Origin: Iamia majanohamensis | GTDB lineage: Bacteria; Actinomycetota; Acidimicrobiia; Acidimicrobiales; Iamiaceae | Direction: 5' to 3' | Assembly: GCF_028532485.1 (NCBI RefSeq) | Contig: NZ_CP116942.1 | Coordinates: 372,001-436,000, forward strand | DNA length: 64,000 bases | Shown here: piece by piece, positions 1 to 64,000 of the stretch | Layout of the letters: the number at the start of each line of letters is the position of its first letter | Numbering within the stretch: position 1 is the first letter of the stretch | Translations under genes and position numbers: made by a program | Notes under the pieces: generated by a model | The model's database searches: none | What the model saw: the letters and a program-made list of their open reading frames with translations, nothing else | Told to the model about the DNA's origin: nothing

Positions 1-132
1 CGCGACGACGTGGAGAACCGGGCCGCGGTCGAAGCCGTGGCCACCGCGGACCTGGTCGTCGCCGGCTTCTCGGTGGTCGGGGCGGCGCGCCAGGTCGACA
101 AGGTCTTCGACAAGCTGCGCCTCCACCCCTGA
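1..132 (+). CDS. C-terminal end of an unidentified protein (5' truncated by window edge)
   Basis: Frame 1 is open from the first base to a TGA at 130-132 and gives 43 residues ending in the residues KLRLHP. The composition (GC-rich third positions, a short hydrophobic stretch around LVVAGFSVVGAA, then a charged helix-like end) looks like real coding sequence. Too little is present to name a family. It is followed by a short gap and by a convergent gene on the other strand, so it is the last gene of whatever unit it belongs to. Confidence 0.6.
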   Translation, partial: RDDVENRAAVEAVATADLVVAGFSVVGAARQVDKVFDKLRLHP

Positions 133-157
133 GCGGGCCGGGCCGGCCCGCACCGGG

Positions 158-1276
158 TCAGGGCGTGTTGCTGGGCGGGGGCTCGGGGAAGCCGGGCTGC
201 GGCGCGGGTGCCTCGGGCTCCGCCGGGGGTGGCGGGGGCGGCGCCGCGGTCGGTGCGTCGGCCGCGGCCGGGTCGTCGCTCGGCGGGGCCGGCGGAGGAC
301 CCGGGATCACCTGGGTGCCGGGGTCGATGAGCGCCCCCCCGCCGGTGGCCGGGGCCGGGCTGGGCTGGGGCGGGGCCGGCTGCGGGTCGAGCGGCCCGGG
401 CTCGGGCTGGGGCCCGGGGGGCGCCGGGGCCGGCGCCGGCCCCGGTGACCAGGGCTGGGGGTCGGCGGCACCGGGCGCCGGGGCGGCCGGGTCGGGCTGC
501 CACTGCCCGGGGACGGGGGGCGGCGGAGGGGCGGGCTGCTCCCACTGGCCGGGGGCCGGCGGGGGCGCCGGCTGCTGCCACTGCCCCGGGTCGGCCGGGG
601 GGGCCGCCTGCCACTGCCCGCTGGGGGGCGCCGGGGTGGGCTGGGCCCACGGGCCCGGGTCGGCCTGGTCGGCGCCGGGCTGCCACTGGCCGCTCGGAGG
701 GGCGGGGGTGGGCTGCGGCCACTGGCCCTGGGGGGTGCCCGGGGCCTGCGGTGCGCCCTGGCCCGGCCAGGTCGCCGGCGCGGCGCCGGTCTTGGCCGGC
801 AGCAGGTCGAGGACCGTCCCGGCGACGCCGCCGGCGAGCCCCAGGAACAGCAGCAGCATGCCCAGGCCGAGCTGGGTGTCGGTCTCGCCGAACAGGTCGC
901 CGGACAGCAGGATGCTGACGAGGTAGCCGAGCCACAGCAGCACCGCGAAGACCAGGGCGACGAGCTGGACCTGGAGGAGGCTGAAGCCAGCGAGGCGGCG
1001 CTCGGCCATGCCCGCCCCGCCGAAGGCCCGCAGCAGGGCGAGGGCGCCGGCCAGGAGGGCGAAGAGCGGGATCCAGGTGCCCACGCCGAAGAGGCCGGGG
1101 GCGAAGTCGGTGGTCCACACCGACCACCCGACCTCCTCCCCGAAGGCGTCGATCTTGTAGATCTGCACGAAGGAGAAGAGGAAGGTGAGCACCCCGGCCG
1201 CAGCGGTGACGATGGGGCCGATCGGCGGTGCCCCCTTGGCGGCGGGGGCCGGTTGTGCGGGCTGGGGCCAGGCCAC
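158..1276 (-). CDS. Four-helix membrane protein with long proline-rich tail (DUF5336-like)
   Basis: A 372-residue protein. The N-terminal half has four predicted membrane helices (about residues 19-41, 64-86, 96-123 and 133-158). From about residue 165 to the end it is Pro/Ala/Gln/Gly-rich with repeated units around APPSGQW. The layout of a short polar start, a four-helix bundle and a disordered Pro-rich tail resembles the mycobacterial 34-kDa antigen/DUF5336 type; this is a fold-level impression, not a motif match. The GTG start at 1276 is supported by an AGGAGG-type ribosome binding site just upstream. It is divergent from purN, with about 136 bp between them. Function unknown; membrane location is inferred from hydrophobicity. 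Confidence 0.75.
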   Translation of the reverse strand: MAWPQPAQPAPAAKGAPPIGPIVTAAAGVLTFLFSFVQIYKIDAFGEEVGWSVWTTDFAPGLFGVGTWIPLFALLAGALALLRAFGGAGMAERRLAGFSLLQVQLVALVFAVLLWLGYLVSILLSGDLFGETDTQLGLGMLLLFLGLAGGVAGTVLDLLPAKTGAAPATWPGQGAPQAPGTPQGQWPQPTPAPPSGQWQPGADQADPGPWAQPTPAPPSGQWQAAPPADPGQWQQPAPPPAPGQWEQPAPPPPPVPGQWQPDPAAPAPGAADPQPWSPGPAPAPAPPGPQPEPGPLDPQPAPPQPSPAPATGGGALIDPGTQVIPGPPPAPPSDDPAAADAPTAAPPPPPPAEPEAPAPQPGFPEPPPSNTP

Positions 1277-1398
1277 GGGGTGCCTCCTGGGGCGGGGTGC
1301 AGGTGCAGGCCCGGTCTAGCCGACGCGTCGATCCGCCACACCCGGCCGGGCCGGGGCGACCTACCCGTTCGCCCGGTCGGCGAACCGGTGGCGGCTGG

Positions 1399-1404
1399 TA
1401 GGTT
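1399..1404 (+). promoter_or_regulatory. Predicted -10 box (TAGGTT) of leaderless purN
   Basis: TAGGTT fits the actinobacterial TANNNT -10 consensus and ends 8 bases before the GTG start of purN, so transcription would begin at or next to the start codon. No ribosome binding site and no clear -35 box are visible. Confidence 0.5.
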
Positions 1405-1412
1405 CGCCGGTC

Positions 1413-2024
1413 GTGCGCGTGGCAGCTCTGGTGTCGGGGACGGGGTCCATCCTCGACGCCCTCCTCGCCGCCGACGTGCCCGTCGAGCTGGTCCTGGCCG
1501 ACCGCCCGTGCCCCGCCCTGGAGCGGGCCGCCGCCGCCGGCGTGGCCACCGAGCTCGTGGCGCGCGACCGCTTCGACGCCGGCTTCGACCGCGACGCCTA
1601 CTCGTCCCTCGTGGCCGACGCCCTCGATGCCCACGGCGTCGACCTGGTGGCCATGGCCGGCTTCGGCACGATCCTCGGGCAGCCCGCCCACGACCGCTAC
1701 GGCGGGCGCATCGTCAACACCCACCCGGCCCTGCTGCCGCGGTTCAAGGGGTGGCACGCGGTGCGCGACGCCCTCGCCGCCGGGGTCACCACCACCGGCT
1801 GCACGATCCACGTGGCCGGCCTCGAGGTCGACACCGGCCCGATCCTCGCCCAGGAGGAGGTGCCCGTCCTCCCCGACGACGACGAGGCCTCTCTCCACGA
1901 GCGCATCAAGGTCGTCGAGCGCCGCCTCTACCCGGCCACGCTGCGGGCCATCCTCGACCGGGGGACGGTCCTGCCCCCCGACGACCCCGTCCCCTCCCAC
2001 CCGACCACCGCCCAGGAGGCCTGA
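1413..2024 (+). CDS. purN: Phosphoribosylglycinamide formyltransferase (GART)
   Basis: A 203-residue enzyme that moves the formyl group of 10-formyl-THF to glycinamide ribonucleotide, the third step of cytosolic purine synthesis. The catalytic triad is present: N102 and H104 in VNTHPALLPRFKG, and D140 in GLEVDTGPILAQ. Length is normal for PurN. The phosphate loop near the N terminus reads SGTGSILDAL, where the usual sequence is GNGSN followed by LQA, so Ile replaces the common Asn. The GTG start at 1413 sits 8 bases after a TANNNT box and has no Shine-Dalgarno, suggesting a leaderless mRNA. purH follows after 6 bases, so the two are co-transcribed. Confidence 0.95.
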   Translation: MRVAALVSGTGSILDALLAADVPVELVLADRPCPALERAAAAGVATELVARDRFDAGFDRDAYSSLVADALDAHGVDLVAMAGFGTILGQPAHDRYGGRIVNTHPALLPRFKGWHAVRDALAAGVTTTGCTIHVAGLEVDTGPILAQEEVPVLPDDDEASLHERIKVVERRLYPATLRAILDRGTVLPPDDPVPSHPTTAQEA

Positions 2025-2030
2025 ACCCCG

Positions 2031-3599
2031 GTGCGCGCCCTGCTCTCCACCTACGACAAGACCGGCGTGGTCCCGCTCGCCCGGGGCCTGGCCGACGCCG
2101 GCTGGGAGCTGACCTCCAGCGGGGGGACCGCCCGCGCCATCGCGGAGGCCGGCATCCCCGTGACCGACGTGGCCGACCTCACCGGTGCGCCGGCGATCCT
2201 CGGCCACCGGGTGATGACCCTCCACCCCAAGGTCCACGGCGGCCTCCTCGCCGACCGGGACGACGCCTCCCACCGGGCCGACATGGAGGCCCACGACATC
2301 GAGGGCATCGACCTGCTGGTCAGCAACCTCTACCCCTTCGGCTCCGACCCCGCGGACTTCACCCACGGCGGCTCGTCGGGGGCCATCGACCTCATCGACA
2401 TCGGTGGGCCGGCCATGATCCGGGCCGGGGCCAAGAACCACGCCCACGTCGCGGTGGTGGTCGACCCGGCCGACTACGACGAGGTGCTGGCCGAGGTGCA
2501 GGCCGACGGGGCCGTCTCGGCCGCCACCCGGCGACGCCTGGCGGCCAAGGCCTTCGCCACCACCGCGGCCTACGACACGGCCATCGCGGCCTGGTTCCGC
2601 GCCGAGGTGGCCGACGACGACGGGACCGCCGCCGAGGACCCGCTGCCGGAGGTGTTCGAGGTGCGGGCCGAGCGCGAGCCGGTGGCGCTGCGCTACGGCG
2701 AGAACCCCCACCAGCAGGCCGCCCTCTACCGCACCGACGGGGCCGACCCCTGGTGGGGCCACATCACCCAGCACTCGGGGCTGGCCCTGTCGTACCTCAA
2801 CCTCTACGACGCCGACGCGGCCTGGCTGCTGGCCCACGACCTGGCCCAGGCCACCGGGCAGGTGGCCTGCGCCATCATCAAGCACGCCAACCCGTGCGGC
2901 GCGGCGGTGGCGGCCACCCCGGCGGAGGCCTACGCCTCGGCCTTCGCCTGCGACCCCCGCTCCGCCTTCGGCGGCATCGTGGCCCTCTCGGTGCCCATCG
3001 ACGCCGACACCGTGGAGCACATGGTCGGCGCGGCCCAGGCCGACGTGGTCATCGCCCCCGGCTACGCCGACGGCGTCGTCGACGCCCTGCGGGCCAAGCG
3101 CAAGAACACGCGCCTCCTGGAGGCCCCGGCCCCCACGCCCGACCCCCTCCACGTGCGCCCGGTCTCGGGTGGCTACCTGGTCCAGGAGCCCCACCGGTTC
3201 GTGGCCCCGGCGTCGTCGTGGCGGGTGGTCACCGAGCGCATCCCCACCGAGGCCGAGCTGGCCGACGCCGCCCTCGCCTTCCGGCTGTGCGGCTGGGTCA
3301 CCTCCAACTCCATCGTCCTGGTCAAGGACGGGGTGGCGTGGGGCATCGGTGCCGGCCAGCAGAACCGGGTCGAGGCGGGCCAGATCGCCACGGCCAAGGC
3401 CGACAGGCGAGCCGCCGGCGGGGCCTGCGCCAGCGACGCCTTCTACCCCTTCCCCGACGGGGTGGAGGCCGCGGCCGAGGCCGGCGTCGCCGTCGTCGTG
3501 CAGCCCGGCGGCTCGGTGCGCGACGACGAGGTGACGGCCAAGGCCGACGAGCTCGGCCTGTCGATGCTGTTCACCGGCGAGCGCCACTTCCTCCACTGA
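2031..3599 (+). CDS. purH: Bifunctional AICAR transformylase / IMP cyclohydrolase
   Basis: A 522-residue enzyme for the last two steps of IMP synthesis. The N-terminal MGS-like cyclohydrolase domain (about 1-190) begins at once with LLSTYDKTG and carries the SSGGTARAI phosphate loop (29-38). The C-terminal transformylase domain (about 210-522) has RYGENPHQ (221-228) and the catalytic Lys-His pair K284-H285 in [11 protein letters not shown]; it ends in the family-typical RHFLH. The GTG start at 2031 is preceded by AGGAGG inside the end of purN. It uses the same 10-formyl-THF donor as PurN, and folD lies 28 bases downstream, so the donor-making enzyme is encoded in the same operon. Confidence 0.97.
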
Positions 3600-3627
3600 C
3601 CCCGACGACCCGCCCCGGAGACCGCCC

Positions 3628-4503
3628 ATGACCGCCACCACCCTCGACGGCGAGGCCCTGGCCACCCGGATCCGCGACGAGCTGCGCGACCGGGTCACCG
3701 CCGTGACCCTGGCCACCGGCACCCCGCCCGGCCTGGGCACGATCCTGGTCGGCGACGACGGCCCCAGCCACCGCTACGTGAGCATGAAGCACGCCGACTG
3801 CGAGGGCCTGGGCATCGCCTCCTTCGACGAGCGCCTGCCGGCCGATGCCCGCGCTGCGGACGTCGAGGCGGTCATCGACCGGTGGAACGCCGACCCGGCG
3901 ATCGACGCGGTGCTGCCCCAGCACCCCTTCCCCGCCCACCTCGACTACGAGGCCCTCTTCCGCCGCATCGACCCGGACAAGGACGCCGACGGCCTCCACC
4001 CGGTCAACCTCGGCCGCCTGGTGATGGGCGTCGACGCGCCCCGCGCCTGCACCCCCGCAGGGATCATCGAGATGCTCCACGCCCACCAGGTGCCCGTCGC
4101 CGGCCACCACGTCGTGATCGTGGGCCGGGGCCTCACCATCGGGCGGCCGCTGGCCAACATGCTCACCCTGAAGACGCCCGACGCCAACGCCGCGGTCACC
4201 GTGGTGCACACCGGCGTGGCCGACCTGGGCGCCTACACCCGCGAGGCCGACGTGCTGGTCGCGGCGGCCGGGTCCCCCGCGATGATCACCGCCGACATGG
4301 TGAAGCGCGGTGCCGCGGTGGTGGCCGCCGGGGTCAGCTTCGAGGGCCGCAAGGTGCTGAGCGACGTGGCCGACGAGGTGGCCGACGTGGCCGGCTGGCT
4401 CTCGCCCCGCATCGGCGGGGTCGGTCCCATGACCCGGGCCATGCTCATGGTGAACACGGTGCGCGCCGCCGAGCGCCGCGCCGCCCGCGCCGAACCGGTG
4501 TAG
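3628..4503 (+). CDS. folD: Methylenetetrahydrofolate dehydrogenase / methenyl-THF cyclohydrolase
   Basis: A 291-residue cytosolic enzyme interconverting 5,10-methylene-THF and 10-formyl-THF. Family features are Y50 and K54 in [16 protein letters not shown]121 in [11 protein letters not shown], the [10 protein letters not shown] stretch, the NADP-binding loop [18 protein letters not shown] (162-179) and the C-terminal GGVGPMT. Two motifs differ from textbook FolD: the usual VQLPLP reads VLPQHPFP (Q98 kept), and the usual GRSxxVGxP reads [12 protein letters not shown] at 3628 follows CCGGAG. As third gene of the purN-purH-folD unit it supplies the formyl donor for both purine enzymes. Confidence 0.94.
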
Positions 4504-4507
4504 CCCG

Positions 4508-5056
4508 GTGTCCGCCCCGGCCGGCGCGCCCTGGACGATCCGCCTGCGCGCCGCGGAGGACCTCCCGGCGCTGGCCGAGGTGCTGGCGGCCCAGCAGGCG
4601 GTGGCCGACTACCCCGTCCAGTGGCCGCTGCCGGTGCCGGTCGAGGACTTCCTCGTCCGGGCCCGGGAGGAGGCGGCCTGGGTGGCGGTGCGCAACGGCC
4701 GGCCCGTCGGCCACGTCACCGTGCAACGGGTGGTCGACGACCCCGACGGCGTCGGCGCGACCTGGGCCGCCGCCACCGGCGTCGGGGTGGCGCGCATGGC
4801 CGAGGTGGCGGTGCTGTTCGTCGCCGCCGACCTGCGGGGCACGGGTGTGGGCGGGGCCCTGCTGGACGTGGCTGTGGACCACATCAGGCACCAGGGCCGG
4901 ACCCCGGTGCTCGACGTGGTGTGCACCCACCAGGAGGTGCGGGCCTACTACCGCCGCCGGGGGTGGGAGGAGGTGGGGGAGGTCGCCCTCGACTGGCTCC
5001 CGGTCCCCATCACCCTGCTGGTCCTCCCGCCCCCCGCCGCCGGCCCGGCGGGTTGA
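4508..5056 (+). CDS. GNAT family N-acetyltransferase
   Basis: A 182-residue protein with one GNAT domain: about residues 10-160, acetyl-CoA loop in motif A near VLFVAADLRGTGVGGALLDVAV (R/Q-x-x-G-x-G/A form: RGTGVGG), and a C-terminal strand with AYYRRRGWEEVG typical of motif B. The substrate cannot be told. The GTG start lies 4 bases after the folD stop, so it is very likely translated from the purine/folate operon, although nothing in the sequence ties its activity to that pathway. The last 15 residues are Pro/Ala-rich and probably disordered. Confidence 0.85.
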   Translation: MSAPAGAPWTIRLRAAEDLPALAEVLAAQQAVADYPVQWPLPVPVEDFLVRAREEAAWVAVRNGRPVGHVTVQRVVDDPDGVGATWAAATGVGVARMAEVAVLFVAADLRGTGVGGALLDVAVDHIRHQGRTPVLDVVCTHQEVRAYYRRRGWEEVGEVALDWLPVPITLLVLPPPAAGPAG

Positions 5057-5086
5057 CGGCCCAGGTCGGTGGCGGATCGTCGACGG

Positions 5087-5326
5087 TCAGCCGCCCCGGG
5101 TGAGGGCCACGAACAGTCCGAGGATGGCGGTGTTGGTGCTGATGGTCCAGACGATGAAGCGCGTGGTGGCGGCGTGGATCTCGGCCCGGACGAACTCCTT
5201 CGTCGCCGGCTCCTCGACGTCCCGGGCGGGGAAGTAGGACATCATCTCGCCGACCGCCTCGTCGTCGTGGGTGAGGGAGCTGAGCCTCTGGAAGAGGATC
5301 GAGCGGCTCCGTTCGGTCATGGCCAT
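5087..5326 (-). CDS. Small membrane-anchored protein (DUF1640/CCDC90-like)
   Basis: A 79-residue protein starting MAMTERSRS. The ATG at 5326 is chosen over an upstream in-frame ATG at 5392 because a good ribosome binding site (AGGAGAG) sits about 7 bases before it. A short amphipathic stretch with ATKEFVRAEIHA is followed by one C-terminal membrane helix (about 55-76, FIVWTISTNTAILGLFVAL). This order (helical arm, then a single tail helix) recalls the small DUF1640-type proteins, but the match is by pattern only. It converges on the GNAT gene with 30 bp between. Function unknown. Confidence 0.65.
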   Translation of the reverse strand: MAMTERSRSILFQRLSSLTHDDEAVGEMMSYFPARDVEEPATKEFVRAEIHAATTRFIVWTISTNTAILGLFVALTRGG

Positions 5327-5408
5327 GGCACTCTCCTGCGCTCGCGATGTCAACAGGGAAAGCGCCTCGACGGTACCCCGAGGGTGCGACACCGGGGCCC
5401 GCCGGGGC

Positions 5409-6296
5409 CTACTTGCTGATGCTGCGGTTGTAGGCCCGGATGGCGAGGGGGGCGCAGACCACGACGATGCCGACGATCCAGATCCAGGTGTAGGCGACGG
5501 GGTGGGCGATCGACCACGGGTCGCCGGGCTGGAGGGGCGTGTTGGGGTTCCCGAACAGCTCCCGCAGGGCGTCGGACAGCGTGGTCACCGGGTTCCACTC
5601 GGCCACCGTCCGGAGGAACGAGGGCATCGAGGTGGTGGGCACGAACGTGCTGGCCACGAAGGTCAGCGGGAACAGGGCCACGAAGGCCACGCCGGTGACG
5701 CCCTCGGGGGACTTCACCGCCGCGCCGAGGAGCACGCCGATCCAGATCATGGCGAAGGCGAAGGCCACCAGCAGGAGGTAGGCGAGCAGGGCGTCGACCA
5801 CGCCGCCGCGGATCCGCCAGCCGATGATGAGCCCGGCCACCGACATGAGGGCGATGGGCAGCAGCGACTTGATGACGTTGGCCACCGCGTGGCCGCCCAG
5901 CACCGCCCCCTTGGCGAGGGGCAGCGACCGGAAGCGGTCGACGGCCTGGTTCTTGAAGTCGTTGGCGATGCTGAGGGCCACGCCGAAGGCGGTGAACACG
6001 ATGGTCTGGGCCATGATCCCGCCCATCAGGAACTCCCGGTAGGAGCCGCCGACGGGCACGTCGATGGCGCCGCCGAACACGTAGGCGAACAGCAGCACGA
6101 ACATGATCGGCTGGATGGTGGCGTCGGACAGGGCCTCGGGCTGGCGCTTCATGTGCACCAGGCCGCGGCGGGCGATCACCCAGGTGTCGTGGACCACGCC
6201 GCGGAGCGGGTGGAGGGCGTCGTCGCCCTGGGGGGTGGCGTCGACGACGTCGATGGCGCCGAGGTCGTCGGGGGGTGGGGCGGTGGTGGCGGTCAT
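5409..6296 (-). CDS. ABC-2 type exporter permease (DrrB-like)
   Basis: A 295-residue integral membrane protein with a soluble N-terminal arm (about 1-50) and six hydrophobic segments. Family marks are the QPIMFVLLFAYVFGGAI entry, the FKNQAVDRFRSLPLA loop typical of ABC-2/DrrB permeases, and the WNPVTTLSDALRELF loop before the last helix. Its ATG (6296-6294) overlaps the TGA of the upstream ATPase by 4 bases (ATGA), so the two are translationally coupled and form one exporter. Substrate unknown; DrrAB-type pumps carry hydrophobic drugs or lipids, and resistance to a drug is only a guess here. Confidence 0.9.
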   Translation of the reverse strand: MTATTAPPPDDLGAIDVVDATPQGDDALHPLRGVVHDTWVIARRGLVHMKRQPEALSDATIQPIMFVLLFAYVFGGAIDVPVGGSYREFLMGGIMAQTIVFTAFGVALSIANDFKNQAVDRFRSLPLAKGAVLGGHAVANVIKSLLPIALMSVAGLIIGWRIRGGVVDALLAYLLLVAFAFAMIWIGVLLGAAVKSPEGVTGVAFVALFPLTFVASTFVPTTSMPSFLRTVAEWNPVTTLSDALRELFGNPNTPLQPGDPWSIAHPVAYTWIWIVGIVVVCAPLAIRAYNRSISK

Positions 6297-7279
6297 CGGG
6301 CGAACTCCTCCAGGACGGGCTCGTCGGTGTCGGTGGCGATGGGGACGCCGGTGAGGGTGAGGAAGACCTCGTCGAGGGTGGGCTGGCGCAGGCCCAGGTC
6401 CTCGACGGCGATGCCGGCATCGGCCAGGGCGTTGGCGGTGGCGGCCAGGGCGGCCACCCCGTCGGTGGTGGGGGCGGTGGCCGAGCGCACCGGGCGGTCG
6501 ACCACGGGCTCGCCGCCGGTGGTCCGGGCCAGGACCTGGGCGGCGAGGTCGAGGTGGGCCGCGTCGGCCACGACGAGGCCGATGTTGTCGCCGCCGATCT
6601 GGCGCTTGAGGCTCCGGGCGTCGCCCTGGGCGATGACCCGGCCGTGGTCGACGACGAGGATGTCGTCGGCCAGGCGGTCGGCCTCCTCCAGGTACTGGGT
6701 GGTGAGCAGCAGGGTGGTGCCGCTGCCGACGAGGGTGTCGAGCACCGCCCACAGCTCGTTGCGGGCCCGGGGGTCGAGCCCGGTGGTGGGCTCGTCGAGG
6801 AACAGGACCTGGGGTCGGGCGACCAGGGTGGCGGCCAGGTCGAGGCGGCGGCGCATGCCGCCCGAGTAGCCCGAGGTGACCCGGTCGGCCGCGTCCACGA
6901 GCGAAAACTGCTCCAGCAGCTCGTCGGCCCGGCCCTTGGCCTCCCGCCGGGACAGCTGGTGCAGCTCGCCGATCATCACCAGGTTCTCCCGCCCGGTGAG
7001 CAGGGGGTCGATGGTCGCGTCCTGGGCGGCCAGGCCGATGCGGCGGCGGACCTCGGTGGGGGCGGTGGCGACGTCGTGGCCGGCCACGATCGCGGTGCCC
7101 TCGGTGGGCTCGGCGAGCGTGGTGAGCAGCCGCACGGCGGTGGTCTTGCCCGCGCCGTTGGGCCCGAGCACGGCGGTGACGGTGCCCGTCGGCACGGTGA
7201 TGTCGACGCCAGCCAGGGCGACGGTGTCGCCGTAGCGCTTCACCAGGCCGTGGGCCTCGATGGCGGGGGAGGGGGGCAT
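6293..7279 (-). CDS. ABC exporter ATP-binding protein (DrrA-like)
   Basis: A 328-residue ATPase. Walker A is GPNGAGKT (39-46), the signature is YSGGMRRRLDLA, and Walker B is VLFLDEPTTGLD. The switch position reads LLLTTQYLEEADRLA, with Gln instead of His, as is usual in DrrA-type ATPases. A C-terminal DrrA domain follows to residue 328 and contains the LRQPTLDEVFLTLTG motif. The ATG at 7279 has a CGGAG upstream and starts just before the conserved IEAHGLVKRYG; an in-frame ATG at 7333 would add 18 residues unlike the family. It is the first gene of the two-gene exporter with the permease at 5409-6296, and energises it at the inner face of the membrane. Confidence 0.92.
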   Translation of the reverse strand: MPPSPAIEAHGLVKRYGDTVALAGVDITVPTGTVTAVLGPNGAGKTTAVRLLTTLAEPTEGTAIVAGHDVATAPTEVRRRIGLAAQDATIDPLLTGRENLVMIGELHQLSRREAKGRADELLEQFSLVDAADRVTSGYSGGMRRRLDLAATLVARPQVLFLDEPTTGLDPRARNELWAVLDTLVGSGTTLLLTTQYLEEADRLADDILVVDHGRVIAQGDARSLKRQIGGDNIGLVVADAAHLDLAAQVLARTTGGEPVVDRPVRSATAPTTDGVAALAATANALADAGIAVEDLGLRQPTLDEVFLTLTGVPIATDTDEPVLEEFAR

Positions 7280-7465
7280 GTGGGGCTGCTCCGTGTCTCG
7301 GGTCGGCGGGCGGCGTGCCGACCGGGCGGTCATGGTGTCAGGTGGGCATCGTCGCGGGGGAGGGGTTTCCGACGGTCAGACGCCGCCCGGGGGCCGCGCT
7401 CATCGCGCCCGCCGGCCGCGCCCCCTCGAGCGCCTGCGCCACGAGGGTGGGGACGGGGGGTCGCC

Positions 7466-7471
7466 TAGCCT
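7466..7471 (+). promoter_or_regulatory. Predicted -10 box (TAGCCT) of leaderless metF
   Basis: TAGCCT ends 9 bases before the ATG of metF and matches TANNNT. There is no purine-rich ribosome binding site in the 9-base gap other than a G run, so a leaderless or near-leaderless transcript is likely. Confidence 0.5.
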
Positions 7472-7480
7472 CGGGGGACC

Positions 7481-8359
7481 ATGGCCCGCATCGACGACCT
7501 CCTCGCCTCGGGGCGCACCGTCTCCTTCGAGTTCCCGCCGCCCAAGACGCCGGAGGCCCTCGTGACCTTCGACGAGACGATGGAGGACCTGGCCCAGCTG
7601 GGGCCGCAGTTCATCTCGGTCACCTACGGGGCGCTGGGCACCACCCGCGACACCACCCGCGACGTCGTGATCCGGGTGGACAAGGAGCGGGACTTCCCGG
7701 CCATGCCCCACCTCACCTGCGTGGGCCACACCCGCGCCGAGCTCGAGGAGCTGGTGACCCACTACCGCGACGCCGGGATCGAGAACATCCTCGCCCTCGC
7801 CGGCGACCCGCCGGCCGACGGGTCCGAGGCGGGGGGCGACTTCACCTACGCCACCGAGCTCATCGAGCTGGTGCGCGAGGTGGGCGACTTCTCGGTGGGT
7901 GTGGCCGCCTTCCCCGAGATGCACCCGCGCTCGCCCCACCGCGACGACGACCTGCGCTTCCTGGCCGCCAAGCTGGCCCAGGCCGACTTCGCCATCACTC
8001 AGTTCTTCTGGGACCCCGCCGACTACGTGAGCATGGTGGAGGACCTCTCGGCGCGGGGCTGCGACAAGCCCATCGTCCCCGGGGTGATGCCCTTCACCAG
8101 CGTGGCCGGCGTCCGCCGCATGTCGGGCATGAACGGCAGCGCCATCCCCGCCTCGCTCGAGGCCCGCCTCGACCGCGTCGACGGCGACAAGGAGGCCACC
8201 CGCGCCCTCGGCGTCGAGGTGGCCTCGGAGGTGGGCGCCGCCCTCCTCGAGGCGGGCGTGCCCGGCATGCACCTCTACACCATGAACCGGGCCGCATCGG
8301 TCCGCCAGGTGTGCGCCAACCTGGGACTGCTCCGGGACGCCGGTCCCCCGAGCGACTGA
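7481..8359 (+). CDS. metF: Methylenetetrahydrofolate reductase
   Basis: A 292-residue FAD enzyme reducing 5,10-methylene-THF to 5-methyl-THF for methionine synthesis. Visible family residues are E17 in SFEFPPPK, SVTYGA (46-51), HLTC (77-80), D109 in ILALAGDPP and Q174 in ADFAITQFFWD. The flavin/folate motif normally reads LALRGDPP; here Ala replaces Arg. Length is normal for bacterial MetF. It is divergent from the ABC exporter, and the DUF4012 gene follows after 7 bases. It competes with FolD (3628-4503) for methylene-THF. Confidence 0.95.
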   Translation: MARIDDLLASGRTVSFEFPPPKTPEALVTFDETMEDLAQLGPQFISVTYGALGTTRDTTRDVVIRVDKERDFPAMPHLTCVGHTRAELEELVTHYRDAGIENILALAGDPPADGSEAGGDFTYATELIELVREVGDFSVGVAAFPEMHPRSPHRDDDLRFLAAKLAQADFAITQFFWDPADYVSMVEDLSARGCDKPIVPGVMPFTSVAGVRRMSGMNGSAIPASLEARLDRVDGDKEATRALGVEVASEVGAALLEAGVPGMHLYTMNRAASVRQVCANLGLLRDAGPPSD

Positions 8360-8366
8360 CGGCACG

Positions 8367-10778
8367 GTGAGGGGGGCCGCGGCGCCGCCGCGGTGGTCGG
8401 AGGGGACCACGCTCGCGGTCGGCGCGGTCGCCGCCCTGGCCGCCTTCGGGGCCGGTGTCGCGGGCTGCGCCCCCACCGGCCTCCACGGCACCGACGTCAC
8501 CCTCACCGCCCTGCTCGCCGCCGCCCTGGTGGGGCTGGGCGCCCGGGCCCGCCCCCTGCCCCTCGCCGTCGCCGCGGCCGTGGCCCTGGTGGCCGGCGGC
8601 GACCTCGCCCTGCGCGGCGTGGCCCTGGCCGCCCTGCTGGGTGCGGGCGCCCTGGCGTGGGCCGGTCGGGCCCGCCGGCCCGGCGCCGGTGACGCCGCGG
8701 ACGGGGCCGCCCGCTCCGCCCCCGCCTGGGCCCCGCTGGTCGGCGCCGTCGTCGCCGGCGCCGCGGTGCAGGTGCTGCTGCGCATCCCGCTGGAGGAGCC
8801 CGTCCGCCTCTCGGCGGTGGTGGCCGCGGCCGGCATGGCGCCGGTGGCGGTGAGCGGCTGGCGGGGGCTGACCTCGACGGGCCACCGGTGGGCCCGGCGG
8901 GGCCTGCTCGTCGGGCTGGTCGCCACCCTCGTGGTGGCGGCGGCCGGGGGTGTCGCCGTGCTGCTGTCGGCCTCCGCCCTCCGGGACGGCGTCGACCGCA
9001 CCGAGGCCGGCCTCGACGCCGTGCGCGAGGGGGAGACCGAGCAGGCCGGCGCCGACCTGCGCGCCGCCGGCGACCGGTTCGGCGCCGCCGAGGACGCCAG
9101 CGGGGCCTGGTGGGCCGAGCCCGCCCGCCACCTGCCGCTCGTCGCCCCCCAGCTGGCCGCCGTCGACGCCATGGCCGAGGGCGGGGCCGAGACCGCCGCC
9201 CTGGCCGCCGACGGTGCCGACCAGATCGACGACGAGGACCTCCAGCTGGTCGACGGGCGCATCGACCCCGAGGCGGTGGCCGCGCTGGCGCCGGTGCTCG
9301 AGGACGTGGCCGCCGGGACCGCGGCCCTGCGGGCCCGCCTCGACGGCGCCCTCCCGGCCGAGGTCTGGCAGGCCGCGCCGGTGGCCGACGGGGTGGACCG
9401 CTTCCGCACCCGCCTGGCCGAGGCCGAGGGCAGCGCCCGCACCGGCGCCCTGGCCGCCGAGCTCGGGCCCGAGCTGCTGGGGGCCGACGGCGAGGCCCGC
9501 TACCTCGTGGCCTTCGTGACGCCGGCCGAGGCCCGGGGCACCGGGTTCCTCGGCAGCTACGGCGTCCTCACGGTCGACGACGGCGAGGTCGACCTCACCA
9601 CCGTGGGCCGCAACAAGGACCTCGACGCGGCCGGCGACGACGACCGGGAGATCAGCGGCCCGCCCGACTACCTGGAGCGCTACTCCCGCTTCGAGCCCGA
9701 GTCGACGTGGGAGAACGTCACCTTCACGCCCGACGGGCCCACCGCGGCCCAGGTGATGGCCGAGCTCTACCCCCAGTCCGGCGGCGAGGAGGTCGACGGC
9801 GTGCTCCGCATCGACCCGGCCGGCATCGCCCGCCTCCTGCGGGTGACCGGGCCGGTCGAGGTCGAGGGCCTCCCGTACCCCCTCGACGCCACCAACGTCG
9901 AGCAGTTCCTGCTCGTGGAGCAGTACCGGCTGTACCCCGACCGCGACGAGCGGGTCGACGTGCTGGGCGACGTCGCCGCCGCGGTGTTCGACGCCCTGAC
10001 CGAGCAGGAGGTGGCGCCGGCCGCCCTGGCCCGGGCCCTGGGCCCGGCGGTGCGGGGCGGTGACGTCACCCTGTGGCTGCGCTCCGAGGAGGGCGAGCGC
10101 CTGGTGGAGCGCCTCGGCCTGTCGGGCGCGGTGCCGCCGGTCGTCGACGACGGGTTCGGCGTGGTGACCCAGAACGCGGCGGGCAACAAGGTCGACACCT
10201 ACCTCCAGCGCACCATCCGCTACGAGGCCGAGGTCGACGCGGCCAGCGGGCGGGTGCGGGCCACGGCCGAGATCGGGCTGGTGAACACCGCGCCCACCTC
10301 GGGCGAGCCGCCCTACATCATCGGCAACCTGGTCGACGCCCCGGCGGGGACCAACCGGATGTACCTGTCGGCCTACTCCCCCCTGGAGCTGGTGTCGGCC
10401 GAGGTCGACGGCGAGCCCGTCACCCTGGAGGAGGGGGTCGAGCTGGGCCGCAACGTGTGGTCGGCGTTCCTCGACGTGCCCGCAGGGGGGACGGCGAACG
10501 TCACCCTCGAGCTGGAGGGCGAGGCCGACCTCTCCGACGGGCGCTACCGCTTCGACTGGCTGCCCCAGGTCATGGCCCGGCCCGACCGGGTGAGCGTCGC
10601 CGTCACCGCCACCGGCGGCCGGCTGGAGGACCCCGAGACCGACGCGCGGGGCCCCGACGGCGCCGCCCTGGAGGCCACGACGGGCGAGGACGGCGCGGCC
10701 CGGGTCGAGGTCCCGGCCGTGCGCGGCCCCTTCTGGCTGGAGGCCGAGGTGCGCCGGGAGGCGTCCGGGTCGGGCTGA
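8367..10778 (+). CDS. DUF4012 domain membrane protein
   Basis: An 803-residue protein. The first 200 residues hold several hydrophobic segments (about 15-35, 44-60, 65-100, 120-165 and a last one at 182-205). A large extracytoplasmic part follows: a helical stretch (about 210-360), then the DUF4012 core with EARGTGFLGSYGVLTV (family form: R-G-T/S-G-F-x-G-S-Y-G), EEVDGVLRIDPAGIA and, nearer the end, VDTYLQRTIRYEAEV. The C-terminal 170 residues look like beta-sandwich. DUF4012 proteins often occur near polysaccharide genes of Gram-positives, but their biochemical role is not known. GTG start 7 bases after metF, so probably co-transcribed. Confidence 0.85.
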   Translation: MRGAAAPPRWSEGTTLAVGAVAALAAFGAGVAGCAPTGLHGTDVTLTALLAAALVGLGARARPLPLAVAAAVALVAGGDLALRGVALAALLGAGALAWAGRARRPGAGDAADGAARSAPAWAPLVGAVVAGAAVQVLLRIPLEEPVRLSAVVAAAGMAPVAVSGWRGLTSTGHRWARRGLLVGLVATLVVAAAGGVAVLLSASALRDGVDRTEAGLDAVREGETEQAGADLRAAGDRFGAAEDASGAWWAEPARHLPLVAPQLAAVDAMAEGGAETAALAADGADQIDDEDLQLVDGRIDPEAVAALAPVLEDVAAGTAALRARLDGALPAEVWQAAPVADGVDRFRTRLAEAEGSARTGALAAELGPELLGADGEARYLVAFVTPAEARGTGFLGSYGVLTVDDGEVDLTTVGRNKDLDAAGDDDREISGPPDYLERYSRFEPESTWENVTFTPDGPTAAQVMAELYPQSGGEEVDGVLRIDPAGIARLLRVTGPVEVEGLPYPLDATNVEQFLLVEQYRLYPDRDERVDVLGDVAAAVFDALTEQEVAPAALARALGPAVRGGDVTLWLRSEEGERLVERLGLSGAVPPVVDDGFGVVTQNAAGNKVDTYLQRTIRYEAEVDAASGRVRATAEIGLVNTAPTSGEPPYIIGNLVDAPAGTNRMYLSAYSPLELVSAEVDGEPVTLEEGVELGRNVWSAFLDVPAGGTANVTLELEGEADLSDGRYRFDWLPQVMARPDRVSVAVTATGGRLEDPETDARGPDGAALEATTGEDGAARVEVPAVRGPFWLEAEVRREASGSG

Positions 10779-10831
10779 GCGATCGCCAGCACTCTGCGGA
10801 GTGAGGCCTGGATCACCATCACGCTCCGTGG

Positions 10832-10837
10832 TAGGTT
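10832..10837 (+). promoter_or_regulatory. Predicted -10 box (TAGGTT) upstream of the LAxTG protein at 10890
   Basis: TAGGTT matches TANNNT. A weak -35 candidate (TGGATC, 10809-10814) lies 17 bases upstream. The transcript would have an untranslated leader of about 45-50 bases with a GAGG ribosome binding site 7 bases before the ATG. Confidence 0.4.
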
Positions 10838-10889
10838 GGCCGTCGTCCCCGGGTGCCGACCGCCCCCCGCACCAGGTCGAGGTCTCCTC

Positions 10890-11168
10890 ATGCTCCGCAA
10901 GATCGTCTTCGTGCTCGTCGCCCTGGCCCTCCCGCTGGTGGCCGCCTCGGCCGCCTCGGCCCAGCAGTACCCGCCCACCGGCGACGGCCCCACCCCGGCC
11001 GCGGCGGGCGGCTCGGGCAGCAGCGGCGGCGGCGTCGAGGCCGGCCCGGCCCCGCTGGCCCGCACCGGCACCGACCTGGCCCTGCCGGCCACCGTCGCCG
11101 TGGTCCTCCTGGCGGGTGGCGCGGTCGCCCTGGTGGCCAGCCGCCGCCGCAGCACCAGCCCCGCCTGA
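10890..11168 (+). CDS. Small secreted protein with LAxTG cell-wall sorting signal
   Basis: A 92-residue precursor. The N terminus is a clear signal peptide (MLRKIVFVLVALALPLVAAS, cleavage expected after ASA near residue 25). A short Pro/Gly/Ser-rich linker follows, then the C-terminal signal LARTG, a hydrophobic stretch (LPATVAVVLLAGGAVALVA) and the positive tail SRRRS. LAxTG is the motif used by class E sortases of high-GC actinobacteria, so the mature peptide of some 35 residues would be linked to the cell wall. The ATG at 10890 has GAGG 7 bases upstream. No sortase gene is in this window. It shares its C-terminal arrangement with the protein at 31225-31782. Confidence 0.75.
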   Translation: MLRKIVFVLVALALPLVAASAASAQQYPPTGDGPTPAAAGGSGSSGGGVEAGPAPLARTGTDLALPATVAVVLLAGGAVALVASRRRSTSPA

Positions 11169-11171
11169 CCT

Positions 11172-11189
11172 CGGGCCGGTCCCGGCCCG
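11172..11189 (+). terminator. Weak hairpin after the LAxTG gene
   Basis: CGGGCC and GGCCCG pair around a 6-base loop, 3 bases after the stop codon. There is no T run. It could end the LAxTG transcript before icd, but the stem is short. Confidence 0.25.
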
Positions 11190-11219
11190 CACCCGTCGAG
11201 CAGGCAGGTGCGAGACAAG

Positions 11220-11225
11220 TACGCT
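11220..11225 (+). promoter_or_regulatory. Predicted -10 box (TACGCT) of leaderless icd
   Basis: TACGCT ends 6 bases before the ATG at 11232. It supports that ATG as the true start rather than the in-frame GTG at 11208. Confidence 0.5.
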
Positions 11226-11231
11226 CGCCGG

Positions 11232-12449
11232 ATGGCCAAGATCAAGGTGCAGAACCCCGTCGTCGAGCTCGACGGCGACGAGATGACCCGGATCATCTGG
11301 AAGTTCATCAAGGACCAGCTCATCCTCCCGTACCTCGACGTCGAGCTGGAGTACTACGACCTCGGCATCGAGCACCGCGACGCCACCGACGACCAGGTCA
11401 CCGTGGACGCCGCCGAGGCCATCAAGCGCCACGGCGCCGGGGTCAAGTGCGCCACCATCACCCCCGACGAGGCCCGGGTCGAGGAGTTCGGCCTCAAGAA
11501 GATGTGGCGGTCGCCCAACGGCACGATCCGCAACATCATCGGCGGCGTGGTGTTCCGCGAGCCGATCATCTGCAGCAACGTCCCCCGCCTGGTGCCGGGT
11601 TGGACCAAGCCCATCGTGATCGGGCGCCACGCCCACGCCGACCAGTACCTGGCCACCGACTTCAAGGTCCCCGGCCCCGGCACCGTCACCATCTCCTACA
11701 CCCCCGACGACGGCGGTGAGCCCATGGAGATGGAGGTGGCCACCTTCCCCGAGGGCGGGGGCGTGGCCATGGGCATGTTCAACCACCGCCGCTCCATCGA
11801 GGACTTCGCCCGGGCGTCGCTCACCTACGGCCTCGACCGGGGCTGGCCGGTGTACCTCTCCACCAAGAACACGATCCTCAAGGCCTACGACGGCATGTTC
11901 AAGGACGTGTTCCAGGAGATCTACGAGGCCGAGTTCCAGGCCGACTTCGAGGCCGCCGGCATTACCTACGAGCACCGCCTCATCGACGACATGGTCGCCG
12001 CCGCCCTCAAGTGGGAGGGCGGCTACGTCTGGGCCTGCAAGAACTACGACGGCGACGTGCAGTCCGACACCGTCGCCCAGGGCTTCGGCTCCCTCGGGCT
12101 CATGACCTCGGTGCTGCTCACCCCGGACGGCAAGACCATGGAGGCCGAGGCCGCCCACGGCACGGTGACCCGCCACTTCCGCCAGCACCAGAAGGGCGAG
12201 AAGACCTCCACCAACCCCATCGCCTCGATCTTCGCCTGGACCCGGGGCATCGCCCACCGGGGCCGCATCGACGAGACCCCCGAGGTCACGGCCTTCGCCG
12301 AGACCCTGGAGAAGGTGTGCGTCGACACGGTCGAGAGCGGCCGGATGACCAAGGACCTGGCCCTGCTCGTCGGCGGCGACGCCGAGTGGCTCACCACCGA
12401 GGAGTTCCTGGCCGCCCTCGACGAGGGCCTCCAGCAGCAGATGGCCTGA
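11232..12449 (+). CDS. icd: NADP-dependent isocitrate dehydrogenase (eukaryote-like dimeric type)
   Basis: A 405-residue TCA-cycle enzyme making 2-oxoglutarate, CO2 and NADPH. It begins [19 protein letters not shown], the hallmark start of the type II (mitochondrial-like) family. Further marks are [15 protein letters not shown], the substrate loop RSPNGTIRN, the metal-binding region around [16 protein letters not shown], and [20 protein letters not shown] in the NADP site. The start is set by the conserved N terminus and the -10 box 6 bases upstream. It converges with the lectin-like gene, 9 bp apart. Together with mdh (18202) and sdhCAB (46310-49903) it gives three TCA steps in the window. 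Confidence 0.96.
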
Positions 12450-12458
12450 CCCCCCGGG

Positions 12459-13331
12459 TCAGACCCTGACCAGGAGCTCGTCGAAGCTGGCCTCCGTCGC
12501 GCCCGGGCCGGTGCCCAGGCCGATGGCGGTGCCGGCCGGGTCGGGGTCCTCGTAGGTCGCCCGCACCTCGCCGCCGACCAGCAGCTCGATGGTGCTCCCC
12601 TCGGCGTTCACCCCGATCACCGCGCCGCCGGTGGTGGAGGTGAGGCCGGTGTCGACCGTGGCCGTCGTCTCCCCGTCCTCCACCCGGGTCAGGGCGAAGG
12701 TGGCGTACTCGGGCAGCGAGGACAGCAGCCAGTAGGTGTCGGGGCCCTGGACGCGGAAGGCGAGCCCGGAGCCGGGCTGCCCGTCGGCCAGGGTCACCTG
12801 GGCGCGCACGTCGCTGGAGCCCACGTCGACGGTCGCCAGGTCGAGGCCCTCGGGACCGCCGCCCGACACCCGGGCCACGCCCTCGTCGAGCACCCAGTCG
12901 CCCCGGACGACCTCCCAGGCCGCGCCCCCCGGGCCCACCCCCAGCTCGGGCCCGGGCCGCTCGAAGTCCTCGCGGGCCACGGCGTCGCCCTGCAGCTCGG
13001 GGTCCGATCCCGGCCCCTCGGGGGCACCGGGTCCCGGGGGGAGGTCGCCGCCCGGGGGCAGGTCGCCGTCCGGGGCCGAGGTGGGCGAGGTGGCCACCCC
13101 CGGCTCCGCCGTGGTGGCCGCGCCCCCGCCGTCGAGGCGGGGGGCGGCCTCGTCGTCGTCGCCGGCGCGGGCCGCCGCCAGGCCGATCAGCACCGACACC
13201 AGCAGCACCACCACCGCGACCCCGCTGGCGACGGCGAGGCTCGCGGGGTTGGGCGGCCCGGCCCGCCGGGGCTGGTCGGGCGGCCCCGCGCCCCCGGTTG
13301 CGTCGGGTCCGGGGTCCGGCGTCGCGGTCAC
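12459..13331 (-). CDS. Membrane-anchored protein with exported lectin-like beta-sandwich domain
   Basis: A 290-residue protein with a Pro-rich cytoplasmic start (about 1-27), one membrane helix (about 28-52), a low-complexity Asp/Gly/Pro linker to about residue 110, and a C-terminal all-beta domain of about 180 residues. The domain pattern (AWEVVRGDWVLDEGVARVSGG, then GSGLAFRVQGPDTYWLLSS, closing with a strand near SFDELLVRV) is that of concanavalin-like/LamG-type sandwiches; no catalytic residues are recognisable. The GTG start at 13331 overlaps the acyltransferase stop by 4 bases (GTGA), so the two are coupled and probably act on the same surface material. A related protein is at 33726-34718. 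Confidence 0.75.
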   Translation of the reverse strand: MTATPDPGPDATGGAGPPDQPRRAGPPNPASLAVASGVAVVVLLVSVLIGLAAARAGDDDEAAPRLDGGGAATTAEPGVATSPTSAPDGDLPPGGDLPPGPGAPEGPGSDPELQGDAVAREDFERPGPELGVGPGGAAWEVVRGDWVLDEGVARVSGGGPEGLDLATVDVGSSDVRAQVTLADGQPGSGLAFRVQGPDTYWLLSSLPEYATFALTRVEDGETTATVDTGLTSTTGGAVIGVNAEGSTIELLVGGEVRATYEDPDPAGTAIGLGTGPGATEASFDELLVRV

Positions 13332-15355
13332 CGCGGGCCCTCCGTGGCGACCTCGGTGAGCGCGGGGCCGAGCCAGGACGAGGCGTCGATGGCGCCGTCC
13401 CAGCTGAGGTGCACCCCGTCGGGCCGGAGGGAGGGGAGGTCGGGGCGGGCGTCGAGGTAGGCCCCGAAGTCGACGACCTCGACACGGGGGTCGATCTCGG
13501 CCGCCTCGCGCACCAGCTCGTTGAAGCGCGCGATGCGGGCCGGGTCGGCCTCGTCGCGCGGCTCGGTGGGGGAGCGGCCGTCGCGCGCCCCCGGGTCCAG
13601 CCGGGGACTGGTGAGGAGGGCCACGTGGGGGCTCACCTCCAGGAGGGCGGCGGCGGTCTCCTCCAGGCGGTCCTGCACGGCGGCGTCGAGCACCGGGTCG
13701 CCGAGGGTCCGGAACGGGCCGTCGTCCTCGAGCCTGATCTCGCTCACCTCCCAGGGTCCGAACTGGACGACGGCGACGTCGGGCTGGCTGGCCTGGGCCG
13801 CCCGCTGGACCTTGCCCACCAGCCCGTCGCAGGTCGACGGCGTCCGGATGGTGCCGCCGCCGTTGTCGAGGGTGACCGGGCTGAGCACCGAGCACCCCAG
13901 CTTGGTCCACCCCTCGGTGGCCGCCAGCGTCGCCCCGGGCTGGCCGTCCCAGGTCGCCAGCCCCAGTGCGGTCGACAGGGCGCTGGAGTCGCCGAACATG
14001 GCGACGGTCGGGCGCGAGCCGTCCGCCGGGCCCTCCTCGATCTCCTCGGCCAGCAGCGCGCCGCGGTCGGCGAGGGCGACCTCGCGGGCGTTGGCCGGGT
14101 CCTCGGGGACGACGGCCACGGCGCCGAGGGAGATGACCACCAGCAGCACCGGGACGGCGACGAGGGCGGGGCGGGGCAGCCGGGGCGCCACCCGGACGGG
14201 CTGCTCCACCAGCAGGTAGGAGAGCGAGGCCAGGGAGAGGGAGGCCAGCGTCCCCACCAGCAGCCGGGCCCCGCCGCCCATGGCGGTCTCGGACCGCAGC
14301 CACACGAAGATCGGCCAGTGGACGAGGTAGGCCCCGTAGGAGGTGACGCCGATCCACACCAGCGGCGTCCACGACAGGGCCCGGGGGAGCAGGCCGTGGG
14401 GCTGGATGGCGGCGAGCACGACCACGCAGGTGATCACCGCGTAGAGCACCAGCCCGCCGCGGTACCAGATCAGGTCGTCGGCCTCGGCGGTGCTGATGAG
14501 CAGGCCCATCACGACGAGCAGGGCCGGGCCCAGCCAGCGCAGCGGGCCGACCACCACCCGGGCGACCCGGGCCCGCTGGGTGGTCCAGACCCACGCCACG
14601 AGGGCGCCGACCAGGAGCTCGGAGGCCCGGACGTCGGTGCCGAAGTACATGCGGTCGACCGAGGCGTGGCGGGAGAGCAGCACGCTCTGGAGCTGGGAGG
14701 CGACCAGGAGGCCGCCGAGGACGGCCACCACCGCCCACCGCCAGCGGCGCAGGAGGGCCAGGGCACCCACCATGACCAGGGGGAACACCAGGTAGAACTG
14801 CTCCTCGATGGCCAGCGACCAGAAGTGCAGCAGGGGGGACTCGGACTCGAAGCGGGCCCCGTACTCGTCGCCCACGAGGATGAAGCGCCAGTTGGCCACG
14901 TAGGCCAGGGCCGACGCCGCGTCGGCCCGGATGCGGCCGACCTGGACGGCGTCGCCGATGGCGATGGTGGCCACCACGATCCCGGCGATCGCCACCATGG
15001 AGGCGGGCAGGAGGCGCCGGGCCCGCCGGACCCAGAAGGCGCGCAGGTCGACCCGCCCCCGGCGCGCCCGCTCCCCCAGGAGCAGGCTGGTGATGAGGAA
15101 GCCCGAGAGGGTGAAGAAGGTGGACACGGCCAGGAACCCGCCCGACGCCATCCCCACGTCGGCGTGGACGACGAAGATGGCGAGCAGGGCCAGGGCGCGC
15201 AGGCCGTCGAGGCCCGGCCGGTAGCCGAAGTGCTCGGTCCACCCGGCGGTGGCCGCGCCGTCGTCGGCCGCACCCCCGCGACCCGGCGCGTCCGGGTGCG
15301 GCGCGCTGTCGCCCGGTGCGGCGCGGCGGCGCACCTGCCTCGTCCTCTCCACCAT
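13328..15355 (-). CDS. Acyltransferase 3 / SGNH hydrolase fusion (OafA/OatA-like)
   Basis: A 675-residue protein predicted to O-acylate cell-surface glycans. The N-terminal AT3 domain (about 40-410) starts with [20 protein letters not shown] (conserved His at its end), continues with [20 protein letters not shown] and [12 protein letters not shown], and spans roughly ten membrane helices. The C-terminal extracytoplasmic SGNH domain (about 450-675) has the GDS block MFGDSSALS and the D-x-x-H catalytic pair in [14 protein letters not shown] at 15355 is 9 bases after a TAGGGT -10 box. It is coupled to the lectin-like gene downstream. The acceptor could be peptidoglycan or a surface polysaccharide. 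Confidence 0.92.
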
Positions 15356-15364
15356 GTGCCGCCC

Positions 15365-15370
15365 ACCCTA
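15365..15370 (-). promoter_or_regulatory. Predicted -10 box (TAGGGT) of leaderless acyltransferase gene
   Basis: Read on the minus strand, TAGGGT ends 9 bases before the ATG at 15355 and matches TANNNT. It would drive the acyltransferase/lectin-like pair. Confidence 0.5.
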
Positions 15371-15425
15371 CGCAGGAGGCCACGGGCCCCCGGGTGCGGG
15401 GCCGGGGCCGGGCCGGGCCCGGCGG

Positions 15426-15887
15426 TCAGCCCTCGGCCGCGGCCTTGAGGCGGCGGAGGGTCTCGGCCATGCCGTCGCGGAGGAGCTCGTCGCGCCCCGG
15501 CATCACCACGTCGAACGCCTTGGCCACGAGGGGCCGCGTCCCCTCCTCGCGCGTCTCGACCACGTGCGTGCCGCCGTCGCGCGCCTCGAAGCGGTAGGTC
15601 CAGGTGGCGCCGGACTGCTTGGTCTGGAACGAGAAGACCTCGCCGCGCCGGGTCTCCAGCACGGTGCTCGTGGTCGACCACCGCACGGGGACGGGGCCCA
15701 CCCTCTGGCGGTTCCACCCCTTGAAGCGGGCTCCCTCGCGGGGTCCGGTGCCGCCGTCGAGCCATCGGCAGCGGTAGCACTCGGGGCTCCAGCGGCCCAT
15801 CTGGGTCACATCGCTGACCAGGTCCCACACCGCGTCGGGAGGGGCGTCGACGTCGATCTCGGCCCGGTCGTCGCTGGGGGTGCCCAT
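15426..15887 (-). CDS. SRPBCC family protein (polyketide cyclase/dehydrase-like)
   Basis: A 153-residue single-domain protein of the START/Bet v1-like fold. Typical sequence order is visible: the opening strand with [20 protein letters not shown], then [13 protein letters not shown], a central strand set with [17 protein letters not shown], and a long C-terminal helix ending [10 protein letters not shown]. Such proteins bind small hydrophobic ligands; no catalytic role can be assigned. It lies divergent from the aldehyde dehydrogenase gene with 84 bp between, sharing that promoter region. Start ATG at 15887 is chosen as the first Met before the conserved strand. Confidence 0.85.
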
Positions 15888-15958
15888 GGGCCGAGTGTGC
15901 CAGACGCCACCGGCGGGACCCGTCGCCGGCGCCCGGAGCGGGTGCCGTCGGGCACCCG

Positions 15959-15964
15959 TACCCT
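15959..15964 (+). promoter_or_regulatory. Predicted -10 box (TACCCT) of leaderless aldehyde dehydrogenase gene
   Basis: TACCCT ends 7 bases before the ATG at 15972 and matches TANNNT; no ribosome binding site is seen. Confidence 0.5.
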
Positions 15965-15971
15965 GGGGCCC

Positions 15972-17402
15972 ATGCGCACCCAGGACTCCCTCTACATCGA
16001 CGGCCGGTGGGTCCCCTCCACCGGCACCGGCACCATCGACGTCGTCAACGCGTCGACCGAGGAGGTCATGGGCACCATACCCGAGGGGACGGCCGAGGAC
16101 GTCGACCGGGCCGTCGCCGCGGCCCGGGCCGCCTTCGACGCCTGGTCCACCACCGAGCCCTCGGAGCGGGCCAAGGTGCTCCGGGCCCTCTCCGACGGCC
16201 TGGCCGAGCGGGGCGCGGAGATTGCCGAGGTCATCACCGGCGAGGTCGGCATGCCCCTCAAGATGTCGCAGCGGATCCAGGCCGGGCTGCCCACGGTCGT
16301 CTCGGGCACCTACGTCGACCTCATCGACCAGGTCGAGTGGGAGGTCGAGGTGGGCAACAGCCTGGTGGTGAAGGAGCCCATCGGCGTGGTGGGCGCCATC
16401 ACCCCGTGGAACTACCCGCTGCACCAGATCGTGGCCAAGGTCGCCCCCGCCCTCGCCGCCGGCTGCACCGTGGTCCTGAAGCCCAGCGAGGTCGCCCCCC
16501 TGAACGCCTTCGTCCTGGCCGAGATCATCGACGGCATCGGTCTCCCCGCCGGCGTGTTCAACCTCGTCACCGGCGTCGGCCCGGTGGTGGGGGAGGCCAT
16601 CGCCGCCCACCCCGACGTCGACATGGTCAGCTTCACGGGCTCCACCCGGGCCGGCACCCGGGTGGCCGAGGTGGCCTCGAGCACCGTGAAGCGGGTGGCC
16701 CTCGAGCTGGGCGGCAAGTCGGCCAACGTCATCCTCGACGACCTCGAGGGCGACGAGCTCGACACCGCGGTCCGCAAGGGCGTGGGGTCGTGCTACCTGA
16801 ACTCGGGCCAGACCTGCACCGCCTTCACCCGCATGCTCGTGCCCCGGAGCAAGCACGACGAGATCGTCGACATCATCCGCGACGAGGTCGAGTCGACCTG
16901 GACCCTGGGCGACCCGGCCACCGGCGACGGCCGCCTCGGGCCCCTCATCTCCGACACGCAGCGCGAGCGGGTGCGCGGCTACATCCGCCAGGGCATCGAC
17001 GAGGGCGCCACCCTCGTCACCGGCGGCGACGACGCCCCCGACGACCTCCCGACCGGGTACTACGTCAAGCCCACCGTCTTCGCCGGCGTCGACAACGCCA
17101 TGACCATCGCCCAGGAGGAGATCTTCGGACCGGTGCTGTCGGTGATCCCCTACGACGACACCGACGACGCCGTGCGCATCGCCAACGACACCACCTACGG
17201 CCTGGCCGGGGGCGTGTGGGGCGGCGATGCCGAGCGGGCCCGGGCCGTGGCCCGTCGCCTCCGCACCGGCCAGGTCGAGGTCAACGGTGGCGGCTTCAAC
17301 CCCCTCGCCCCCTTCGGCGGCTACAAGATGTCCGGCAACGGCCGCGAGCTCGGCATGTACGGCCTGGAGGAGTTCCTCCAGACCAAGGCCCTCCAGCTCT
17401 AG
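15972..17402 (+). CDS. Aldehyde dehydrogenase family protein
   Basis: A 476-residue NAD(P)-dependent aldehyde dehydrogenase. All catalytic landmarks are present: N147 in TPWNYPL, the general base E245 in LELGGKS, the nucleophile C282 in NSGQTCTAF, and the late cofactor motif [10 protein letters not shown]. The cofactor loop FTGSTRAG (221-228) is intact. The family oxidises aldehydes to acids; which aldehyde cannot be told. Betaine-aldehyde and general medium-chain types are both possible. It is a single-gene unit: divergent from the SRPBCC gene and convergent with the DUF4031 gene. Confidence 0.93.
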
Positions 17403-17426
17403 CCCTCGTCCTCGGGGCGGGCGCCG

Positions 17427-17705
17427 CTAGTCCGTGGTGGTGCTGCGGGTCCGGCGGCGGGGGGAGCGGAGGCCGGACTCGCGCAGGCGGCGCACCAGCA
17501 CGCGGGGGTCGACCGGGGTCGCGCCCGCGGCCACCGCCCGGTCCCACCACACGTCGGGCAGGTCGTAGTGGTCGCGGTGGAACGCCCGGGGCGGCAGGCC
17601 CAGCCGGGCCGCGAAGGCGTGCAGCTCCTCGAGCGACTCGTCGCTCACCAGGTGGGCGAAGCGCCGCCCGTGGGCGGGCCAGAGCGGCGCATCGACCAGG
17701 ACCAC
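17427..17705 (-). CDS. DUF4031 domain protein
   Basis: A 92-residue protein that is essentially one DUF4031 domain: the opening VLVDAPLWPAHGRRFAHLVS, then SLEELHAFAARLGLPPRAF, the HRDHYDLP block and a closing helix LVRRLRESGLR. The conserved His/Asp residues suggest a small enzyme or metal-binding fold, but no activity is established. GTG at 17705 lies 7 bases after a TAGCGT -10 box. It is 30 bp upstream, on the same strand, of the stop end of the cyclotransferase gene, yet has its own predicted promoter. Confidence 0.85.
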   Translation of the reverse strand: MVLVDAPLWPAHGRRFAHLVSDESLEELHAFAARLGLPPRAFHRDHYDLPDVWWDRAVAAGATPVDPRVLVRRLRESGLRSPRRRTRSTTTD

Positions 17706-17712
17706 CCGCCCG

Positions 17713-17718
17713 ACGCTA
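17713..17718 (-). promoter_or_regulatory. Predicted -10 box (TAGCGT) of leaderless DUF4031 gene
   Basis: On the minus strand TAGCGT ends 7 bases before the GTG at 17705. It lies in the 30-bp gap after the cyclotransferase stop. Confidence 0.5.
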
Positions 17719-17735
17719 CCGGCGCCACCCCGGCC

Positions 17736-18104
17736 TCAGGCCTCGTCGGTGCCGTCCCACGCGTCGATGGCCACCATGTCCCCCGTCGCCGACGCCCACT
17801 CGTAGGCCACCACCGGCTCGCCGCCGAGGAGGGCCACCTCGACCCGCCGGAACAGGCCGGCGTCGACGCCCTCCACCTCGTCGAGGTGGGCGAGGACCAC
17901 GTCGGCCACGTCGGGGTCGAGGTCGACCGCCCACCCCCGGACCAGGTCGTCGCCCGGGGCGAACACCGCCGCGGGCCACCCCCGCCCGCTGTCGTAGGTG
18001 CGCCCCTCCACCGCCGCCGGCCGCCAGCCCACGGCGTGGGGCTCGAGCACGGCCCACCGCAGGTGCCCGGGCATGAGCGTCCCGTAGACGAACAGCGGCG
18101 GCAT
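17736..18104 (-). CDS. Gamma-glutamylcyclotransferase family protein
   Basis: A 122-residue protein of the GGCT/AIG2-like fold. The substrate loop is FVYGTLMPGHL (Y7-G8-T9-L10), and the expected catalytic Glu is E78 in LAHLDEVEGVDAGLF. The family cleaves gamma-glutamyl amines to 5-oxoproline or acts on related amides; bacterial members are mostly uncharacterised. The start at 18104 is set by the family rule that the YGTL motif lies within the first ten residues; a longer reading to 18233 would overlap the mdh start. It is divergent from mdh. Confidence 0.88.
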   Translation of the reverse strand: MPPLFVYGTLMPGHLRWAVLEPHAVGWRPAAVEGRTYDSGRGWPAAVFAPGDDLVRGWAVDLDPDVADVVLAHLDEVEGVDAGLFRRVEVALLGGEPVVAYEWASATGDMVAIDAWDGTDEA

Positions 18105-18156
18105 CGGCGCCAGCGTGGCACGCGGGCCGGATGACGAGGGGGCCGGGGGGCCTCGG

Positions 18157-18162
18157 TAACCT
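18157..18162 (+). promoter_or_regulatory. Predicted -10 box (TAACCT) of mdh
   Basis: TAACCT matches TANNNT and lies 39 bases before the mdh ATG, giving a leader of about 30 bases that includes the AGGAG ribosome binding site at 18189-18193. Confidence 0.4.
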
Positions 18163-18201
18163 CGCAGGCCGGACCGCCGTCGCCTCCCAGGAGCCCCCGC
18201 C

Positions 18202-19191
18202 ATGAGCACCCAGCCCGTCCGCATCGCCGTCACCGGAGCCGCGGGCCAGATCGGCTACAGCCTCCTGTTCCGGCTGGCGAGCGGCGAGCTCCTCGGCCCC
18301 GACACCCCCGTGGCCCTCCAGATGCTGGAGGTCACCCCGGCCCTGGGCGCCCTCGAGGGCGTGGCCATGGAGCTCGACGACTGCGCCTTCCCGCTGCTCA
18401 CCGAGATGGTGCGCACCGACGACGCCGAGGTGGCCTTCGGCGACGCCGACATCGTGTTCTTCGTCGGGGCCATGCCCCGCAAGGCGGGCATGGAGCGGGC
18501 CGACCTGCTCGAGGCCAACGGCGGCATCTTCGGCCCCCAGGGCGCGGCCCTGGCCAAGGCGGCCAAGCCCGACGTCAACGCCCTCGTGGTGGGCAACCCG
18601 GCCAACACCAACGCCCTGATCGCGCTGGGGTCGGCCGAGGGCCTCGATCCCCGCCGGGTCACCGCCATGACCCGCCTCGACCACAACCGGGCCAAGGCCC
18701 AGCTGGCCGCCCGCCTCGGCGTCACCGTCAACGACATCACCAAGATGACGATCTGGGGCAACCACTCCACCACCCAGTACCCGGACCTGGTGCACTGCGA
18801 GGTCGGCGGCCGCTCCGCCTTCGACGCGGTGGGCGACGAGGCCTGGATCGCGGACACCTACATCCCCACCGTGGCCAAGCGGGGCGCGGCCATCATCGAG
18901 GCCCGGGGGGCGTCGAGCGCGGCCAGCGCGGCCAACGCCGCCATCGACCACGTCCGCGACTGGGTCAAGGGCACGCCCGAGGGCGACTGGGTCTCGATGG
19001 GCGTCGTGTCCGACGGCAGCTACGGCGTGCCCGAGGGCCTCGTCTCCTCCTTCCCCTGCACCACCAGGGACGGGGAGTGGGAGATCGTCCAGGGCCTCGA
19101 CATCGACGACTTCTCCCGGCCCCGCATCGACGCCTCGGCCGAGGAGCTGGCCTCCGAGCGCGACACCGTCCGGGAGCTGGGCCTGATCTAG
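18202..19191 (+). CDS. mdh: Malate dehydrogenase
   Basis: A 329-residue NAD-dependent TCA-cycle enzyme (malate to oxaloacetate) of the cytosolic/Thermus-type MDH group. The cofactor loop is [12 protein letters not shown] (11-22), followed by [12 protein letters not shown] (129-140), the substrate arginine region [10 protein letters not shown] and the catalytic His H188 in [13 protein letters not shown]. Length is standard. An AGGAG site lies 8 bases before the ATG. A hypothetical gene follows 6 bases after the stop, so they probably share a transcript. Confidence 0.97.
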
Positions 19192-19197
19192 GCCGTC

Positions 19198-19863
19198 GTG
19201 CCCGAGCTCGACCCCGACGCCACCCGCACCCTCGAGGGGCTCCTCGCCGTCGGCGAGGACCAGCGGGACGACGACTGGCGGCGCGCCCTCCACGCCGTCG
19301 CGGCCGACGCCCCGCTGGCGTCGCAGCACCCGCAGCTCATCCAGGGCCCCGACGGCTTCGGCTACTTCGCCCTCCAGATCCCGCCGGCCGGGCCCCTGGC
19401 CGAGCCCTACACCGTCCGCCACGTGCAGGAGCCGTGCACCGTCGGCGGCTTCGGCTGCGTCATCTTCGGTCGCGACGGCGAACCGGCCTGGGTGTTCCGC
19501 TACGGCGAGATGTGGGCCCTGCGGGCCGAGGGCCGATTCGACACCCGCCCCCCGGGCGACGACGGGGGCTCGGTCACCCTGCAGGCCGCCGAGGAGGTCC
19601 TGGTCGGGGCGCCGAGCGAGGAGGTGCTGCCCGAGTGGGCCCGCACCGTGCTGCGCCTCGCCCTCGGCCACCTCGGCGTCGAGCGGCCCCTGGTCGCAGT
19701 GGTGCTCCGCCCCGGCGGCGTGCCCGAGCGCTCGCTGGTGCTCGGGCCCCTCGGCCACGTCACCGACGAGGAGCGCCACCACCTGACCTGGTACCTCCCC
19801 GGCCACCTGGGCGCCCTCTTCGACGTCGACGGCCGGTGGTCCGCCCAGTCCCAGCCCCTCTGA
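19198..19863 (+). CDS. Conserved-looking hypothetical protein downstream of mdh
   Basis: A 221-residue soluble protein that I do not recognise. It is acidic at its N terminus (PELDPDATRTLEGLL) and has an aromatic central part (GFGYFALQIPPAG, CVIFGRDGEPAWVFRYGEMWAL) and a C-terminal segment with DEERHHLTWYLPGHLG. No signal peptide, membrane helix or metal motif is visible. Codon use matches its neighbours, so it is a real gene. GTG start 6 bases after the mdh stop suggests translation from the mdh transcript; this does not by itself show a role in malate metabolism. Confidence 0.75.
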   Translation: MPELDPDATRTLEGLLAVGEDQRDDDWRRALHAVAADAPLASQHPQLIQGPDGFGYFALQIPPAGPLAEPYTVRHVQEPCTVGGFGCVIFGRDGEPAWVFRYGEMWALRAEGRFDTRPPGDDGGSVTLQAAEEVLVGAPSEEVLPEWARTVLRLALGHLGVERPLVAVVLRPGGVPERSLVLGPLGHVTDEERHHLTWYLPGHLGALFDVDGRWSAQSQPL

Positions 19864-19941
19864 CCCGCGCCCGCCACCCCCTGGGCACGGGGCCACGAGG
19901 CGGCCATGATGGCGGGCAGACCGGTCCGAGGGAGGGTCGAC

Positions 19942-20661
19942 GTGTGGACCTGCGCCGAGTGCGCGACCGCCAACGACGACGACGGGGCGGACTGCACCGC
20001 GTGCGGCGCCACCGCGCCCACCCCGGGGTGGCGCACGCCCCGGGCCCCGCTCCCCCCGCCTCCCGACGCGGATCCGGCGGGGCCGGCGGCGACCACGCGG
20101 CCGGCGGCCCCCGAGGCCACCGTCCCGGTGGCGACCTGGACCCCCCCGCCCGGCCCCCCACATGCGGGGCCGCCGCCCGTCCCGCCGCCGGGCGGACGAC
20201 CTCGCGGCGCGCCCCTGTCGGTCGTGGTGGTCCTCGCCGTCCTGCTCGTGCTGGTGGTGGCCGGCGGTGGCATCGCCCTGGTCCTGCGCGGCGGTGACGA
20301 GACCGCGACGACCGGGCCCGCCCCGACCGGGTCGACGGGGTCGACCGGCTCCACGGGCTCGACCGGTGCCGAGCCGGCGGCCCTGACCGCGACCGTCGCC
20401 CGGACCTGCGGCGCCGACGGGACCAGCGACTGCTTCCTCTCGGTCCGCTCCGCGCCGGGGGAGGACTCGGTCGAGCGGGGCCGCCTCGACGAGGGCGCGA
20501 CGGTGCAGGTGGTCTGCCAGGTCGAGAGCGACCCGGCCCGGTCCTCGGTGCTCGACCGGTCCTCGACGGTGTGGGCCCGCACCGTCGACGACGAGTACGT
20601 GTCGGCCGTCTTCCTCGACGTCCCCGGCTGGGACCCGTTCACCGTCACCGAGCCGTGCTAG
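19942..20661 (+). CDS. Zinc-finger, single-pass membrane protein with exported SH3-like domain
   Basis: A 239-residue protein. It starts with a RanBP2-type zinc finger (W-T-C-A-E-C ... D-C-T-A-C-G: four Cys as C-x2-C-x10-C-x2-C), then a Pro-rich stretch, a membrane helix (about residues 94-118), a Thr/Gly/Ser repeat (GST units) and an exported domain (about 145-239) with FLSVRSAPGEDS and VWARTVDDEYVSAVFLD, resembling bacterial SH3. The GTG at 19942 is preferred because GGAGGG lies about 6 bases upstream and the finger then begins at residue 2; in-frame ATGs at 19906 and 19909 would add a basic dozen residues. Possibly a sensor with cytoplasmic zinc ribbon; role unknown. Confidence 0.7.
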   Translation: MWTCAECATANDDDGADCTACGATAPTPGWRTPRAPLPPPPDADPAGPAATTRPAAPEATVPVATWTPPPGPPHAGPPPVPPPGGRPRGAPLSVVVVLAVLLVLVVAGGGIALVLRGGDETATTGPAPTGSTGSTGSTGSTGAEPAALTATVARTCGADGTSDCFLSVRSAPGEDSVERGRLDEGATVQVVCQVESDPARSSVLDRSSTVWARTVDDEYVSAVFLDVPGWDPFTVTEPC

Positions 20662-21401
20662 CCGGGCCCCGGCGGCGGGCCCGGGCCCTGCTCGGCGCCG
20701 CCGTGCTGGTGGCCGGGGCGTGCGGCGGCGGCGCCGACCCGGGGGCCGCCCCCTCGCCGGACCCGCACCCCACGACGCAGTCCGCGCCCGCCCCGGCGGA
20801 GGACGCACCGGCCCCGGCGGACCCGCGGTTCGAGGCCCGCATCGTGCCCGTCCCGGCCGAGGTCCGGGCCCGCATGGACGGGCGGTCGATGCGCCCCGAC
20901 TGCCCCGTCGGCTACGACGCCCTCCGGTACGTGACCCTCAGCCACCACGACTTCGAGGGCGGGGTGCGCACCGGGGAGCTGGTGGTGCACGCCGCCGTGG
21001 CCGGGGCGGTGGTCGAGGTCTTCCGGACCCTCTTCGCCGAGGGCTTCCCCATCCGCCGCATGGCCCTGGTCGACGACTTCGACGCCGACGACTTCGCCTC
21101 CATCGAGGCGGACAACACCTCCGCCTTCAACTGCCGCCGCAACCGGGGGGCGCCGGGGTGGTCGGACCACAGCTGGGGGTGGGCCATCGACCTCAACCCC
21201 ATCGAGAACCCCTTCATCACGGCCGAGGGCACCACCTACCACCCGGCCAGCGAGCCCTACCTGGACCGGTCCCGGGACGCATCGGGCGTGATCCTCGCCG
21301 ACGGCCCCGTGGTCGAGGCCTTCGCCGAGGTGGGGTGGTCCTGGGGCGGGGCGTGGCGGCCCGAGCCCGACACCCAGCACCTCAGCCTCACCGGGCGCTG
21401 A
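20655..21401 (+). CDS. M15-type D-alanyl-D-alanine carboxypeptidase-like lipoprotein
   Basis: A 248-residue predicted lipoprotein peptidase acting on cell-wall peptides. The GTG at 20655 overlaps the stop of the preceding gene and gives a basic start, a hydrophobic stretch (LLGAAVLVAGAC) with a lipobox-like Cys near residue 20, then a Pro-rich spacer. The peptidase domain (about 60-248) has the metal-binding SDHSWGWAIDLNPIENP (H and D of the S/T-x-x-x-G-x-A-x-D-L motif) and the late His in DTQHLSL. FNCRRNRG just before the motif is typical of the actinobacterial VanY-like group. No ribosome binding site is evident; coupling to the upstream gene is likely. Confidence 0.85.
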   Translation: MLAGPRRRARALLGAAVLVAGACGGGADPGAAPSPDPHPTTQSAPAPAEDAPAPADPRFEARIVPVPAEVRARMDGRSMRPDCPVGYDALRYVTLSHHDFEGGVRTGELVVHAAVAGAVVEVFRTLFAEGFPIRRMALVDDFDADDFASIEADNTSAFNCRRNRGAPGWSDHSWGWAIDLNPIENPFITAEGTTYHPASEPYLDRSRDASGVILADGPVVEAFAEVGWSWGGAWRPEPDTQHLSLTGR

Positions 21402-21413
21402 GGGCGCGCCGGG

Positions 21414-22250
21414 CTACTTGAGGAACTTGCTGGTCGTGTTGTCGGCCAGCACCTTGCCGTCGGTCTGACACGAGGCGCAGTAGGCCACCTCGTAGGCGCG
21501 GTACTCGACGGTCCGCACCTCGTCGCCGCAGTCCGGGCAGGGCTCGCCCTTGCGGTGGTGCACCGCCCCGGGCCGGTCCTTCGAGGCCGACATGTCGTCG
21601 CGGCCCCGCTCGAAGGCCAGGCCCTCGGCCACGCACGCCCCGATGGCCTCGACCAGCCGGGCCGCGTCGTCGGCGTCGAGCTTCGGGGTCGAGGCGAAGG
21701 GGGAGAGGCGGGCCCGGTGGCAGACCTCGTTGGCCAGGCGGCGACCGAGGCCGGCGAGGGTGCGCTGGTCGCGCAGGAAGCCGTGGAGCCGGCCGCGGTT
21801 CCCGTGCAGCAGGGCGAGGAGGGCCTCGGCGTCGAGGGCGTCGGCGTCGGGACCGAGGTGGTCGAGGGGCGGCTGGGCCTCGGGGTCGCCGGCCACGACC
21901 CACACGCCGGCCTTGCGCTCGGTCCCGGCCTCGGTGAGCAGCAGCGCCCGGTCGCCGTCCAGCTCCCACCGGGCGACGCCGCCTCGCGGCTTCTTGGCCC
22001 GCTTGGGGTCGGGGCGCAGGCGCCCGCCCTGCATGAGGTGGACCACGAAGGTGGCCACCCCGAAGTCGAGGAGGAGGTGCTTGCCCCGCTGGCCCACGTA
22101 GGCGAGGGGGTGGTCGACGACGACGTCCGGGGCCGGGTCGAAGGTCTTGAGGGCGGTGAACGACAGCGGCGTGAAGCGGGTGAGCACGGCGCCGGCCAGG
22201 TCGCGGTCGAGGCGCTCGGCGTGCGCCCTCACCTCGGGCAGCTCGGGCAT
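21414..22250 (-). CDS. Fpg/Nei family DNA glycosylase
   Basis: A 278-residue base-excision repair enzyme. After Met removal the catalytic Pro-Glu (P2-E3 in MPELPEVRAH) is at the N terminus. K57 in RGKHLLLDF and the HLMQGGR loop are conserved, and the C-terminal zinc finger has C238/C241 and C258/C261. The family removes oxidised purines or pyrimidines and nicks the strand. Between the two groups the sequence is ambiguous: the tail after the finger (DNTTSKFLK) is longer than in standard MutM. The ATG overlaps the TGA of the upstream SCP2 gene by one base (TGATG), so both are translated together. Confidence 0.9.
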   Translation of the reverse strand: MPELPEVRAHAERLDRDLAGAVLTRFTPLSFTALKTFDPAPDVVVDHPLAYVGQRGKHLLLDFGVATFVVHLMQGGRLRPDPKRAKKPRGGVARWELDGDRALLLTEAGTERKAGVWVVAGDPEAQPPLDHLGPDADALDAEALLALLHGNRGRLHGFLRDQRTLAGLGRRLANEVCHRARLSPFASTPKLDADDAARLVEAIGACVAEGLAFERGRDDMSASKDRPGAVHHRKGEPCPDCGDEVRTVEYRAYEVAYCASCQTDGKVLADNTTSKFLK

Positions 22251-22633
22251 CAGCCCGCCTCCGACCGGGACGAGGCGAAGACGTCGCCCAGCCCCGACAA
22301 GGCGGGGGCCAGCTCGAGCAGCACGCCCACGTCGCCGCCGACCCGGATGCGCCCCAGCACGAACGCGGTGCGCGCCGCGACCTCGCCCCGGGCCACCGCC
22401 CGGGCCACCTCGGCGTCCTGGGAGAAGGTCACGTCCGGGGCCTCGGCCGGGCCCGGCCGGACCGCCACCTCCCCGTCGTCGAGCACCACGTGCCACCGGG
22501 CTCGCCGTCCGTCCTCGACCACCTCCTGGCCGATCACGACGTGGCGCCCGACCGAGGCGGCGCGCAGGTCGCCGTCGGCCCGGGCCGCGGCGTCCAGGCT
22601 CTGCACCCACTCCTCGGACCACACCTCCGGCAC
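22250..22633 (-). CDS. SCP2 sterol-binding domain protein
   Basis: A 127-residue protein made of one SCP2-like domain (about 10-115), recognised by the strand order with RARWHVVLDDGEVAVRPG, DVTFSQDAEVARAVARGE and the closing LGRIRVGGDVGVLLEL (usual family form: G-x-I-x-x-x-G-x-x). Such proteins bind lipids in the cytosol. The GTG at 22633 lies 7 bases after a TACGCT -10 box and fits the family start. It is translationally coupled to the Fpg/Nei glycosylase gene, an association I cannot explain by function. Confidence 0.85.
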   Translation of the reverse strand: MPEVWSEEWVQSLDAAARADGDLRAASVGRHVVIGQEVVEDGRRARWHVVLDDGEVAVRPGPAEAPDVTFSQDAEVARAVARGEVAARTAFVLGRIRVGGDVGVLLELAPALSGLGDVFASSRSEAG

Positions 22634-22640
22634 GGGGGGC

Positions 22641-22646
22641 AGCGTA
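22641..22646 (-). promoter_or_regulatory. Predicted -10 box (TACGCT) of leaderless SCP2-glycosylase operon
   Basis: On the minus strand TACGCT ends 7 bases before the GTG at 22633. It stands back-to-back with the plus-strand box at 22709-22714. Confidence 0.5.
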
Positions 22647-22708
22647 CCGGCGCTCCCCGGGGGGCCGGTCGCCGGTCGGGCGCCCCCGGCGGCGGGGCGG
22701 GCACCACG

Positions 22709-22714
22709 TACCAT
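22709..22714 (+). promoter_or_regulatory. Predicted -10 box (TACCAT) of leaderless gene at 22724
   Basis: TACCAT ends 9 bases before the ATG at 22724; it matches TANNNT and no ribosome binding site is seen. Confidence 0.45.
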
Positions 22715-22723
22715 CGGGCGCCG

Positions 22724-23671
22724 ATGCCACCGCCCGACCCCACCGCCGCCGTGCCCGCGACCGACGAGGGCCGCCACGCCCCGGGCCCGGACCCCCTGTG
22801 GAACGAGTCGTGGTACTTCGACTTCGCCACCGCCGACGGCTCGCTCGGGGGCTACGTGCGCCTCGGCCTCTACCCCAACCTCGGGGTGGTCTGGTACTGG
22901 GGCTGCGTGGTGGGCGAGGGCCGGCCGCTCGTCACCGTCATCGACCACGAGGTCCCCCTGCCGACCACCGGGCTCGAGGTCCGCGCCGAGGGGCTGTGGG
23001 CCAGCCACCAGCAGGAGGAGGCCCTGGAGCACTGGTCGCTCGGCTGCGAGGCCTTCGCCGTCGGCGTCGACGACCCCGCCGAGGTCTACGGCGACCTCCG
23101 GGGCGACCGGGTGCCCTTCGGCCTCGACCTGGAGTGGGAGACCGTCGGCGGCGCCTACCCCTACCCGGGCGTGGACCGCTACGAGGTCCCCTGCCGGGTC
23201 ACCGGCGAGGTGCTGGTCGGCCAGGAGCGCATCGAGCTCGACGGCCCCGGCCAGCGCGACCACTCCTGGGGGGTGCGCGACTGGTGGTCCTACGGGTGGT
23301 CCTGGTGCTCGGCCGCCCTCGACGACGGCACCCGCACCCACGCCACCCACGTGACCCTCGGCGACACGACCCTCTACGACACCGCCTACGTGCAGGCCCC
23401 CGGGGCCACCCCGGCGGGCACCGGGGTCGTCCGTCGCGACCAGGTCCTCGGCGCCGAGGGCCTGCCCACCTCGGGCGAGCTGGTGCTGGCCGACCCGGCA
23501 GGGGGCGCCGACCTCGCCCTGGAGATCACCCCGGTGGCCTTCGCCCCGGTCCTGCTCGTCGGCCCCGACGGCCGGCGGTCGCGGTTCCCCCGGGCCCTGT
23601 GCCGCTACGCCACCGACGACGGGCGCACCGGCGTGGGCTGGACCGAGTGGAACCAACCCCAGGCCTCGTGA
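22724..23671 (+). CDS. DUF7064/DUF7065-like (AttH/lipocalin-like) protein
   Basis: A 315-residue soluble protein rich in Trp, Tyr and beta strands. The N-terminal half has NESWYFDFATADGSLGGYVR and a strand set with WYWGCVVGEGRPLV; the C-terminal half has the signature GPGQRDHSWGVRDWW followed by SYGWSWCSAALDDGTR. That HSWG-RDW block is characteristic of the actinobacterial families named DUF7064/7065, whose fold resembles AttH and hydroxyneurosporene synthases. Members often sit near lipid or steroid genes; here the nearest is the divergent SCP2 gene. Activity unknown. Confidence 0.75.
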   Translation: MPPPDPTAAVPATDEGRHAPGPDPLWNESWYFDFATADGSLGGYVRLGLYPNLGVVWYWGCVVGEGRPLVTVIDHEVPLPTTGLEVRAEGLWASHQQEEALEHWSLGCEAFAVGVDDPAEVYGDLRGDRVPFGLDLEWETVGGAYPYPGVDRYEVPCRVTGEVLVGQERIELDGPGQRDHSWGVRDWWSYGWSWCSAALDDGTRTHATHVTLGDTTLYDTAYVQAPGATPAGTGVVRRDQVLGAEGLPTSGELVLADPAGGADLALEITPVAFAPVLLVGPDGRRSRFPRALCRYATDDGRTGVGWTEWNQPQAS

Positions 23672-23740
23672 GCGAGCGCGGGTGACGGCCCCGGGGGGCG
23701 GGGCGGAGCGGTCGGGGCGGGTCCCCGTGCGGCCCCGCCG

Positions 23741-26700
23741 ATGACCGCCGACGTCGACGCGCCCACGGACGGTCGGGCCGGGCCCGAGGGGGCCGCCCCG
23801 CCCCGCCGGCGCCGGTCGGGCTCGGCCGTCGACGACGTGCGGGACCTGCTCGCCGGGGCCTGGGCCCAGGCCGTGGTGTTCGCCCTGCTGGCCACCGTGG
23901 CGGTCACCGGCAGCAGCCCGGACCGCTACGTGGGCGACAACCGCTTCGACCAGTACTGGGCCCCTGGCCACCGCCTGGTCCGCTCCCTGTTCCTCTGGGA
24001 CGGCACCCGCGGCCTCGGCGCCACCCGGGAGGACCTCTGGCCCATCGAGGTCGCCCCCCTCGCCCTGCTCCGCGGCCTCGGCCTCGGCCCGCTCGCGACC
24101 CAGCGGGTCTGGCACGTGGTGCTGCTGGTGGTGGCGGCCACCGGGGCGGCGGCGGTGCTCCGCGCCGTGCGGACCCGCACCGCGTCCCCCGCCACCGCCC
24201 TGGGCCCGTTCCTCGCCGGGCTCGTCTACGGCTTCGGGGCCTACTCCCACACCTACTTCCTGCCGACCAACCTCTACGTCGCCTACGCCCTGGCCCCGTG
24301 GGTCGTGCTCTGCGCCCTGCGGGGCGCGGTGAGCGAGCGGCCCTGGCGCAGCGCCGCGGTCGCCGCCCTGCTCATCGGGGCGCTCGGCAACACCGACACC
24401 CCCGGCGTGGTGATGGCCATGCTGGCCGTGCCGGTGGTGGCGGTGTGGTCGTCGTCGGCCGCGGGGAGGGGGTGGCGCCCGGGCCTCGGGTGGCTGGCGC
24501 GCGCCGCCGGGCTGGGCCTGGCCGTGTCGGTGGCCGCGCTCTGGAAGAGCTGGGCCGGGGCGTCGGTGCTGGCCCAGCGCCTGGGCTCCACCGAGTCGCC
24601 CGAGACCGTCGCGGCCGCCTCGTCCTGGTCCGAGACGCTGCGCGGCCTGGGCTTCTGGCTCTCCTACTACCGGGGCCCCGACCTGGCCCGGCCCCAGGGC
24701 GCGGCCTACTTCGCCGACCCCGTGGTGGTCGCCGCGACCTTCGTCCCCGTGCTGCTGGCCCTGGCCGCCCTCCTCCTGCCCGAGGTGCGCAGCCGGGGCC
24801 TGTGGGCCCTGTGCATCGTCGGCTCCGCGGTGGTCATGGTGGGGCTCCACCCGGTGGCCGACCCGGTGCCGCTGGGGGCGCTGCTCGACCGGGCCTTCGA
24901 GGCGTCGTCGACGCTGTCGGGCTTCCGGAGCACCTACAAGGCCGGCGCCGGGCTGGTGCTGGGCGTGGCCGTGCTCACCGGCATCGGCGTCGACGCCCTC
25001 TCGGCGCGCCTGGAGCAGCACGGACGGCGGGCGACGCTGCTGCGGGTGTCGGTCGTGGCCCTGCTGCTGGTGGGGGGCCTGCCCTTCTGGACCGGCGACC
25101 TCTACGACGACGAGGCCACGTCCGCCCCCGTCCCGTCCTACTGGGAGGACGCGGCCCGGGCGGTCAACGACCTCCCCGGCGACGGCCGCATCCTCGTGCT
25201 CCCCGCCTCCACCCGGGCGATCTACCGGTGGGGCTGGGTCGGCGACGACATCCTCGACTCGCTGCTCACCCGACCCCAGGCCGTCGACGTCACCATCCCG
25301 CTCAGCACGCCGGAGGCGGCCGACCTGCTGGCCGCCGTCTCCCGGGCCGTCGACGACGCCCGTCACCGCGACGGCAGCCTGGCGCCGGTCCTGCGTCGCC
25401 TGGGCATCGACCACGTGCTCGTCCGCAACGACCTCGACGCCGACCGGACCCGCACCACCTTCCCCGCCCGCCTGAGCCGCCTGCGCGACGACCCCGGCCT
25501 CCAGCGCATCGCGACCTTCGGCAGCCGCCAGGAGGCGGAGGAGGCCCGGGGCCAGGCCAGCTCCTCCGGGGGCGACGACGACCCCGGCGACCTGCCCCCC
25601 CTCGAGCTCTACGCCCTCACCGACCCCGGCCCCGTCGGGCCCCGCCTCGCGTCCGTCGCCGCCCCCCTCGTCCTGAGCGGCAGCGGCGACGCCCTGCCCC
25701 CGCTCGCCGCCTCCGGTGACCTCGACCGCGCCGGCACCGTGCGGTACGGGCCCGACCTCGACGACGACGAGCTGGTCGCGGCCCTCGACGACGACGGCGG
25801 GCGGGTGGTGCTCACCGACACCAACCGGCGACGGGTCACGGTGGTGAACAGCCTCGTGCGCGACGAGAGCTGGACCCTCGCCGCCGGCGAGGACCTCGAC
25901 CGCGAGGGCGCCGCCCTCTTCGACGCCCCCGGCACCCAGACCGTCGCCTGGTACGCGGACGCCACCCGGATCTCCTCCGACGGCTTCCCCCGGACCGCGG
26001 CGGGGTCCCAGCCCTGGACCCGACCGGCCATGGCCTTCGACGGCGACGGGGCGACGGCGTGGCAGACCGTCGAGCTGTCCGACCAGGAGGGCACCACCCT
26101 GCGGGTCGACCTGCGCGAGCCCGAGGAGGTCGGCACGGTCCGCCTCGACCCGGTGGGCTCCCCCAACGACCCCCGGCGGCTGACCGAGGTCGAGGTCCGC
26201 ACCTCCGACGGGACCCGGCGCACCGTCGACCTGGCCGAGGGGCCGGCCGAGGTCGACCTGGCCAGCGGACCCAGCGAGTGGATCGAGATCGAGATCACCG
26301 GCGTCACCGGCGACGGCTTCGCCCCCGTGGGCCTGACCGAGGTCGAGGTCGAGGGGCTGGACCTCCGGGAGTGGATCCAGCTCCCCGACGACCTCGCCCG
26401 CCGGGCCGACGGCTCCGACGAGGTGGCGGCCGTGCTGGAGGGCGCACCCCTGGCGGTGACCCTCACCCGCGACCGGCCCGAGGCCCCCTTCCCGGTCGAG
26501 CCCCTGCTCCGCCGCCGGTTCCGGCTGCCGTCGGACCGGCGCCTCGCCCTCCGGGGCGAGGTGGTCCCGTTCCGCGGCGAGGAGGTGGACCAGGTGCGGG
26601 AGATGGCCGAGGGCTGCGTCGGTGGGGTGTTGGACGTGGACGGCGAGGACGTGCCGGTGACCCTGGCCGACCCCGACCAGGAGGTGGTCCTCGGGGCCGC

Positions 26701-27151
26701 CTACGAGGTGGTGGCCTGCGACCCCGTGGTGCTCGACGCCGGGTGGCACCGCCTGGCCGTCGACCGGGAGAGCTCGCTCGACCGGCTCGTGCTCGACGAC
26801 GGCGACGCCCCCCCGGCCCCGGGCCCGGCGGGCACCGTCGAGGTCCTGGCCGACGGGCCCGAGGACGTGCACCTGCGGGTCGATGCCCCCGACGGCGGCG
26901 TGCTGCTCACCGGGGAGTCGTGGGACGACCGGTGGGTGGCCACCGTCGACGGCGAGGACCTGGGGGCGGCCTCCCCCCACGACACCCTCGGCGGGTGGGA
27001 GCTGCCGCCGGGGGAGGACCTCGACGTGCGCCTCGAGTTCGCCCCCGCCCGGATCCACCGCCTGGCGATGGTGGTGTCGCTGGTGGCCGCGGCCGGCTGC
27101 GTCGCCCTGGCGGTCACGGGCGGGCCCCGTCGTCGGCGCCGCCGCACCTGA
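23741..27151 (+). CDS. AftD-like alpha-(1->3)-arabinofuranosyltransferase (DUF3367), GT-C membrane enzyme
   Basis: An 1136-residue protein. After a disordered start, residues about 40-450 hold a GT-C membrane core: the family-typical YVGDNRFDQYWAPGHRLVRS and LWPIEVAPLALLRGLGL near the start, PTNLYVAYALAPW, and FRSTYKAGAGLVLGVAV. A large exported part follows, with LPGDGRILVLPAS (about 480) and a discoidin/F5-8C-like region (about 735-880) around WTRPAMAFDGDGATAWQTV; one membrane helix closes the chain before an Arg-rich tail. AftD adds arabinose to cell-wall arabinan from decaprenyl-phospho-arabinose in mycobacteria; the same donor is assumed here. It converges with the GT4-methyltransferase gene, 12 bp apart. 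Confidence 0.85.
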   Translation: MTADVDAPTDGRAGPEGAAPPRRRRSGSAVDDVRDLLAGAWAQAVVFALLATVAVTGSSPDRYVGDNRFDQYWAPGHRLVRSLFLWDGTRGLGATREDLWPIEVAPLALLRGLGLGPLATQRVWHVVLLVVAATGAAAVLRAVRTRTASPATALGPFLAGLVYGFGAYSHTYFLPTNLYVAYALAPWVVLCALRGAVSERPWRSAAVAALLIGALGNTDTPGVVMAMLAVPVVAVWSSSAAGRGWRPGLGWLARAAGLGLAVSVAALWKSWAGASVLAQRLGSTESPETVAAASSWSETLRGLGFWLSYYRGPDLARPQGAAYFADPVVVAATFVPVLLALAALLLPEVRSRGLWALCIVGSAVVMVGLHPVADPVPLGALLDRAFEASSTLSGFRSTYKAGAGLVLGVAVLTGIGVDALSARLEQHGRRATLLRVSVVALLLVGGLPFWTGDLYDDEATSAPVPSYWEDAARAVNDLPGDGRILVLPASTRAIYRWGWVGDDILDSLLTRPQAVDVTIPLSTPEAADLLAAVSRAVDDARHRDGSLAPVLRRLGIDHVLVRNDLDADRTRTTFPARLSRLRDDPGLQRIATFGSRQEAEEARGQASSSGGDDDPGDLPPLELYALTDPGPVGPRLASVAAPLVLSGSGDALPPLAASGDLDRAGTVRYGPDLDDDELVAALDDDGGRVVLTDTNRRRVTVVNSLVRDESWTLAAGEDLDREGAALFDAPGTQTVAWYADATRISSDGFPRTAAGSQPWTRPAMAFDGDGATAWQTVELSDQEGTTLRVDLREPEEVGTVRLDPVGSPNDPRRLTEVEVRTSDGTRRTVDLAEGPAEVDLASGPSEWIEIEITGVTGDGFAPVGLTEVEVEGLDLREWIQLPDDLARRADGSDEVAAVLEGAPLAVTLTRDRPEAPFPVEPLLRRRFRLPSDRRLALRGEVVPFRGEEVDQVREMAEGCVGGVLDVDGEDVPVTLADPDQEVVLGAAYEVVACDPVVLDAGWHRLAVDRESSLDRLVLDDGDAPPAPGPAGTVEVLADGPEDVHLRVDAPDGGVLLTGESWDDRWVATVDGEDLGAASPHDTLGGWELPPGEDLDVRLEFAPARIHRLAMVVSLVAAAGCVALAVTGGPRRRRRRT

Positions 27152-27163
27152 TCGTCGGGGACG

Positions 27164-29083
27164 TCAGGTGCCGGAGGTGCGCTCCAGCTCGAGCACGCAG
27201 TTCCAGGTGACGACCTCGCGCAGGCCGGGCACCCCCAGGATCCACTTGTGGCGGGGCCAGTAGCGGGGGGAGGCCGAGGTCAGGCGCAGGCCGGGCCGGG
27301 ACCGCACGTCGGCCAGCACGGTGCCGACGTAGGTGGGCCACAGCTCCACGTAGGGCACGTTGACCCGGGGCTCGCCGAACAGGCGGCGCCAGAGGCGCAG
27401 GCCCCGGTCGGGGCCGAGCATGTGGAGGGGCACGATCTCGTGGCCGCCCCACGGCGAGTACCAGTTCGTCCAGCTGACCCACGCCCAGCCGCCGGGCTTG
27501 AGGACCCGCTCGATCTCGGTGAACACGGGCGGGGTGGCGGGGGTGTGCTCGAGCAGGTTGGAGCAGTAGACGCCGTCGAAGCTGGCGTCGGGGAACGGCA
27601 GGCGGGTGGCGTCGCCCTGCACCGAGCCCTCTAGCGGGGCGCCGGTGACGACGAGCTTGGCCCCGTCCATGTCGACGGGGACGACCTCGGCCCCGGCGGC
27701 GCGCATGGCGCGGGTGTCGTAGCCGTGGCCGCAGCCGAGGTCGAGCACCCGGCGCCCCTCGAACGGGTGGCGGAACTGGGCCACGGACCGCTGGGCCAGG
27801 GCCCGGTAGAAGGGGTCGGGATCGGTCTTCTCCCGGCTGAAGAGGCGGAGCAGCTCCCACGACGTCGGCAGCCGGACCTCGGCGTCGGGGCCGGGCGCGG
27901 CGGGCAGGGCCTCGCCGCCCGGCCGGGCCTCGGGCACGGGGCGGGCGGGCCGGGCCCGGCGGCGGGAGCGGGCCAGGCGGCCGGCGTCGACCGCCTCGTA
28001 GGCCACCTCCTCGAACCGGGTGGTGGTCGCGTCCCAGCCGAACTCCTCGGCCCGTTCGCGGGCCCCCTGGCCCAGCTTGGCCCGCAGGTCGTGGTTGCGA
28101 GCGAGCTCGATCCAGGCGTCGACGTAGTCGCCCTCGGTGTGGGCCAGCACCCCGGTGCGGCTGGCGACGACCGAGTCGCGGACGCCGGGGGCGTCGAAGG
28201 CGAGGGTGGGCGTGGCCTGGGCCGCGGCCTCCATCACCACCAGCCCCCAGCCCTCCAGCATCGACGGGTGCAGCAGGAGCCAGGCCTCGCCGTAGAGGCG
28301 GTCGCGGGTCGCCTCGTCGACGCGGCCGAGGAGCTCGAGGCCGGGCACGTCGAGGGCCTCGATGCGCTCGGCCTCCGGCCCCTCGCCGATGATGACCAGA
28401 CGGCCCCCGACGACGGGGTGGACCTGGCGCCACATGCGGGCGAGGAGGTCGTAGCGCTTGTGGGGGACGAGGCGGCCGACGGCCAGGAACAGCGGCTCGG
28501 GCGCCTCCGGGGCCACGTCCTCGGGGGCGGGGAGCTCGACGCCGTTGAGCACGATCCGGATCCGCTCGGGGGCCACGCCCAGGTCGATCAGGGCCTCGGC
28601 GCTCGAGGGCGAGACGGTGGCGTAGAGCGACGAGGCGTAGGCGAGCGGCATGGCCCGCCGCTCGAGGGTGCGGCCGAACGCGGCCACCGGCTTCGGGAAC
28701 CACTGCTCCCAGTGCTCGGTGTGGACGTGGTGCACGAAGCAGACGGTGGGCTCGCGTCGCCAGAGCGGCGTGTAGAAGGACATGCCGTTGGCGATGTCGA
28801 CCACCAGGTCGGCGTGGCGCTGGTGGCGCAGGTGGTCGACCGGGGCCCGCAGGTACTGGGAGAACTTCCCCCCGCCGTCGCGCACGGTGTACGGGTGCGT
28901 CGTGGTGGGTCCCCCGGCCCGCAGCTCCACCCGGTGGCCCCGCGCCGCGAGGCCGGTGGCGAGGTGGTCGATCATGACCTCGCTGCCGCCGGCCAGGGGG
29001 TGGCTGGTGTCGCGCCACGCGTTGATCGCGATGTGCAGGGGGCGAGGCGTCGCCCCCCGGCCACCGGTCACCGCTGCGGTCAT
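27164..29083 (-). CDS. GT4 glycosyltransferase fused to a class I SAM methyltransferase
   Basis: A 639-residue two-domain protein. The GT-B glycosyltransferase (about 15-370) has HIAINAWRDTSHPLAGGSE at its start, AVGRLVPHKRYDLL and the GT4 E-x7-E pair E277/E285 in LEGWGLVVMEAAAQATP. An Arg/Pro-rich linker (about 372-402) leads to a methyltransferase domain (about 405-639) with motif I VLDLGCGHGYD (446-456), VPVDMDG, a late motif FDGVYCSNLLEH and ERVLKPGGWAWVS. One chain would therefore build and methylate a surface sugar. The ATG at 29083 has AGGAGGGG 7 bases upstream; a longer reading to 29146 has none. No stop or frameshift breaks the joint. Confidence 0.9.
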   Translation of the reverse strand: MTAAVTGGRGATPRPLHIAINAWRDTSHPLAGGSEVMIDHLATGLAARGHRVELRAGGPTTTHPYTVRDGGGKFSQYLRAPVDHLRHQRHADLVVDIANGMSFYTPLWRREPTVCFVHHVHTEHWEQWFPKPVAAFGRTLERRAMPLAYASSLYATVSPSSAEALIDLGVAPERIRIVLNGVELPAPEDVAPEAPEPLFLAVGRLVPHKRYDLLARMWRQVHPVVGGRLVIIGEGPEAERIEALDVPGLELLGRVDEATRDRLYGEAWLLLHPSMLEGWGLVVMEAAAQATPTLAFDAPGVRDSVVASRTGVLAHTEGDYVDAWIELARNHDLRAKLGQGARERAEEFGWDATTTRFEEVAYEAVDAGRLARSRRRARPARPVPEARPGGEALPAAPGPDAEVRLPTSWELLRLFSREKTDPDPFYRALAQRSVAQFRHPFEGRRVLDLGCGHGYDTRAMRAAGAEVVPVDMDGAKLVVTGAPLEGSVQGDATRLPFPDASFDGVYCSNLLEHTPATPPVFTEIERVLKPGGWAWVSWTNWYSPWGGHEIVPLHMLGPDRGLRLWRRLFGEPRVNVPYVELWPTYVGTVLADVRSRPGLRLTSASPRYWPRHKWILGVPGLREVVTWNCVLELERTSGT

Positions 29084-29147
29084 CCGGAGCCCCTCCTGTC
29101 GGTCCGTCCGCCGGCCACGGCCCCGGAGGGCGGTGGCGGGTCGCACG

Positions 29148-29153
29148 ACTCTA
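29148..29153 (-). promoter_or_regulatory. Predicted -10 box (TAGAGT) of the GT4-methyltransferase gene
   Basis: On the minus strand TAGAGT lies 64 bases before the ATG at 29083, giving a leader of about 55 bases with a strong AGGAGGGG ribosome binding site. Confidence 0.35.
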
Positions 29154-29157
29154 GGGC

Positions 29158-31164
29158 GTGGCCCCGAGCGGGTGCACCTGGCCGGTGGGCGTGCCGCTCG
29201 GCGCGGCCGGGCGGCGGCGGTGCGCGAACCTGCCCGGCGTGGTGACCGGGCCCGCCGACGTCGAGGGGGCCGTGGCCGCGCCCGCCGGGCCCGACGGGCG
29301 GCGCGACCTGGCCCTCGCCTGGCTGGCGGGCGCGGTGGCCGCGCTGGTGGTGGTCGCCCCGGGCCTGGCCCCGGGGGCGTGGCTCAACGTCGACCTGGTG
29401 GTGACCCCGGTGACCCCGGTGCCGAGCGGCGTCTGGGGGCTGGGCCCCGAGCTGCCCCGGCGGGTGCCGTTCATGCTCCCGTTCGCCTGGCTCTCGGCGC
29501 TCGTCCCGGGCGAGCTGCCCGTGAAGCTGGCGGTGCTCGCCGCCCTCGCGTCCACCGTCGCCGGCACGTGGCGCCTCGTCGGCCGCTGGGACCCCGGCTC
29601 TCCCGTCGTGGCCCGCCTCGCCGCCGGCCTGCTGGTGGGGGTCGGCCCCTTCGCGGTGACCCGGGCCGGCGTCGGCCACCTCGGCCTCACCTTCGCCCTG
29701 GCCCTGCTGCCGTGGGCCCTGCCCACCCTGCTGCGCCCCCTGGACCGGGTGCCGGCCACCACCCTCTGGTGCCTGGCGCTGGGTGCCTGCGGCCCCTTCG
29801 GCGGCACCGTGGCCCTCCCGGTGGTGGCGGTCGGCCTCCTGGCCGGGGATGCGACCCGCCCGGGTCGCCGCCTCGCCGGGCTGCGGACCCTCGCCCTGGC
29901 CGTGGCGGCCCAGGCCCCCTGGCTGGTCCCGACCCTGGCGGTCGCGGCGCTGGGCACCCGGGTGGGCTCGGCCGGCGACTTCACCACCGACGGCGGGGGC
30001 GCAGGCGGCCTGCTCCGGCTGCTGGCCGGCCACGGCTTCTGGCTCGAGGGCTCCCAGGTGGGTCGGGGCCAGGGCTGGGAGGTCCCGGTGGCCGGGCTCG
30101 CCCTCGCCGCCCTCGCCGTGGTCGGGCTCCGCCGGCTCCCGGAGGAGGTGCGCCGGCCGGCCTGGGCCCTCGCCGGCCTGGGCCTCGTCGGTGCCGCCGC
30201 CTCGGCCCTGCCGGGGGTGGACCGGGCCTTCGCCTGGGCCACGGAGCGCTCGGTCCTCGTGGCGCTGCGGGAGGGGCAGCGCCTCCTGTGCCTGTACGTG
30301 GTGGTGGTCGGTCCGGCCGCCGCCCTGGGCGCCGCCCACCTGGCCCGTCGCCTGGCGGGCTGGGGACGAGAGGTCGTGGCGGTGCTGCCCCTGGCCCTGG
30401 CCGTGGCCCTCGCCCTGCCCGGGGCGTGGGGCGCGGGCGGCGGCCTGGAGCCGGTCACCCTGCCGCCCGGCTGGGGACAGGTGCGCGAGGCGGTGCGGGC
30501 GGCCCCCGGCACGGTGGTCGTGGTGCCGTGGCGGTCCTACCCCCTCCTCCCGCTGGACGGCGTGCGCCGGCGGGTGCTGAACCCGATGCCGATCTACCTC
30601 GGCGGGGACGTGCTGGCCTCGAGCGACCCGGGCTTCGACGACGGCACCCGGGAGCGGAGCGATCCCCGCGAGCCCCGGGCCGAGGCCCTGGCGGCCCGCC
30701 TGGCGGGCGGCGAGGATGTGGCCGCCGAGCTGGCCGACCTGGGCGTGCGCTGGGTGGTGTCGCTCGAGGTGGCCGACGAGGCGGGTGGGGCCGCGGCCGA
30801 CCTCCCCGGCCTCCGGCCCGAGGTGACGACCCGCGCCATCACGCTCCACGAGGTGCCCGGGTGGGCCCCGGCCCGGGACGCGTCCGGTCGGCCGGTGGCG
30901 GTGGACCGGCCGGTGGCACCGGTTCTGCGCACCGCCGCCGGGCCGGTGCGGGTGGCCGCCCCCGGCTCGGGCGGGTGGTGGCGGGGCACCACCGCCGCCG
31001 CCACCGAGGACGGGCTCCTCGTCCTGCCGGCGGGGTCGGGGCCCGCGCTCTACCCCGCCGCGCTGGCCGTGGGCCTCGCCGACGTCACCGCCGTGGCCCT
31101 GGCCGCGCTGGCGCTCCGGGCCCGCCGACGGGCTCACATCTCGCCTGGACAGGCCGATGATTGA
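29158..31164 (+). CDS. Polytopic membrane protein, possible GT-C glycosyltransferase
   Basis: A 668-residue protein with about ten hydrophobic segments up to residue 430, an extracytoplasmic C-terminal part (about 440-640; TVVVVPWRSYPLLPLDGVRR, PMPIYLGGDVLASSDPGFDD) and a final helix before an Arg-rich tail. The layout of many helices followed by an exported domain is like GT-C polyprenyl-sugar transferases, and the first loop contains NVDLVVTPV, where such enzymes carry an acidic residue; I see no decisive motif. A GTG at 29158 opens the frame; another in-frame GTG at 29242 would begin just before the first helix. It is divergent from the GT4-methyltransferase gene and close to the AftD-like gene, fitting a shared glycan role. 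Confidence 0.75.
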   Translation: MAPSGCTWPVGVPLGAAGRRRCANLPGVVTGPADVEGAVAAPAGPDGRRDLALAWLAGAVAALVVVAPGLAPGAWLNVDLVVTPVTPVPSGVWGLGPELPRRVPFMLPFAWLSALVPGELPVKLAVLAALASTVAGTWRLVGRWDPGSPVVARLAAGLLVGVGPFAVTRAGVGHLGLTFALALLPWALPTLLRPLDRVPATTLWCLALGACGPFGGTVALPVVAVGLLAGDATRPGRRLAGLRTLALAVAAQAPWLVPTLAVAALGTRVGSAGDFTTDGGGAGGLLRLLAGHGFWLEGSQVGRGQGWEVPVAGLALAALAVVGLRRLPEEVRRPAWALAGLGLVGAAASALPGVDRAFAWATERSVLVALREGQRLLCLYVVVVGPAAALGAAHLARRLAGWGREVVAVLPLALAVALALPGAWGAGGGLEPVTLPPGWGQVREAVRAAPGTVVVVPWRSYPLLPLDGVRRRVLNPMPIYLGGDVLASSDPGFDDGTRERSDPREPRAEALAARLAGGEDVAAELADLGVRWVVSLEVADEAGGAAADLPGLRPEVTTRAITLHEVPGWAPARDASGRPVAVDRPVAPVLRTAAGPVRVAAPGSGGWWRGTTAAATEDGLLVLPAGSGPALYPAALAVGLADVTAVALAALALRARRRAHISPGQADD

Positions 31165-31189
31165 CCTGTCGGCAGGGTGTGACTACTGT
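31161..31189 (+). promoter_or_regulatory. Strong sigma-70-type promoter (TTGACC-N17-TACTGT)
   Basis: TTGACC (31161-31166) and TACTGT (31184-31189) are exactly 17 bases apart, the best-matching promoter in the window. The -35 box overlaps the stop codon of the preceding gene. It drives the LAxTG protein at 31225, with a leader of about 28 bases carrying GGAGG. Confidence 0.65.
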
Positions 31190-31224
31190 GCCGACATCAA
31201 ACCCCCGGGGTCGGAGGACTTCAC

Positions 31225-31782
31225 ATGCGTCAGGTCATGAAGGTTGTTGCGGGCATCGGTGTCGCCCTGCTCGTGCTCGTCGGGTTCTCCGGCGTCGCCG
31301 GGGCCCAGTACGAGCCCTCCGACGAGGTGCTGGAGTTCGACTTCCCCAGCCAGGTGCAGGCGGGAGGCGAGCTCAACGTCTCCGGCAACTGCTCCATCGA
31401 GGGCGAGGACGTCACCTTCACCCTGGGCGACATCACCCTCGGCACCGTGACCCCGGACGAGAACGGTGACTTCAGCGCCACCTTCACCGTCCCCGCCGAC
31501 CTCGCCCCCGGCACCTACACCCTGGCCGGCACCTGCGGCGACCAGCTCGTCGCCGAGGGCACCGTCGAGGTGCTCGGCGCCGGCGGCTCCAACGGCGGCG
31601 GTGGCACCGGCGCCGGTGGCGTGGGCAACAACGGCTCCAGCGGTGGCTCCACCAACACCGGCAGCACCCCGCTGGCCCGGACCGGCTTCGACGCCCGCCC
31701 GGTCGTCACCCTGGGCGCCGCCGCCCTGGTGCTCGGCGGTGCGGCCGTCTACGGCAGCCGCCGTCGCCGCTCCATCGCCTGA
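31225..31782 (+). CDS. Secreted Ig-like protein with LAxTG cell-wall sorting signal
   Basis: A 185-residue precursor. A signal peptide (residues about 1-27, ending GVAGAQ) leads to an all-beta, Ig-like domain (about 28-115) with two Cys in ELNVSGNCSIEGE and TYTLAGTCGDQL that may form a disulfide. A Gly/Asn/Ser-rich linker follows, then LARTG, a hydrophobic stretch and SRRRR. As LAxTG is the class E sortase motif, it is expected to be attached to the cell wall. GGAGG lies about 8 bases before the ATG, and the promoter is strong, so it may be abundant. The C-terminal half is like that of the small protein at 10890-11168. Confidence 0.8.
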   Translation: MRQVMKVVAGIGVALLVLVGFSGVAGAQYEPSDEVLEFDFPSQVQAGGELNVSGNCSIEGEDVTFTLGDITLGTVTPDENGDFSATFTVPADLAPGTYTLAGTCGDQLVAEGTVEVLGAGGSNGGGGTGAGGVGNNGSSGGSTNTGSTPLARTGFDARPVVTLGAAALVLGGAAVYGSRRRRSIA

Positions 31783-31802
31783 TCCCTCCTCCGAGATCTG
31801 CT

Positions 31803-31834
31803 CGACGGCCGGCCCCTCCGGGGGCCGGCCGTCG
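31803..31834 (+). terminator. Perfect 14-bp hairpin terminator
   Basis: CGACGGCCGGCCCC and its exact complement flank a TCCG loop, 20 bases after the LAxTG gene stop. There is no T run, as is usual for GC-rich actinobacterial terminators. Confidence 0.7.
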
Positions 31835-32037
31835 GCGTTCCCGGGCGCCGTGGGCCCCCTCCGTCACGGGCGGGGCCCGCAGGTGCCGTCGCGAGGGGTC
31901 GATCCCCTCTCCCCGGTGACCGGCGGGCGGCGCTGCTCCCGGGCGGGGATGTCGCCCCCCGGCCCCGGCTGACCGCCGTGGGCCGACCGGGCCCCGCCGC
32001 CCTCGCCCGCCGAGCCGCCCGCCGCCGGGGCCCGGGC

Positions 32038-32102
32038 GTCCCGGGCCACGGGTGGGGCCACCTGCCGCCCCCGGGCACGGCTGAGGGCCCCCACCGCCGG
32101 GC
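32038..32102 (+). repeat. Diverged direct repeat, copy A
   Basis: A segment of 65 bases starting GTCCCGGGCCAC, aligned end to end with copy B at 32190-32255 with about eleven substitutions and one gap. Copies are 152 bases apart. The shared middle CCTGCCGC and GCTGAGGG words are the best-kept parts. Confidence 0.5.
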
Positions 32103-32189
32103 ATGATGAGGCCGCCCTGCGGGCCGATCCGCTGCGGTCTCCCGATCGGCCTGGGCTCCTCGGTGCCGGGGGGCAGGCCTGGAGCGCAC

Positions 32190-32255
32190 GTCCCGAGCCA
32201 CCGCTCGGGCCGCCTGCCGCTCCCCGGCGCAGCTGAGGGGCCCCCGCCGCCGAGC
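32190..32255 (+). repeat. Diverged direct repeat, copy B
   Basis: A segment of 66 bases starting GTCCCGAGCCAC, the second copy of the repeat at 32038-32102. Confidence 0.5.
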
Positions 32256-32425
32256 CCTCCTGGCCCTGGACGACCCCCGTGGGCGACCGCCCGGCACCCG
32301 GAGGCCCCCGGTCCGATGCCCGGGCACCCGGAGGCGGCACGGTGACCGCTGGGCGCCGATGCGGGGACGAGAGGGGCCCCGACGCCCGGGGCCGGGCGGC
32401 CTCGGTCCCGGTGCAGCCTCCCGGC

Positions 32426-33661
32426 TCAGGCCGCGGGGGTGGGGGTGGCCTCGTCCTCGGTGGCGGCCCGGCGTCCGCTGACGGCCAGGGCCACAGCGAC
32501 CACCACGAGGGGCGCCAGGCCGGCGACGACGACCGAGGCGGGGACGACGAGGGAGGCGGCGGGCGCCCAGGTCGACGCCCGGTCGAGGACCCAGCGCTGC
32601 CAGGGCGCCCACACCACGAGGGCGGCGCCCACCGCGGCCGCCCCCTGGCCCACCGAGACCTCGCCCGTGCGGGGATGCAGGGCGAGGGCGGCGGCCAGGA
32701 CGGGGAGGAGGAAGATGGCGGCCGGCAGGCACAGGCAGGCGGCGCCGAAGGCGGCCCCGGCGAGCGCGGCCCGACCGGTGGTGCGGGTCTCGGGGTCGCC
32801 CAGGGCGACGGTGGCGGCCACGAGGGCGGCGGCCAGGCAGGCGGCCAGGTCGGCCCGGGCCACCACCAGCACCACCCCGGTGGCGCCGCCGGCGACCAGC
32901 GCGGTCCGGGCGCCGGTGCGCCGGGCGACGGTGGCGGCGACGAGGGCCATGGCGGCCACGCCGGCGGCCGCCGTCCACCACCGGGTGGGGCCGGGGGCCA
33001 CCGCGGTCAGGGCCACGGGGAGAGGGGGCGAGGTGGCATCGGTCCGCACTGTCCCGTTGACGACCCGTCCCCAGCCGGTGCCCAGGCGGACCTGGGTGGC
33101 CACCTCCCGGGTGGCGAGGGGCGGGGCCGGGGCGGTGAGGCCCAGGACCACCAGGGCGGCGACCCCCAGCGCCAGGGGGGCGGCCACGCCGGCCAGGCGG
33201 GCGGTCCAGGGCGCCGCCGCCGTCCCGGCCGGGTCGGAGGACCCGTCACGGCCGCCGGCGGGCGTCGCCGGGCGGGGCAGGCGCAGGGTGAGGGTGACCG
33301 CCACGACGAGCAGGAGGATCCCGGCGGCGGTGGCGCAGGCCGCGGCCACCGGGCGCTGGTCGGCGAAGGAGGAGCTCAGGGCCTGGCGGGAGAGGGGGGC
33401 CTCGACCATGGTCGCCACCGCGGCCCCGAGGACCAGGAGGGCGGCGGCCACGGTGACCGGGGCGGTGGAGCGCCGGGCCGTCCCGAGGACGCCGAGCAAC
33501 GCCACCAGGGCGCCGGGGGCGCCGCCGAGCAGGGCGCCGGCGAGCACGAGCGGCACCCCCCGGGCGGCCAGGGCCAGGAGGGTCTCCTCGGGGCGCGCCG
33601 AGCCCGGTGCCGACGGGGCGTCGCCCCGGTGCTCGACGTCGGGGTCGAGGTCGGTGGTCAC
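32426..33661 (-). CDS. Polytopic membrane protein of unknown function
   Basis: A 411-residue, Ala/Val/Leu-rich protein with about ten predicted membrane helices and short loops; the one longer exported loop (about residues 185-220, with LATREVATQVRLGTGWGRVV) may face outside. It ends in an acidic, Pro-rich tail. The first 30 residues (MTTDLDPDVEHRGD) are cytoplasmic and acidic. I recognise no transporter or glycosyltransferase signature; the pattern could fit a GT-C/GT87-like enzyme, but no catalytic acid motif stands out. A GTG at 33661 follows a TAGGGT box some 20-25 bases upstream. It follows the lectin-like gene on the same strand by 64 bp. Confidence 0.65.
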   Translation of the reverse strand: MTTDLDPDVEHRGDAPSAPGSARPEETLLALAARGVPLVLAGALLGGAPGALVALLGVLGTARRSTAPVTVAAALLVLGAAVATMVEAPLSRQALSSSFADQRPVAAACATAAGILLLVVAVTLTLRLPRPATPAGGRDGSSDPAGTAAAPWTARLAGVAAPLALGVAALVVLGLTAPAPPLATREVATQVRLGTGWGRVVNGTVRTDATSPPLPVALTAVAPGPTRWWTAAAGVAAMALVAATVARRTGARTALVAGGATGVVLVVARADLAACLAAALVAATVALGDPETRTTGRAALAGAAFGAACLCLPAAIFLLPVLAAALALHPRTGEVSVGQGAAAVGAALVVWAPWQRWVLDRASTWAPAASLVVPASVVVAGLAPLVVVAVALAVSGRRAATEDEATPTPAA

Positions 33662-33725
33662 GTCGGTGGGAGCCGTGTCGGCACCCTAGGGGCCGGGGTG
33701 CGGGCGGTCGGCCCGAGGGTGGGCG

Positions 33726-34718
33726 TCAGCCGCCCGCGGTGGTCTCGGTGCCGCCGCCGTCGGCGGGCTCGGAGGTCTCGCCCTCGTCGGCGGGGGCCTC
33801 GCCCTCCTCGTCGGCGGGCAGGCCGCCGCCGTCGGCGCCGATGATGCCCTCACCGGTGGGGCCGCCGGCGGTGAAGTCGTCCCAGCGGGCCTCGCCCACG
33901 TCGGGGACCTCGTCGGTGCCCCGGGCGGTGAGCCCGACCCGGCCGGTGCCGGCGAGGTAGGGGTCGTCGAAGGTGTCGACGACCTTGCCGTCGACCACGA
34001 CCTGGATCTGCTCGCCGGTGAGGATGACGCCGATGGAGGCGCCGTCGGCCACGGGCACGTCCTTCACCTGGCGGAAGACGCCGAAGCTGCCCTCGGGGCC
34101 CTGGGCCTCGTTCTCGACCTTGATGATGTTGAGGGCGGCGAACTCGGGGACGGGCTCGATGGCCCAGAAGTGGAACTCGTCCTGGTAGCGGAAGGTCAGC
34201 CCGGCGCCGGTGATGGCCTTGGTGAGCCGCACCTGGCTCTGCTGGTCGGGGTAGCCGACGTCGACGACCATGAAGTTCCGGGTGGCCGAGGGGGCGACGA
34301 GGGCGACCTCGCCGTCGCGGATGTCCCAGGTGCCGTTGATGAACTCCCAGGCCGCCCCGCTGGGCAGGGCGTCGACGCCACCGGCGGTGTCGGCCCGGTC
34401 GAAGGTGTCGTTGGTGCCGGTGATGCTCACCGCCTCGCCCGAGCTGGAGGTCCCGCCGTCGGCGGCCGCGGCCTCGGTGGAGCCGCTGGTGCCCCCGGCG
34501 TCGTCGGAGCCGCCGTCGCGGGTGAGGACGAAGCCGAGCAGGGCGATGATCACGAAGGCGACGCCGGCGATGACGACGATGCGCCGACGCTCCTCGGGGA
34601 CGGCCTCGTCGTCCTCGGCGGGGGCCTCGTCGCGGTCGGTGACCGTGGTGGAGGTGAAGGACGGGCCGGGGGTGGCGTCGCCGTCCTCGTCGGGCTGACG
34701 GTCGTCCTCGGTGTCCAC
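33726..34718 (-). CDS. Membrane-anchored protein with exported lectin-like domain (paralogue of 12459-13331)
   Basis: A 330-residue protein with an acidic cytoplasmic start, one membrane helix (about 46-68, RIVVIAGVAFVIIALLGFVL), a Gly/Ser/Thr-rich spacer, then a beta-sandwich domain (about 105-285) with AAWEFINGTWDIRDGEVALV, GLTFRYQDEFHFWAIEP and a closing strand GEARWDDFTAGG. The tail is Asp/Glu/Gly-rich. The domain matches the protein at 12459-13331 in strand order and key words (AWE...W..DG/EG; dGLtFR...fWai), so the two are paralogues. The GTG at 34718 is preferred over the in-frame GTG at 34724 because AGGAGG is 6 bases before it. Ligand unknown; sugar binding is a guess from the fold. 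Confidence 0.75.
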   Translation of the reverse strand: MDTEDDRQPDEDGDATPGPSFTSTTVTDRDEAPAEDDEAVPEERRRIVVIAGVAFVIIALLGFVLTRDGGSDDAGGTSGSTEAAAADGGTSSSGEAVSITGTNDTFDRADTAGGVDALPSGAAWEFINGTWDIRDGEVALVAPSATRNFMVVDVGYPDQQSQVRLTKAITGAGLTFRYQDEFHFWAIEPVPEFAALNIIKVENEAQGPEGSFGVFRQVKDVPVADGASIGVILTGEQIQVVVDGKVVDTFDDPYLAGTGRVGLTARGTDEVPDVGEARWDDFTAGGPTGEGIIGADGGGLPADEEGEAPADEGETSEPADGGGTETTAGG

Positions 34719-34818
34719 TTGCACCCTCCTCGTGGCAGCGACCGCGCCGTCGCGGCCGGTCGGTCAACGTTACTCGGCGCCCCCGGGCCGGCGGCAGCCG
34801 CGACCCGGGGGCCGCAGG

Positions 34819-37167
<2,349 letters not shown>

Positions 37168-37562
37168 CGGTCAACCTCTCGTGGGAAGCGCTCCGTGGGG
37201 CCACGGCACGACGTGCTGCGGCGGGGGCGCGAGCCCGCCCGGCCGCCGGGCAGCGCGCACTGTGCTACCTGCCTGGCGCCCGTGCGCGCAAAACACCGGT
37301 GCGACAGGCGTGGCGCCCGATGTGACGATGCTGTGTCGATCCGGTGACAGGTCCGGTGAGGCGGCCCCCGGCCCTCTAGGGTCGGTCTGTCTCACAGGGC
37401 CGCATCGACGCGGCCTGCCTGACGCGGAGACGCACCGACCACCCGCCCCGCCCGGGGCCCGGGACCGGGGCGATGGCTGCGGCGGGGTCGTGGGTGGGGG
37501 CCGGATCCGGTGCCCACGTGCGTCGTGTGGGGCAGACGCGAACCCTCATCACGGAGATCCTC
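37168..37562 (+). other. Intergenic region between hppA and the osmoprotectant-binding gene
   Basis: About 395 bases between divergent genes, so it must carry both promoters. I see no convincing paired -35/-10 set: a TAGGGT at 37377-37382 is the best plus-strand -10 candidate. A 10-base palindrome CCGGATCCGG is at 37501-37510. No riboswitch consensus that I know (including the c-di-AMP class) could be matched. GGAGA at 37553-37557 is the ribosome binding site of the binding-protein gene. Confidence 0.4.
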
Positions 37563-38558
37563 ATGCACACACGCCACCCTCGCTTCCGACTCCTGCTCGT
37601 CCCCCTGGCGGTCCTGGCCCTGCTGGCCTCCGCCTGCGGCGGCGACGACGACGGCGGTGACAGCGAGACCGCCCCGGCGGAGACGGTCGCGCCGGAGGAG
37701 GCCGATGCCATCGACCTCGACGGCGTCAGCCTCACCGTCGGCTCCAAGGACTTCGACGAGAGCATCCTCCTCGGCCAGATGATGGTCATCGCCGCCGGCG
37801 AGAAGGGCGCCGACGTCACCGACTCGACCAACACCGGCGGCACCAACGTCGCCCGCCAGGCCCTCGAGAGCGGCGAGATCGGCGTCTACCCCGAGTACAA
37901 CGGCACCGGCTGGACCGAGCACCTCGGCAACGAGGACCCCTCGAGCGATCCCGAGGAGCTCTACACCATGGTCGCCGAGCAGGACCTCGAGACCAACAAC
38001 ATCCACTGGCTGGGCAGCTCGGAGTTCAACAACACCTACGGCTTCGCCACCGGCCCGGACCTGACCGAGGAGAACGGCGAGCCCTTCTCCTTCGAGACCA
38101 TGGCCACCTACCTCGAGGAGAACCCGGACGCCACCGTCTGCATGGAGACCGAGTTCCCGGACCGCTCCGACGGCCTCGTGCTCTGGGAGGACGAGACCGG
38201 CTACGAGATCCCGCAGGACCAGATCGAGATCCTCGACACCAACATCATCTACACCGAGACGGCCAACGGGAACTGCGACTTCGGTGAGATCTTCACCACC
38301 GACGGCCGCATCGAGGGCCTCGACCTCACCATCGTCGAGGACCCCGGCGCCATGATCATCTACAACGTCTCGTACACCTTCACCGACGAGGCCTACCAGC
38401 AGAACCCCGAGGGGCTCACCGAGCTCTCCGAGGCCATCCTGGGCGGTCTCAGCCAGGAGAAGATGAACGAGCTGAACAAGCAGGTCAGCTTCGACGGGGA
38501 GGACCCCGCCGACGTGGCCACCGGCTACCTGGAGGAGATCGGCCTCATCACCGGCTGA
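37563..38558 (+). CDS. Osmoprotectant (glycine betaine/choline) ABC transporter substrate-binding lipoprotein
   Basis: A 331-residue precursor with lipobox LASAC (Cys about 22), an acidic spacer, and an OpuAC-type domain (about 50-331). Family words are LTVGSKDFDESILLGQMMV at the start, GVYPEYNGTGWTEH with the usual Y-x-E-Y-x-G-T, FSFETMATYLEENPDATVCM and NVSYTFTDEAYQQNPEGL. Members capture glycine betaine, choline or related quaternary amines for an OpuC-type importer. The permease and ATPase genes lie downstream on the opposite strand (39046-42087), so the gene is convergent with them rather than in one operon. GGAGA lies 5 bases before the ATG. Confidence 0.9.
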   Translation: MHTRHPRFRLLLVPLAVLALLASACGGDDDGGDSETAPAETVAPEEADAIDLDGVSLTVGSKDFDESILLGQMMVIAAGEKGADVTDSTNTGGTNVARQALESGEIGVYPEYNGTGWTEHLGNEDPSSDPEELYTMVAEQDLETNNIHWLGSSEFNNTYGFATGPDLTEENGEPFSFETMATYLEENPDATVCMETEFPDRSDGLVLWEDETGYEIPQDQIEILDTNIIYTETANGNCDFGEIFTTDGRIEGLDLTIVEDPGAMIIYNVSYTFTDEAYQQNPEGLTELSEAILGGLSQEKMNELNKQVSFDGEDPADVATGYLEEIGLITG

Positions 38559-38587
38559 TCCCCCCTGCACCGGCCTGACCGGACGAT

Positions 38588-38615
38588 CGAGGGCGCCCCC
38601 ACGGGGGCGCCCTCG
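38588..38615 (+). terminator. Hairpin terminator after the substrate-binding gene
   Basis: Twelve base pairs, starting CGAGGGCGCCCC, close a 4-base loop 29 bases after the stop codon. The stem is perfect and very GC-rich, with no T run. Confidence 0.7.
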
Positions 38616-39045
38616 TCGCGTCCGGGCGCGGGTTCGGGCTCGTCGGCCCATCCTCCGTCGGTGCCCGGGGCGGCGCACCGCGGCGGTCTCGGAGGGTCAC
38701 CCTCCGAGGACGCTGCCGTCAGGGCCGACGGTGGAGCTCGACCCGTCCGACCGCACCAGCCCGGACCGGCCCCTCCCCCCACCCACGGCCGATGCGCAGA
38801 GCCGCACCAGGCCCTGTCGGAGGCGTGGTCGAGGAGCGCACAGGCCCTCACGGCGTCCCGGGCTCCACCGGCGCCTCGGACCTCCACCCGACGACCCTCG
38901 CCTGCGAGGGGGGCCGGCTCGTCGTCGGTCTGCCCTCCGAGGGCGGGGAGGACCTCCCCAGCGGTCCGCCTGCGCCTCCTGCCCGTCCACGGGATCGTCC
39001 CCGACGTCGCCGTCGGCGTCCGTGGCCGTCCGCCGGAGCGGGGTG
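38616..39045 (+). other. Gene-free stretch between converging genes
   Basis: About 430 bases between the terminator and the end of the permease gene. No frame shows the local codon bias or a motif. It contains short palindromes, best at 38688-38708, and a small one around CCCTCCGAGGG near 38934. Part of it presumably ends transcription of the permease operon from the other side. Confidence 0.45.
38688..38708. repeat. 21-base palindrome (10-bp arms)
   Basis: CTCGGAGGGT, one central C, then ACCCTCCGAG: a perfect dyad. As DNA hairpin the loop is too small, so a protein-binding site or, as RNA, a shorter hairpin is possible. It lies between two converging transcription units. Confidence 0.45.
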
Positions 39046-40062
39046 CTACAGGCCCTTGGGGCGGAGGAAGCGCTCCACCAGGGCGGCGATCCAGTCGACG
39101 GTGAGCGCCAGCAGGGCGGCCATGCCGGCGCCGGTCACGGTCACCAGGTCACGGCTGAGCTTGAGCCCGGAGTTGATGGTGACGCCCAGGGCGCCGCCGC
39201 CGATGAGGAAGGCCAGGGTGGCCATGCCCACGTTGATCACCAGCGCGGTGCGGATGCCGGCGAGGATCACGGGCACGGCGAGGGGGAGCTCGATGCGGCG
39301 CAGGGCCTGGAGGCGGCTCATGCCCATGCCCCGGCCCGCCTCGATGACGGCGGGGTCGACCTGCTCGATGCCGACCATGGTGTTCCGCAGCACGGGCAGC
39401 AGGGCGAAGATGGTGAGGGAGATGACCGCGGGGCTGATCAGGGCACTGTTGCCGGGGCCCATGAACCCGTTGACGAGCGGGACGTCGATGAACGGGAAGT
39501 CGATGAACGGCACGTCCGGGAAGGCGAAGCCGGGGAAGCCCTGCCAGAGCGTGGGGATGTAGCCGGCCGTGGCGGCGCCGAAGATGAGGATGAAGAGGCC
39601 GTAGGCCGGGAGGGCCTGGCCGATGCTGGCGAAGGCCAGCGCGGTGGGCGACAGGTACTGGACGGGCTTGCCGAGGAAGCCGGGGAGCTCCCGCCCACCG
39701 GCCTTGGGCGCGTCCTTGCGGAAGATGGGCCGGGTCAGCAGGATCCCGAGGGGGATGGCGATGAGCAGCACCAGCATCGTCGACACCGCGGTGAGGCGGA
39801 TGTGCTGCATGAGCTGGGGGTAGAGCTTGGTGTCCCAGTCGAGCGCCGAGCGCTCCGAGAAGCCCTTCTCCGAGCTCGACACGTAGAACGCCAGCAGGCC
39901 GGAGAGGACGACGATGATCACCGGCGTCACGATCAGGGCCAGGTTGCCGGTGCCGCTCGTGACCTCGTCGGGGGACGTCGCCTCGGGCTCCTCGGCCTCG
40001 GTGCCCTCGGGCTCCTCTCCCTGGGAGCGGGAGCCGGCGGTGCTCTCCAGGACGGTGCTCAT
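39046..40062 (-). CDS. Osmoprotectant ABC transporter permease (OpuCD-like)
   Basis: A 338-residue inner-membrane permease. A Glu/Ser-rich cytoplasmic start (about 1-38) is followed by a helix, a loop of about 30 residues, and the BPD-type domain with LMQHIRLTAVSTMLVLLIAIP, YGLFILIFGAATAGYIP, and the ATPase-contact loop VDPAVIEAGRGMGMSRLQALRRIELP (E-A-x3-G-x-x-x). The ATG at 40062 overlaps the stop of the ATPase gene by 4 bases (ATGA). Third gene of the opuCB-opuCA-opuCD-type operon read from 42087. It carries a longer inserted segment (about 165-200, rich in Pro/Phe) than most OpuC permeases, with repeats of FIDFPFIDVP. Confidence 0.9.
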   Translation of the reverse strand: MSTVLESTAGSRSQGEEPEGTEAEEPEATSPDEVTSGTGNLALIVTPVIIVVLSGLLAFYVSSSEKGFSERSALDWDTKLYPQLMQHIRLTAVSTMLVLLIAIPLGILLTRPIFRKDAPKAGGRELPGFLGKPVQYLSPTALAFASIGQALPAYGLFILIFGAATAGYIPTLWQGFPGFAFPDVPFIDFPFIDVPLVNGFMGPGNSALISPAVISLTIFALLPVLRNTMVGIEQVDPAVIEAGRGMGMSRLQALRRIELPLAVPVILAGIRTALVINVGMATLAFLIGGGALGVTINSGLKLSRDLVTVTGAGMAALLALTVDWIAALVERFLRPKGL

Positions 40063-41360
40063 CGGGCACCGTCCGACGCGGCCAGCGGGTCGGGGTCGAT
40101 CACCGGGGCCTGGTGGGTGGCGAGGCCCATCTCCTCGTAGTGGGCCTTGGCCTCGGCCCGCATGCGGGCGATGGCGTCGGTCAGGACCTCGATGAGCACC
40201 ACGCCCTGGTAGCGGCCCTGGGGGTCGGTGACGATGGCGGCCCCGACGCTGGAGCTGAGCATCGCCTCCAGCGTGTCGTGCAGGGTGGCGTTGGGCTCCA
40301 CGGTGACCCGCACCGCCTGGCCCACCTCGGTGAGGGGCTTGTCGCTGCGGTCCATGGCGTCCTGGTTGACCCACCGGATGGGGCGTTCCTGGTCGTCGAG
40401 GACGAGCAGCCAGGGTTGGCCGGACGCGGCCAGCACCTCGCTCGAGCGGCGGTGCCCGGCGTCGTAGCGCACCGTCGGGAAGTCGCCCAGGGTGAGGTCG
40501 CTCACCCGCTCGAAGTTGAGGCCCTTGAGGGCGGCGCCGCTGCCGATGAAGTCCTGCACGAAGTCGTCGATGGGCAGGGCCAGGATCCGCTGGGGGGTGT
40601 CGTACTGGGCGATCACCGAGCGCTGCCGCAGGATGGCGATGCGGTCGCCCATCTTGATGGCCTCGTCGATGTCGTGGGTGACGAAGACGATGGTCTTCTG
40701 CAGCTCGTCCTGGACCCGCAGGAACTCGTTCTGGAGCCGGTCGCGGGTGATGGGGTCGATGGCGCCGAAGGGCTCGTCCATCAGCAGCACGGGTGGGTCG
40801 GCGCCGAGGGCCCGGGCCACGCCCACCCGCTGGGCCTGCCCGCCGGAGAGCTCCTTGGGGTAGCGGTCGCGGTACTGGCTGGGGTCGAGGCCCACCATGT
40901 CGAGCAGCTCGTCGACCCGCTTGGTGGTGCGGTTCTTGTCCCACCCGAGCATCCGGGGCACGACGGCGACGTTGTCGGCGATCGTCCGGTGGGGGAAGAG
41001 GCCGATCTGCTGGATGACGTAGCCGATGTGGCGGCGCAGCTCGTCGGGGTCGACCTTGGTCACGTCGCGCCCGTCGAAGATGATGCGCCCGCCGGTGGGC
41101 TCGATCATGCGGTTGATGAGGCGGAGCGTGGTGCTCTTGCCGCAGCCCGAGGGGCCCACGAGCACGAGGACGTCGCCCTCGGGCACGTCGAGGGTGAGCT
41201 CCTCGACCGCGGGGACGGTGGTGCCGGGGTAGGTCTTGGAGACCCCCTCCAGGCGGATCATGGACTTCGACTGGTCCTCCAGGGACCAGTCGGTGTCCTC
41301 GCCGGGGACCTCGCGGCCGTCGGGGCCCGTCGTCGGGGCGTCGGTGGTGGGATCAGGCAT
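40059..41360 (-). CDS. Osmoprotectant ABC transporter ATPase with CBS domains (OpuCA-like)
   Basis: A 433-residue ATPase energising betaine/choline import. Walker A is GPSGCGKST, the Q-loop VIQQIGLFPH, the signature LSGGQAQRVGVARAL, Walker B VLLMDEPFGAID and the switch FVTHDIDEA. From about residue 280 to 410 it carries a CBS pair (LVLDDQERPIRWVNQD; VGAAIVTDPQGRYQGVV), the module by which OpuA/OpuC sense ionic strength or c-di-AMP. The first 33 residues are acidic and extra to the family. Its start overlaps the upstream permease by 8 bases and its stop overlaps the next permease by 4, so all three are tightly coupled. Confidence 0.94.
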   Translation of the reverse strand: MPDPTTDAPTTGPDGREVPGEDTDWSLEDQSKSMIRLEGVSKTYPGTTVPAVEELTLDVPEGDVLVLVGPSGCGKSTTLRLINRMIEPTGGRIIFDGRDVTKVDPDELRRHIGYVIQQIGLFPHRTIADNVAVVPRMLGWDKNRTTKRVDELLDMVGLDPSQYRDRYPKELSGGQAQRVGVARALGADPPVLLMDEPFGAIDPITRDRLQNEFLRVQDELQKTIVFVTHDIDEAIKMGDRIAILRQRSVIAQYDTPQRILALPIDDFVQDFIGSGAALKGLNFERVSDLTLGDFPTVRYDAGHRRSSEVLAASGQPWLLVLDDQERPIRWVNQDAMDRSDKPLTEVGQAVRVTVEPNATLHDTLEAMLSSSVGAAIVTDPQGRYQGVVLIEVLTDAIARMRAEAKAHYEEMGLATHQAPVIDPDPLAASDGAR

Positions 41361-42087
41361 TGCTGGGCTCCTGGTCGGACTGCTGACGGTGGCGCCGGGC
41401 GAGCAGCCGGTCGGGCGCCTCGGCGACGGTGGCGATGACGCCGGGGGAGAGGACCTTCCTGGTCAGGGCGAGCAGGAGGTCGAAGACGAGGGCGAGCACG
41501 ACCACCAGGACCGTGCCGGCCCACAGCGGCTCGTAGGAGTTGGGCAGGCCCAGGCGGTTGAAGCCGTCCTTGATGGCGTCGCCCAGGCCGCCGCCGCTGA
41601 CCAGCGTGCCGATGGCGGCGATGCCGGTGGTGAGCAGGGTGGCCACGCGGATGCCGGCGATGATGACCGGCCAGGCCAGGGGGAGCTTCACCTGGAACAG
41701 GCGGCGCATGGGGTTCATGCCCATGCCCTTGGCCGACTCCTCGACGGCGGGGTCGACGCTGTCGAGGCCGGTCACGGTGTTCCGCAGCACCGGCAGCAGG
41801 GCGTACATGAAGAGGGCCACCAGCACCGGGCGACGGCCGATGCCGAGCAGCGGGATGAACAGGGTGAACAGGGCCAGCGACGGCAGCGTCAGGAACACAC
41901 TGGTGATGCTGAGGGCGATGTTGCGGGCCGTGGGCCGGTTCTGGACGACGATCCCGAGGAGCACGGCGACGACGACGGCCGCGCCGGTGGCCTGGATGAC
42001 GAGGAGGGCGTGCTCGATGGTGAGCTGCCACAGGTCCTCGCTGTCGTCCTGCATGTACTCGAACCAGCTCTCGATGCTGTTCAACAT
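41353..42087 (-). CDS. Osmoprotectant ABC transporter permease (OpuCB-like)
   Basis: A 244-residue BPD-type permease with about five membrane helices: LTIEHALLVIQATGAAVVVAV near the start, SVFLTLPSLALFTLFIPLLG, the ATPase-contact loop VDPAVEESAKGMGMNPMRRLFQVKLP and the closing ALVFDLLLALTRKVL. First structural gene of the transporter operon. The ATG at 42087 lies inside the end of a 19-codon upstream reading frame (42081-42140) that has the better ribosome binding site, so its translation may depend on that frame. The partner permease is at 39046-40062. Confidence 0.93.
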   Translation of the reverse strand: MLNSIESWFEYMQDDSEDLWQLTIEHALLVIQATGAAVVVAVLLGIVVQNRPTARNIALSITSVFLTLPSLALFTLFIPLLGIGRRPVLVALFMYALLPVLRNTVTGLDSVDPAVEESAKGMGMNPMRRLFQVKLPLAWPVIIAGIRVATLLTTGIAAIGTLVSGGGLGDAIKDGFNRLGLPNSYEPLWAGTVLVVVLALVFDLLLALTRKVLSPGVIATVAEAPDRLLARRHRQQSDQEPSNA

Positions 42088-42140
42088 GCGGAGCGCCTCG
42101 TCGGCGTTCGTCGGTCAGGTGCTGTGCCCGAGAGCTGCAT
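42081..42140 (-). CDS. Possible 19-codon leader ORF upstream of the osmoprotectant operon
   Basis: ATG at 42140 follows GTGAGGAGACC, a strong ribosome binding site, and the frame codes MQLSGTAPDRRTPTRRSAC before a TGA at 42083-42081. That stop lies just inside the start of the permease gene (ATG 42087-42085), the layout of translational coupling or of a regulatory leader peptide. No homologue is claimed; the support is position and the ribosome binding site only. Confidence 0.4.
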   Translation of the reverse strand: MQLSGTAPDRRTPTRRSAC

Positions 42141-42204
42141 GGTCTCCTCACTGCCGGCCGTTCGGTTCGACCGGACCCGCGCCAGCGCCCTTGCCGACCC
42201 CTCG

Positions 42205-42210
42205 ACCCTA
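42205..42210 (-). promoter_or_regulatory. Predicted -10 box (TAGGGT) of the osmoprotectant transporter operon
   Basis: On the minus strand TAGGGT lies about 118 bases before the permease ATG, giving a leader of about 110 bases that carries the 19-codon ORF. A perfect dyad covers the -35/spacer side. Confidence 0.4.
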
Positions 42211-42211
42211 C

Positions 42212-42229
42212 AGGAGGGCCGGCCCTCCT
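42212..42229. promoter_or_regulatory. Candidate operator: 18-bp perfect palindrome AGGAGGGCCGGCCCTCCT
   Basis: The dyad ends one base upstream of the minus-strand -10 box at 42205-42210, thus covering the spacer and -35 area of the operon promoter. A dimeric repressor bound here would block polymerase. The binding protein is unknown. Confidence 0.45.
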
Positions 42230-42304
42230 TCGCCCGGGAGGGTGGCCCGGCCTGCGGTCCGCGCGCTCGGTGACCGGCGGTCCGGCGGCGCACGGGCGGG
42301 CGAC

Positions 42305-42351
42305 GACCGCCTGCGACGGGGCCCCGCGGGGGCGGTCGACCGCAGGCGGTC
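42305..42351. repeat. Inverted repeat with 11-bp arms
   Basis: GACCGCCTGCG (42305-42315) and CGCAGGCGGTC (42341-42351) are exact complements around 25 bases, which contain a further GGGGCCCC dyad. It lies in the 317-bp gap between the transporter operon promoter and the methyltransferase gene; it might also be an upstream control site of the latter. Confidence 0.45.
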
Positions 42352-42404
42352 AGGGTGCCGGATCTCGCCGTGCCGGGACCCCGCCGACCTGCGACGCTCC
42401 GACG

Positions 42405-43172
42405 ATGGAGTCGATCGCGGGCAACCGCGCCCACTGGAACGCCGCCGCCCACCACTGGGTCGGGGCCGGTCGCCGGTCGTGGGCGACCGACGAGGTGACG
42501 TGGGGCGTCTTCGGCGTGCCCGAGGCCGACGTGGGCGCCCTGCCCGACGTCGCCGGCCGCGACGTGGTCGAGCTGGGCTGCGGCACCGGCTACGTGTCGG
42601 CCTGGCTGGCCCGGCGGGGCGCGCGCTCGGTGGTCGGCGTGGACCCCACCGAGGGCCAGCTGGCCACGGCCCGGACCCTCCAGCGCGAGCACCGCCTGCC
42701 CTTCCCCCTCCTCCAGGCCGCGGGCGAGGCCGTCCCGCTGCGCGACGCCTGCTGCGACGTGGTCGTGTCGGAGTACGGCGCCGCCATCTGGGCCGACCCG
42801 CGGGTGTGGCTCGGCGAGGCCGCCCGTCTGCTGCGGCCGGGCGGCGAGCTGGCGTTCCTGGGCAGCTCCGTGGCCTTCCTGCTCTGCTGCCAGGACGACG
42901 GGTCGCCGCCCACGGCCGAGATGCGGAACCCCCAGCGGGGCATGCACCGGTGGACCTGGCCCGACGACCCGGCCGTCGAGTTCCACGTGTCCCACGGCGA
43001 GATGCTCCGCCTGCTGCGGGCCGCCGGCTTCGAGGTCCTCGACCTCATCGAGGTCTACGCCCCCGAGGGCGCAGCCGACGCCACCCTCCACGACGGCAAG
43101 GTCGACTTCGTCACCGCGGCCTGGGCCAGGCGCTGGCCGATCGAGGAGGTCTGGCGCGCCCGCCGGACCTGA
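42405..43172 (+). CDS. Class I SAM-dependent methyltransferase
   Basis: A 255-residue soluble enzyme with the Rossmann-type methyltransferase fold. Motif I is VVELGCGTGYVSAWLA, the acidic strand end is VVGVDPTEGQL, and the later motifs are DVVVSEYGAAIW and LLRPGGELAFLGS. The start fits the common MESIAGNRAHWNAAA opening of the UbiE/COQ5-like group, in which the N terminus often has xNRxHWN. The methyl acceptor is unknown. The ATG at 42405 is chosen by this conserved N terminus; there is no clear ribosome binding site. It converges with the kinase-like gene. Confidence 0.88.
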   Translation: MESIAGNRAHWNAAAHHWVGAGRRSWATDEVTWGVFGVPEADVGALPDVAGRDVVELGCGTGYVSAWLARRGARSVVGVDPTEGQLATARTLQREHRLPFPLLQAAGEAVPLRDACCDVVVSEYGAAIWADPRVWLGEAARLLRPGGELAFLGSSVAFLLCCQDDGSPPTAEMRNPQRGMHRWTWPDDPAVEFHVSHGEMLRLLRAAGFEVLDLIEVYAPEGAADATLHDGKVDFVTAAWARRWPIEEVWRARRT

Positions 43173-43197
43173 CCCGCCCTGGCCTCCGTCGGAGCTC

Positions 43198-43232
43198 GAG
43201 CGTGCGAACCCCACATGCGGCGCACACCGCTC
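43198..43232. repeat. Hairpin element with 27-nt loop and CCACATGCGGCG core, copy 1
   Basis: GAGC and GCTC arms enclose 27 bases with CCACATGCGGCG at loop positions 10-21; inside, GTGCG and CGCAC can also pair. The arrangement is the same as in the element at 45316-45370. It stands between two converging genes, where it could act as a terminator. Confidence 0.45.
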
Positions 43233-43261
43233 AGGGGCCGCGCCCGCGACCGAGGCGCCGC

Positions 43262-43834
43262 TCAGCCGACGGCCAGGTCGGTGGCGATGCGCTCGGCCGC
43301 CTCGGACGGGTCGAGCACGTCGGTGCGCATGAGCAGGTCGTCGGGGTGGAGCGGTGCCGGGTCGTGGGCTCCCAGCGCCTCGCGCAGCCGGCCCGGGTCG
43401 ACCAGCTTCCCGTGGGCCGCACGGGACGGGTCGTCGACCCGGCCCTCGAGCACCTCTGCGGGGGCCGCCACCTGGACGAAGCGCACCCGCCCGCCCCGGC
43501 CCTCCACCGTCCCACGGACCTCCTCGGCGAAGGCCTCGAAGTGGCCCCGCGGGTCGTCTCCGCCCCAGGCCGAGCTGTTGGTGAAGATCAGGTCGATGCC
43601 CGCCTCGGCCGCGGTGGCGAACACGTCGAGGCGGACCCGGTGCAGGACGGCGGTGAACGGAGCCGAGCGGAACGGGAAGACGGGGGTCAGCGCACCCACC
43701 GTGAGGTGGTTGTGGAAGAGTCGGAAGCCGGTCCGCTCCGCCAGTGCGGTGGCGACGGTGAGCTTCCCCGCCGCCGGCGGCCCGTACAGGTACACGAGGA
43801 CCGGGGCCTGCGGGTGCTCCAGGCCCTCTGCCAC
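43262..43834 (-). CDS. P-loop kinase-like ATPase (shikimate kinase/AAA type)
   Basis: A 190-residue soluble protein. The P-loop is YLYGPPAAGKLTVATALAE (Walker A GPPAAGKLT), followed by FRLFHNHLTVGALTPVF and a possible Walker B strand IDLIFTNSSAWGG. The rest (VRFVQVAAPAEVLEGRVDDPSR, then HGKLVDPGRL) looks like the lid and base-binding part of small nucleotide or sugar kinases. Substrate unknown. The GTG at 43834 lies 6 bases after a TAGCGT box. Confidence 0.8.
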   Translation of the reverse strand: MAEGLEHPQAPVLVYLYGPPAAGKLTVATALAERTGFRLFHNHLTVGALTPVFPFRSAPFTAVLHRVRLDVFATAAEAGIDLIFTNSSAWGGDDPRGHFEAFAEEVRGTVEGRGGRVRFVQVAAPAEVLEGRVDDPSRAAHGKLVDPGRLREALGAHDPAPLHPDDLLMRTDVLDPSEAAERIATDLAVG

Positions 43835-43840
43835 GCCCGG

Positions 43841-43846
43841 ACGCTA
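43841..43846 (-). promoter_or_regulatory. Predicted -10 box (TAGCGT) of leaderless kinase-like gene
   Basis: On the minus strand TAGCGT ends 6 bases before the GTG at 43834. It sits between that gene and the stop end of the HNH pseudogene. Confidence 0.5.
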
Positions 43847-43878
43847 CCCACGGGGTGGCGCAGGTGGGCTCGGTGGGG

Positions 43879-45207
43879 TCAGCGGATCTCGGTGCCGTCG
43901 GGGCGGTACACGTGGATCGCTCCGGTGGGGTCGCGCCGGACGCGGTAGCCGCGTTCCTTGTCGTGGTTGTGCCTCCCGCAGCCGGGTCCCCCGTTGCCGG
44001 GGCAGGTACAGCCTCCGCCTGATCCGTCGGCTCTGATCGACCAGGGTCGGAGGTGGTCGCACTGGCAGGCGGTGACCGGTGTGTGGCAGCCAGGCCAGTA
44101 GCAGGTGGTCTGCTGGAGCTTGACTGCGAGGGCGGCGGCGCCGGTGAAGAGGCGGCGTCTGCGGCCCATGTCCACCACCACGCCGTCGGCGCCGACGACG
44201 ACACGGCGGACGTGGCCCACCAGCGCCTGGGCCACGGCGATGGTGGCCTCGACGGGGCGGCCGTCGAGGGTGGAGCACCGGTAGGAGCCGGTGGGGAACG
44301 GGTCGAAGGCGCCTCGCAGGAGGGGGTCGACGCCGGTGAGGCGGGCCAGCATCCGTTCGAACGTGTGATGGTCGATGACGATGTTGGTCACTACCTGCGA
44401 TCCGCCGGGCGCATCCGCCCGTGCCGTGGCTGCGGAGCGGAACACGGCGTGGAGGGCGTCGAAGCGCCGCTGGGCGTCGGTCCTCGGGAGATCAGCGGCG
44501 GTGGCGGCATCGCCACGCTCGGCCCGGGCGGCATCCCAGTCGGCGAGGGTCTCGGCCTCGAGGAACGCCTTGAAGATCGACTCCAGCTCGACGCCGGCGA
44601 GGGACCCGCAGCGGCCGGACAGGGTCCAGGACCCGTCGAAGCCCTGGTGGAAGGCGGCGTCGCGGTTCTCGTGGGCTCGTTGGTCGCGGTCGCGGGTGCC
44701 GTCCTCGTCGACGAGGCGGACCTAGTCGTCGACCAGGGCGTCGAAGGCCAGGTACTCGTTGGTCTCGGCTTCGGCGGCGAAGGACTCCTCGTTGGCCTCC
44801 ACGGCGTCGCGGACCCGGGGGTTGGCATGGGCGCGGGCGATGCGCTCGACCTGGCAGCCCCCGATGCGCCCCGAGGCGAACGATGCCTTGACGGTGGGCA
44901 TGGTGCGCAGGGCCCGGGCGCACTGGGCGCGGCGGTGGGCCTCGGCACCGGAGAGCTGGGCGAGGTGGCGGACCATGACCTTGGCGGAGGTGTGGCCGTC
45001 GAGGACGCAGGTGGCGGTGCGGTCGATCTGCTCCACGAGGTCGACCTGCACCGACCGCATGCGGCGGGCCTGGGTCTCCAGGGCGACGATCAGCCCCCGG
45101 GCGTCGTCGGCGCTGGTGGGTGTGACCCCGGCGTGTTGGAGGTCGTCGAGCGCGACGGCGAGGCGCTCGATCGCCTCTGCCGTCGTCGGCTCCACCACGG
45201 TCTCCAT
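43879..45207 (-). pseudogene. DUF222 / HNH endonuclease gene interrupted by one in-frame TAG
   Basis: A frame of 443 codons broken only by a TAG at 44724-44722 (codon 162). Before it lie 161 codons with the DUF222 (13E12-type) pattern: EAIERLAVALDDLQHAG, SGAEAHRRAQCARALRTMP and FASGRIGGCQVERIARAH. After it come 280 codons continuing the family without frame change, with RFDALHAVF, TCYWPGCHTPVTACQCDH (HNH core), and CGRHNHDKERGYRV. The readthrough joint VDD-stop-VRLVDEDG suggests a CAG-to-TAG change. Such genes occur in many copies in actinobacteria and are linked to mobile DNA, but no function is known. ATG at 45207 is 7 bases after a TACTGT box. Confidence 0.85.
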
Positions 45208-45214
45208 GGGCTCC

Positions 45215-45220
45215 ACAGTA
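45215..45220 (-). promoter_or_regulatory. Predicted -10 box (TACTGT) of the leaderless DUF222/HNH gene
   Basis: On the minus strand TACTGT ends 7 bases before the ATG at 45207, so the promoter of the broken gene still looks intact. Confidence 0.5.
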
Positions 45221-45315
45221 CGCCGGGGGTGTGACAGCCAGACCGGCCGCAAACCGTTGCACCACAAGGGTTTCGGGTGCCTCCCACCCGCCCCCCGGGA
45301 CCCCCACACGACCCC

Positions 45316-45370
45316 CGCGACCTTTGAGCGGAAGTGCGCCACATGCGGCGACAACTGCTCAAAGGTCGCG
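45316..45370. repeat. Hairpin element with 27-nt loop and CCACATGCGGCG core, copy 2
   Basis: CGCGACCTTTGAGC (45316-45329) and its exact complement (45357-45370) form a 14-bp stem around 27 bases. The loop holds CCACATGCGGCG at positions 10-21, as in the element at 43198-43232. It lies between the divergent HNH pseudogene and the methyltransferase gene. Confidence 0.6.
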
Positions 45371-45426
45371 CCGCCCCCTCCGAAATCGCTCGTCGCGCCG
45401 CCAGGCAGGGCGCGAGGGGTCCCGAC

Positions 45427-46149
45427 GTGCTCGAGGACCACTTCGCCGGTGAGGTCGCAGCCCACTACGACGCCACGTCGCCGCCGGCGCCGGCGGCCAT
45501 GGTCGACCGGCTGGCCGAGCTGGCCGGCGCGGGCCGCGCCTTGGAGCTGGCCGTGGGCACGGGCCGGGTGGCGCTGCCTCTGGCCGACCGCGGCGTGGAC
45601 GTGGCCGGCATCGAGCTGTCGCCCGACATGGTCGCGGTGCTGCGGGCCAAGGACCCCGAGGGCCGGGTGGCGGTGACCCTGGGCGACATGGCCACGACCC
45701 GGGCCGAGGGCGCCTTCTCCCTCGTGTACCTCGTCTACAACACCATCGGGAACCTGCGGACCCAGGACCAGCAGGTCGCCTGCGTCGCCAACGCGGCCGC
45801 CCACCTGGGCCCCGGGGGGCGCTTCGTGGTCGAGGTCGGGGTGCCGAGCCTCCGTCGCCTGCTGCCCGGCGAGGACGCCCACCTCTTCTCCTACGCGCCC
45901 GGCTACGTCGGCTTCGACCGCTACACCGACCTGGTGGCCCAGCAGGCGACGTCGCACCACTTCGTCGTGCGCGAGGGGGAGGCCCGCGAGGTGCGCACCC
46001 CGTTCCGCTACGTGTGGCCCTCGGAGCTCGACCTCATGGCCCGTCTGGCGGGGATGGAGCTCGAGCACCGCTGGGCGGGGTGGGACCGCGCCCCGTTCAC
46101 CGGCGAGAGCACCTCGCACGTGTCGGTGTGGCGCACGGTCGGGGGCTGA
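45427..46149 (+). CDS. Class I SAM-dependent methyltransferase
   Basis: A 240-residue soluble methyltransferase, different from the one at 42405. The start VLEDHFAGEVAAHYD is the usual opening of this group; motif I is ALELAVGTGRVALPLA (Gly-rich G-T-G-R), then VAGIELSPDMVAVL, a variable acceptor region, and HLGPGGRFVVEVG as motif III. A C-terminal strand pair (ESTSHVSVWRTVGG) closes the fold. The GTG at 45427 is chosen for this conserved opening; an in-frame ATG at 45334 would lie inside the hairpin element and add 31 basic residues. Acceptor unknown. Confidence 0.85.
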   Translation: MLEDHFAGEVAAHYDATSPPAPAAMVDRLAELAGAGRALELAVGTGRVALPLADRGVDVAGIELSPDMVAVLRAKDPEGRVAVTLGDMATTRAEGAFSLVYLVYNTIGNLRTQDQQVACVANAAAHLGPGGRFVVEVGVPSLRRLLPGEDAHLFSYAPGYVGFDRYTDLVAQQATSHHFVVREGEAREVRTPFRYVWPSELDLMARLAGMELEHRWAGWDRAPFTGESTSHVSVWRTVGG

Positions 46150-46204
46150 CCGCCCGCGCCGATCCGACGAGCGATGGCGGCGTGGGCGCGTCCGACACCC
46201 GTAC

Positions 46205-46246
46205 TGGCATGCGAGCACGACGGGATCCGGTGTCGATCGCGTGCCA
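46205..46246. repeat. Palindromic intergenic repeat (GGCACGCG family), copy 1
   Basis: Arms TGGCATGCGA and TCGCGTGCCA pair at 9 of 10 positions around 22 bases containing GCACGACGGGATCC. Two relatives are at 59986-60026 (opposite orientation) and 63291-63332. Confidence 0.6.
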
Positions 46247-46309
46247 CCTCGCAGGAGAGCCGACCCGAGCCGCCGCAGGCCTGCGCCGCGCCCGACCCGC
46301 GGCTCGGCG

Positions 46310-47080
46310 CTACGAGCGGCTGAGGAACCGCTTGTTCTTGAACTTGGACGCCAGGTAGTCCTTGTTCATCAGGGCGATGAAGTCGATGGAGATCTCCTTC
46401 GGGCACGCCTCCTCGCACTCGCCGTGGTTCGTGCAGGAGCCGAAGAACTCCTCCATGGTGTCGACCATGGCCTCCACCCGCCGGACGCGCTCGGCCTGGC
46501 CCTGGGGGAGCATGTTGAGGTGGCTCACCTTGGCCGCGGTGAACAGCTGGGCGGCCGAGTTGGGGCAGGCCGCCACGCAGGCGCCGCAGCCGATGCAGGC
46601 CGCCGCGTCCATGGCCGCGTCGGCCACCGGCTTGGGGATGGGGGTGAGGTTGGCGTCGGAGGCGCCGCCGGTCTCGGCGGTGATGAAGCCGCCGGCCTCG
46701 ATGATGCGGTCGAAGGCGGAGCGGTCGACCATCAGGTCCTTCACGATGGGGAAGGAGGTGGCCCGCCACGGCTCGATGACGATCTCGTCGCCGTCGGCGA
46801 ACTTCCGCATGTGGAGCTGGCAGGTGGCGGTGCCCTTCTGGGGGCCGTGGGCCCGGCCGTCGATCATCAGCGAGCACGTGCCGCAGATGCCCTCGCGGCA
46901 GTCGTGGTCGAAGACGATGGCCTCCTTGCCCTCGCCGATGAGGCGCTCGTTCACGAGGTCGAGCATCTCGAGGAACGACATCTCGTCGTTGATGCCGGGG
47001 GCGGCGATGACGTCGAAGCGCCCGGGGGCGTCGGGCCCGTCCTGGCGCCAGACCTTCAGGGTGACACTGATCTCTGTCAT
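46310..47080 (-). CDS. sdhB: Succinate dehydrogenase iron-sulfur subunit
   Basis: A 256-residue electron-transfer subunit of complex II. The N-terminal ferredoxin domain carries the [2Fe-2S] ligands in [14 protein letters not shown] plus the later ATCQLH; the C-terminal domain has [12 protein letters not shown] and [14 protein letters not shown] for the [4Fe-4S] and [3Fe-4S] clusters. It passes electrons from the FAD of SdhA to quinone at SdhC. ATG at 47080 overlaps by 4 bases (ATGA) the stop of a 44-codon frame that fills the gap to sdhA. The order is sdhC-sdhA-(small ORF)-sdhB. Confidence 0.96.
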
Positions 47081-47210
47081 CGGCGCTCCGTCGAGTTCGT
47101 CGGGGTGGCAGACCCGGAGGTGGCGAGAGCAGCGCCGATGACCTCGACGTCGCTTCGCTCCGTGGAGCCCACCCGTGCTGTCTGGTTCGCTCGTACCTCG
47201 CTCACGGTCA

Positions 47211-47211
<1 letters not shown>
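47077..47211 (-). CDS. 44-codon ORF exactly filling the sdhA-sdhB gap
   Basis: ATG (47211-47209) overlaps the last base of the sdhA stop (TGATG), and TGA (47079-47077) overlaps the sdhB start (ATGA). The predicted peptide begins [20 protein letters not shown] and ends PTNSTERR; it is polar, Ser/Thr/Arg-rich, with no membrane helix. Perfect coupling on both sides argues for translation. Against it, third positions are clearly less GC-rich than in the neighbours (about nine A/T-ending codons in 44), and no family is known to me. It could also be a spacer that keeps ribosomes moving from sdhA to sdhB. Confidence 0.4.
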
Positions 47212-49133
<1,922 letters not shown>

Positions 49134-49153
49134 GAGGGGCTGACCTCCGGGGG

Positions 49154-49903
49154 TCAGGTGGAGACGATGCCGGCCGTGACGGCCAGGGGGAACGAGCAGT
49201 TGCCCACGACGATGAGGGCGGCGAAGCCGGCGGCGAAGCCCCGGCGGGCCCGGTTGAACCGCGGGTTGTTCCAGCCCATGGTCTGGAAGAGGCTCCAGGA
49301 GCCGTGGAAGAGGTGGAAGCCGAGGGCGATGTTGGCGACCAGGTAGATGAGCGCCACCCACCAGCGCCCCAGGCTGAGGGCCACGTTCTCGTAGGGCAGG
49401 CCCCGGACGAAGTCGTAGCCGGTGCCCGTCCAGCTCAGGTCGAACAGGTGCCAGACGAGGAAGAGGCCGACGATCACGCCGCTCCAGCGCATGGTGCGGC
49501 TGGCGTAGTTGGCGGCCAGGTAGTCGCGCCGGGACTGGTACTTGGTGGTGCGGGCGGCCTGGTTGGTGCGGGTGAGCGAGTAGGCGGCGTGGATGTGGAG
49601 GGCGAAGGCCACGATGAGCCCGATCCGCAGCAGCCAGAGGAAGACGGTGTGGGGCAGGATCGGCACGAGGAGCTCGCGGAGGAACTCGCCGTACTCGTTG
49701 AACTCCTCCGGGCCCAGGTACATCTTCAGGTTGCCGACCATGTGGGCGAAGACGAAGCCCATGAGGCCGATGCCGGTGAGGGCCATCACGTACTTCTTGC
49801 CCACCGACGACCGGTAGAGCTCGACCGGGAACGGGGCCTTGCGCTTGGCCTTGGGGGCCACGGCCGATCCGGCGCTGCCCCGGGACACGGATGTCGCTGC
49901 CAT
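49154..49903 (-). CDS. sdhC: Succinate dehydrogenase cytochrome b subunit, b558 family
   Basis: A 249-residue membrane anchor with five predicted helices: about 37-57, 85-110, 138-158, 180-205 and 222-245. Conserved His ligands for two hemes are in [33 protein letters not shown] and [11 protein letters not shown], the B-type pattern in which one subunit binds both hemes and menaquinone. The N terminus (about 1-30) is basic and cytoplasmic. ATG at 49903 is 8 bases after TAGGTT, so the operon is predicted to be leaderless from this gene. It is divergent from the DUF6777 gene. Confidence 0.93.
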
Positions 49904-49911
49904 CGGCTCGG

Positions 49912-49917
49912 AACCTA
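49912..49917 (-). promoter_or_regulatory. Predicted -10 box (TAGGTT) of leaderless sdhCAB
   Basis: On the minus strand TAGGTT ends 8 bases before the sdhC ATG and matches TANNNT. Confidence 0.5.
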
Positions 49918-50064
49918 CCCCTGCCAGCGGACGGGGGCCGAAACGGAGCGTCAGCCGCCGTCAGGGCCGTCGGCGCGGCGCGGGACGACCGGCCGGGGAC
50001 GACATGTAGGGTCACCCGTGCGGGCGAGGCTCGTCCGCGGCGCGAGCCGAGGGGGCGATGGGCA

Positions 50065-52293
50065 GTGGAGCAGACCGGGTCGAACGACGTCCCGTGCGGG
50101 TCCTGCGGGGCGGCGGTGCCACCGGGGGCGGCCTTCTGCCCACAGTGCGGAGCGGCCACCGCCGCCGCCGGCGCCTCACCCCCCGGCGCCACGCCCTCCT
50201 CGTCGGGGCGTCGCCGCTGGGTCTGGGCCCTGCCGGTGGCCGCCGTGCTGCTGTGCGCCGCGGTCGTGGGCGCGCTCGTCCTCGTCGCCGGCGACGACTC
50301 CGACGGGGTCGTCGAGGTCGAGCTGGAGGCGGCCGGGGCCGAGACCGAGGACCCCTTCACCCCGTCGGTGGTCGAGGCCGGGGTGTCGGTGGCCGACCTG
50401 CTCGCCTCGCCGGGCGTCGCCGACCAGGCCCAGGCGAGCGCGGGCCCGGGCACCGGCGACGTGGCCGTGGCCGAGGTCCGCGGCAACGCACCCCGGCTCT
50501 ACGCCAGCCGGTCGCAGGGCCCGGTCTGCGACGCCGCCGCGCTGACCGCCCGGATCACCGAGAGCCCCGAGCGGGCCGCGGCCTGGGCGGGGGCCGCCGG
50601 CGTGGAGGTGGACGGCATCGAGGCCTTCGTCTCCTCGCTCACCCCCCTGGTCCTCACCCGCGACACCGCGGTCACCAACCATCGGTACGGCGAGGACGGC
50701 GCCCAGGCCTACCAGGCCGTCCTCCAGGCCGGGACGCCCGTCCTGGTCGACGACCGGGGCACGCCGCGGGTGCGGTGCACGTGCGGCAACCCCCTGCTCG
50801 AGCCCCGCGTGGCGGGCGAGGAGGTCGACCTCGCCGGCGAGCGGTGGGAGGGCTTCGACCCGGCCCGCCTGAGCGGCATCCGGCCCTCGGCCGAGCCGGT
50901 GGCCACCATCGAGACCGTCGACGTGGCCACGGGGGAGCCGGTCACGACCGCGCTGGGCGGCACCGTCTCGCTCGACGGCCTCCTGGTGAGCGACGCCACC
51001 GGTGTCCACGTCGACTCCGAGGCGGGCGAGCGCCGGGCCACGGTGCTCGACCGCCCCGCCGAGCGGGCCTTCGACGACGGGGCCGGCGGGCTGATCTTCA
51101 ACGAGGCCCGACCGTTCGACCCCCGGACCGCAGGGCCGCCCGAGCTGCGGGCACCGGACACCGCCTCGGCCGCCGCCATCTGGCACCTGCCGGCCGGGGC
51201 CCAGGAGCCGGTCGAGCTGTTCTCCAGCGACGACCCCGCCACCCGCTGGTTCGTGGCCGAGGGGACCGGGACCCTCGGCGGGGCGCGGGTGCTGGTGTAC
51301 GCCGAGGTGACCGTCGACCCCGAGGCGCCGGAGCTGGAGCAGCTCACCGGGCGGCTCATGCTCACCGACCTCGACTCCGGCGACAAGCAGGTGCTCGAGG
51401 AGGTCGGGTACGCCAACGAGGTGGTGGCCTCGTCGATCACCGTCGGGGGCGACCGCGTGGCCTACGAGACAGGCTTCGGCGAGGCGTCGTGGACGGTGCG
51501 CGACGCCGCCCTCGAGGAGGTCGAGACCGCGTGCGCGGGCGGCGACGGCTCCGGCTCGGGGTGCGTCGGCGTCGGCGCCCTGTCCGACGCGACCACGCTG
51601 GTCGGCATCCGCACCGACGAGGTCGACCGGGTCGTCGGCATCCAGGTCGACGACCTCGACTCGGGCGAGGCGCGCCCGGTGGAGACGGCGGCGGCCCTCG
51701 ACGCCGAGGGGTGGGTCGGCGACCGGGCCGTCGACGCCCGGGACGGCGAGGCCCTGGTGTCGTCGCGGCCCGAGGACGGCTCGGCCGCCCTGCCCACCGT
51801 GCTGGTCGACGTGGCCGCCGGCACCGGGGCCGAGATCCCCGTGCCCGGCATCGCCCGCTTCCTCGACGCCCCGCTCGTGCGCCCGGCCGGGTCCTCGGCG
51901 CCGGCGTCGGAGGTGCCCACCACCACCACGGCCCCGCCGACGACCACGACCGCGCCACCGACCACGGCGCCCCCGACCACCACCACGGCGCCGCCGACGA
52001 CCACGACCGCGCCGCCGCCCGAGCAGGTGGCCGGCGCGTGCGGGACCGTGACCGCCAGCAACGGCGAGGCGGTGGCGGTGTTCGTGGAGTCCGGGTCGGT
52101 CGCCTGCGCCGGGGCCGTCACCCTGGCCGACACGTACTACAACGACCCGAGCGTGGTGCGGGAGGGCTCGGGGGGCTTCGCCACCATCGGCGACTGGTCC
52201 TGCTCGTCGACCTCCGCCGCCGTCTTCGAGTCCACCGGCGAGGCCGGCAGCTGCGAGGGCCCCGCCGGCCGCATCGTGATGCGCCGCCCCTGA
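50065..52293 (+). CDS. Zinc-ribbon, single-pass membrane protein with DUF6777 domain
   Basis: A 742-residue protein. A cytoplasmic zinc ribbon (C-G-S-C ... F-C-P-Q-C-G, about residues 10-32) precedes a membrane helix (about 50-74). Outside comes a DUF6777 region (about 85-260), recognised by [52 protein letters not shown] and [13 protein letters not shown] long beta-rich part with propeller-like repeats (about 270-615) leads to a Thr/Pro linker ([11 protein letters not shown], about 620-655) and a small C-terminal Cys-bearing domain. The GTG at 50065 is the last start before the ribbon and gives a normal N terminus. A TAGGGT at 50007-50012 may be its -10 box. Function unknown. Confidence 0.8.
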
Positions 52294-52324
52294 CCGGGCG
52301 CCACCTCGTGTCGCCTGGGGTCGG

Positions 52325-52645
52325 TCAGATCCCGAAGCCCTCGATGCGGCCGTAGGTGGAGCACAGACCGGCGGCGTTGATGGCGAGGAAGGTGAGCACC
52401 AGGGCCCAGGCCAGGCGGCGGCGCCAGCCCACCAGGCGGCGGGCGCCGGCGGTGGGCCCGGGCATGTACCACTCCGGGAGGAGCCCGAGGTCCTGGCGCT
52501 CGGCCAGGTCCCAGTAGGGCACGGCGTCGTCGTCGGCCACGTCGGAGCGCTCGGCGGCCAGGGCCTGGGCCTCCAGCTCGGCGTCGTCCACCGGGGGGCC
52601 GTCGTCGGCCTCGTGGTCGGTGGGGTGGGGGAGCAGGTCGGTCAC
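52325..52645 (-). CDS. Small single-pass membrane protein of unknown function
   Basis: A 106-residue acidic protein with one C-terminal membrane helix (about 78-98, LAWALVLTFLAINAAGLCS) preceded by an Arg-rich positive patch (GARRLVGWRRR), so the N terminus faces the cytoplasm. The soluble part is Asp/Glu/Ala-rich with PYWDLAERQDLGLLPEWYMP in front of the helix. No family recognised. The GTG at 52645 is chosen over a longer frame to 52717 because of GAGGA about 10 bases upstream and a TACGGT -10 box at 52674-52679. It converges with the DUF6777 gene. Confidence 0.6.
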   Translation of the reverse strand: MTDLLPHPTDHEADDGPPVDDAELEAQALAAERSDVADDDAVPYWDLAERQDLGLLPEWYMPGPTAGARRLVGWRRRLAWALVLTFLAINAAGLCSTYGRIEGFGI

Positions 52646-52673
52646 GGGTGTCGGTCCTCGCCGGTCGGGGCCC

Positions 52674-52679
52674 ACCGTA
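52674..52679 (-). promoter_or_regulatory. Predicted -10 box (TACGGT) of the small membrane protein gene
   Basis: On the minus strand TACGGT lies 28 bases before the GTG at 52645, leaving a leader of about 20 bases with GAGGA. Confidence 0.35.
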
Positions 52680-52735
52680 CCGACGGTCGGACGCCCTCCG
52701 GGCGCGGCACCGAGCACCGGGCGCGGCGCGTGAGG

Positions 52736-53377
52736 TCAGCGGTGGTGGTCGGATCCCGAGGGGTGGCCCTCGGCCAGCCGGGTCAGGCCGCCGATGGTCA
52801 TCTCCACGTAGGTGTCGACGAGCTGCCGGCGCTGGGCCGCGCCCGGGCGGGAGCGCATCTGGGCCAGCAGCGAGCGGAGGCCGGAGAACAGCACGGCGAG
52901 GGCGGAGCGGGCCGTCCGGCCGTCGATGCCGAGGTCCCGCTCGGCCCGCTCGGCGAAGTAGCCCACCGTGCGACGGTCCCACCCCCGCTGGTCCTGGCGG
53001 GCCCGGGGGTCGGCGCCGGCCTCGCGCAGCGGGGTGAAGAAGGGGCCGTGCTCCTCGAGGGCGTCGAGGGTGGCGCCGACGAAGGCCCGCAGCTTGGGCT
53101 CGAAGCCCTCCGGGGCGGCCTCCACCTCGGCCGCGATGCGGCGGTCGAGGCGCCGGGCCTCCCGCCGGTAGAGGGCCACGAGCACCTCCTCCTTGTGGGC
53201 GAAGTGCTTGTAGACGAGGGCACGGGTGACCGACGCCCGCTCCGCCACCGCGCCCATGGTCACCCCGGCGGGACCGGACTCGGCCACCAGGGCTCGGGCC
53301 GCGTCGAGGAGGGCGGTGCGGCGGGCGTCGGCCGAGAGGCGCTCGGGCGCCGGGGACGAGGGGGGTGCGGGCGCCAC
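52736..53377 (-). CDS. TetR family transcriptional regulator
   Basis: A 213-residue repressor-type protein. The N-terminal HTH (about 18-62) reads LLDAARALVAESGPAGVTMG then VAERASVTRALVYKHFAHKEEV, the standard TetR helix-turn-helix and YxxF/H-F helix. The C-terminal ligand and dimer domain is about 75-200, with FTPLREAGADPRARQDQRGW. It is divergent from the amidohydrolase-hydrolase pair with about 100 bp between, and that gap has direct repeats likely to be its operator. The GTG at 53377 is preferred, since starts further upstream (to 53416) would run into the repeats; no clear ribosome binding site distinguishes them. Ligand unknown, probably a substrate of the divergent enzymes. Confidence 0.9.
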   Translation of the reverse strand: MAPAPPSSPAPERLSADARRTALLDAARALVAESGPAGVTMGAVAERASVTRALVYKHFAHKEEVLVALYRREARRLDRRIAAEVEAAPEGFEPKLRAFVGATLDALEEHGPFFTPLREAGADPRARQDQRGWDRRTVGYFAERAERDLGIDGRTARSALAVLFSGLRSLLAQMRSRPGAAQRRQLVDTYVEMTIGGLTRLAEGHPSGSDHHR

Positions 53378-53400
53378 CCACCGATGCTCGCACACGGGAC

Positions 53401-53462
53401 GGTTGCACTCTGTCACCGAGCGTGGTCCAATGTCGCCGACCGAGGTTGCACTCTGTCACCGA
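53401..53462. promoter_or_regulatory. Candidate TetR operator: two direct copies of GGTTGCACTCTGTCACCGA
   Basis: Identical 19-base copies at 53401-53419 and 53444-53462 are 43 bases apart, with a partial third (TGTCGCCGA, 53431-53439) between. Each copy carries TTGCAC, a possible -35 box; TTGCAC at 53403 is 17 bases from TCCAAT. Located between the divergent TetR and amidohydrolase genes. Confidence 0.6.
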
Positions 53463-53478
53463 CCGCGAGGAGCGTGCC

Positions 53479-54648
53479 GTGAGCTACGTGGGGACCCGAC
53501 CGACCCTGGATGCCGACAGCCACCTGATGGAGCTGCCCGGCTTCCTCGACCCCTACATCGAGGCCCCCATGCGGGAGCGGCTGCGCGGCCGGGACATGGC
53601 GGCGGCCGCCCCGCTCCTCGACCACGCCACCGCCCAGGCCGAGCGCCGCCGCACCGACGCCGACGCCCGGGCCGAGGCCGAGGAGCGCCTGCTGCGCGAC
53701 AAGGGCTGGGCCGCCATGGGGTCGTTCGACCCGGCCGAGCGGAGTCGGGTGGTCGACCTCCTCGGCGTCGACGGCCAGCTCGTCTTCGCCACCTTCGCGG
53801 CCACCATGTTCCTCGGGCGCGACCGCGACCTGCTCCACGCCGGCAGCGCCGCGCACAACCGGGCCGTGGCCGCCTTCTGCGCCGACGACCCCCGGCTGCT
53901 GCCGGTGGCCTTCGTGCCCCTGGTCGACACCGAGCGGGCCGTGGCCCTCCTGGAGGAGGCCATCGCCCTGGGCTGCGCCGCGGTCCACGTGCCGTCGACG
54001 GCGGCGGGCGACCGGTCGCCCACCCACCCGCACCTCGACCCCTTCTGGTCGCTGCTCGAGGGCAGCGGGCTCCCCTTCGTGCTCCACGTCGGCGGCGGGG
54101 GCCGCCTCCTCGACCGGGCCTTCCACGAGAACGGGCGCCCGGTCACCGACCACCTGGGCGGGGGCGAGAACATCCGGTCCAAGGACTTCCTCGCCATCTC
54201 CGGCTCACCGTCGCTGTTCCTCGGGGCCATGGTCCTCGACGGGATGTTCGACCGGTTCCCCGCCCTGCGCGGTGGCGTGATCGAGGAGGGGGCCAGCTGG
54301 GTCGTCTCGTGGCTGCACCAGCTCGACTTCGCCCAGCGGGCGTTCCGCCGCACCGAGGCGCCCCTCGCCGAGCTCACCCGGAGGCCGTCGGAGTACGTGC
54401 ACGGCCACCTGTGGTTCACGCCGTTCCCGGGGGAGCCGGTGGGGTGGATGGTCGAGCAGGCCGGCGACGACCTCTTCATGTTCTCCACCGACTACCCCCA
54501 CCCGGAGGGCGGGCGCGACCCGCTGGCCAAGTTCGAGGAGGCCATGCCCGACGTGCCCGAGGCGTCCCGCGACCGCTTCTACTACGGCAACATGGCCGAC
54601 CTGCTGGGCCCGAGCCTGGTCCCGGCCCGCTCGGGTGCGGGGGTCTGA
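53479..54648 (+). CDS. Amidohydrolase family 2 protein
   Basis: A 389-residue metal-dependent TIM-barrel enzyme (Amidohydro_2). The opening LDADSHLMELPGFLDPYIE carries the D-x-D-x-H-like metal site of this group, VLHVGGGGRLLDRAF has the barrel His, and the late Asp is in FSTDYPHPEGGRDPL. Such enzymes do hydrolysis or decarboxylation of ring or amide compounds (o-pyrocatechuate/ACMSD-like); the substrate is not clear. GTG at 53479 follows GAGGAG by 7 bases. The hydrolase gene starts 3 bases after its stop. Expected to be under control of the divergent TetR. Confidence 0.9.
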   Translation: MSYVGTRPTLDADSHLMELPGFLDPYIEAPMRERLRGRDMAAAAPLLDHATAQAERRRTDADARAEAEERLLRDKGWAAMGSFDPAERSRVVDLLGVDGQLVFATFAATMFLGRDRDLLHAGSAAHNRAVAAFCADDPRLLPVAFVPLVDTERAVALLEEAIALGCAAVHVPSTAAGDRSPTHPHLDPFWSLLEGSGLPFVLHVGGGGRLLDRAFHENGRPVTDHLGGGENIRSKDFLAISGSPSLFLGAMVLDGMFDRFPALRGGVIEEGASWVVSWLHQLDFAQRAFRRTEAPLAELTRRPSEYVHGHLWFTPFPGEPVGWMVEQAGDDLFMFSTDYPHPEGGRDPLAKFEEAMPDVPEASRDRFYYGNMADLLGPSLVPARSGAGV

Positions 54649-54650
54649 CC

Positions 54651-55436
54651 GTGGCCAGGGGCACGGCGACGCTGGAGGTCCTCGACGAGACGGCGGCCGA
54701 CGGCGTCGTCGAGCGGCGGGTGCTGCTCCGCACGGGTGAGGCCGAGGTGCCGGGCCTGCACTGGCTGCCGACCGACCCCCGCCCCAGCCACCCGACGGTG
54801 TGCATGGGCCACGGCGGGTTCCAGCACAAGCGCGTCGACAACGTCCTGGCCCTCGCCCGCCAGCTGGTCGTCGACCTCGGCGTGGGGGTGGTCGCCCTCG
54901 ACGCCCCCGAGCACGGCGAGCGCGAGAGCGACCCCGGCGCGTCGGAGCGGACCCTGGCCGCCCTGGCGACCGGCGACCGCGACGCCCGCCGTCGGGCCTT
55001 CGGGCGCGAGGCCCGCGCCGCCATGGCGGCGCGCGCCGAGGCCCACGTGGCCGAGTGGGCCGCGCTGCTCGATGCCCTCCAGCAGGACCCCCGCTGGGCG
55101 GACGGCCCCTTCGGCTGGTGGGGCGTCTCCATGGGCACCACCCACGGACTGCCCCTCACGGCCACCGACGACCGCATCGCCGCGGCCGTGTTCGGCCTCA
55201 ACGCCCTGCGGCCCGGCGATGAGAGGTGGGAGACCCAGGCCCGGGCCGTCACCGTCCCCGTGCTCTTCCTGACCCAGTGGGACGACGAGCTGATGACCCG
55301 GGAGGCCTCGCTCGCCCTCTGGGACGCGCTGGGCTCCCAGGACAAGACGCTCCACGTGAACCCGGGCCGCCACGTCGAGGTGCCGCGGTTCGAGCGCCGG
55401 GCGAGCGTCGACCACCTCGGTCGCCACCTGCTCTGA
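54651..55436 (+). CDS. Alpha/beta hydrolase (dienelactone hydrolase-like)
   Basis: A 261-residue serine hydrolase. The nucleophile elbow is GVSMGT (G-x-S-x-G) in FGWWGVSMGTTHGL, the acid is probably an Asp of LTQWDDELM, and the base is the His of PGRHVEVP. The early strand PTVCMGHGGFQHKRV gives the oxyanion region H-G-G. A long helical cap (about 85-140) covers the site. GTG at 54651 lies 3 bases after the amidohydrolase stop, so the two form one operon and may act in order on one compound. Confidence 0.88.
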   Translation: MARGTATLEVLDETAADGVVERRVLLRTGEAEVPGLHWLPTDPRPSHPTVCMGHGGFQHKRVDNVLALARQLVVDLGVGVVALDAPEHGERESDPGASERTLAALATGDRDARRRAFGREARAAMAARAEAHVAEWAALLDALQQDPRWADGPFGWWGVSMGTTHGLPLTATDDRIAAAVFGLNALRPGDERWETQARAVTVPVLFLTQWDDELMTREASLALWDALGSQDKTLHVNPGRHVEVPRFERRASVDHLGRHLL

Positions 55437-55457
55437 GGGCGGGGCCCGAGGGCCCGC

Positions 55458-56018
55458 TCAGGGGGCGTCGGCGGTGAGGACCCAGATCTGCTGGCGGCCG
55501 GTCTCGGCCGGGGCGGTGACCTCGGCGTCCATGGTGCGGGCCAGGGTGAAGCCCAGGCGCCGGGGGATGGCCGCGCTCCGGTGGTTGGCCTCGTCGCAGC
55601 GGACCTCCACCCGCGCCACGCCCGTTCGGGCGAGGGCCACCTCGGCGAGGGCGGCCACGGCGCGGGTCATGATCCCCCGTCCCGTCACCTGCGACGCGAG
55701 CCAGTAGCCGACCTCGAGGCCGTCGGGGCCCACCCGGTCGTGCAGGCCGGTGCTGCCCAGCACCGTGCCGTCGGTCGGGTCGACGACGAGGTAGGTGGCG
55801 CCGCGGTCGCCCTCGGGTCGGTCGAGGTCCTCCTGGACGAACGCCCGGCGCTCCTCGAGGGTGTTGCGCTCCGGGGTGGCCCAGGCCATCCACGGGCCGA
55901 GGTGGTCGAGGTCCGCGGTGGTCGCCGCCAGCAGGCCCTCGGCGTCGGCGAGGCGGGGCCGGCGCAGGACGACGCCGCCCAGGTCGATCTGCTCCGGGGG
56001 CCGGTCCGCGGTCGCCAT
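55458..56018 (-). CDS. GNAT acetyltransferase, RimJ/RimL-like
   Basis: A 186-residue acetyltransferase. It opens with LRRPRLADAEGLLAATTAD, has the WMAWATPERNTLEERRAFV block of the RimJ/RimL group, the strand LEVGYWLASQVTGRGIMTRA carrying the acetyl-CoA loop (V-T-G-R-G-I), and EANHRSAAIPRRLGF as motif B. In this group the target is an N-terminal amine of a protein or a small amine; which one is unknown. It converges with the hydrolase gene, 21 bp apart, and follows no other gene closely. Confidence 0.88.
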   Translation of the reverse strand: MATADRPPEQIDLGGVVLRRPRLADAEGLLAATTADLDHLGPWMAWATPERNTLEERRAFVQEDLDRPEGDRGATYLVVDPTDGTVLGSTGLHDRVGPDGLEVGYWLASQVTGRGIMTRAVAALAEVALARTGVARVEVRCDEANHRSAAIPRRLGFTLARTMDAEVTAPAETGRQQIWVLTADAP

Positions 56019-56073
56019 CGGCCCATCCCAGCACCGGGGTGGGCCGGGCCCCGCACGGGTTGCGGCCGGCGGG

Positions 56074-57771
56074 TCAGTCGGTGCTGCGGAGGAGGCGGCC
56101 GCCGAGGCCGCCGGTGTGCTCGCCGCCCTCGAGGAAGGGGACGCCGTTCACGATGGTGTGGTCGATCCCCGTCGCCCTCTGCACGAAGCGGGGGGCGCCC
56201 CCGGGGAAGTCGTGGACGATCTCCGGGAGCGGGAGCCACATGGCGTCGAGGTCGAGGACGTTGACGTCCGCGTAGGCGCCGGGGCGGAGCACGCCCCGGT
56301 CCTTGAACCCGATGAACGAGGCGGTGTCGGAGGTGAGGCGGCGGACAGCGTCCTCCAGGGTGAGCTCCCCGCGGTCCCGCACCCAGTGGGAGAGGAAGAA
56401 GGTGGGCTGGCTGGCGTCCATGATCTGGGTGGCGTGGGCGCCGGCGTCGGCCAGGCCCATGATCGTCACCGGGGAGGCCAGCAGCTCGGAGATGGCGTCG
56501 AAGTCCTCGTTGAGCACGGGCCAGTTCACGACCGCCTGGCCGTCGGTCTCGTCGAGCACGTCGAGGTAGTGCTCGATGGGCGTCATGCCCCGGGCCGCGG
56601 CCTGGGCCGCGATGCTGTCGCCCTCGCCGTACTCGTAGACGGCGCCCGGGTCCGGGCGCATGAGGTACATGCGCTGGAACGGCTCGACCGGCTTGTCGCG
56701 GCCCTCCTCGACCAGGCGGGCCCGCAGCTCGGGGTCGCGGATGGCGGCCAGGCGGCCGCCCAGGTCGAGCTCGCGGGCCGCCTGGAACCCGGGCAGGTCG
56801 TCGACCAGCGAGCTGGCGGCCAGGGAGAAGAGCACGCCGATGGCTCGGGGGGTGGTCTGGGGGCGGAGCTGGGCACCCTCCGCGTTGGCCTGCTCGGCCA
56901 GCTCCAGCACCCGGCGGTAGTGGTCGCCCATGGACCGCATCTGCATGAGGTTGAACGAGAAGGGCCGGCCCGAGGTGCGGCTGACCTCGGCGATCCAGGC
57001 CATCTCCTCGTCGACGCGGGAGCTGGAGCCGTCCTCCTCGTTGTAGCGGGGGGCGCACTCCACCGCCCCCCGGCCCAGGGCCCGCAGGGCGGTGGCGGTG
57101 CGGACGAACTCGGTGGGGTTGGCCCACGTGCCCGGCACCGAGCGGCCGTCGGGGGTGCGGTGGGTCAGGCTGCGGGAGATGGAGTAGCCGAAGGCCCCGG
57201 CCTCCACGGCCTCGCCGACCAGGCGGGTCATCTCGGCCTGCTGGTCGTCGGTGAGGCCGAAGTCGCGCTCACAGGAGGCGTCGCCGGCGACGTAGGTGCG
57301 GAGGGCGACGTCGCCCACGTAGCCGCCGGCGTTGATGCCCTTGGGCACGCCGTCGATGGCGTCGAGGTAGTCGGCGTAGGACTCCCAGCCCCAGTCGAGG
57401 CCGTCGAGGATGGACGAGGCGGGGATGTCCTCGACCGACTCCATCAGCCCGGCCAGCACCTCGGCCTGGCCGGGGCGGACGGGGGCGAAGGTCATGCCGC
57501 AGTTGCCCATCACCACCGACGTGACGCCGTGGTAGCACGACGACGACATCAGCGGGTCCCAGCCGATCTGGGCGTCGAGGTGGGAGTGGAGGTCGACGAA
57601 GCCGGGGGTCACGGTGCGGCCCTCGGCGTCGATGACCCGGCCGGCGCCGCCGGCGTCGACCTCGCCCACCGCGGTGATGCGGTCGCCGTCGACGGCCACG
57701 TCGGCCCGACGGCCCGGGGCGCCCGTGCCGTCCACCACCGTGCCGCCCGTGATCACCAGGTCGTGTGCCAT
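56074..57771 (-). CDS. N-acyl-D-amino-acid deacylase family amidohydrolase
   Basis: A 565-residue enzyme of the D-aminoacylase group. The N-terminal strand set (LVITGGTVVDGTGAPGRRAD) and C-terminal piece form the usual composite beta domain. The barrel carries the H-x-H metal pair in FVDLHSHLDAQIGWDP, the metal-binding Cys in GNCGMTFAPVRPG, and the catalytic Asp in LADAGAHATQ. The closing MWLPLPEIVHDFPGG and HTIVNG are typical for the group. It deacylates N-acyl-D-amino acids or related ureido compounds; the true substrate is open. AAGGGAGA lies 7 bases before the ATG, with a TACGGT box at 57799-57804. Confidence 0.92.
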   Translation of the reverse strand: MAHDLVITGGTVVDGTGAPGRRADVAVDGDRITAVGEVDAGGAGRVIDAEGRTVTPGFVDLHSHLDAQIGWDPLMSSSCYHGVTSVVMGNCGMTFAPVRPGQAEVLAGLMESVEDIPASSILDGLDWGWESYADYLDAIDGVPKGINAGGYVGDVALRTYVAGDASCERDFGLTDDQQAEMTRLVGEAVEAGAFGYSISRSLTHRTPDGRSVPGTWANPTEFVRTATALRALGRGAVECAPRYNEEDGSSSRVDEEMAWIAEVSRTSGRPFSFNLMQMRSMGDHYRRVLELAEQANAEGAQLRPQTTPRAIGVLFSLAASSLVDDLPGFQAARELDLGGRLAAIRDPELRARLVEEGRDKPVEPFQRMYLMRPDPGAVYEYGEGDSIAAQAAARGMTPIEHYLDVLDETDGQAVVNWPVLNEDFDAISELLASPVTIMGLADAGAHATQIMDASQPTFFLSHWVRDRGELTLEDAVRRLTSDTASFIGFKDRGVLRPGAYADVNVLDLDAMWLPLPEIVHDFPGGAPRFVQRATGIDHTIVNGVPFLEGGEHTGGLGGRLLRSTD

Positions 57772-57850
57772 GTCGCGTCTCCCTTCGACGTGGCGCCCAC
57801 CGTAGGACCCCGGTCACACGCCCCGCTCCCGGGGGTCGCGGTCCGCTGGT

Positions 57851-58033
57851 TCTGGGGCAGGTTGCCGGCGCAGGGGCACCGGCGATCGTCCCCGGAACCG
57901 AGGCTCCCTGGTTCTGGGGCAGGTCCCCGGCGCGGGGGCACCGGCGATCGTCCCCGGAACCGAGGGTCCCTGTGTCTGGGGCAGGTTGCCGGCGCGGGGG
58001 CGCCGGCGATCGCCCCCGGAGCGGTCCGGTCAG
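57851..58033. repeat. Three tandem copies of a 62-bp unit
   Basis: Units start at 57851, 57913 and 57975, each with TCTGGGGCAGG, at an exact 62-base period; the third decays after about 50 bases and runs into the aspS stop. Each unit contains GCCGG and CCGGC arms around a 10-base loop, and GGTTCTGGGG pairs with CCCCGGAACC (one G-T) as an outer stem. Copies 1 and 2 differ at only a few places. Confidence 0.85.
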
Positions 58034-59805
58034 TCGGTGGGCTTGGGGAGGTCGAGGGCGAGGTGGAGGTCGCGGAGCTGCTGGGGGGCGACCTCACCGG
58101 GGGCGCCCATGAGCAGGTCCTGGCCGCCGTTGGTCATGGGGAAGGCGATGACGTCGCGGATGAGGACCTCGTCGGCCAGGAGCATGAGGATGCGGTCGAG
58201 GCCGGGGGCCGCGCCGGCGTGGGGCGGGGCCCCGAACTGGAAGGCGTGGTAGAGCGCGGGGAACTTCTCCTCCACCACCTCGGGGCCGTACCCCGCCACC
58301 GCGAAGGCCTTCAGCATGAGCTCGGGGTCGTGGTTCCGCACCGCCCCCGAGGTGAGCTCGTAGCCGTTGCACACGATGTCGTACTGGTAGGCGACCACCG
58401 CACCCGGGTCGTCGCCGTCGAGGGCCTCGGCCCCGCCCTGGGGCATGGAGAACGGGTTGTGGCTGAAGTCCCAGGTCTCGCGCTCGTCGTCCCACTCGTA
58501 CATGGGGAAGTCGACGATCCAGCAGAAGCGGTAGACGTCGGGCTCGAGCAGCTCGAGGCGGACACCGAGCTCGGCCCGGACGATGCCGGCGAGGGTCGCG
58601 GCGGTGTGGGCGGCCTCGTCGGCCAGGAAGACGATGGCGTCGCCGGCCTCCAGACCCGCCCCCTCGACCATGCCGGCCACCGCGGCCTCGTCGAGGAACT
58701 TGGCGATGGGCCCGGTGGGCGCCGAGGTGTCCTCCACCTTGAGCCAGGCCAGGCCGGAGGCCCCCCGCTCGGTGGCGAAGTCGGTCATCTTGTCGAACCA
58801 CGACCGGCCCTGGGCCGCCCCGCCGGGGATGCGGATGGCCCGGACGACCTTGCCGGCGAAGGCCCGGAAGTCCGTCGCCGCGAAGACGTCGGTGAGGTCG
58901 GAGATCACCAGCGGGTTGCGCAGGTCGGGCTTGTCGGTGCCGTAGCGCAGCATCGCCTCGGCGTAGGTGAGACGGGGGTAGGGGGTCGGCGTCCGCTCGC
59001 GGTCGGAGAAGGCGCCGAAGACGTCGTCCATCACGTCCTCGACCACGGCGAAGACGTCCTCCTGGGTGGCGAAGGCCATCTCCAGGTCGAGCTGGTAGAA
59101 CTCGCCCGGCGAGCGGTCGGCCCGCCCGTCCTCGTCGCGGAAGCAGGGGGCGATCTGGAAGTAGCGCTCCACGCCGCCGACCATCAGCAGCTGCTTGAAC
59201 TGCTGGGGGGCCTGGGGGAGGGCGTAGAAGTGGCCCGGGTAGCGGCGGCTGGGCACCAGGTAGTCGCGGGCGCCCTCGGGGGAGGACCCGGTGAGGATCG
59301 GGGTCTGGACCTCGAGGAAGTCGTTGGCCACCATCCGGGCCCGGATGCGCTGGATGACCGCGGCGCGCAGGGCCAGGTTGCGCTGCAGGCGCTCGGTGCG
59401 GAGGTCGAGGAAGCGGTGGCGGAGGCGGGTCTCCTCGCGCACGTTGGCCGTGGTGCCGAGCTCGAAGGGCAGCACCTGGGTGGCCCGGCCCAGCACGTCG
59501 ATCGAGGTGGCGGCGACCTCGACGTCGCCGGTGGCCAGGTTGTCGTTGCGGGTGCCCTCGGGCCGGGCCACCACCGTGCCGGTGACCGAGACGACGCTCT
59601 CCCGGCCCAGGCCGCGCACGAGGGCGTGGATGGCGTCGTCGTGCTCGGGCAGCACCACCTGGACCACGCCGGACTGGTCGCGCAGGTCGACGAACACGAG
59701 CCCGCCGTGGTCGCGCACCACGCCCATCCACCCCGCGACCCGCACGGTGCTGTCGACGTCGTCGGCGCGCAGGTCGGCGCAGCGGTGGGTGCGGTACTCG
59801 TGCAT
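58030..59805 (-). CDS. aspS: Aspartyl-tRNA synthetase
   Basis: A 591-residue class IIb synthetase charging tRNA-Asp. The N-terminal OB fold binds the anticodon and reads VRVAGWMGVVRDHGGLVFVDLRD-type sequence split over residues 19-40; motif 2 region has HRFLDLRTERLQRN and FQIAPCFRDEDGRADR; QAPQQFKQLLM is the flipping-loop neighbour, with Ala for the usual Ser. The bacterial insertion domain (about 285-420) is present, and the end has GAAPGLDRILMLL (motif 3). Between G-W and R-D the usual His/Leu that separates discriminating from non-discriminating enzymes is Gly. Start ATG at 59805. Confidence 0.96.
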   Translation of the reverse strand: MHEYRTHRCADLRADDVDSTVRVAGWMGVVRDHGGLVFVDLRDQSGVVQVVLPEHDDAIHALVRGLGRESVVSVTGTVVARPEGTRNDNLATGDVEVAATSIDVLGRATQVLPFELGTTANVREETRLRHRFLDLRTERLQRNLALRAAVIQRIRARMVANDFLEVQTPILTGSSPEGARDYLVPSRRYPGHFYALPQAPQQFKQLLMVGGVERYFQIAPCFRDEDGRADRSPGEFYQLDLEMAFATQEDVFAVVEDVMDDVFGAFSDRERTPTPYPRLTYAEAMLRYGTDKPDLRNPLVISDLTDVFAATDFRAFAGKVVRAIRIPGGAAQGRSWFDKMTDFATERGASGLAWLKVEDTSAPTGPIAKFLDEAAVAGMVEGAGLEAGDAIVFLADEAAHTAATLAGIVRAELGVRLELLEPDVYRFCWIVDFPMYEWDDERETWDFSHNPFSMPQGGAEALDGDDPGAVVAYQYDIVCNGYELTSGAVRNHDPELMLKAFAVAGYGPEVVEEKFPALYHAFQFGAPPHAGAAPGLDRILMLLADEVLIRDVIAFPMTNGGQDLLMGAPGEVAPQQLRDLHLALDLPKPTD

Positions 59806-59985
59806 GGCGGGGCTGGTCCTCGGGTCGGGCGGGTCCGGACGGGAGCGGCGCCCGAGGTCGGGCGCGCCCCGGGCGGCCCACCACGGTGCCACGTCGGCCC
59901 CCTCCGGTCCGAAGGGATCGGCCCGGGCGCGGGTGGTCGCGCCGCTGCGGCGGACCAGCGACCGCGACCCGCCCTCTCCACGAGG

Positions 59986-60026
59986 TGGCACGCGTCCGGC
60001 AGCGGATCCCGTGGTGATCGCGTGCC
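59986..60026. repeat. Palindromic intergenic repeat (GGCACGCG family), copy 2 (inverted)
   Basis: TGGCACGCGT and GATCGCGTGCC arms flank CGGCAGCGGATCCCGTGGT. Its reverse complement aligns with the copies at 46205-46246 and 63291-63332, including the flank CCTCG. It lies between aspS and the carotenoid oxygenase gene. Confidence 0.6.
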
Positions 60027-60084
60027 GGTACGGGGTGGGTGGGGCCCTCGGTCCTCGAGGCGGGTCGGACCGCGGCCGGCGGCG

Positions 60085-61635
60085 CTAGAGGTCGTGCTCG
60101 GGGAGCCAGACGCCGTGGAAGCCGAAGGGCACCCGCACGGGCAGGTGGACCCGGGCCACGGGGCCGGCGGCCACGTCCTGGGCGTCGAGGATCGCCAGGT
60201 GCGACGTGTCGGTCGTGCGGTCGTAGGCGAAGGTGAGCAGCCAGCCCTCGGCCTCGCCCGCCCCGTCGGCGTCGGGGACGAACACGACCTCGCCGGGGCG
60301 CTCCATGGGGCCCGGCTCCCAGAGCTCCTCCCGGCCCGTGCGGGCGTCGCGGTGGAGGGTGCCGGCGAACTCGAAGCCCCAGGGGCCGTCGTCGTCGGTG
60401 GTGACGTACCAGGCGTGGCGGTGGGGGAGCCCGGTGCGGCGCCGGTCGATGGCGGGCAGGTCCATCTCCACGTCGGTGAGGCGGTCCTGGGTGAGGGTGA
60501 GGGCGTCGCCGCCGGTGCCCACCCTCCACTCAGTGAGGTGCGAGGGCACCAGGTCGCCCTCGGGCCCGAAGGCGGAGGAGAGCTGGTTGACGTGGAGGAC
60601 CACGTCGTCGCCGTCGCGGTGGGCGTTGGTGCCGTGGAACACGAAGCTCGGGTCCATGTCGACCCAGCGCATCTCCGAGGCCGGGCCGCCCAGGGGCATG
60701 ACCCCCACCCGGGTGGGGCCGCCCTCGGGGTCCCAGTAGTAGGGGAAGCCGGGCACCGAGCCCTCCCGGCCGAACAGCACGGGGCCGATCCAGAAGACGA
60801 CGTCGGAGTCGGTGACGGCGAAGTCGTGGATCATGGTGGCGGCCGGGATGTCGACGACCTGGCTGCTCACCAGCGTCCCGTCGGGGTCGGCCACGTGGTA
60901 GGTCAGCAGCGGGTCCATGAACCCGTAGCCGAAGAAGTGCATCTGCCCGGTGGCGGGGTCGATCTTCGGGTGGGCGGTCATGGCCGTGGTCAGCCGGCCG
61001 TCGAAGTCGTGCACGCCGACGGTCGAGAGGTCCGAGCTGGCGACCTCCCACGGGAACCCCACCTCGCCGAGGGTCAGCAGCCGCCCCCCGTGGAACACCA
61101 GCGCCACGTTGCTCTGGCCGATGTCGCCCCCGGGCACCCCCGCCTCGGCGAAGCTCTTCCCCTCCTGGTGGAGGGTGGTCTGCACGTAGCGGTTGCGGTA
61201 CCAGGCGGCCCTCCCGTCCTCGATGCGCAGGCCGTGGACCATGCCGTCGCCCATGAACCAGTGGGCGTTGTCGTTCCTCGGGGCGTTGGAGCCGTTGCGC
61301 ACGTAGAGCCCCGACAGCCCCGACGGGATGGTGCCGGTGACCCGCAGGTCGGTGACGGTGGACTCCTCGGCCACGGGGGCGAAGGCGCCCTGGCGCCAGT
61401 AGTCCACCGCCGGGTCGTGGGCGGCCAGCCCGGCGGCCGGCTGCGGGGCGCGGGTCGTGCTGGTGGTCGGGCCCGAGGCGGACGGGTCGTCGCCCCCGCA
61501 CGCGGCGAGCAGCCCGGTGCCGCCCAGGGCCAGGCCCGCCGCACCCCAGCCCATGGCGCGCAGCACGGCTCGACGTTCGACGACGGCCTCGCGCACCACC
61601 GGGTGCACGGGGCGGGCGGTCCCCCTGGATCCCAC
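60085..61635 (-). CDS. Exported carotenoid cleavage oxygenase-like lipoprotein
   Basis: A 516-residue member of the carotenoid oxygenase (RPE65/CCD) family. The four iron-binding His are H222 (TAHPKID), H270 (MIHDFAV), H334 (FVFHGTNAH) and H507 (FGFHGVW). GLYVRNGSNAP and MVHGLRI are further family marks. Unusually, the chain starts with a Tat-like signal (ERRAVLRAMG) and a hydrophobic stretch ending in a lipobox GLLAAC (Cys46), so it is predicted to be a lipoprotein outside the membrane. The GTG at 61635 is 8 bases after a TACTGT box. Likely to cleave a carotenoid, retinoid or stilbene double bond with Fe(II) and O2; substrate unknown. Confidence 0.9.
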   Translation of the reverse strand: MGSRGTARPVHPVVREAVVERRAVLRAMGWGAAGLALGGTGLLAACGGDDPSASGPTTSTTRAPQPAAGLAAHDPAVDYWRQGAFAPVAEESTVTDLRVTGTIPSGLSGLYVRNGSNAPRNDNAHWFMGDGMVHGLRIEDGRAAWYRNRYVQTTLHQEGKSFAEAGVPGGDIGQSNVALVFHGGRLLTLGEVGFPWEVASSDLSTVGVHDFDGRLTTAMTAHPKIDPATGQMHFFGYGFMDPLLTYHVADPDGTLVSSQVVDIPAATMIHDFAVTDSDVVFWIGPVLFGREGSVPGFPYYWDPEGGPTRVGVMPLGGPASEMRWVDMDPSFVFHGTNAHRDGDDVVLHVNQLSSAFGPEGDLVPSHLTEWRVGTGGDALTLTQDRLTDVEMDLPAIDRRRTGLPHRHAWYVTTDDDGPWGFEFAGTLHRDARTGREELWEPGPMERPGEVVFVPDADGAGEAEGWLLTFAYDRTTDTSHLAILDAQDVAAGPVARVHLPVRVPFGFHGVWLPEHDL

Positions 61636-61643
61636 GGCGGCGG

Positions 61644-61649
61644 ACAGTA
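61644..61649 (-). promoter_or_regulatory. Predicted -10 box (TACTGT) of leaderless carotenoid oxygenase gene
   Basis: On the minus strand TACTGT ends 8 bases before the GTG at 61635 and matches TANNNT. Confidence 0.5.
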
Positions 61650-61684
61650 GCCCTGCGGCCGTCCGTCCGTCGGGCGACCGCCGG

Positions 61685-62251
61685 TCAGGTGCCGTGGAGG
61701 TGGATCCCCTGGCCGCCCGGGCCGAACACGGTGAGGATCTCGCAGGGCCCGCCCACCGCGGCCAGGAGGTGGGGCTCGGTGGTGGGGAACTCGGCCGCCT
61801 CGTTGGCGGTGAGGACGTGGTCGACGCCGGAGAGGTGCAGCAGCAGGCGGCCCGACAGCACGTAGAGCCAGTCGTGGCCGGGGTGGGTGCGGGGCGCAGG
61901 GCGGTCGCGGGTCGGGGTGATCCGCACCTTGAAGGCCATGGGCGCGCCGTCGGCGCCGTGGCCCAGGGGCCACCAGGTCATCCCCTCGCCCTCGTGGGCG
62001 ACGGGGTGGATGCGGGGATCCGCCGAGGCCACGTCGAGGAGGGCGTCGACGCTCACCCCGAGGGCCCGGGCCAGGGCGGCCAGGTGGTCGACGCTCAGGC
62101 GGCGGGCGCCGGACTCGAGGCGGCTGAGGAGCGAGGCCGACATCCCGGCCCGCCGGCCCAGGGTCTCGAGGGAGAGGCCGGCGTCGGTGCGCAGGGCCCG
62201 GATGCGGGCCCGGACCCGGGCCTCGAAGTCGGGGTCGTCGTCGGGGGCCAT
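61685..62251 (-). CDS. XRE-family regulator with C-terminal cupin domain
   Basis: A 188-residue regulator. The N-terminal HTH (about 12-66) is RIRALRTDAGLSLETLGRRA then GMSASLLSRLESGARRLSVD, the HTH_3 pattern. A cupin domain (about 95-185) follows, with PAPRTHPGHDWLYVLSGRLLLHL (metal-type H-x-H/E site: H at THPGH and HD) and CEILTVFGPGGQGIHLH. Such proteins repress a neighbouring gene until a small ligand binds the cupin. Its target is probably the divergent flavoprotein gene; a dyad between them is a fitting operator. Confidence 0.9.
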   Translation of the reverse strand: MAPDDDPDFEARVRARIRALRTDAGLSLETLGRRAGMSASLLSRLESGARRLSVDHLAALARALGVSVDALLDVASADPRIHPVAHEGEGMTWWPLGHGADGAPMAFKVRITPTRDRPAPRTHPGHDWLYVLSGRLLLHLSGVDHVLTANEAAEFPTTEPHLLAAVGGPCEILTVFGPGGQGIHLHGT

Positions 62252-62259
62252 CGCGCCAC

Positions 62260-62276
62260 CTTGCCACATGGGCAAG
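62260..62276. promoter_or_regulatory. Candidate operator: CTTGCC-N5-GGCAAG
   Basis: A perfect dyad with 6-base arms and a 5-base centre, 8 bases upstream of the XRE-cupin start and just before the flavoprotein promoter (-35 at 62282). Fits autoregulation and control of the divergent gene. Confidence 0.5.
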
Positions 62277-62281
62277 TGCCG

Positions 62282-62311
62282 TTGCCGCCGGAGGGGGGCC
62301 GTCCGTACCGT
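62282..62311 (+). promoter_or_regulatory. Predicted promoter TTGCCG-N18-TACCGT of the flavoprotein gene
   Basis: TACCGT (62306-62311) ends 7 bases before the ATG at 62319, so the mRNA is predicted leaderless; TTGCCG at 62282-62287 is a fair -35 box 18 bases upstream. Confidence 0.5.
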
Positions 62312-62318
62312 CGCCCCC

Positions 62319-63227
62319 ATGGACACCACCCCGGACCCCACCACCCCCCACGACGTCGTCATCGTCGGCGGCTCCGTCGCCGGGCTCTCGGCCGCCCTCG
62401 TCCTGGGCCGGGCCCGCCTCCGGGTCGCGGTCGTCGACGCCGGCCACCCGGTGAACGAGGGCGTCGCCCACTCGCACGGCTTCCTCACCAACGACGGCGC
62501 CCCGCCCGCCGACCTGGTGGCCCGCGGGCGCGCCGAGGTCGCGGCCTACGGCGTGGACCTCGTCGACGACGCCGTCACGGGTGTCCGGCGCGCCGACGAC
62601 GGCACCTTCGTGGTGGCCCGGGCGGGCGGCCCCGACCTGGTCGGACGGCGCCTCGTACTGGCCACCGGCATGCGCATCCCCCTCCCGGAGCTGCCCGGGC
62701 TCGACGAGGTGTGGGGCGGCGACGCCGCCAGCTGCCCGTTCTGCCACGGCTGGGAGGCCCGCGACCGGCCCATCGGGGTCCTCGGCGACCCCGCGGGGGT
62801 GGCCCACCTGGCCGGGCTCCTGACCCAGTGGAGCGACGACGTGGTGGCCTTCCTCCCCGACGGCGCCGAGGGTGCGCCCCCCGGGGTTGTCGTCGACCAC
62901 AGGGAGCCCACCCGCGTGGTCGTCGAGGACGGGCACGTGCGTGGCGTCGAGGTCGCCGGCGGCGACGTGGTGGCCCGGGAGGCCCTGTTCGTGGGGGCCT
63001 GGCCCGGGCCCGCCTCGTCCCTCGCCGCCGACCTCGGCTGCGAGGTCAACGACGGCGGCTTCCCGGTCACGACCGACGAGGGCCTCACGTCGGTGCCCGG
63101 CCTCTGGGCCGTCGGCAACGCCGTGACCATGGCCCGGGGCCTGGTGGAGTCGGCGGCCAGCGGGTCGGTGGCGGCCCGCATGGTGGTCGTCGACCTCGTC
63201 CAGGAGCGCCTCGCCACCCCCGCCTGA
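62319..63227 (+). CDS. FAD-dependent oxidoreductase, thioredoxin reductase-like, with CPFC motif
   Basis: A 302-residue flavoprotein with the thioredoxin reductase fold. The FAD loop is VVIVGGSVAGLSAALVLG (13-30), the redox-type pair is C139-P-F-C142 in SCPFCHGWEARDRP, and the closing FAD site is GLWAVGNAVTMARGLVESAA. It lacks a clear GxGxxA NAD(P)H motif in the second Rossmann domain (LGDPAGVAHLAGLL is the nearest), as in ferredoxin- or substrate-linked relatives that oxidise dithiols. It is divergent from the XRE-cupin gene with a dyad between, so it is probably induced by the ligand of that regulator. Confidence 0.88.
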   Translation: MDTTPDPTTPHDVVIVGGSVAGLSAALVLGRARLRVAVVDAGHPVNEGVAHSHGFLTNDGAPPADLVARGRAEVAAYGVDLVDDAVTGVRRADDGTFVVARAGGPDLVGRRLVLATGMRIPLPELPGLDEVWGGDAASCPFCHGWEARDRPIGVLGDPAGVAHLAGLLTQWSDDVVAFLPDGAEGAPPGVVVDHREPTRVVVEDGHVRGVEVAGGDVVAREALFVGAWPGPASSLAADLGCEVNDGGFPVTTDEGLTSVPGLWAVGNAVTMARGLVESAASGSVAARMVVVDLVQERLATPA

Positions 63228-63290
63228 CCCCCTCTGTCCTGACCCCCTCCCCTCCCGCGCCTCCCGACGCGCCCGCGACCCCCGCCCCAC

Positions 63291-63332
63291 TGGCACGCGA
63301 TCACGACGGGTCGCGCCAGTGGACGCGTGCCA
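63291..63332. repeat. Palindromic intergenic repeat (GGCACGCG family), copy 3
   Basis: TGGCACGCGA and the complement GACGCGTGCCA flank TCACGACGGGTCGCGCCAGT. It shares arms and the ATCACGACGGG word with the copies at 46205-46246 and 59986-60026. Located in the gap between the flavoprotein and GH2 genes. Confidence 0.6.
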
Positions 63333-63458
63333 CGTCGGGGGTGGGAGACGTGACGCTGGTGGGCACGCGCGGGTGTGGGCTCGGGCGAGACGGTTGCAGG
63401 GGCGCGAGGGGCGGTGCCGGGGGCGCTCGGTCGGTCGGTGGGTCCGGGCACCGACCTG

Positions 63459-64000
63459 TCAGGCGGGGCGGACCACCACGGTGCGGTCGACGTTGTCGGC
63501 CAGGGCACCGCCGTCGGCATCGGCCAGGCGGAGCTCGAGCTCCAGGGGCCCGGGCGCGTCGGGCACCACCAGCTGGACGGTGCCGACCCGCACGCAGGCG
63601 TCGGCGGGCACGTCGCCGGCGAAGCGCCAGGTGTGGTGGCCGCCGGCCCACGTGGCCCGGACCTCGGCCCGCACCCCGGGCACCTCGTCGCGCCGGTCCG
63701 ACACCACGTGCACGTCGAGGGCCAGCGGGTCCCCGGGGGCCACCGCCGCGGGGAGGCGGTCGGCGACCACGATGACGGGCCGGCACGCGGCCCGCAGCGC
63801 CGACCACGCCTCCTTGGGCACCCGGCGGTGGTCGAGCAGGGCGAAGGACACGGCCGGGTGGCTGTCGGCCAGGGAGAGCACGGCCACGCCCCCGGTGGGC
63901 CGGTACTTCAGCCGGCGCAGCTCCTCGACCTGCCGGCGCACGACGAGGGCCTGGTAGCGCTGGGTGGCGGCCTTCCAGCCCTCGTAGGTGGGGTGGTCCC
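63459..64000 (-). CDS. C-terminal part of a glycoside hydrolase family 2-like protein (5' end beyond window)
   Basis: The frame stays open to the window edge and gives about 180 residues. It begins with residues of the barrel end (HPTYEGWKAATQRYQALV), then RRLKYRPTGGVAVLSLADSH and FALLDHRRVPKEAW, a pattern of GH2/beta-mannosidase-like proteins, in which the last barrel strand is followed by sandwich domains. From residue about 85 a beta-sandwich follows (VHVVSDRRDEVPGVR to TVVVRPA). The catalytic acids would lie upstream, outside the window, so activity cannot be judged. It converges with the flavoprotein gene. Confidence 0.75.
   Translation of the reverse strand, partial: DHPTYEGWKAATQRYQALVVRRQVEELRRLKYRPTGGVAVLSLADSHPAVSFALLDHRRVPKEAWSALRAACRPVIVVADRLPAAVAPGDPLALDVHVVSDRRDEVPGVRAEVRATWAGGHHTWRFAGDVPADACVRVGTVQLVVPDAPGPLELELRLADADGGALADNVDRTVVVRPA

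What the first reader, a model, noticed from the sequence alone, without database searches (positions are those of the whole stretch)
47077..47211. Perfectly coupled 44-codon ORF inside sdhCAB
The ORF starts within the sdhA stop (TGATG) and ends within the sdhB start (ATGA), so it fills a 130-base gap exactly. sdh operons normally have no gene there. The codon use is less GC3-rich than in sdhA and sdhB, which speaks for a young or non-protein role such as ribosome relay.
Basis: partly seen in the sequence, partly recalled or inferred. Interest (0 to 1): 0.55.

Follow-up and report, generated by a model that had tools for sequence, protein, structure and literature searches.

The report
Mobile ribosome-relay element in sdh operon
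A short piece of DNA appears to have jumped between two genes that normally touch or nearly touch, and it carries a tiny reading frame that probably hands ribosomes on from the first gene to the second; dozens of related copies in other bacteria are built the same way, which points to a general trick by which small mobile elements avoid harming their host.

Summary
A 44-codon frame (47211-47077, minus strand) opens in the sdhA stop (TGATG) and closes in the sdhB start (ATGA). It is an insertion: in the 29 relatives read, sdhA and sdhB overlap or lie within 87 nt without it; three same-genus species have a 4-nt GTGA overlap. The insert belongs to a dispersed family of roughly 74-184 bp elements that my paper searches did not find described. 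Of 80 copies read, 65 carry a small frame ending exactly on the start codon of the next frame; in 44 of these the previous long frame ends on the element's first TGA. Element length keeps one phase in 67 of 75. The conserved DNA core is read in all three frames in different copies, so the peptide is not what is kept. An arm inside the element pairs with, and covaries with, the downstream start codon, less so in distant copies. Best reading: a MIRU-like mobile element whose frame relays ribosomes by termination-reinitiation, so that insertion inside an operon is tolerated. The architecture is that reported for mycobacterial MIRUs; the family and the covarying start-codon arm appear new. Translation was not tested.

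The parts
47076..47205 (-). inserted element as matched by the family model (own start GTG at 47205-47203, in frame with the reported ATG)
   Evidence: model R1 match G000:C1:419076-419205, E 3.7e-16; the sdh copy is one of R1's ten seeds, so it matches by construction
47174..47192 (-). conserved core GAGCGAACCAGACAGCACG
   Evidence: alignment A1
47131..47142 (-). inner arm GTCATCGGCGCT
47076..47087 (-). outer arm AGCGCCGATGAC with the sdhB start codon; complementary to the inner arm over 12 bases
   Evidence: mean pair probability 0.86 and 0.97 in two flanked folds
47078..47080 (-). sdhB start codon ATG, overlapping the relay stop TGA (47077-47079)
47211..47213 (-). sdhA stop codon TGA, overlapping the reported ATG
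46310..47080 (-). sdhB, succinate dehydrogenase iron-sulfur subunit
47211..49133 (-). sdhA, succinate dehydrogenase flavoprotein subunit (start at MALTLDSK chosen by eye)
49154..49903 (-). sdhC, cytochrome b subunit

Best explanation
The ORF is the body of a small mobile element inserted at the sdhA-sdhB stop/start junction. SHOWN by sequence: it is missing from the relatives read; it belongs to a dispersed family; most copies begin on RTGA, stay open, and end on the RTGA that starts the next long frame, with length kept in one phase and whichever frame the core is read in; in the closer copies an internal arm is complementary to, and covaries with, the downstream start region. INFERRED: ribosomes that finish sdhA restart on the relay frame, translate it (opening the stem that hides the sdhB start), terminate at ATGA and restart on sdhB. 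The element thus restores the coupling that a 130-nt spacer would otherwise break, and is tolerated inside operons. The peptide is a by-product. How the element moves is not known.
For: Empty sites: sdhA-sdhB in 29 of 29 relatives read; a second site, mreC-mreD (genes named by eye), where same-genus G001 and G002 abut or overlap while this genome has a 162-nt gap with a copy. Family: R1 matches 26 of 397 genomes of the order sample, own genome included; R2 27 of 397. Coupling: 65 of 80 copies; in 44 of 65 the upstream long frame ends on the element's TGA, 62 of 65 have a downstream frame of at least 60 codons. Controls: a test that ignores the model's 3' end gives 65 of 80 (not quite the same 65) against 33 of 160 in the other sense frames; in a second set of 39, of which 38 come from genomes not used for either model, 28 of 39 against 16 of 78. 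Phase: 67 of 75; distinct genome-length combinations 27 to 8, binomial 1.4e-7; second set 24 of 30. One core in three frames. Stem: unfitted alignment A1, 96.0% of cells paired against 87.2% shuffled; fitted A3, 94.6 against 79.7%, 16 of 18 pairs with two-sided changes. Precedent: about 20 nt of spacer almost abolishes coupling (PMC10666635, abstract); a review describes MIRUs as apparently mobile with an ORF coupled at -4 nt (PMC12548453, passage).
Against: No ribosome profiling, proteomics or reporter data. 15 of 80 copies fail the strict criterion (listed), 16 of 39 in the second set (11 of 39 under the looser one). The stem is weak in the distant, shorter copies (at least 9 of 10 pairs in 3 of 23 coupled ones). 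The bare sdh insert folds without the stem and no more stably than shuffles (z 0.52); with 10-18 bases of flank the stem dominates the ensemble (0.86), though not the printed lowest-energy structure. SD-like motifs precede the downstream start in 31 of 65 copies, sdhB included (GGAG), so direct initiation is possible. No mobilising enzyme was found.
Confidence: 0.82

Rival explanations
1. A young protein-coding gene: the 44-residue peptide acts on succinate dehydrogenase or elsewhere.
For: Open frame with start and stop in place.
Against: The same DNA core is read as RANQTAR, SERTRQH or SEPDST in different copies; no Pfam match; copies lie between different gene pairs.
Confidence: 0.04
2. A passive interspersed repeat whose open frame is a by-product of high G+C and of inserting at RTGA sites; sdhB initiates on its own.
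For: Shuffled elements stay open 44% of the time (mononucleotide shuffles); SD-like motif before the downstream start in 31 of 65 copies.
Against: The relay frame is open in 71 of 75, the other sense frames in 41 and 45; phase kept in 27 of 35 distinct genome-length combinations (related genomes, so not fully independent); second set 28 of 39 against 16 of 78.
Confidence: 0.1
3. A regulatory RNA device (start-codon lock, attenuator or internal promoter) that sets sdhB against sdhA, with relay translation as the sensor of upstream translation.
For: Covarying stem over the start codon; a MIRU-bearing senX3-regX3 spacer is reported to drive regX3 on its own (PMC4213456, passages).
Against: No Rfam match in the window; copies between many different gene pairs; stem weak in distant copies. 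No promoter test was run here.
Confidence: 0.15

Closest known systems
Mycobacterial interspersed repetitive units (MIRUs)
   Same: Short, dispersed, apparently mobile; an ORF inside becomes coupled to the next gene at -4 nt (PMC12548453, passage); tandem copies occur, and the 77- and 53-bp forms named in PMC4213456 (passage) differ by 24, a multiple of three.
   Different: Mycobacterial hosts ('many mycobacteria' in the review; only M. leprae and the M. tuberculosis complex in the PMC4213456 passage on senX3-regX3). 40-100 bp (PMC2734929, passage) against roughly 74-184 bp here. Sequence relation untested. A start-codon arm is not mentioned in the passages I read.
ATGA/TGATG overlapping gene pairs coupled by termination-reinitiation
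   Same: Same junctions and inferred mechanism (PMC6728339, abstract; PMC10666635, abstract).
   Different: Here the coupled upstream frame is supplied by an inserted element.
Enterobacterial repeat units RU-1, RU-2, RU-3
   Same: Small intergenic repeats of 103-168 bp with hairpins and open frames (PMC2759123, start of abstract, passages).
   Different: In the passages read those frames are fused in frame to genes, not relays that end on a start codon.

Membership tests
MIRU | short dispersed repeat between genes | tested here: met
   partly longer than the 40-100 bp reported
MIRU | internal ORF overlapping the downstream gene by 4 nt (xTGA) | tested here: met
   65 of 80 copies; 28 of 39 in the second set
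MIRU | mobility (occupied against empty sites) | tested here: met
   sdhA-sdhB; mreC-mreD; no movement seen directly
MIRU | tandem copies | tested here: met
   33-bp array in L057; 92-bp pair L070/L071
MIRU | sequence homology to mycobacterial MIRUs | not tested
REP elements moved by Y1 (RAYT-type) transposases | a Y1 transposase in element-bearing genomes | tested here: not met
   PF01797 not found in 8 of 10 element-bearing genomes searched (G000, G001, G006, G007, G011, G068, G205, G301); found in G002, G003 and in G028, which had no element match; most are drafts
Rfam families | match at gathering score | tested here: not met
   0 matches in the window

The most novel reading that the evidence does not exclude
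The internal arm is more than a hairpin: it matches the target gene's own start region. Among the 55 of 65 coupled copies with at least 9 of 10 arm pairs, pairing spans about -6 to +6 around the start codon and exceeds all 300 shuffles at -6, -5, -4, -1, 0 (first base of the start codon, A or G), +4, +5 and +6, and is gone at +7. Copies were selected on positions -5 to +4, which favours those; -6, +5 and +6 were not selected on. Either the element picks its target by base pairing (guided insertion), or it re-evolves the match so that the host start codon is locked and opened only by the relay, making the host operon dependent on an intact element.
Probability: 0.35. Interest if true: 0.78.

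Novelty: new variant of a known kind. Interest (0 to 1): 0.62.

Why it matters
I knew such coupling elements only from mycobacteria. A further family in another order, with two empty sites, three-frame use of one core and an arm that covaries with the next gene's start codon, suggests that translationally 'silent' insertion into operons is a general strategy of small mobile elements, and makes the relay idea directly testable with a reporter. It also warns annotators that such small ORFs need not be protein genes.

Tried and rejected
Plain DNA similarity in the own genome was weak: it holds two full copies and one weak 66-bp match; the family appeared through relatives. Functional peptide: rejected (three frames, no Pfam match). 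Known RNA family: none. Y1 transposase as mover: not supported. Target duplication: the first bases of the 5' and 3' RTGA agree in 35 of 65 copies, so no clear duplication; in sdh an ATGAC lies at both ends. The fold of the bare insert misled at first; flanks change it. Literature: ten searches showed no report of this family among the papers listed; only the open PMC library was searched. Supply 1997 and its 'DTGA site' wording are recalled; only its reference was seen. The host's name and class (I suspect Acidimicrobiia) come from no call. Names mreC, mreD, rsmH and the like are by eye.

Rows dropped: of 93 matches, 80 were fetched; the 13 left out were 6 in G002 (4 of them array units), 2 in G011 overlapping other matches, 4 weak ones in G301 and 1 in G077. 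The 75 leave out 5 of the 80 (at most 90 bp or without a start at the end). Of 22 pattern hits, 10 with readable ends, chosen by eye, seeded R1. The second set is the 39 matches with E<=1e-5 that were not already read; weaker ones were not fetched. Of 57 genomes with an SdhB match, the 30 loci returned were read.

Full report
1. Observation. The ORF is as described: 44 codons on the minus strand, 47211-47077, opening in TGATG with the sdhA stop and closing in ATGA with the sdhB start, in the order sdhC-sdhA-sdhB confirmed by Pfam. Its GC3, 0.795, is far below the 0.992 of both neighbours.

2. It is an insertion. SdhB was sought in 60 relatives plus the own genome; 57 of 61 matched, some only weakly, as other iron-sulfur proteins. 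Thirty loci were returned. In all 29 that are not the own genome both SdhA and SdhB were found, and the genes overlap or lie close: the longest spacer to a plausible sdhB start is 87 nt (L038), and by eye none of the printed junctions holds the core. The three same-genus species have a 4-nt GTGA overlap.

3. It belongs to a family. The insert's 5' part matched several places in G006 and one in same-genus G002. The core pattern gave 22 hits in 24 genomes of the family against 2 for the reversed control; not all 22 look like elements. Ten copies with readable ends, chosen by eye, all had an open frame from 5' RTGAGC to the downstream RTGA (10 of 10). Model R1 from these ten matched 26 of 397 genomes of the order at E<=1e-3, with at most 8 candidates scored per genome, and, beyond the own genome, 1 of 395 in a phylum sample at E<=1e-4. 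R2, from 77 copies, matched 27 of 397 at E<=1e-4. In eleven genomes searched more deeply R1 gave 93 matches.

4. Coupling is the rule. Of 80 copies fetched, 65 have the relay stop overlapping the downstream start by 4 nt. Among these, in 44 an upstream frame of at least 80 codons ends on the element's TGA, in 60 it ends between -60 and +4, and 62 have a downstream frame of at least 60 codons. The relay frame is open in 71 of 75 copies over 90 bp, the other sense frames in 41 and 45, antisense frames in 39, 30 and 46; shuffles give 44%. Coupled copies are in phase by definition, so the test of phase uses all 75: 67 are in phase 2, 4 and 4 in the others. Counting each genome-length combination once gives 27 to 8 (P 1.4e-7; without offset 125, the model's own length, 20 to 8, P 4e-5); related genomes are not independent. 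A test that does not use the model's 3' end gives 65 of 80 against 33 of 160 for the other frames. In the second set of 39 (38 from genomes used for neither model, one from G205) it gives 28 of 39 against 16 of 78; the strict criterion gives 23 of 39, and 24 of 30 keep the phase.

5. The peptide is not conserved. The core, located with up to two mismatches, lies in all three frames relative to the relay start: 27, 12 and 25 of 64 coupled copies. Changes of length in the 5' linker are thus offset elsewhere, so that the frame still lands on the start codon.

6. The arm. In 55 of 65 coupled copies a 10-base stretch inside the element pairs in at least 9 of 10 positions with the 10 bases around the downstream start; with the outer arm shuffled, an equal score was reached in 8% of trials on average. 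Start codon ATG goes with CAT and GTG with CAC (31 TA, 20 CG, 3 TG, 1 GA). On alignment A1, made by MAFFT with ends and arms set by eye, 96.0% of cells pair against 87.2% shuffled; on A3, fitted to the structure, 94.6 against 79.7%. Mean predicted arm pairing exceeds 0.5 in 55 of 65. For sdh it is 0.86 and 0.97 in two flanked folds, although the lowest-energy structure of the shorter one lacks it; the bare insert does not form it. The shorter, distant copies mostly lack a long arm (3 of 23): the relay frame is the more constant feature.

7. A second empty site. mreC-mreD holds a copy in this genome. Of 21 relatives with both genes, 20 have at most 49 nt from the mreC stop to the first mreD residue, and the other (G011) has a 200-nt spacer filled with a different repeat.

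8. Mechanism. Coupling by termination-reinitiation falls almost to nothing with about 20 nt of spacer (PMC10666635, abstract). An insert of 130 nt should therefore uncouple sdhB from sdhA unless it brings a frame of its own. The family's constant features are the ones needed for that. A review offers the same reasoning for MIRUs (PMC12548453, passage). What is shown is architecture and constraint; ribosome passage is inferred.

9. Known or new. It works like a MIRU. Membership by sequence was not tested. The searches listed in Tried and rejected showed no report of this family. I file it as a new variant of a known kind.

Noticed in passing
L200 (genome G622, same phylum): Two tandem 80-bp units, each a 27-residue MSERSERT frame; the first ends on the ATGA of the second, the second on the ATGA of a 491-codon frame that resembles methionyl-tRNA synthetase (by eye): a chain of relays outside the order.
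   Followed up: partly
L073 (Streptomyces jeddahensis) and L074 (Marmoricola MAG): SERSERT small frames ending on the ATGA of the next frame (resembling rsmH and a DUF2469 gene, by eye).
   Followed up: partly
L057, around G002:C1:173231-173396: Five 33-bp tandem units read as one continuous frame, VSERSERTRRR five times, that ends on a GTGA.
   Followed up: partly
L204 (G011 mreC-mreD): 200-nt spacer made of a different repeat.
   Followed up: no
window 44722-45210, minus strand: A frame with a DUF222 domain (Pfam E 5.3e-11) ends at an in-frame stop at 44722 while, by eye, similar coding seems to go on; possibly a broken gene.
   Followed up: no
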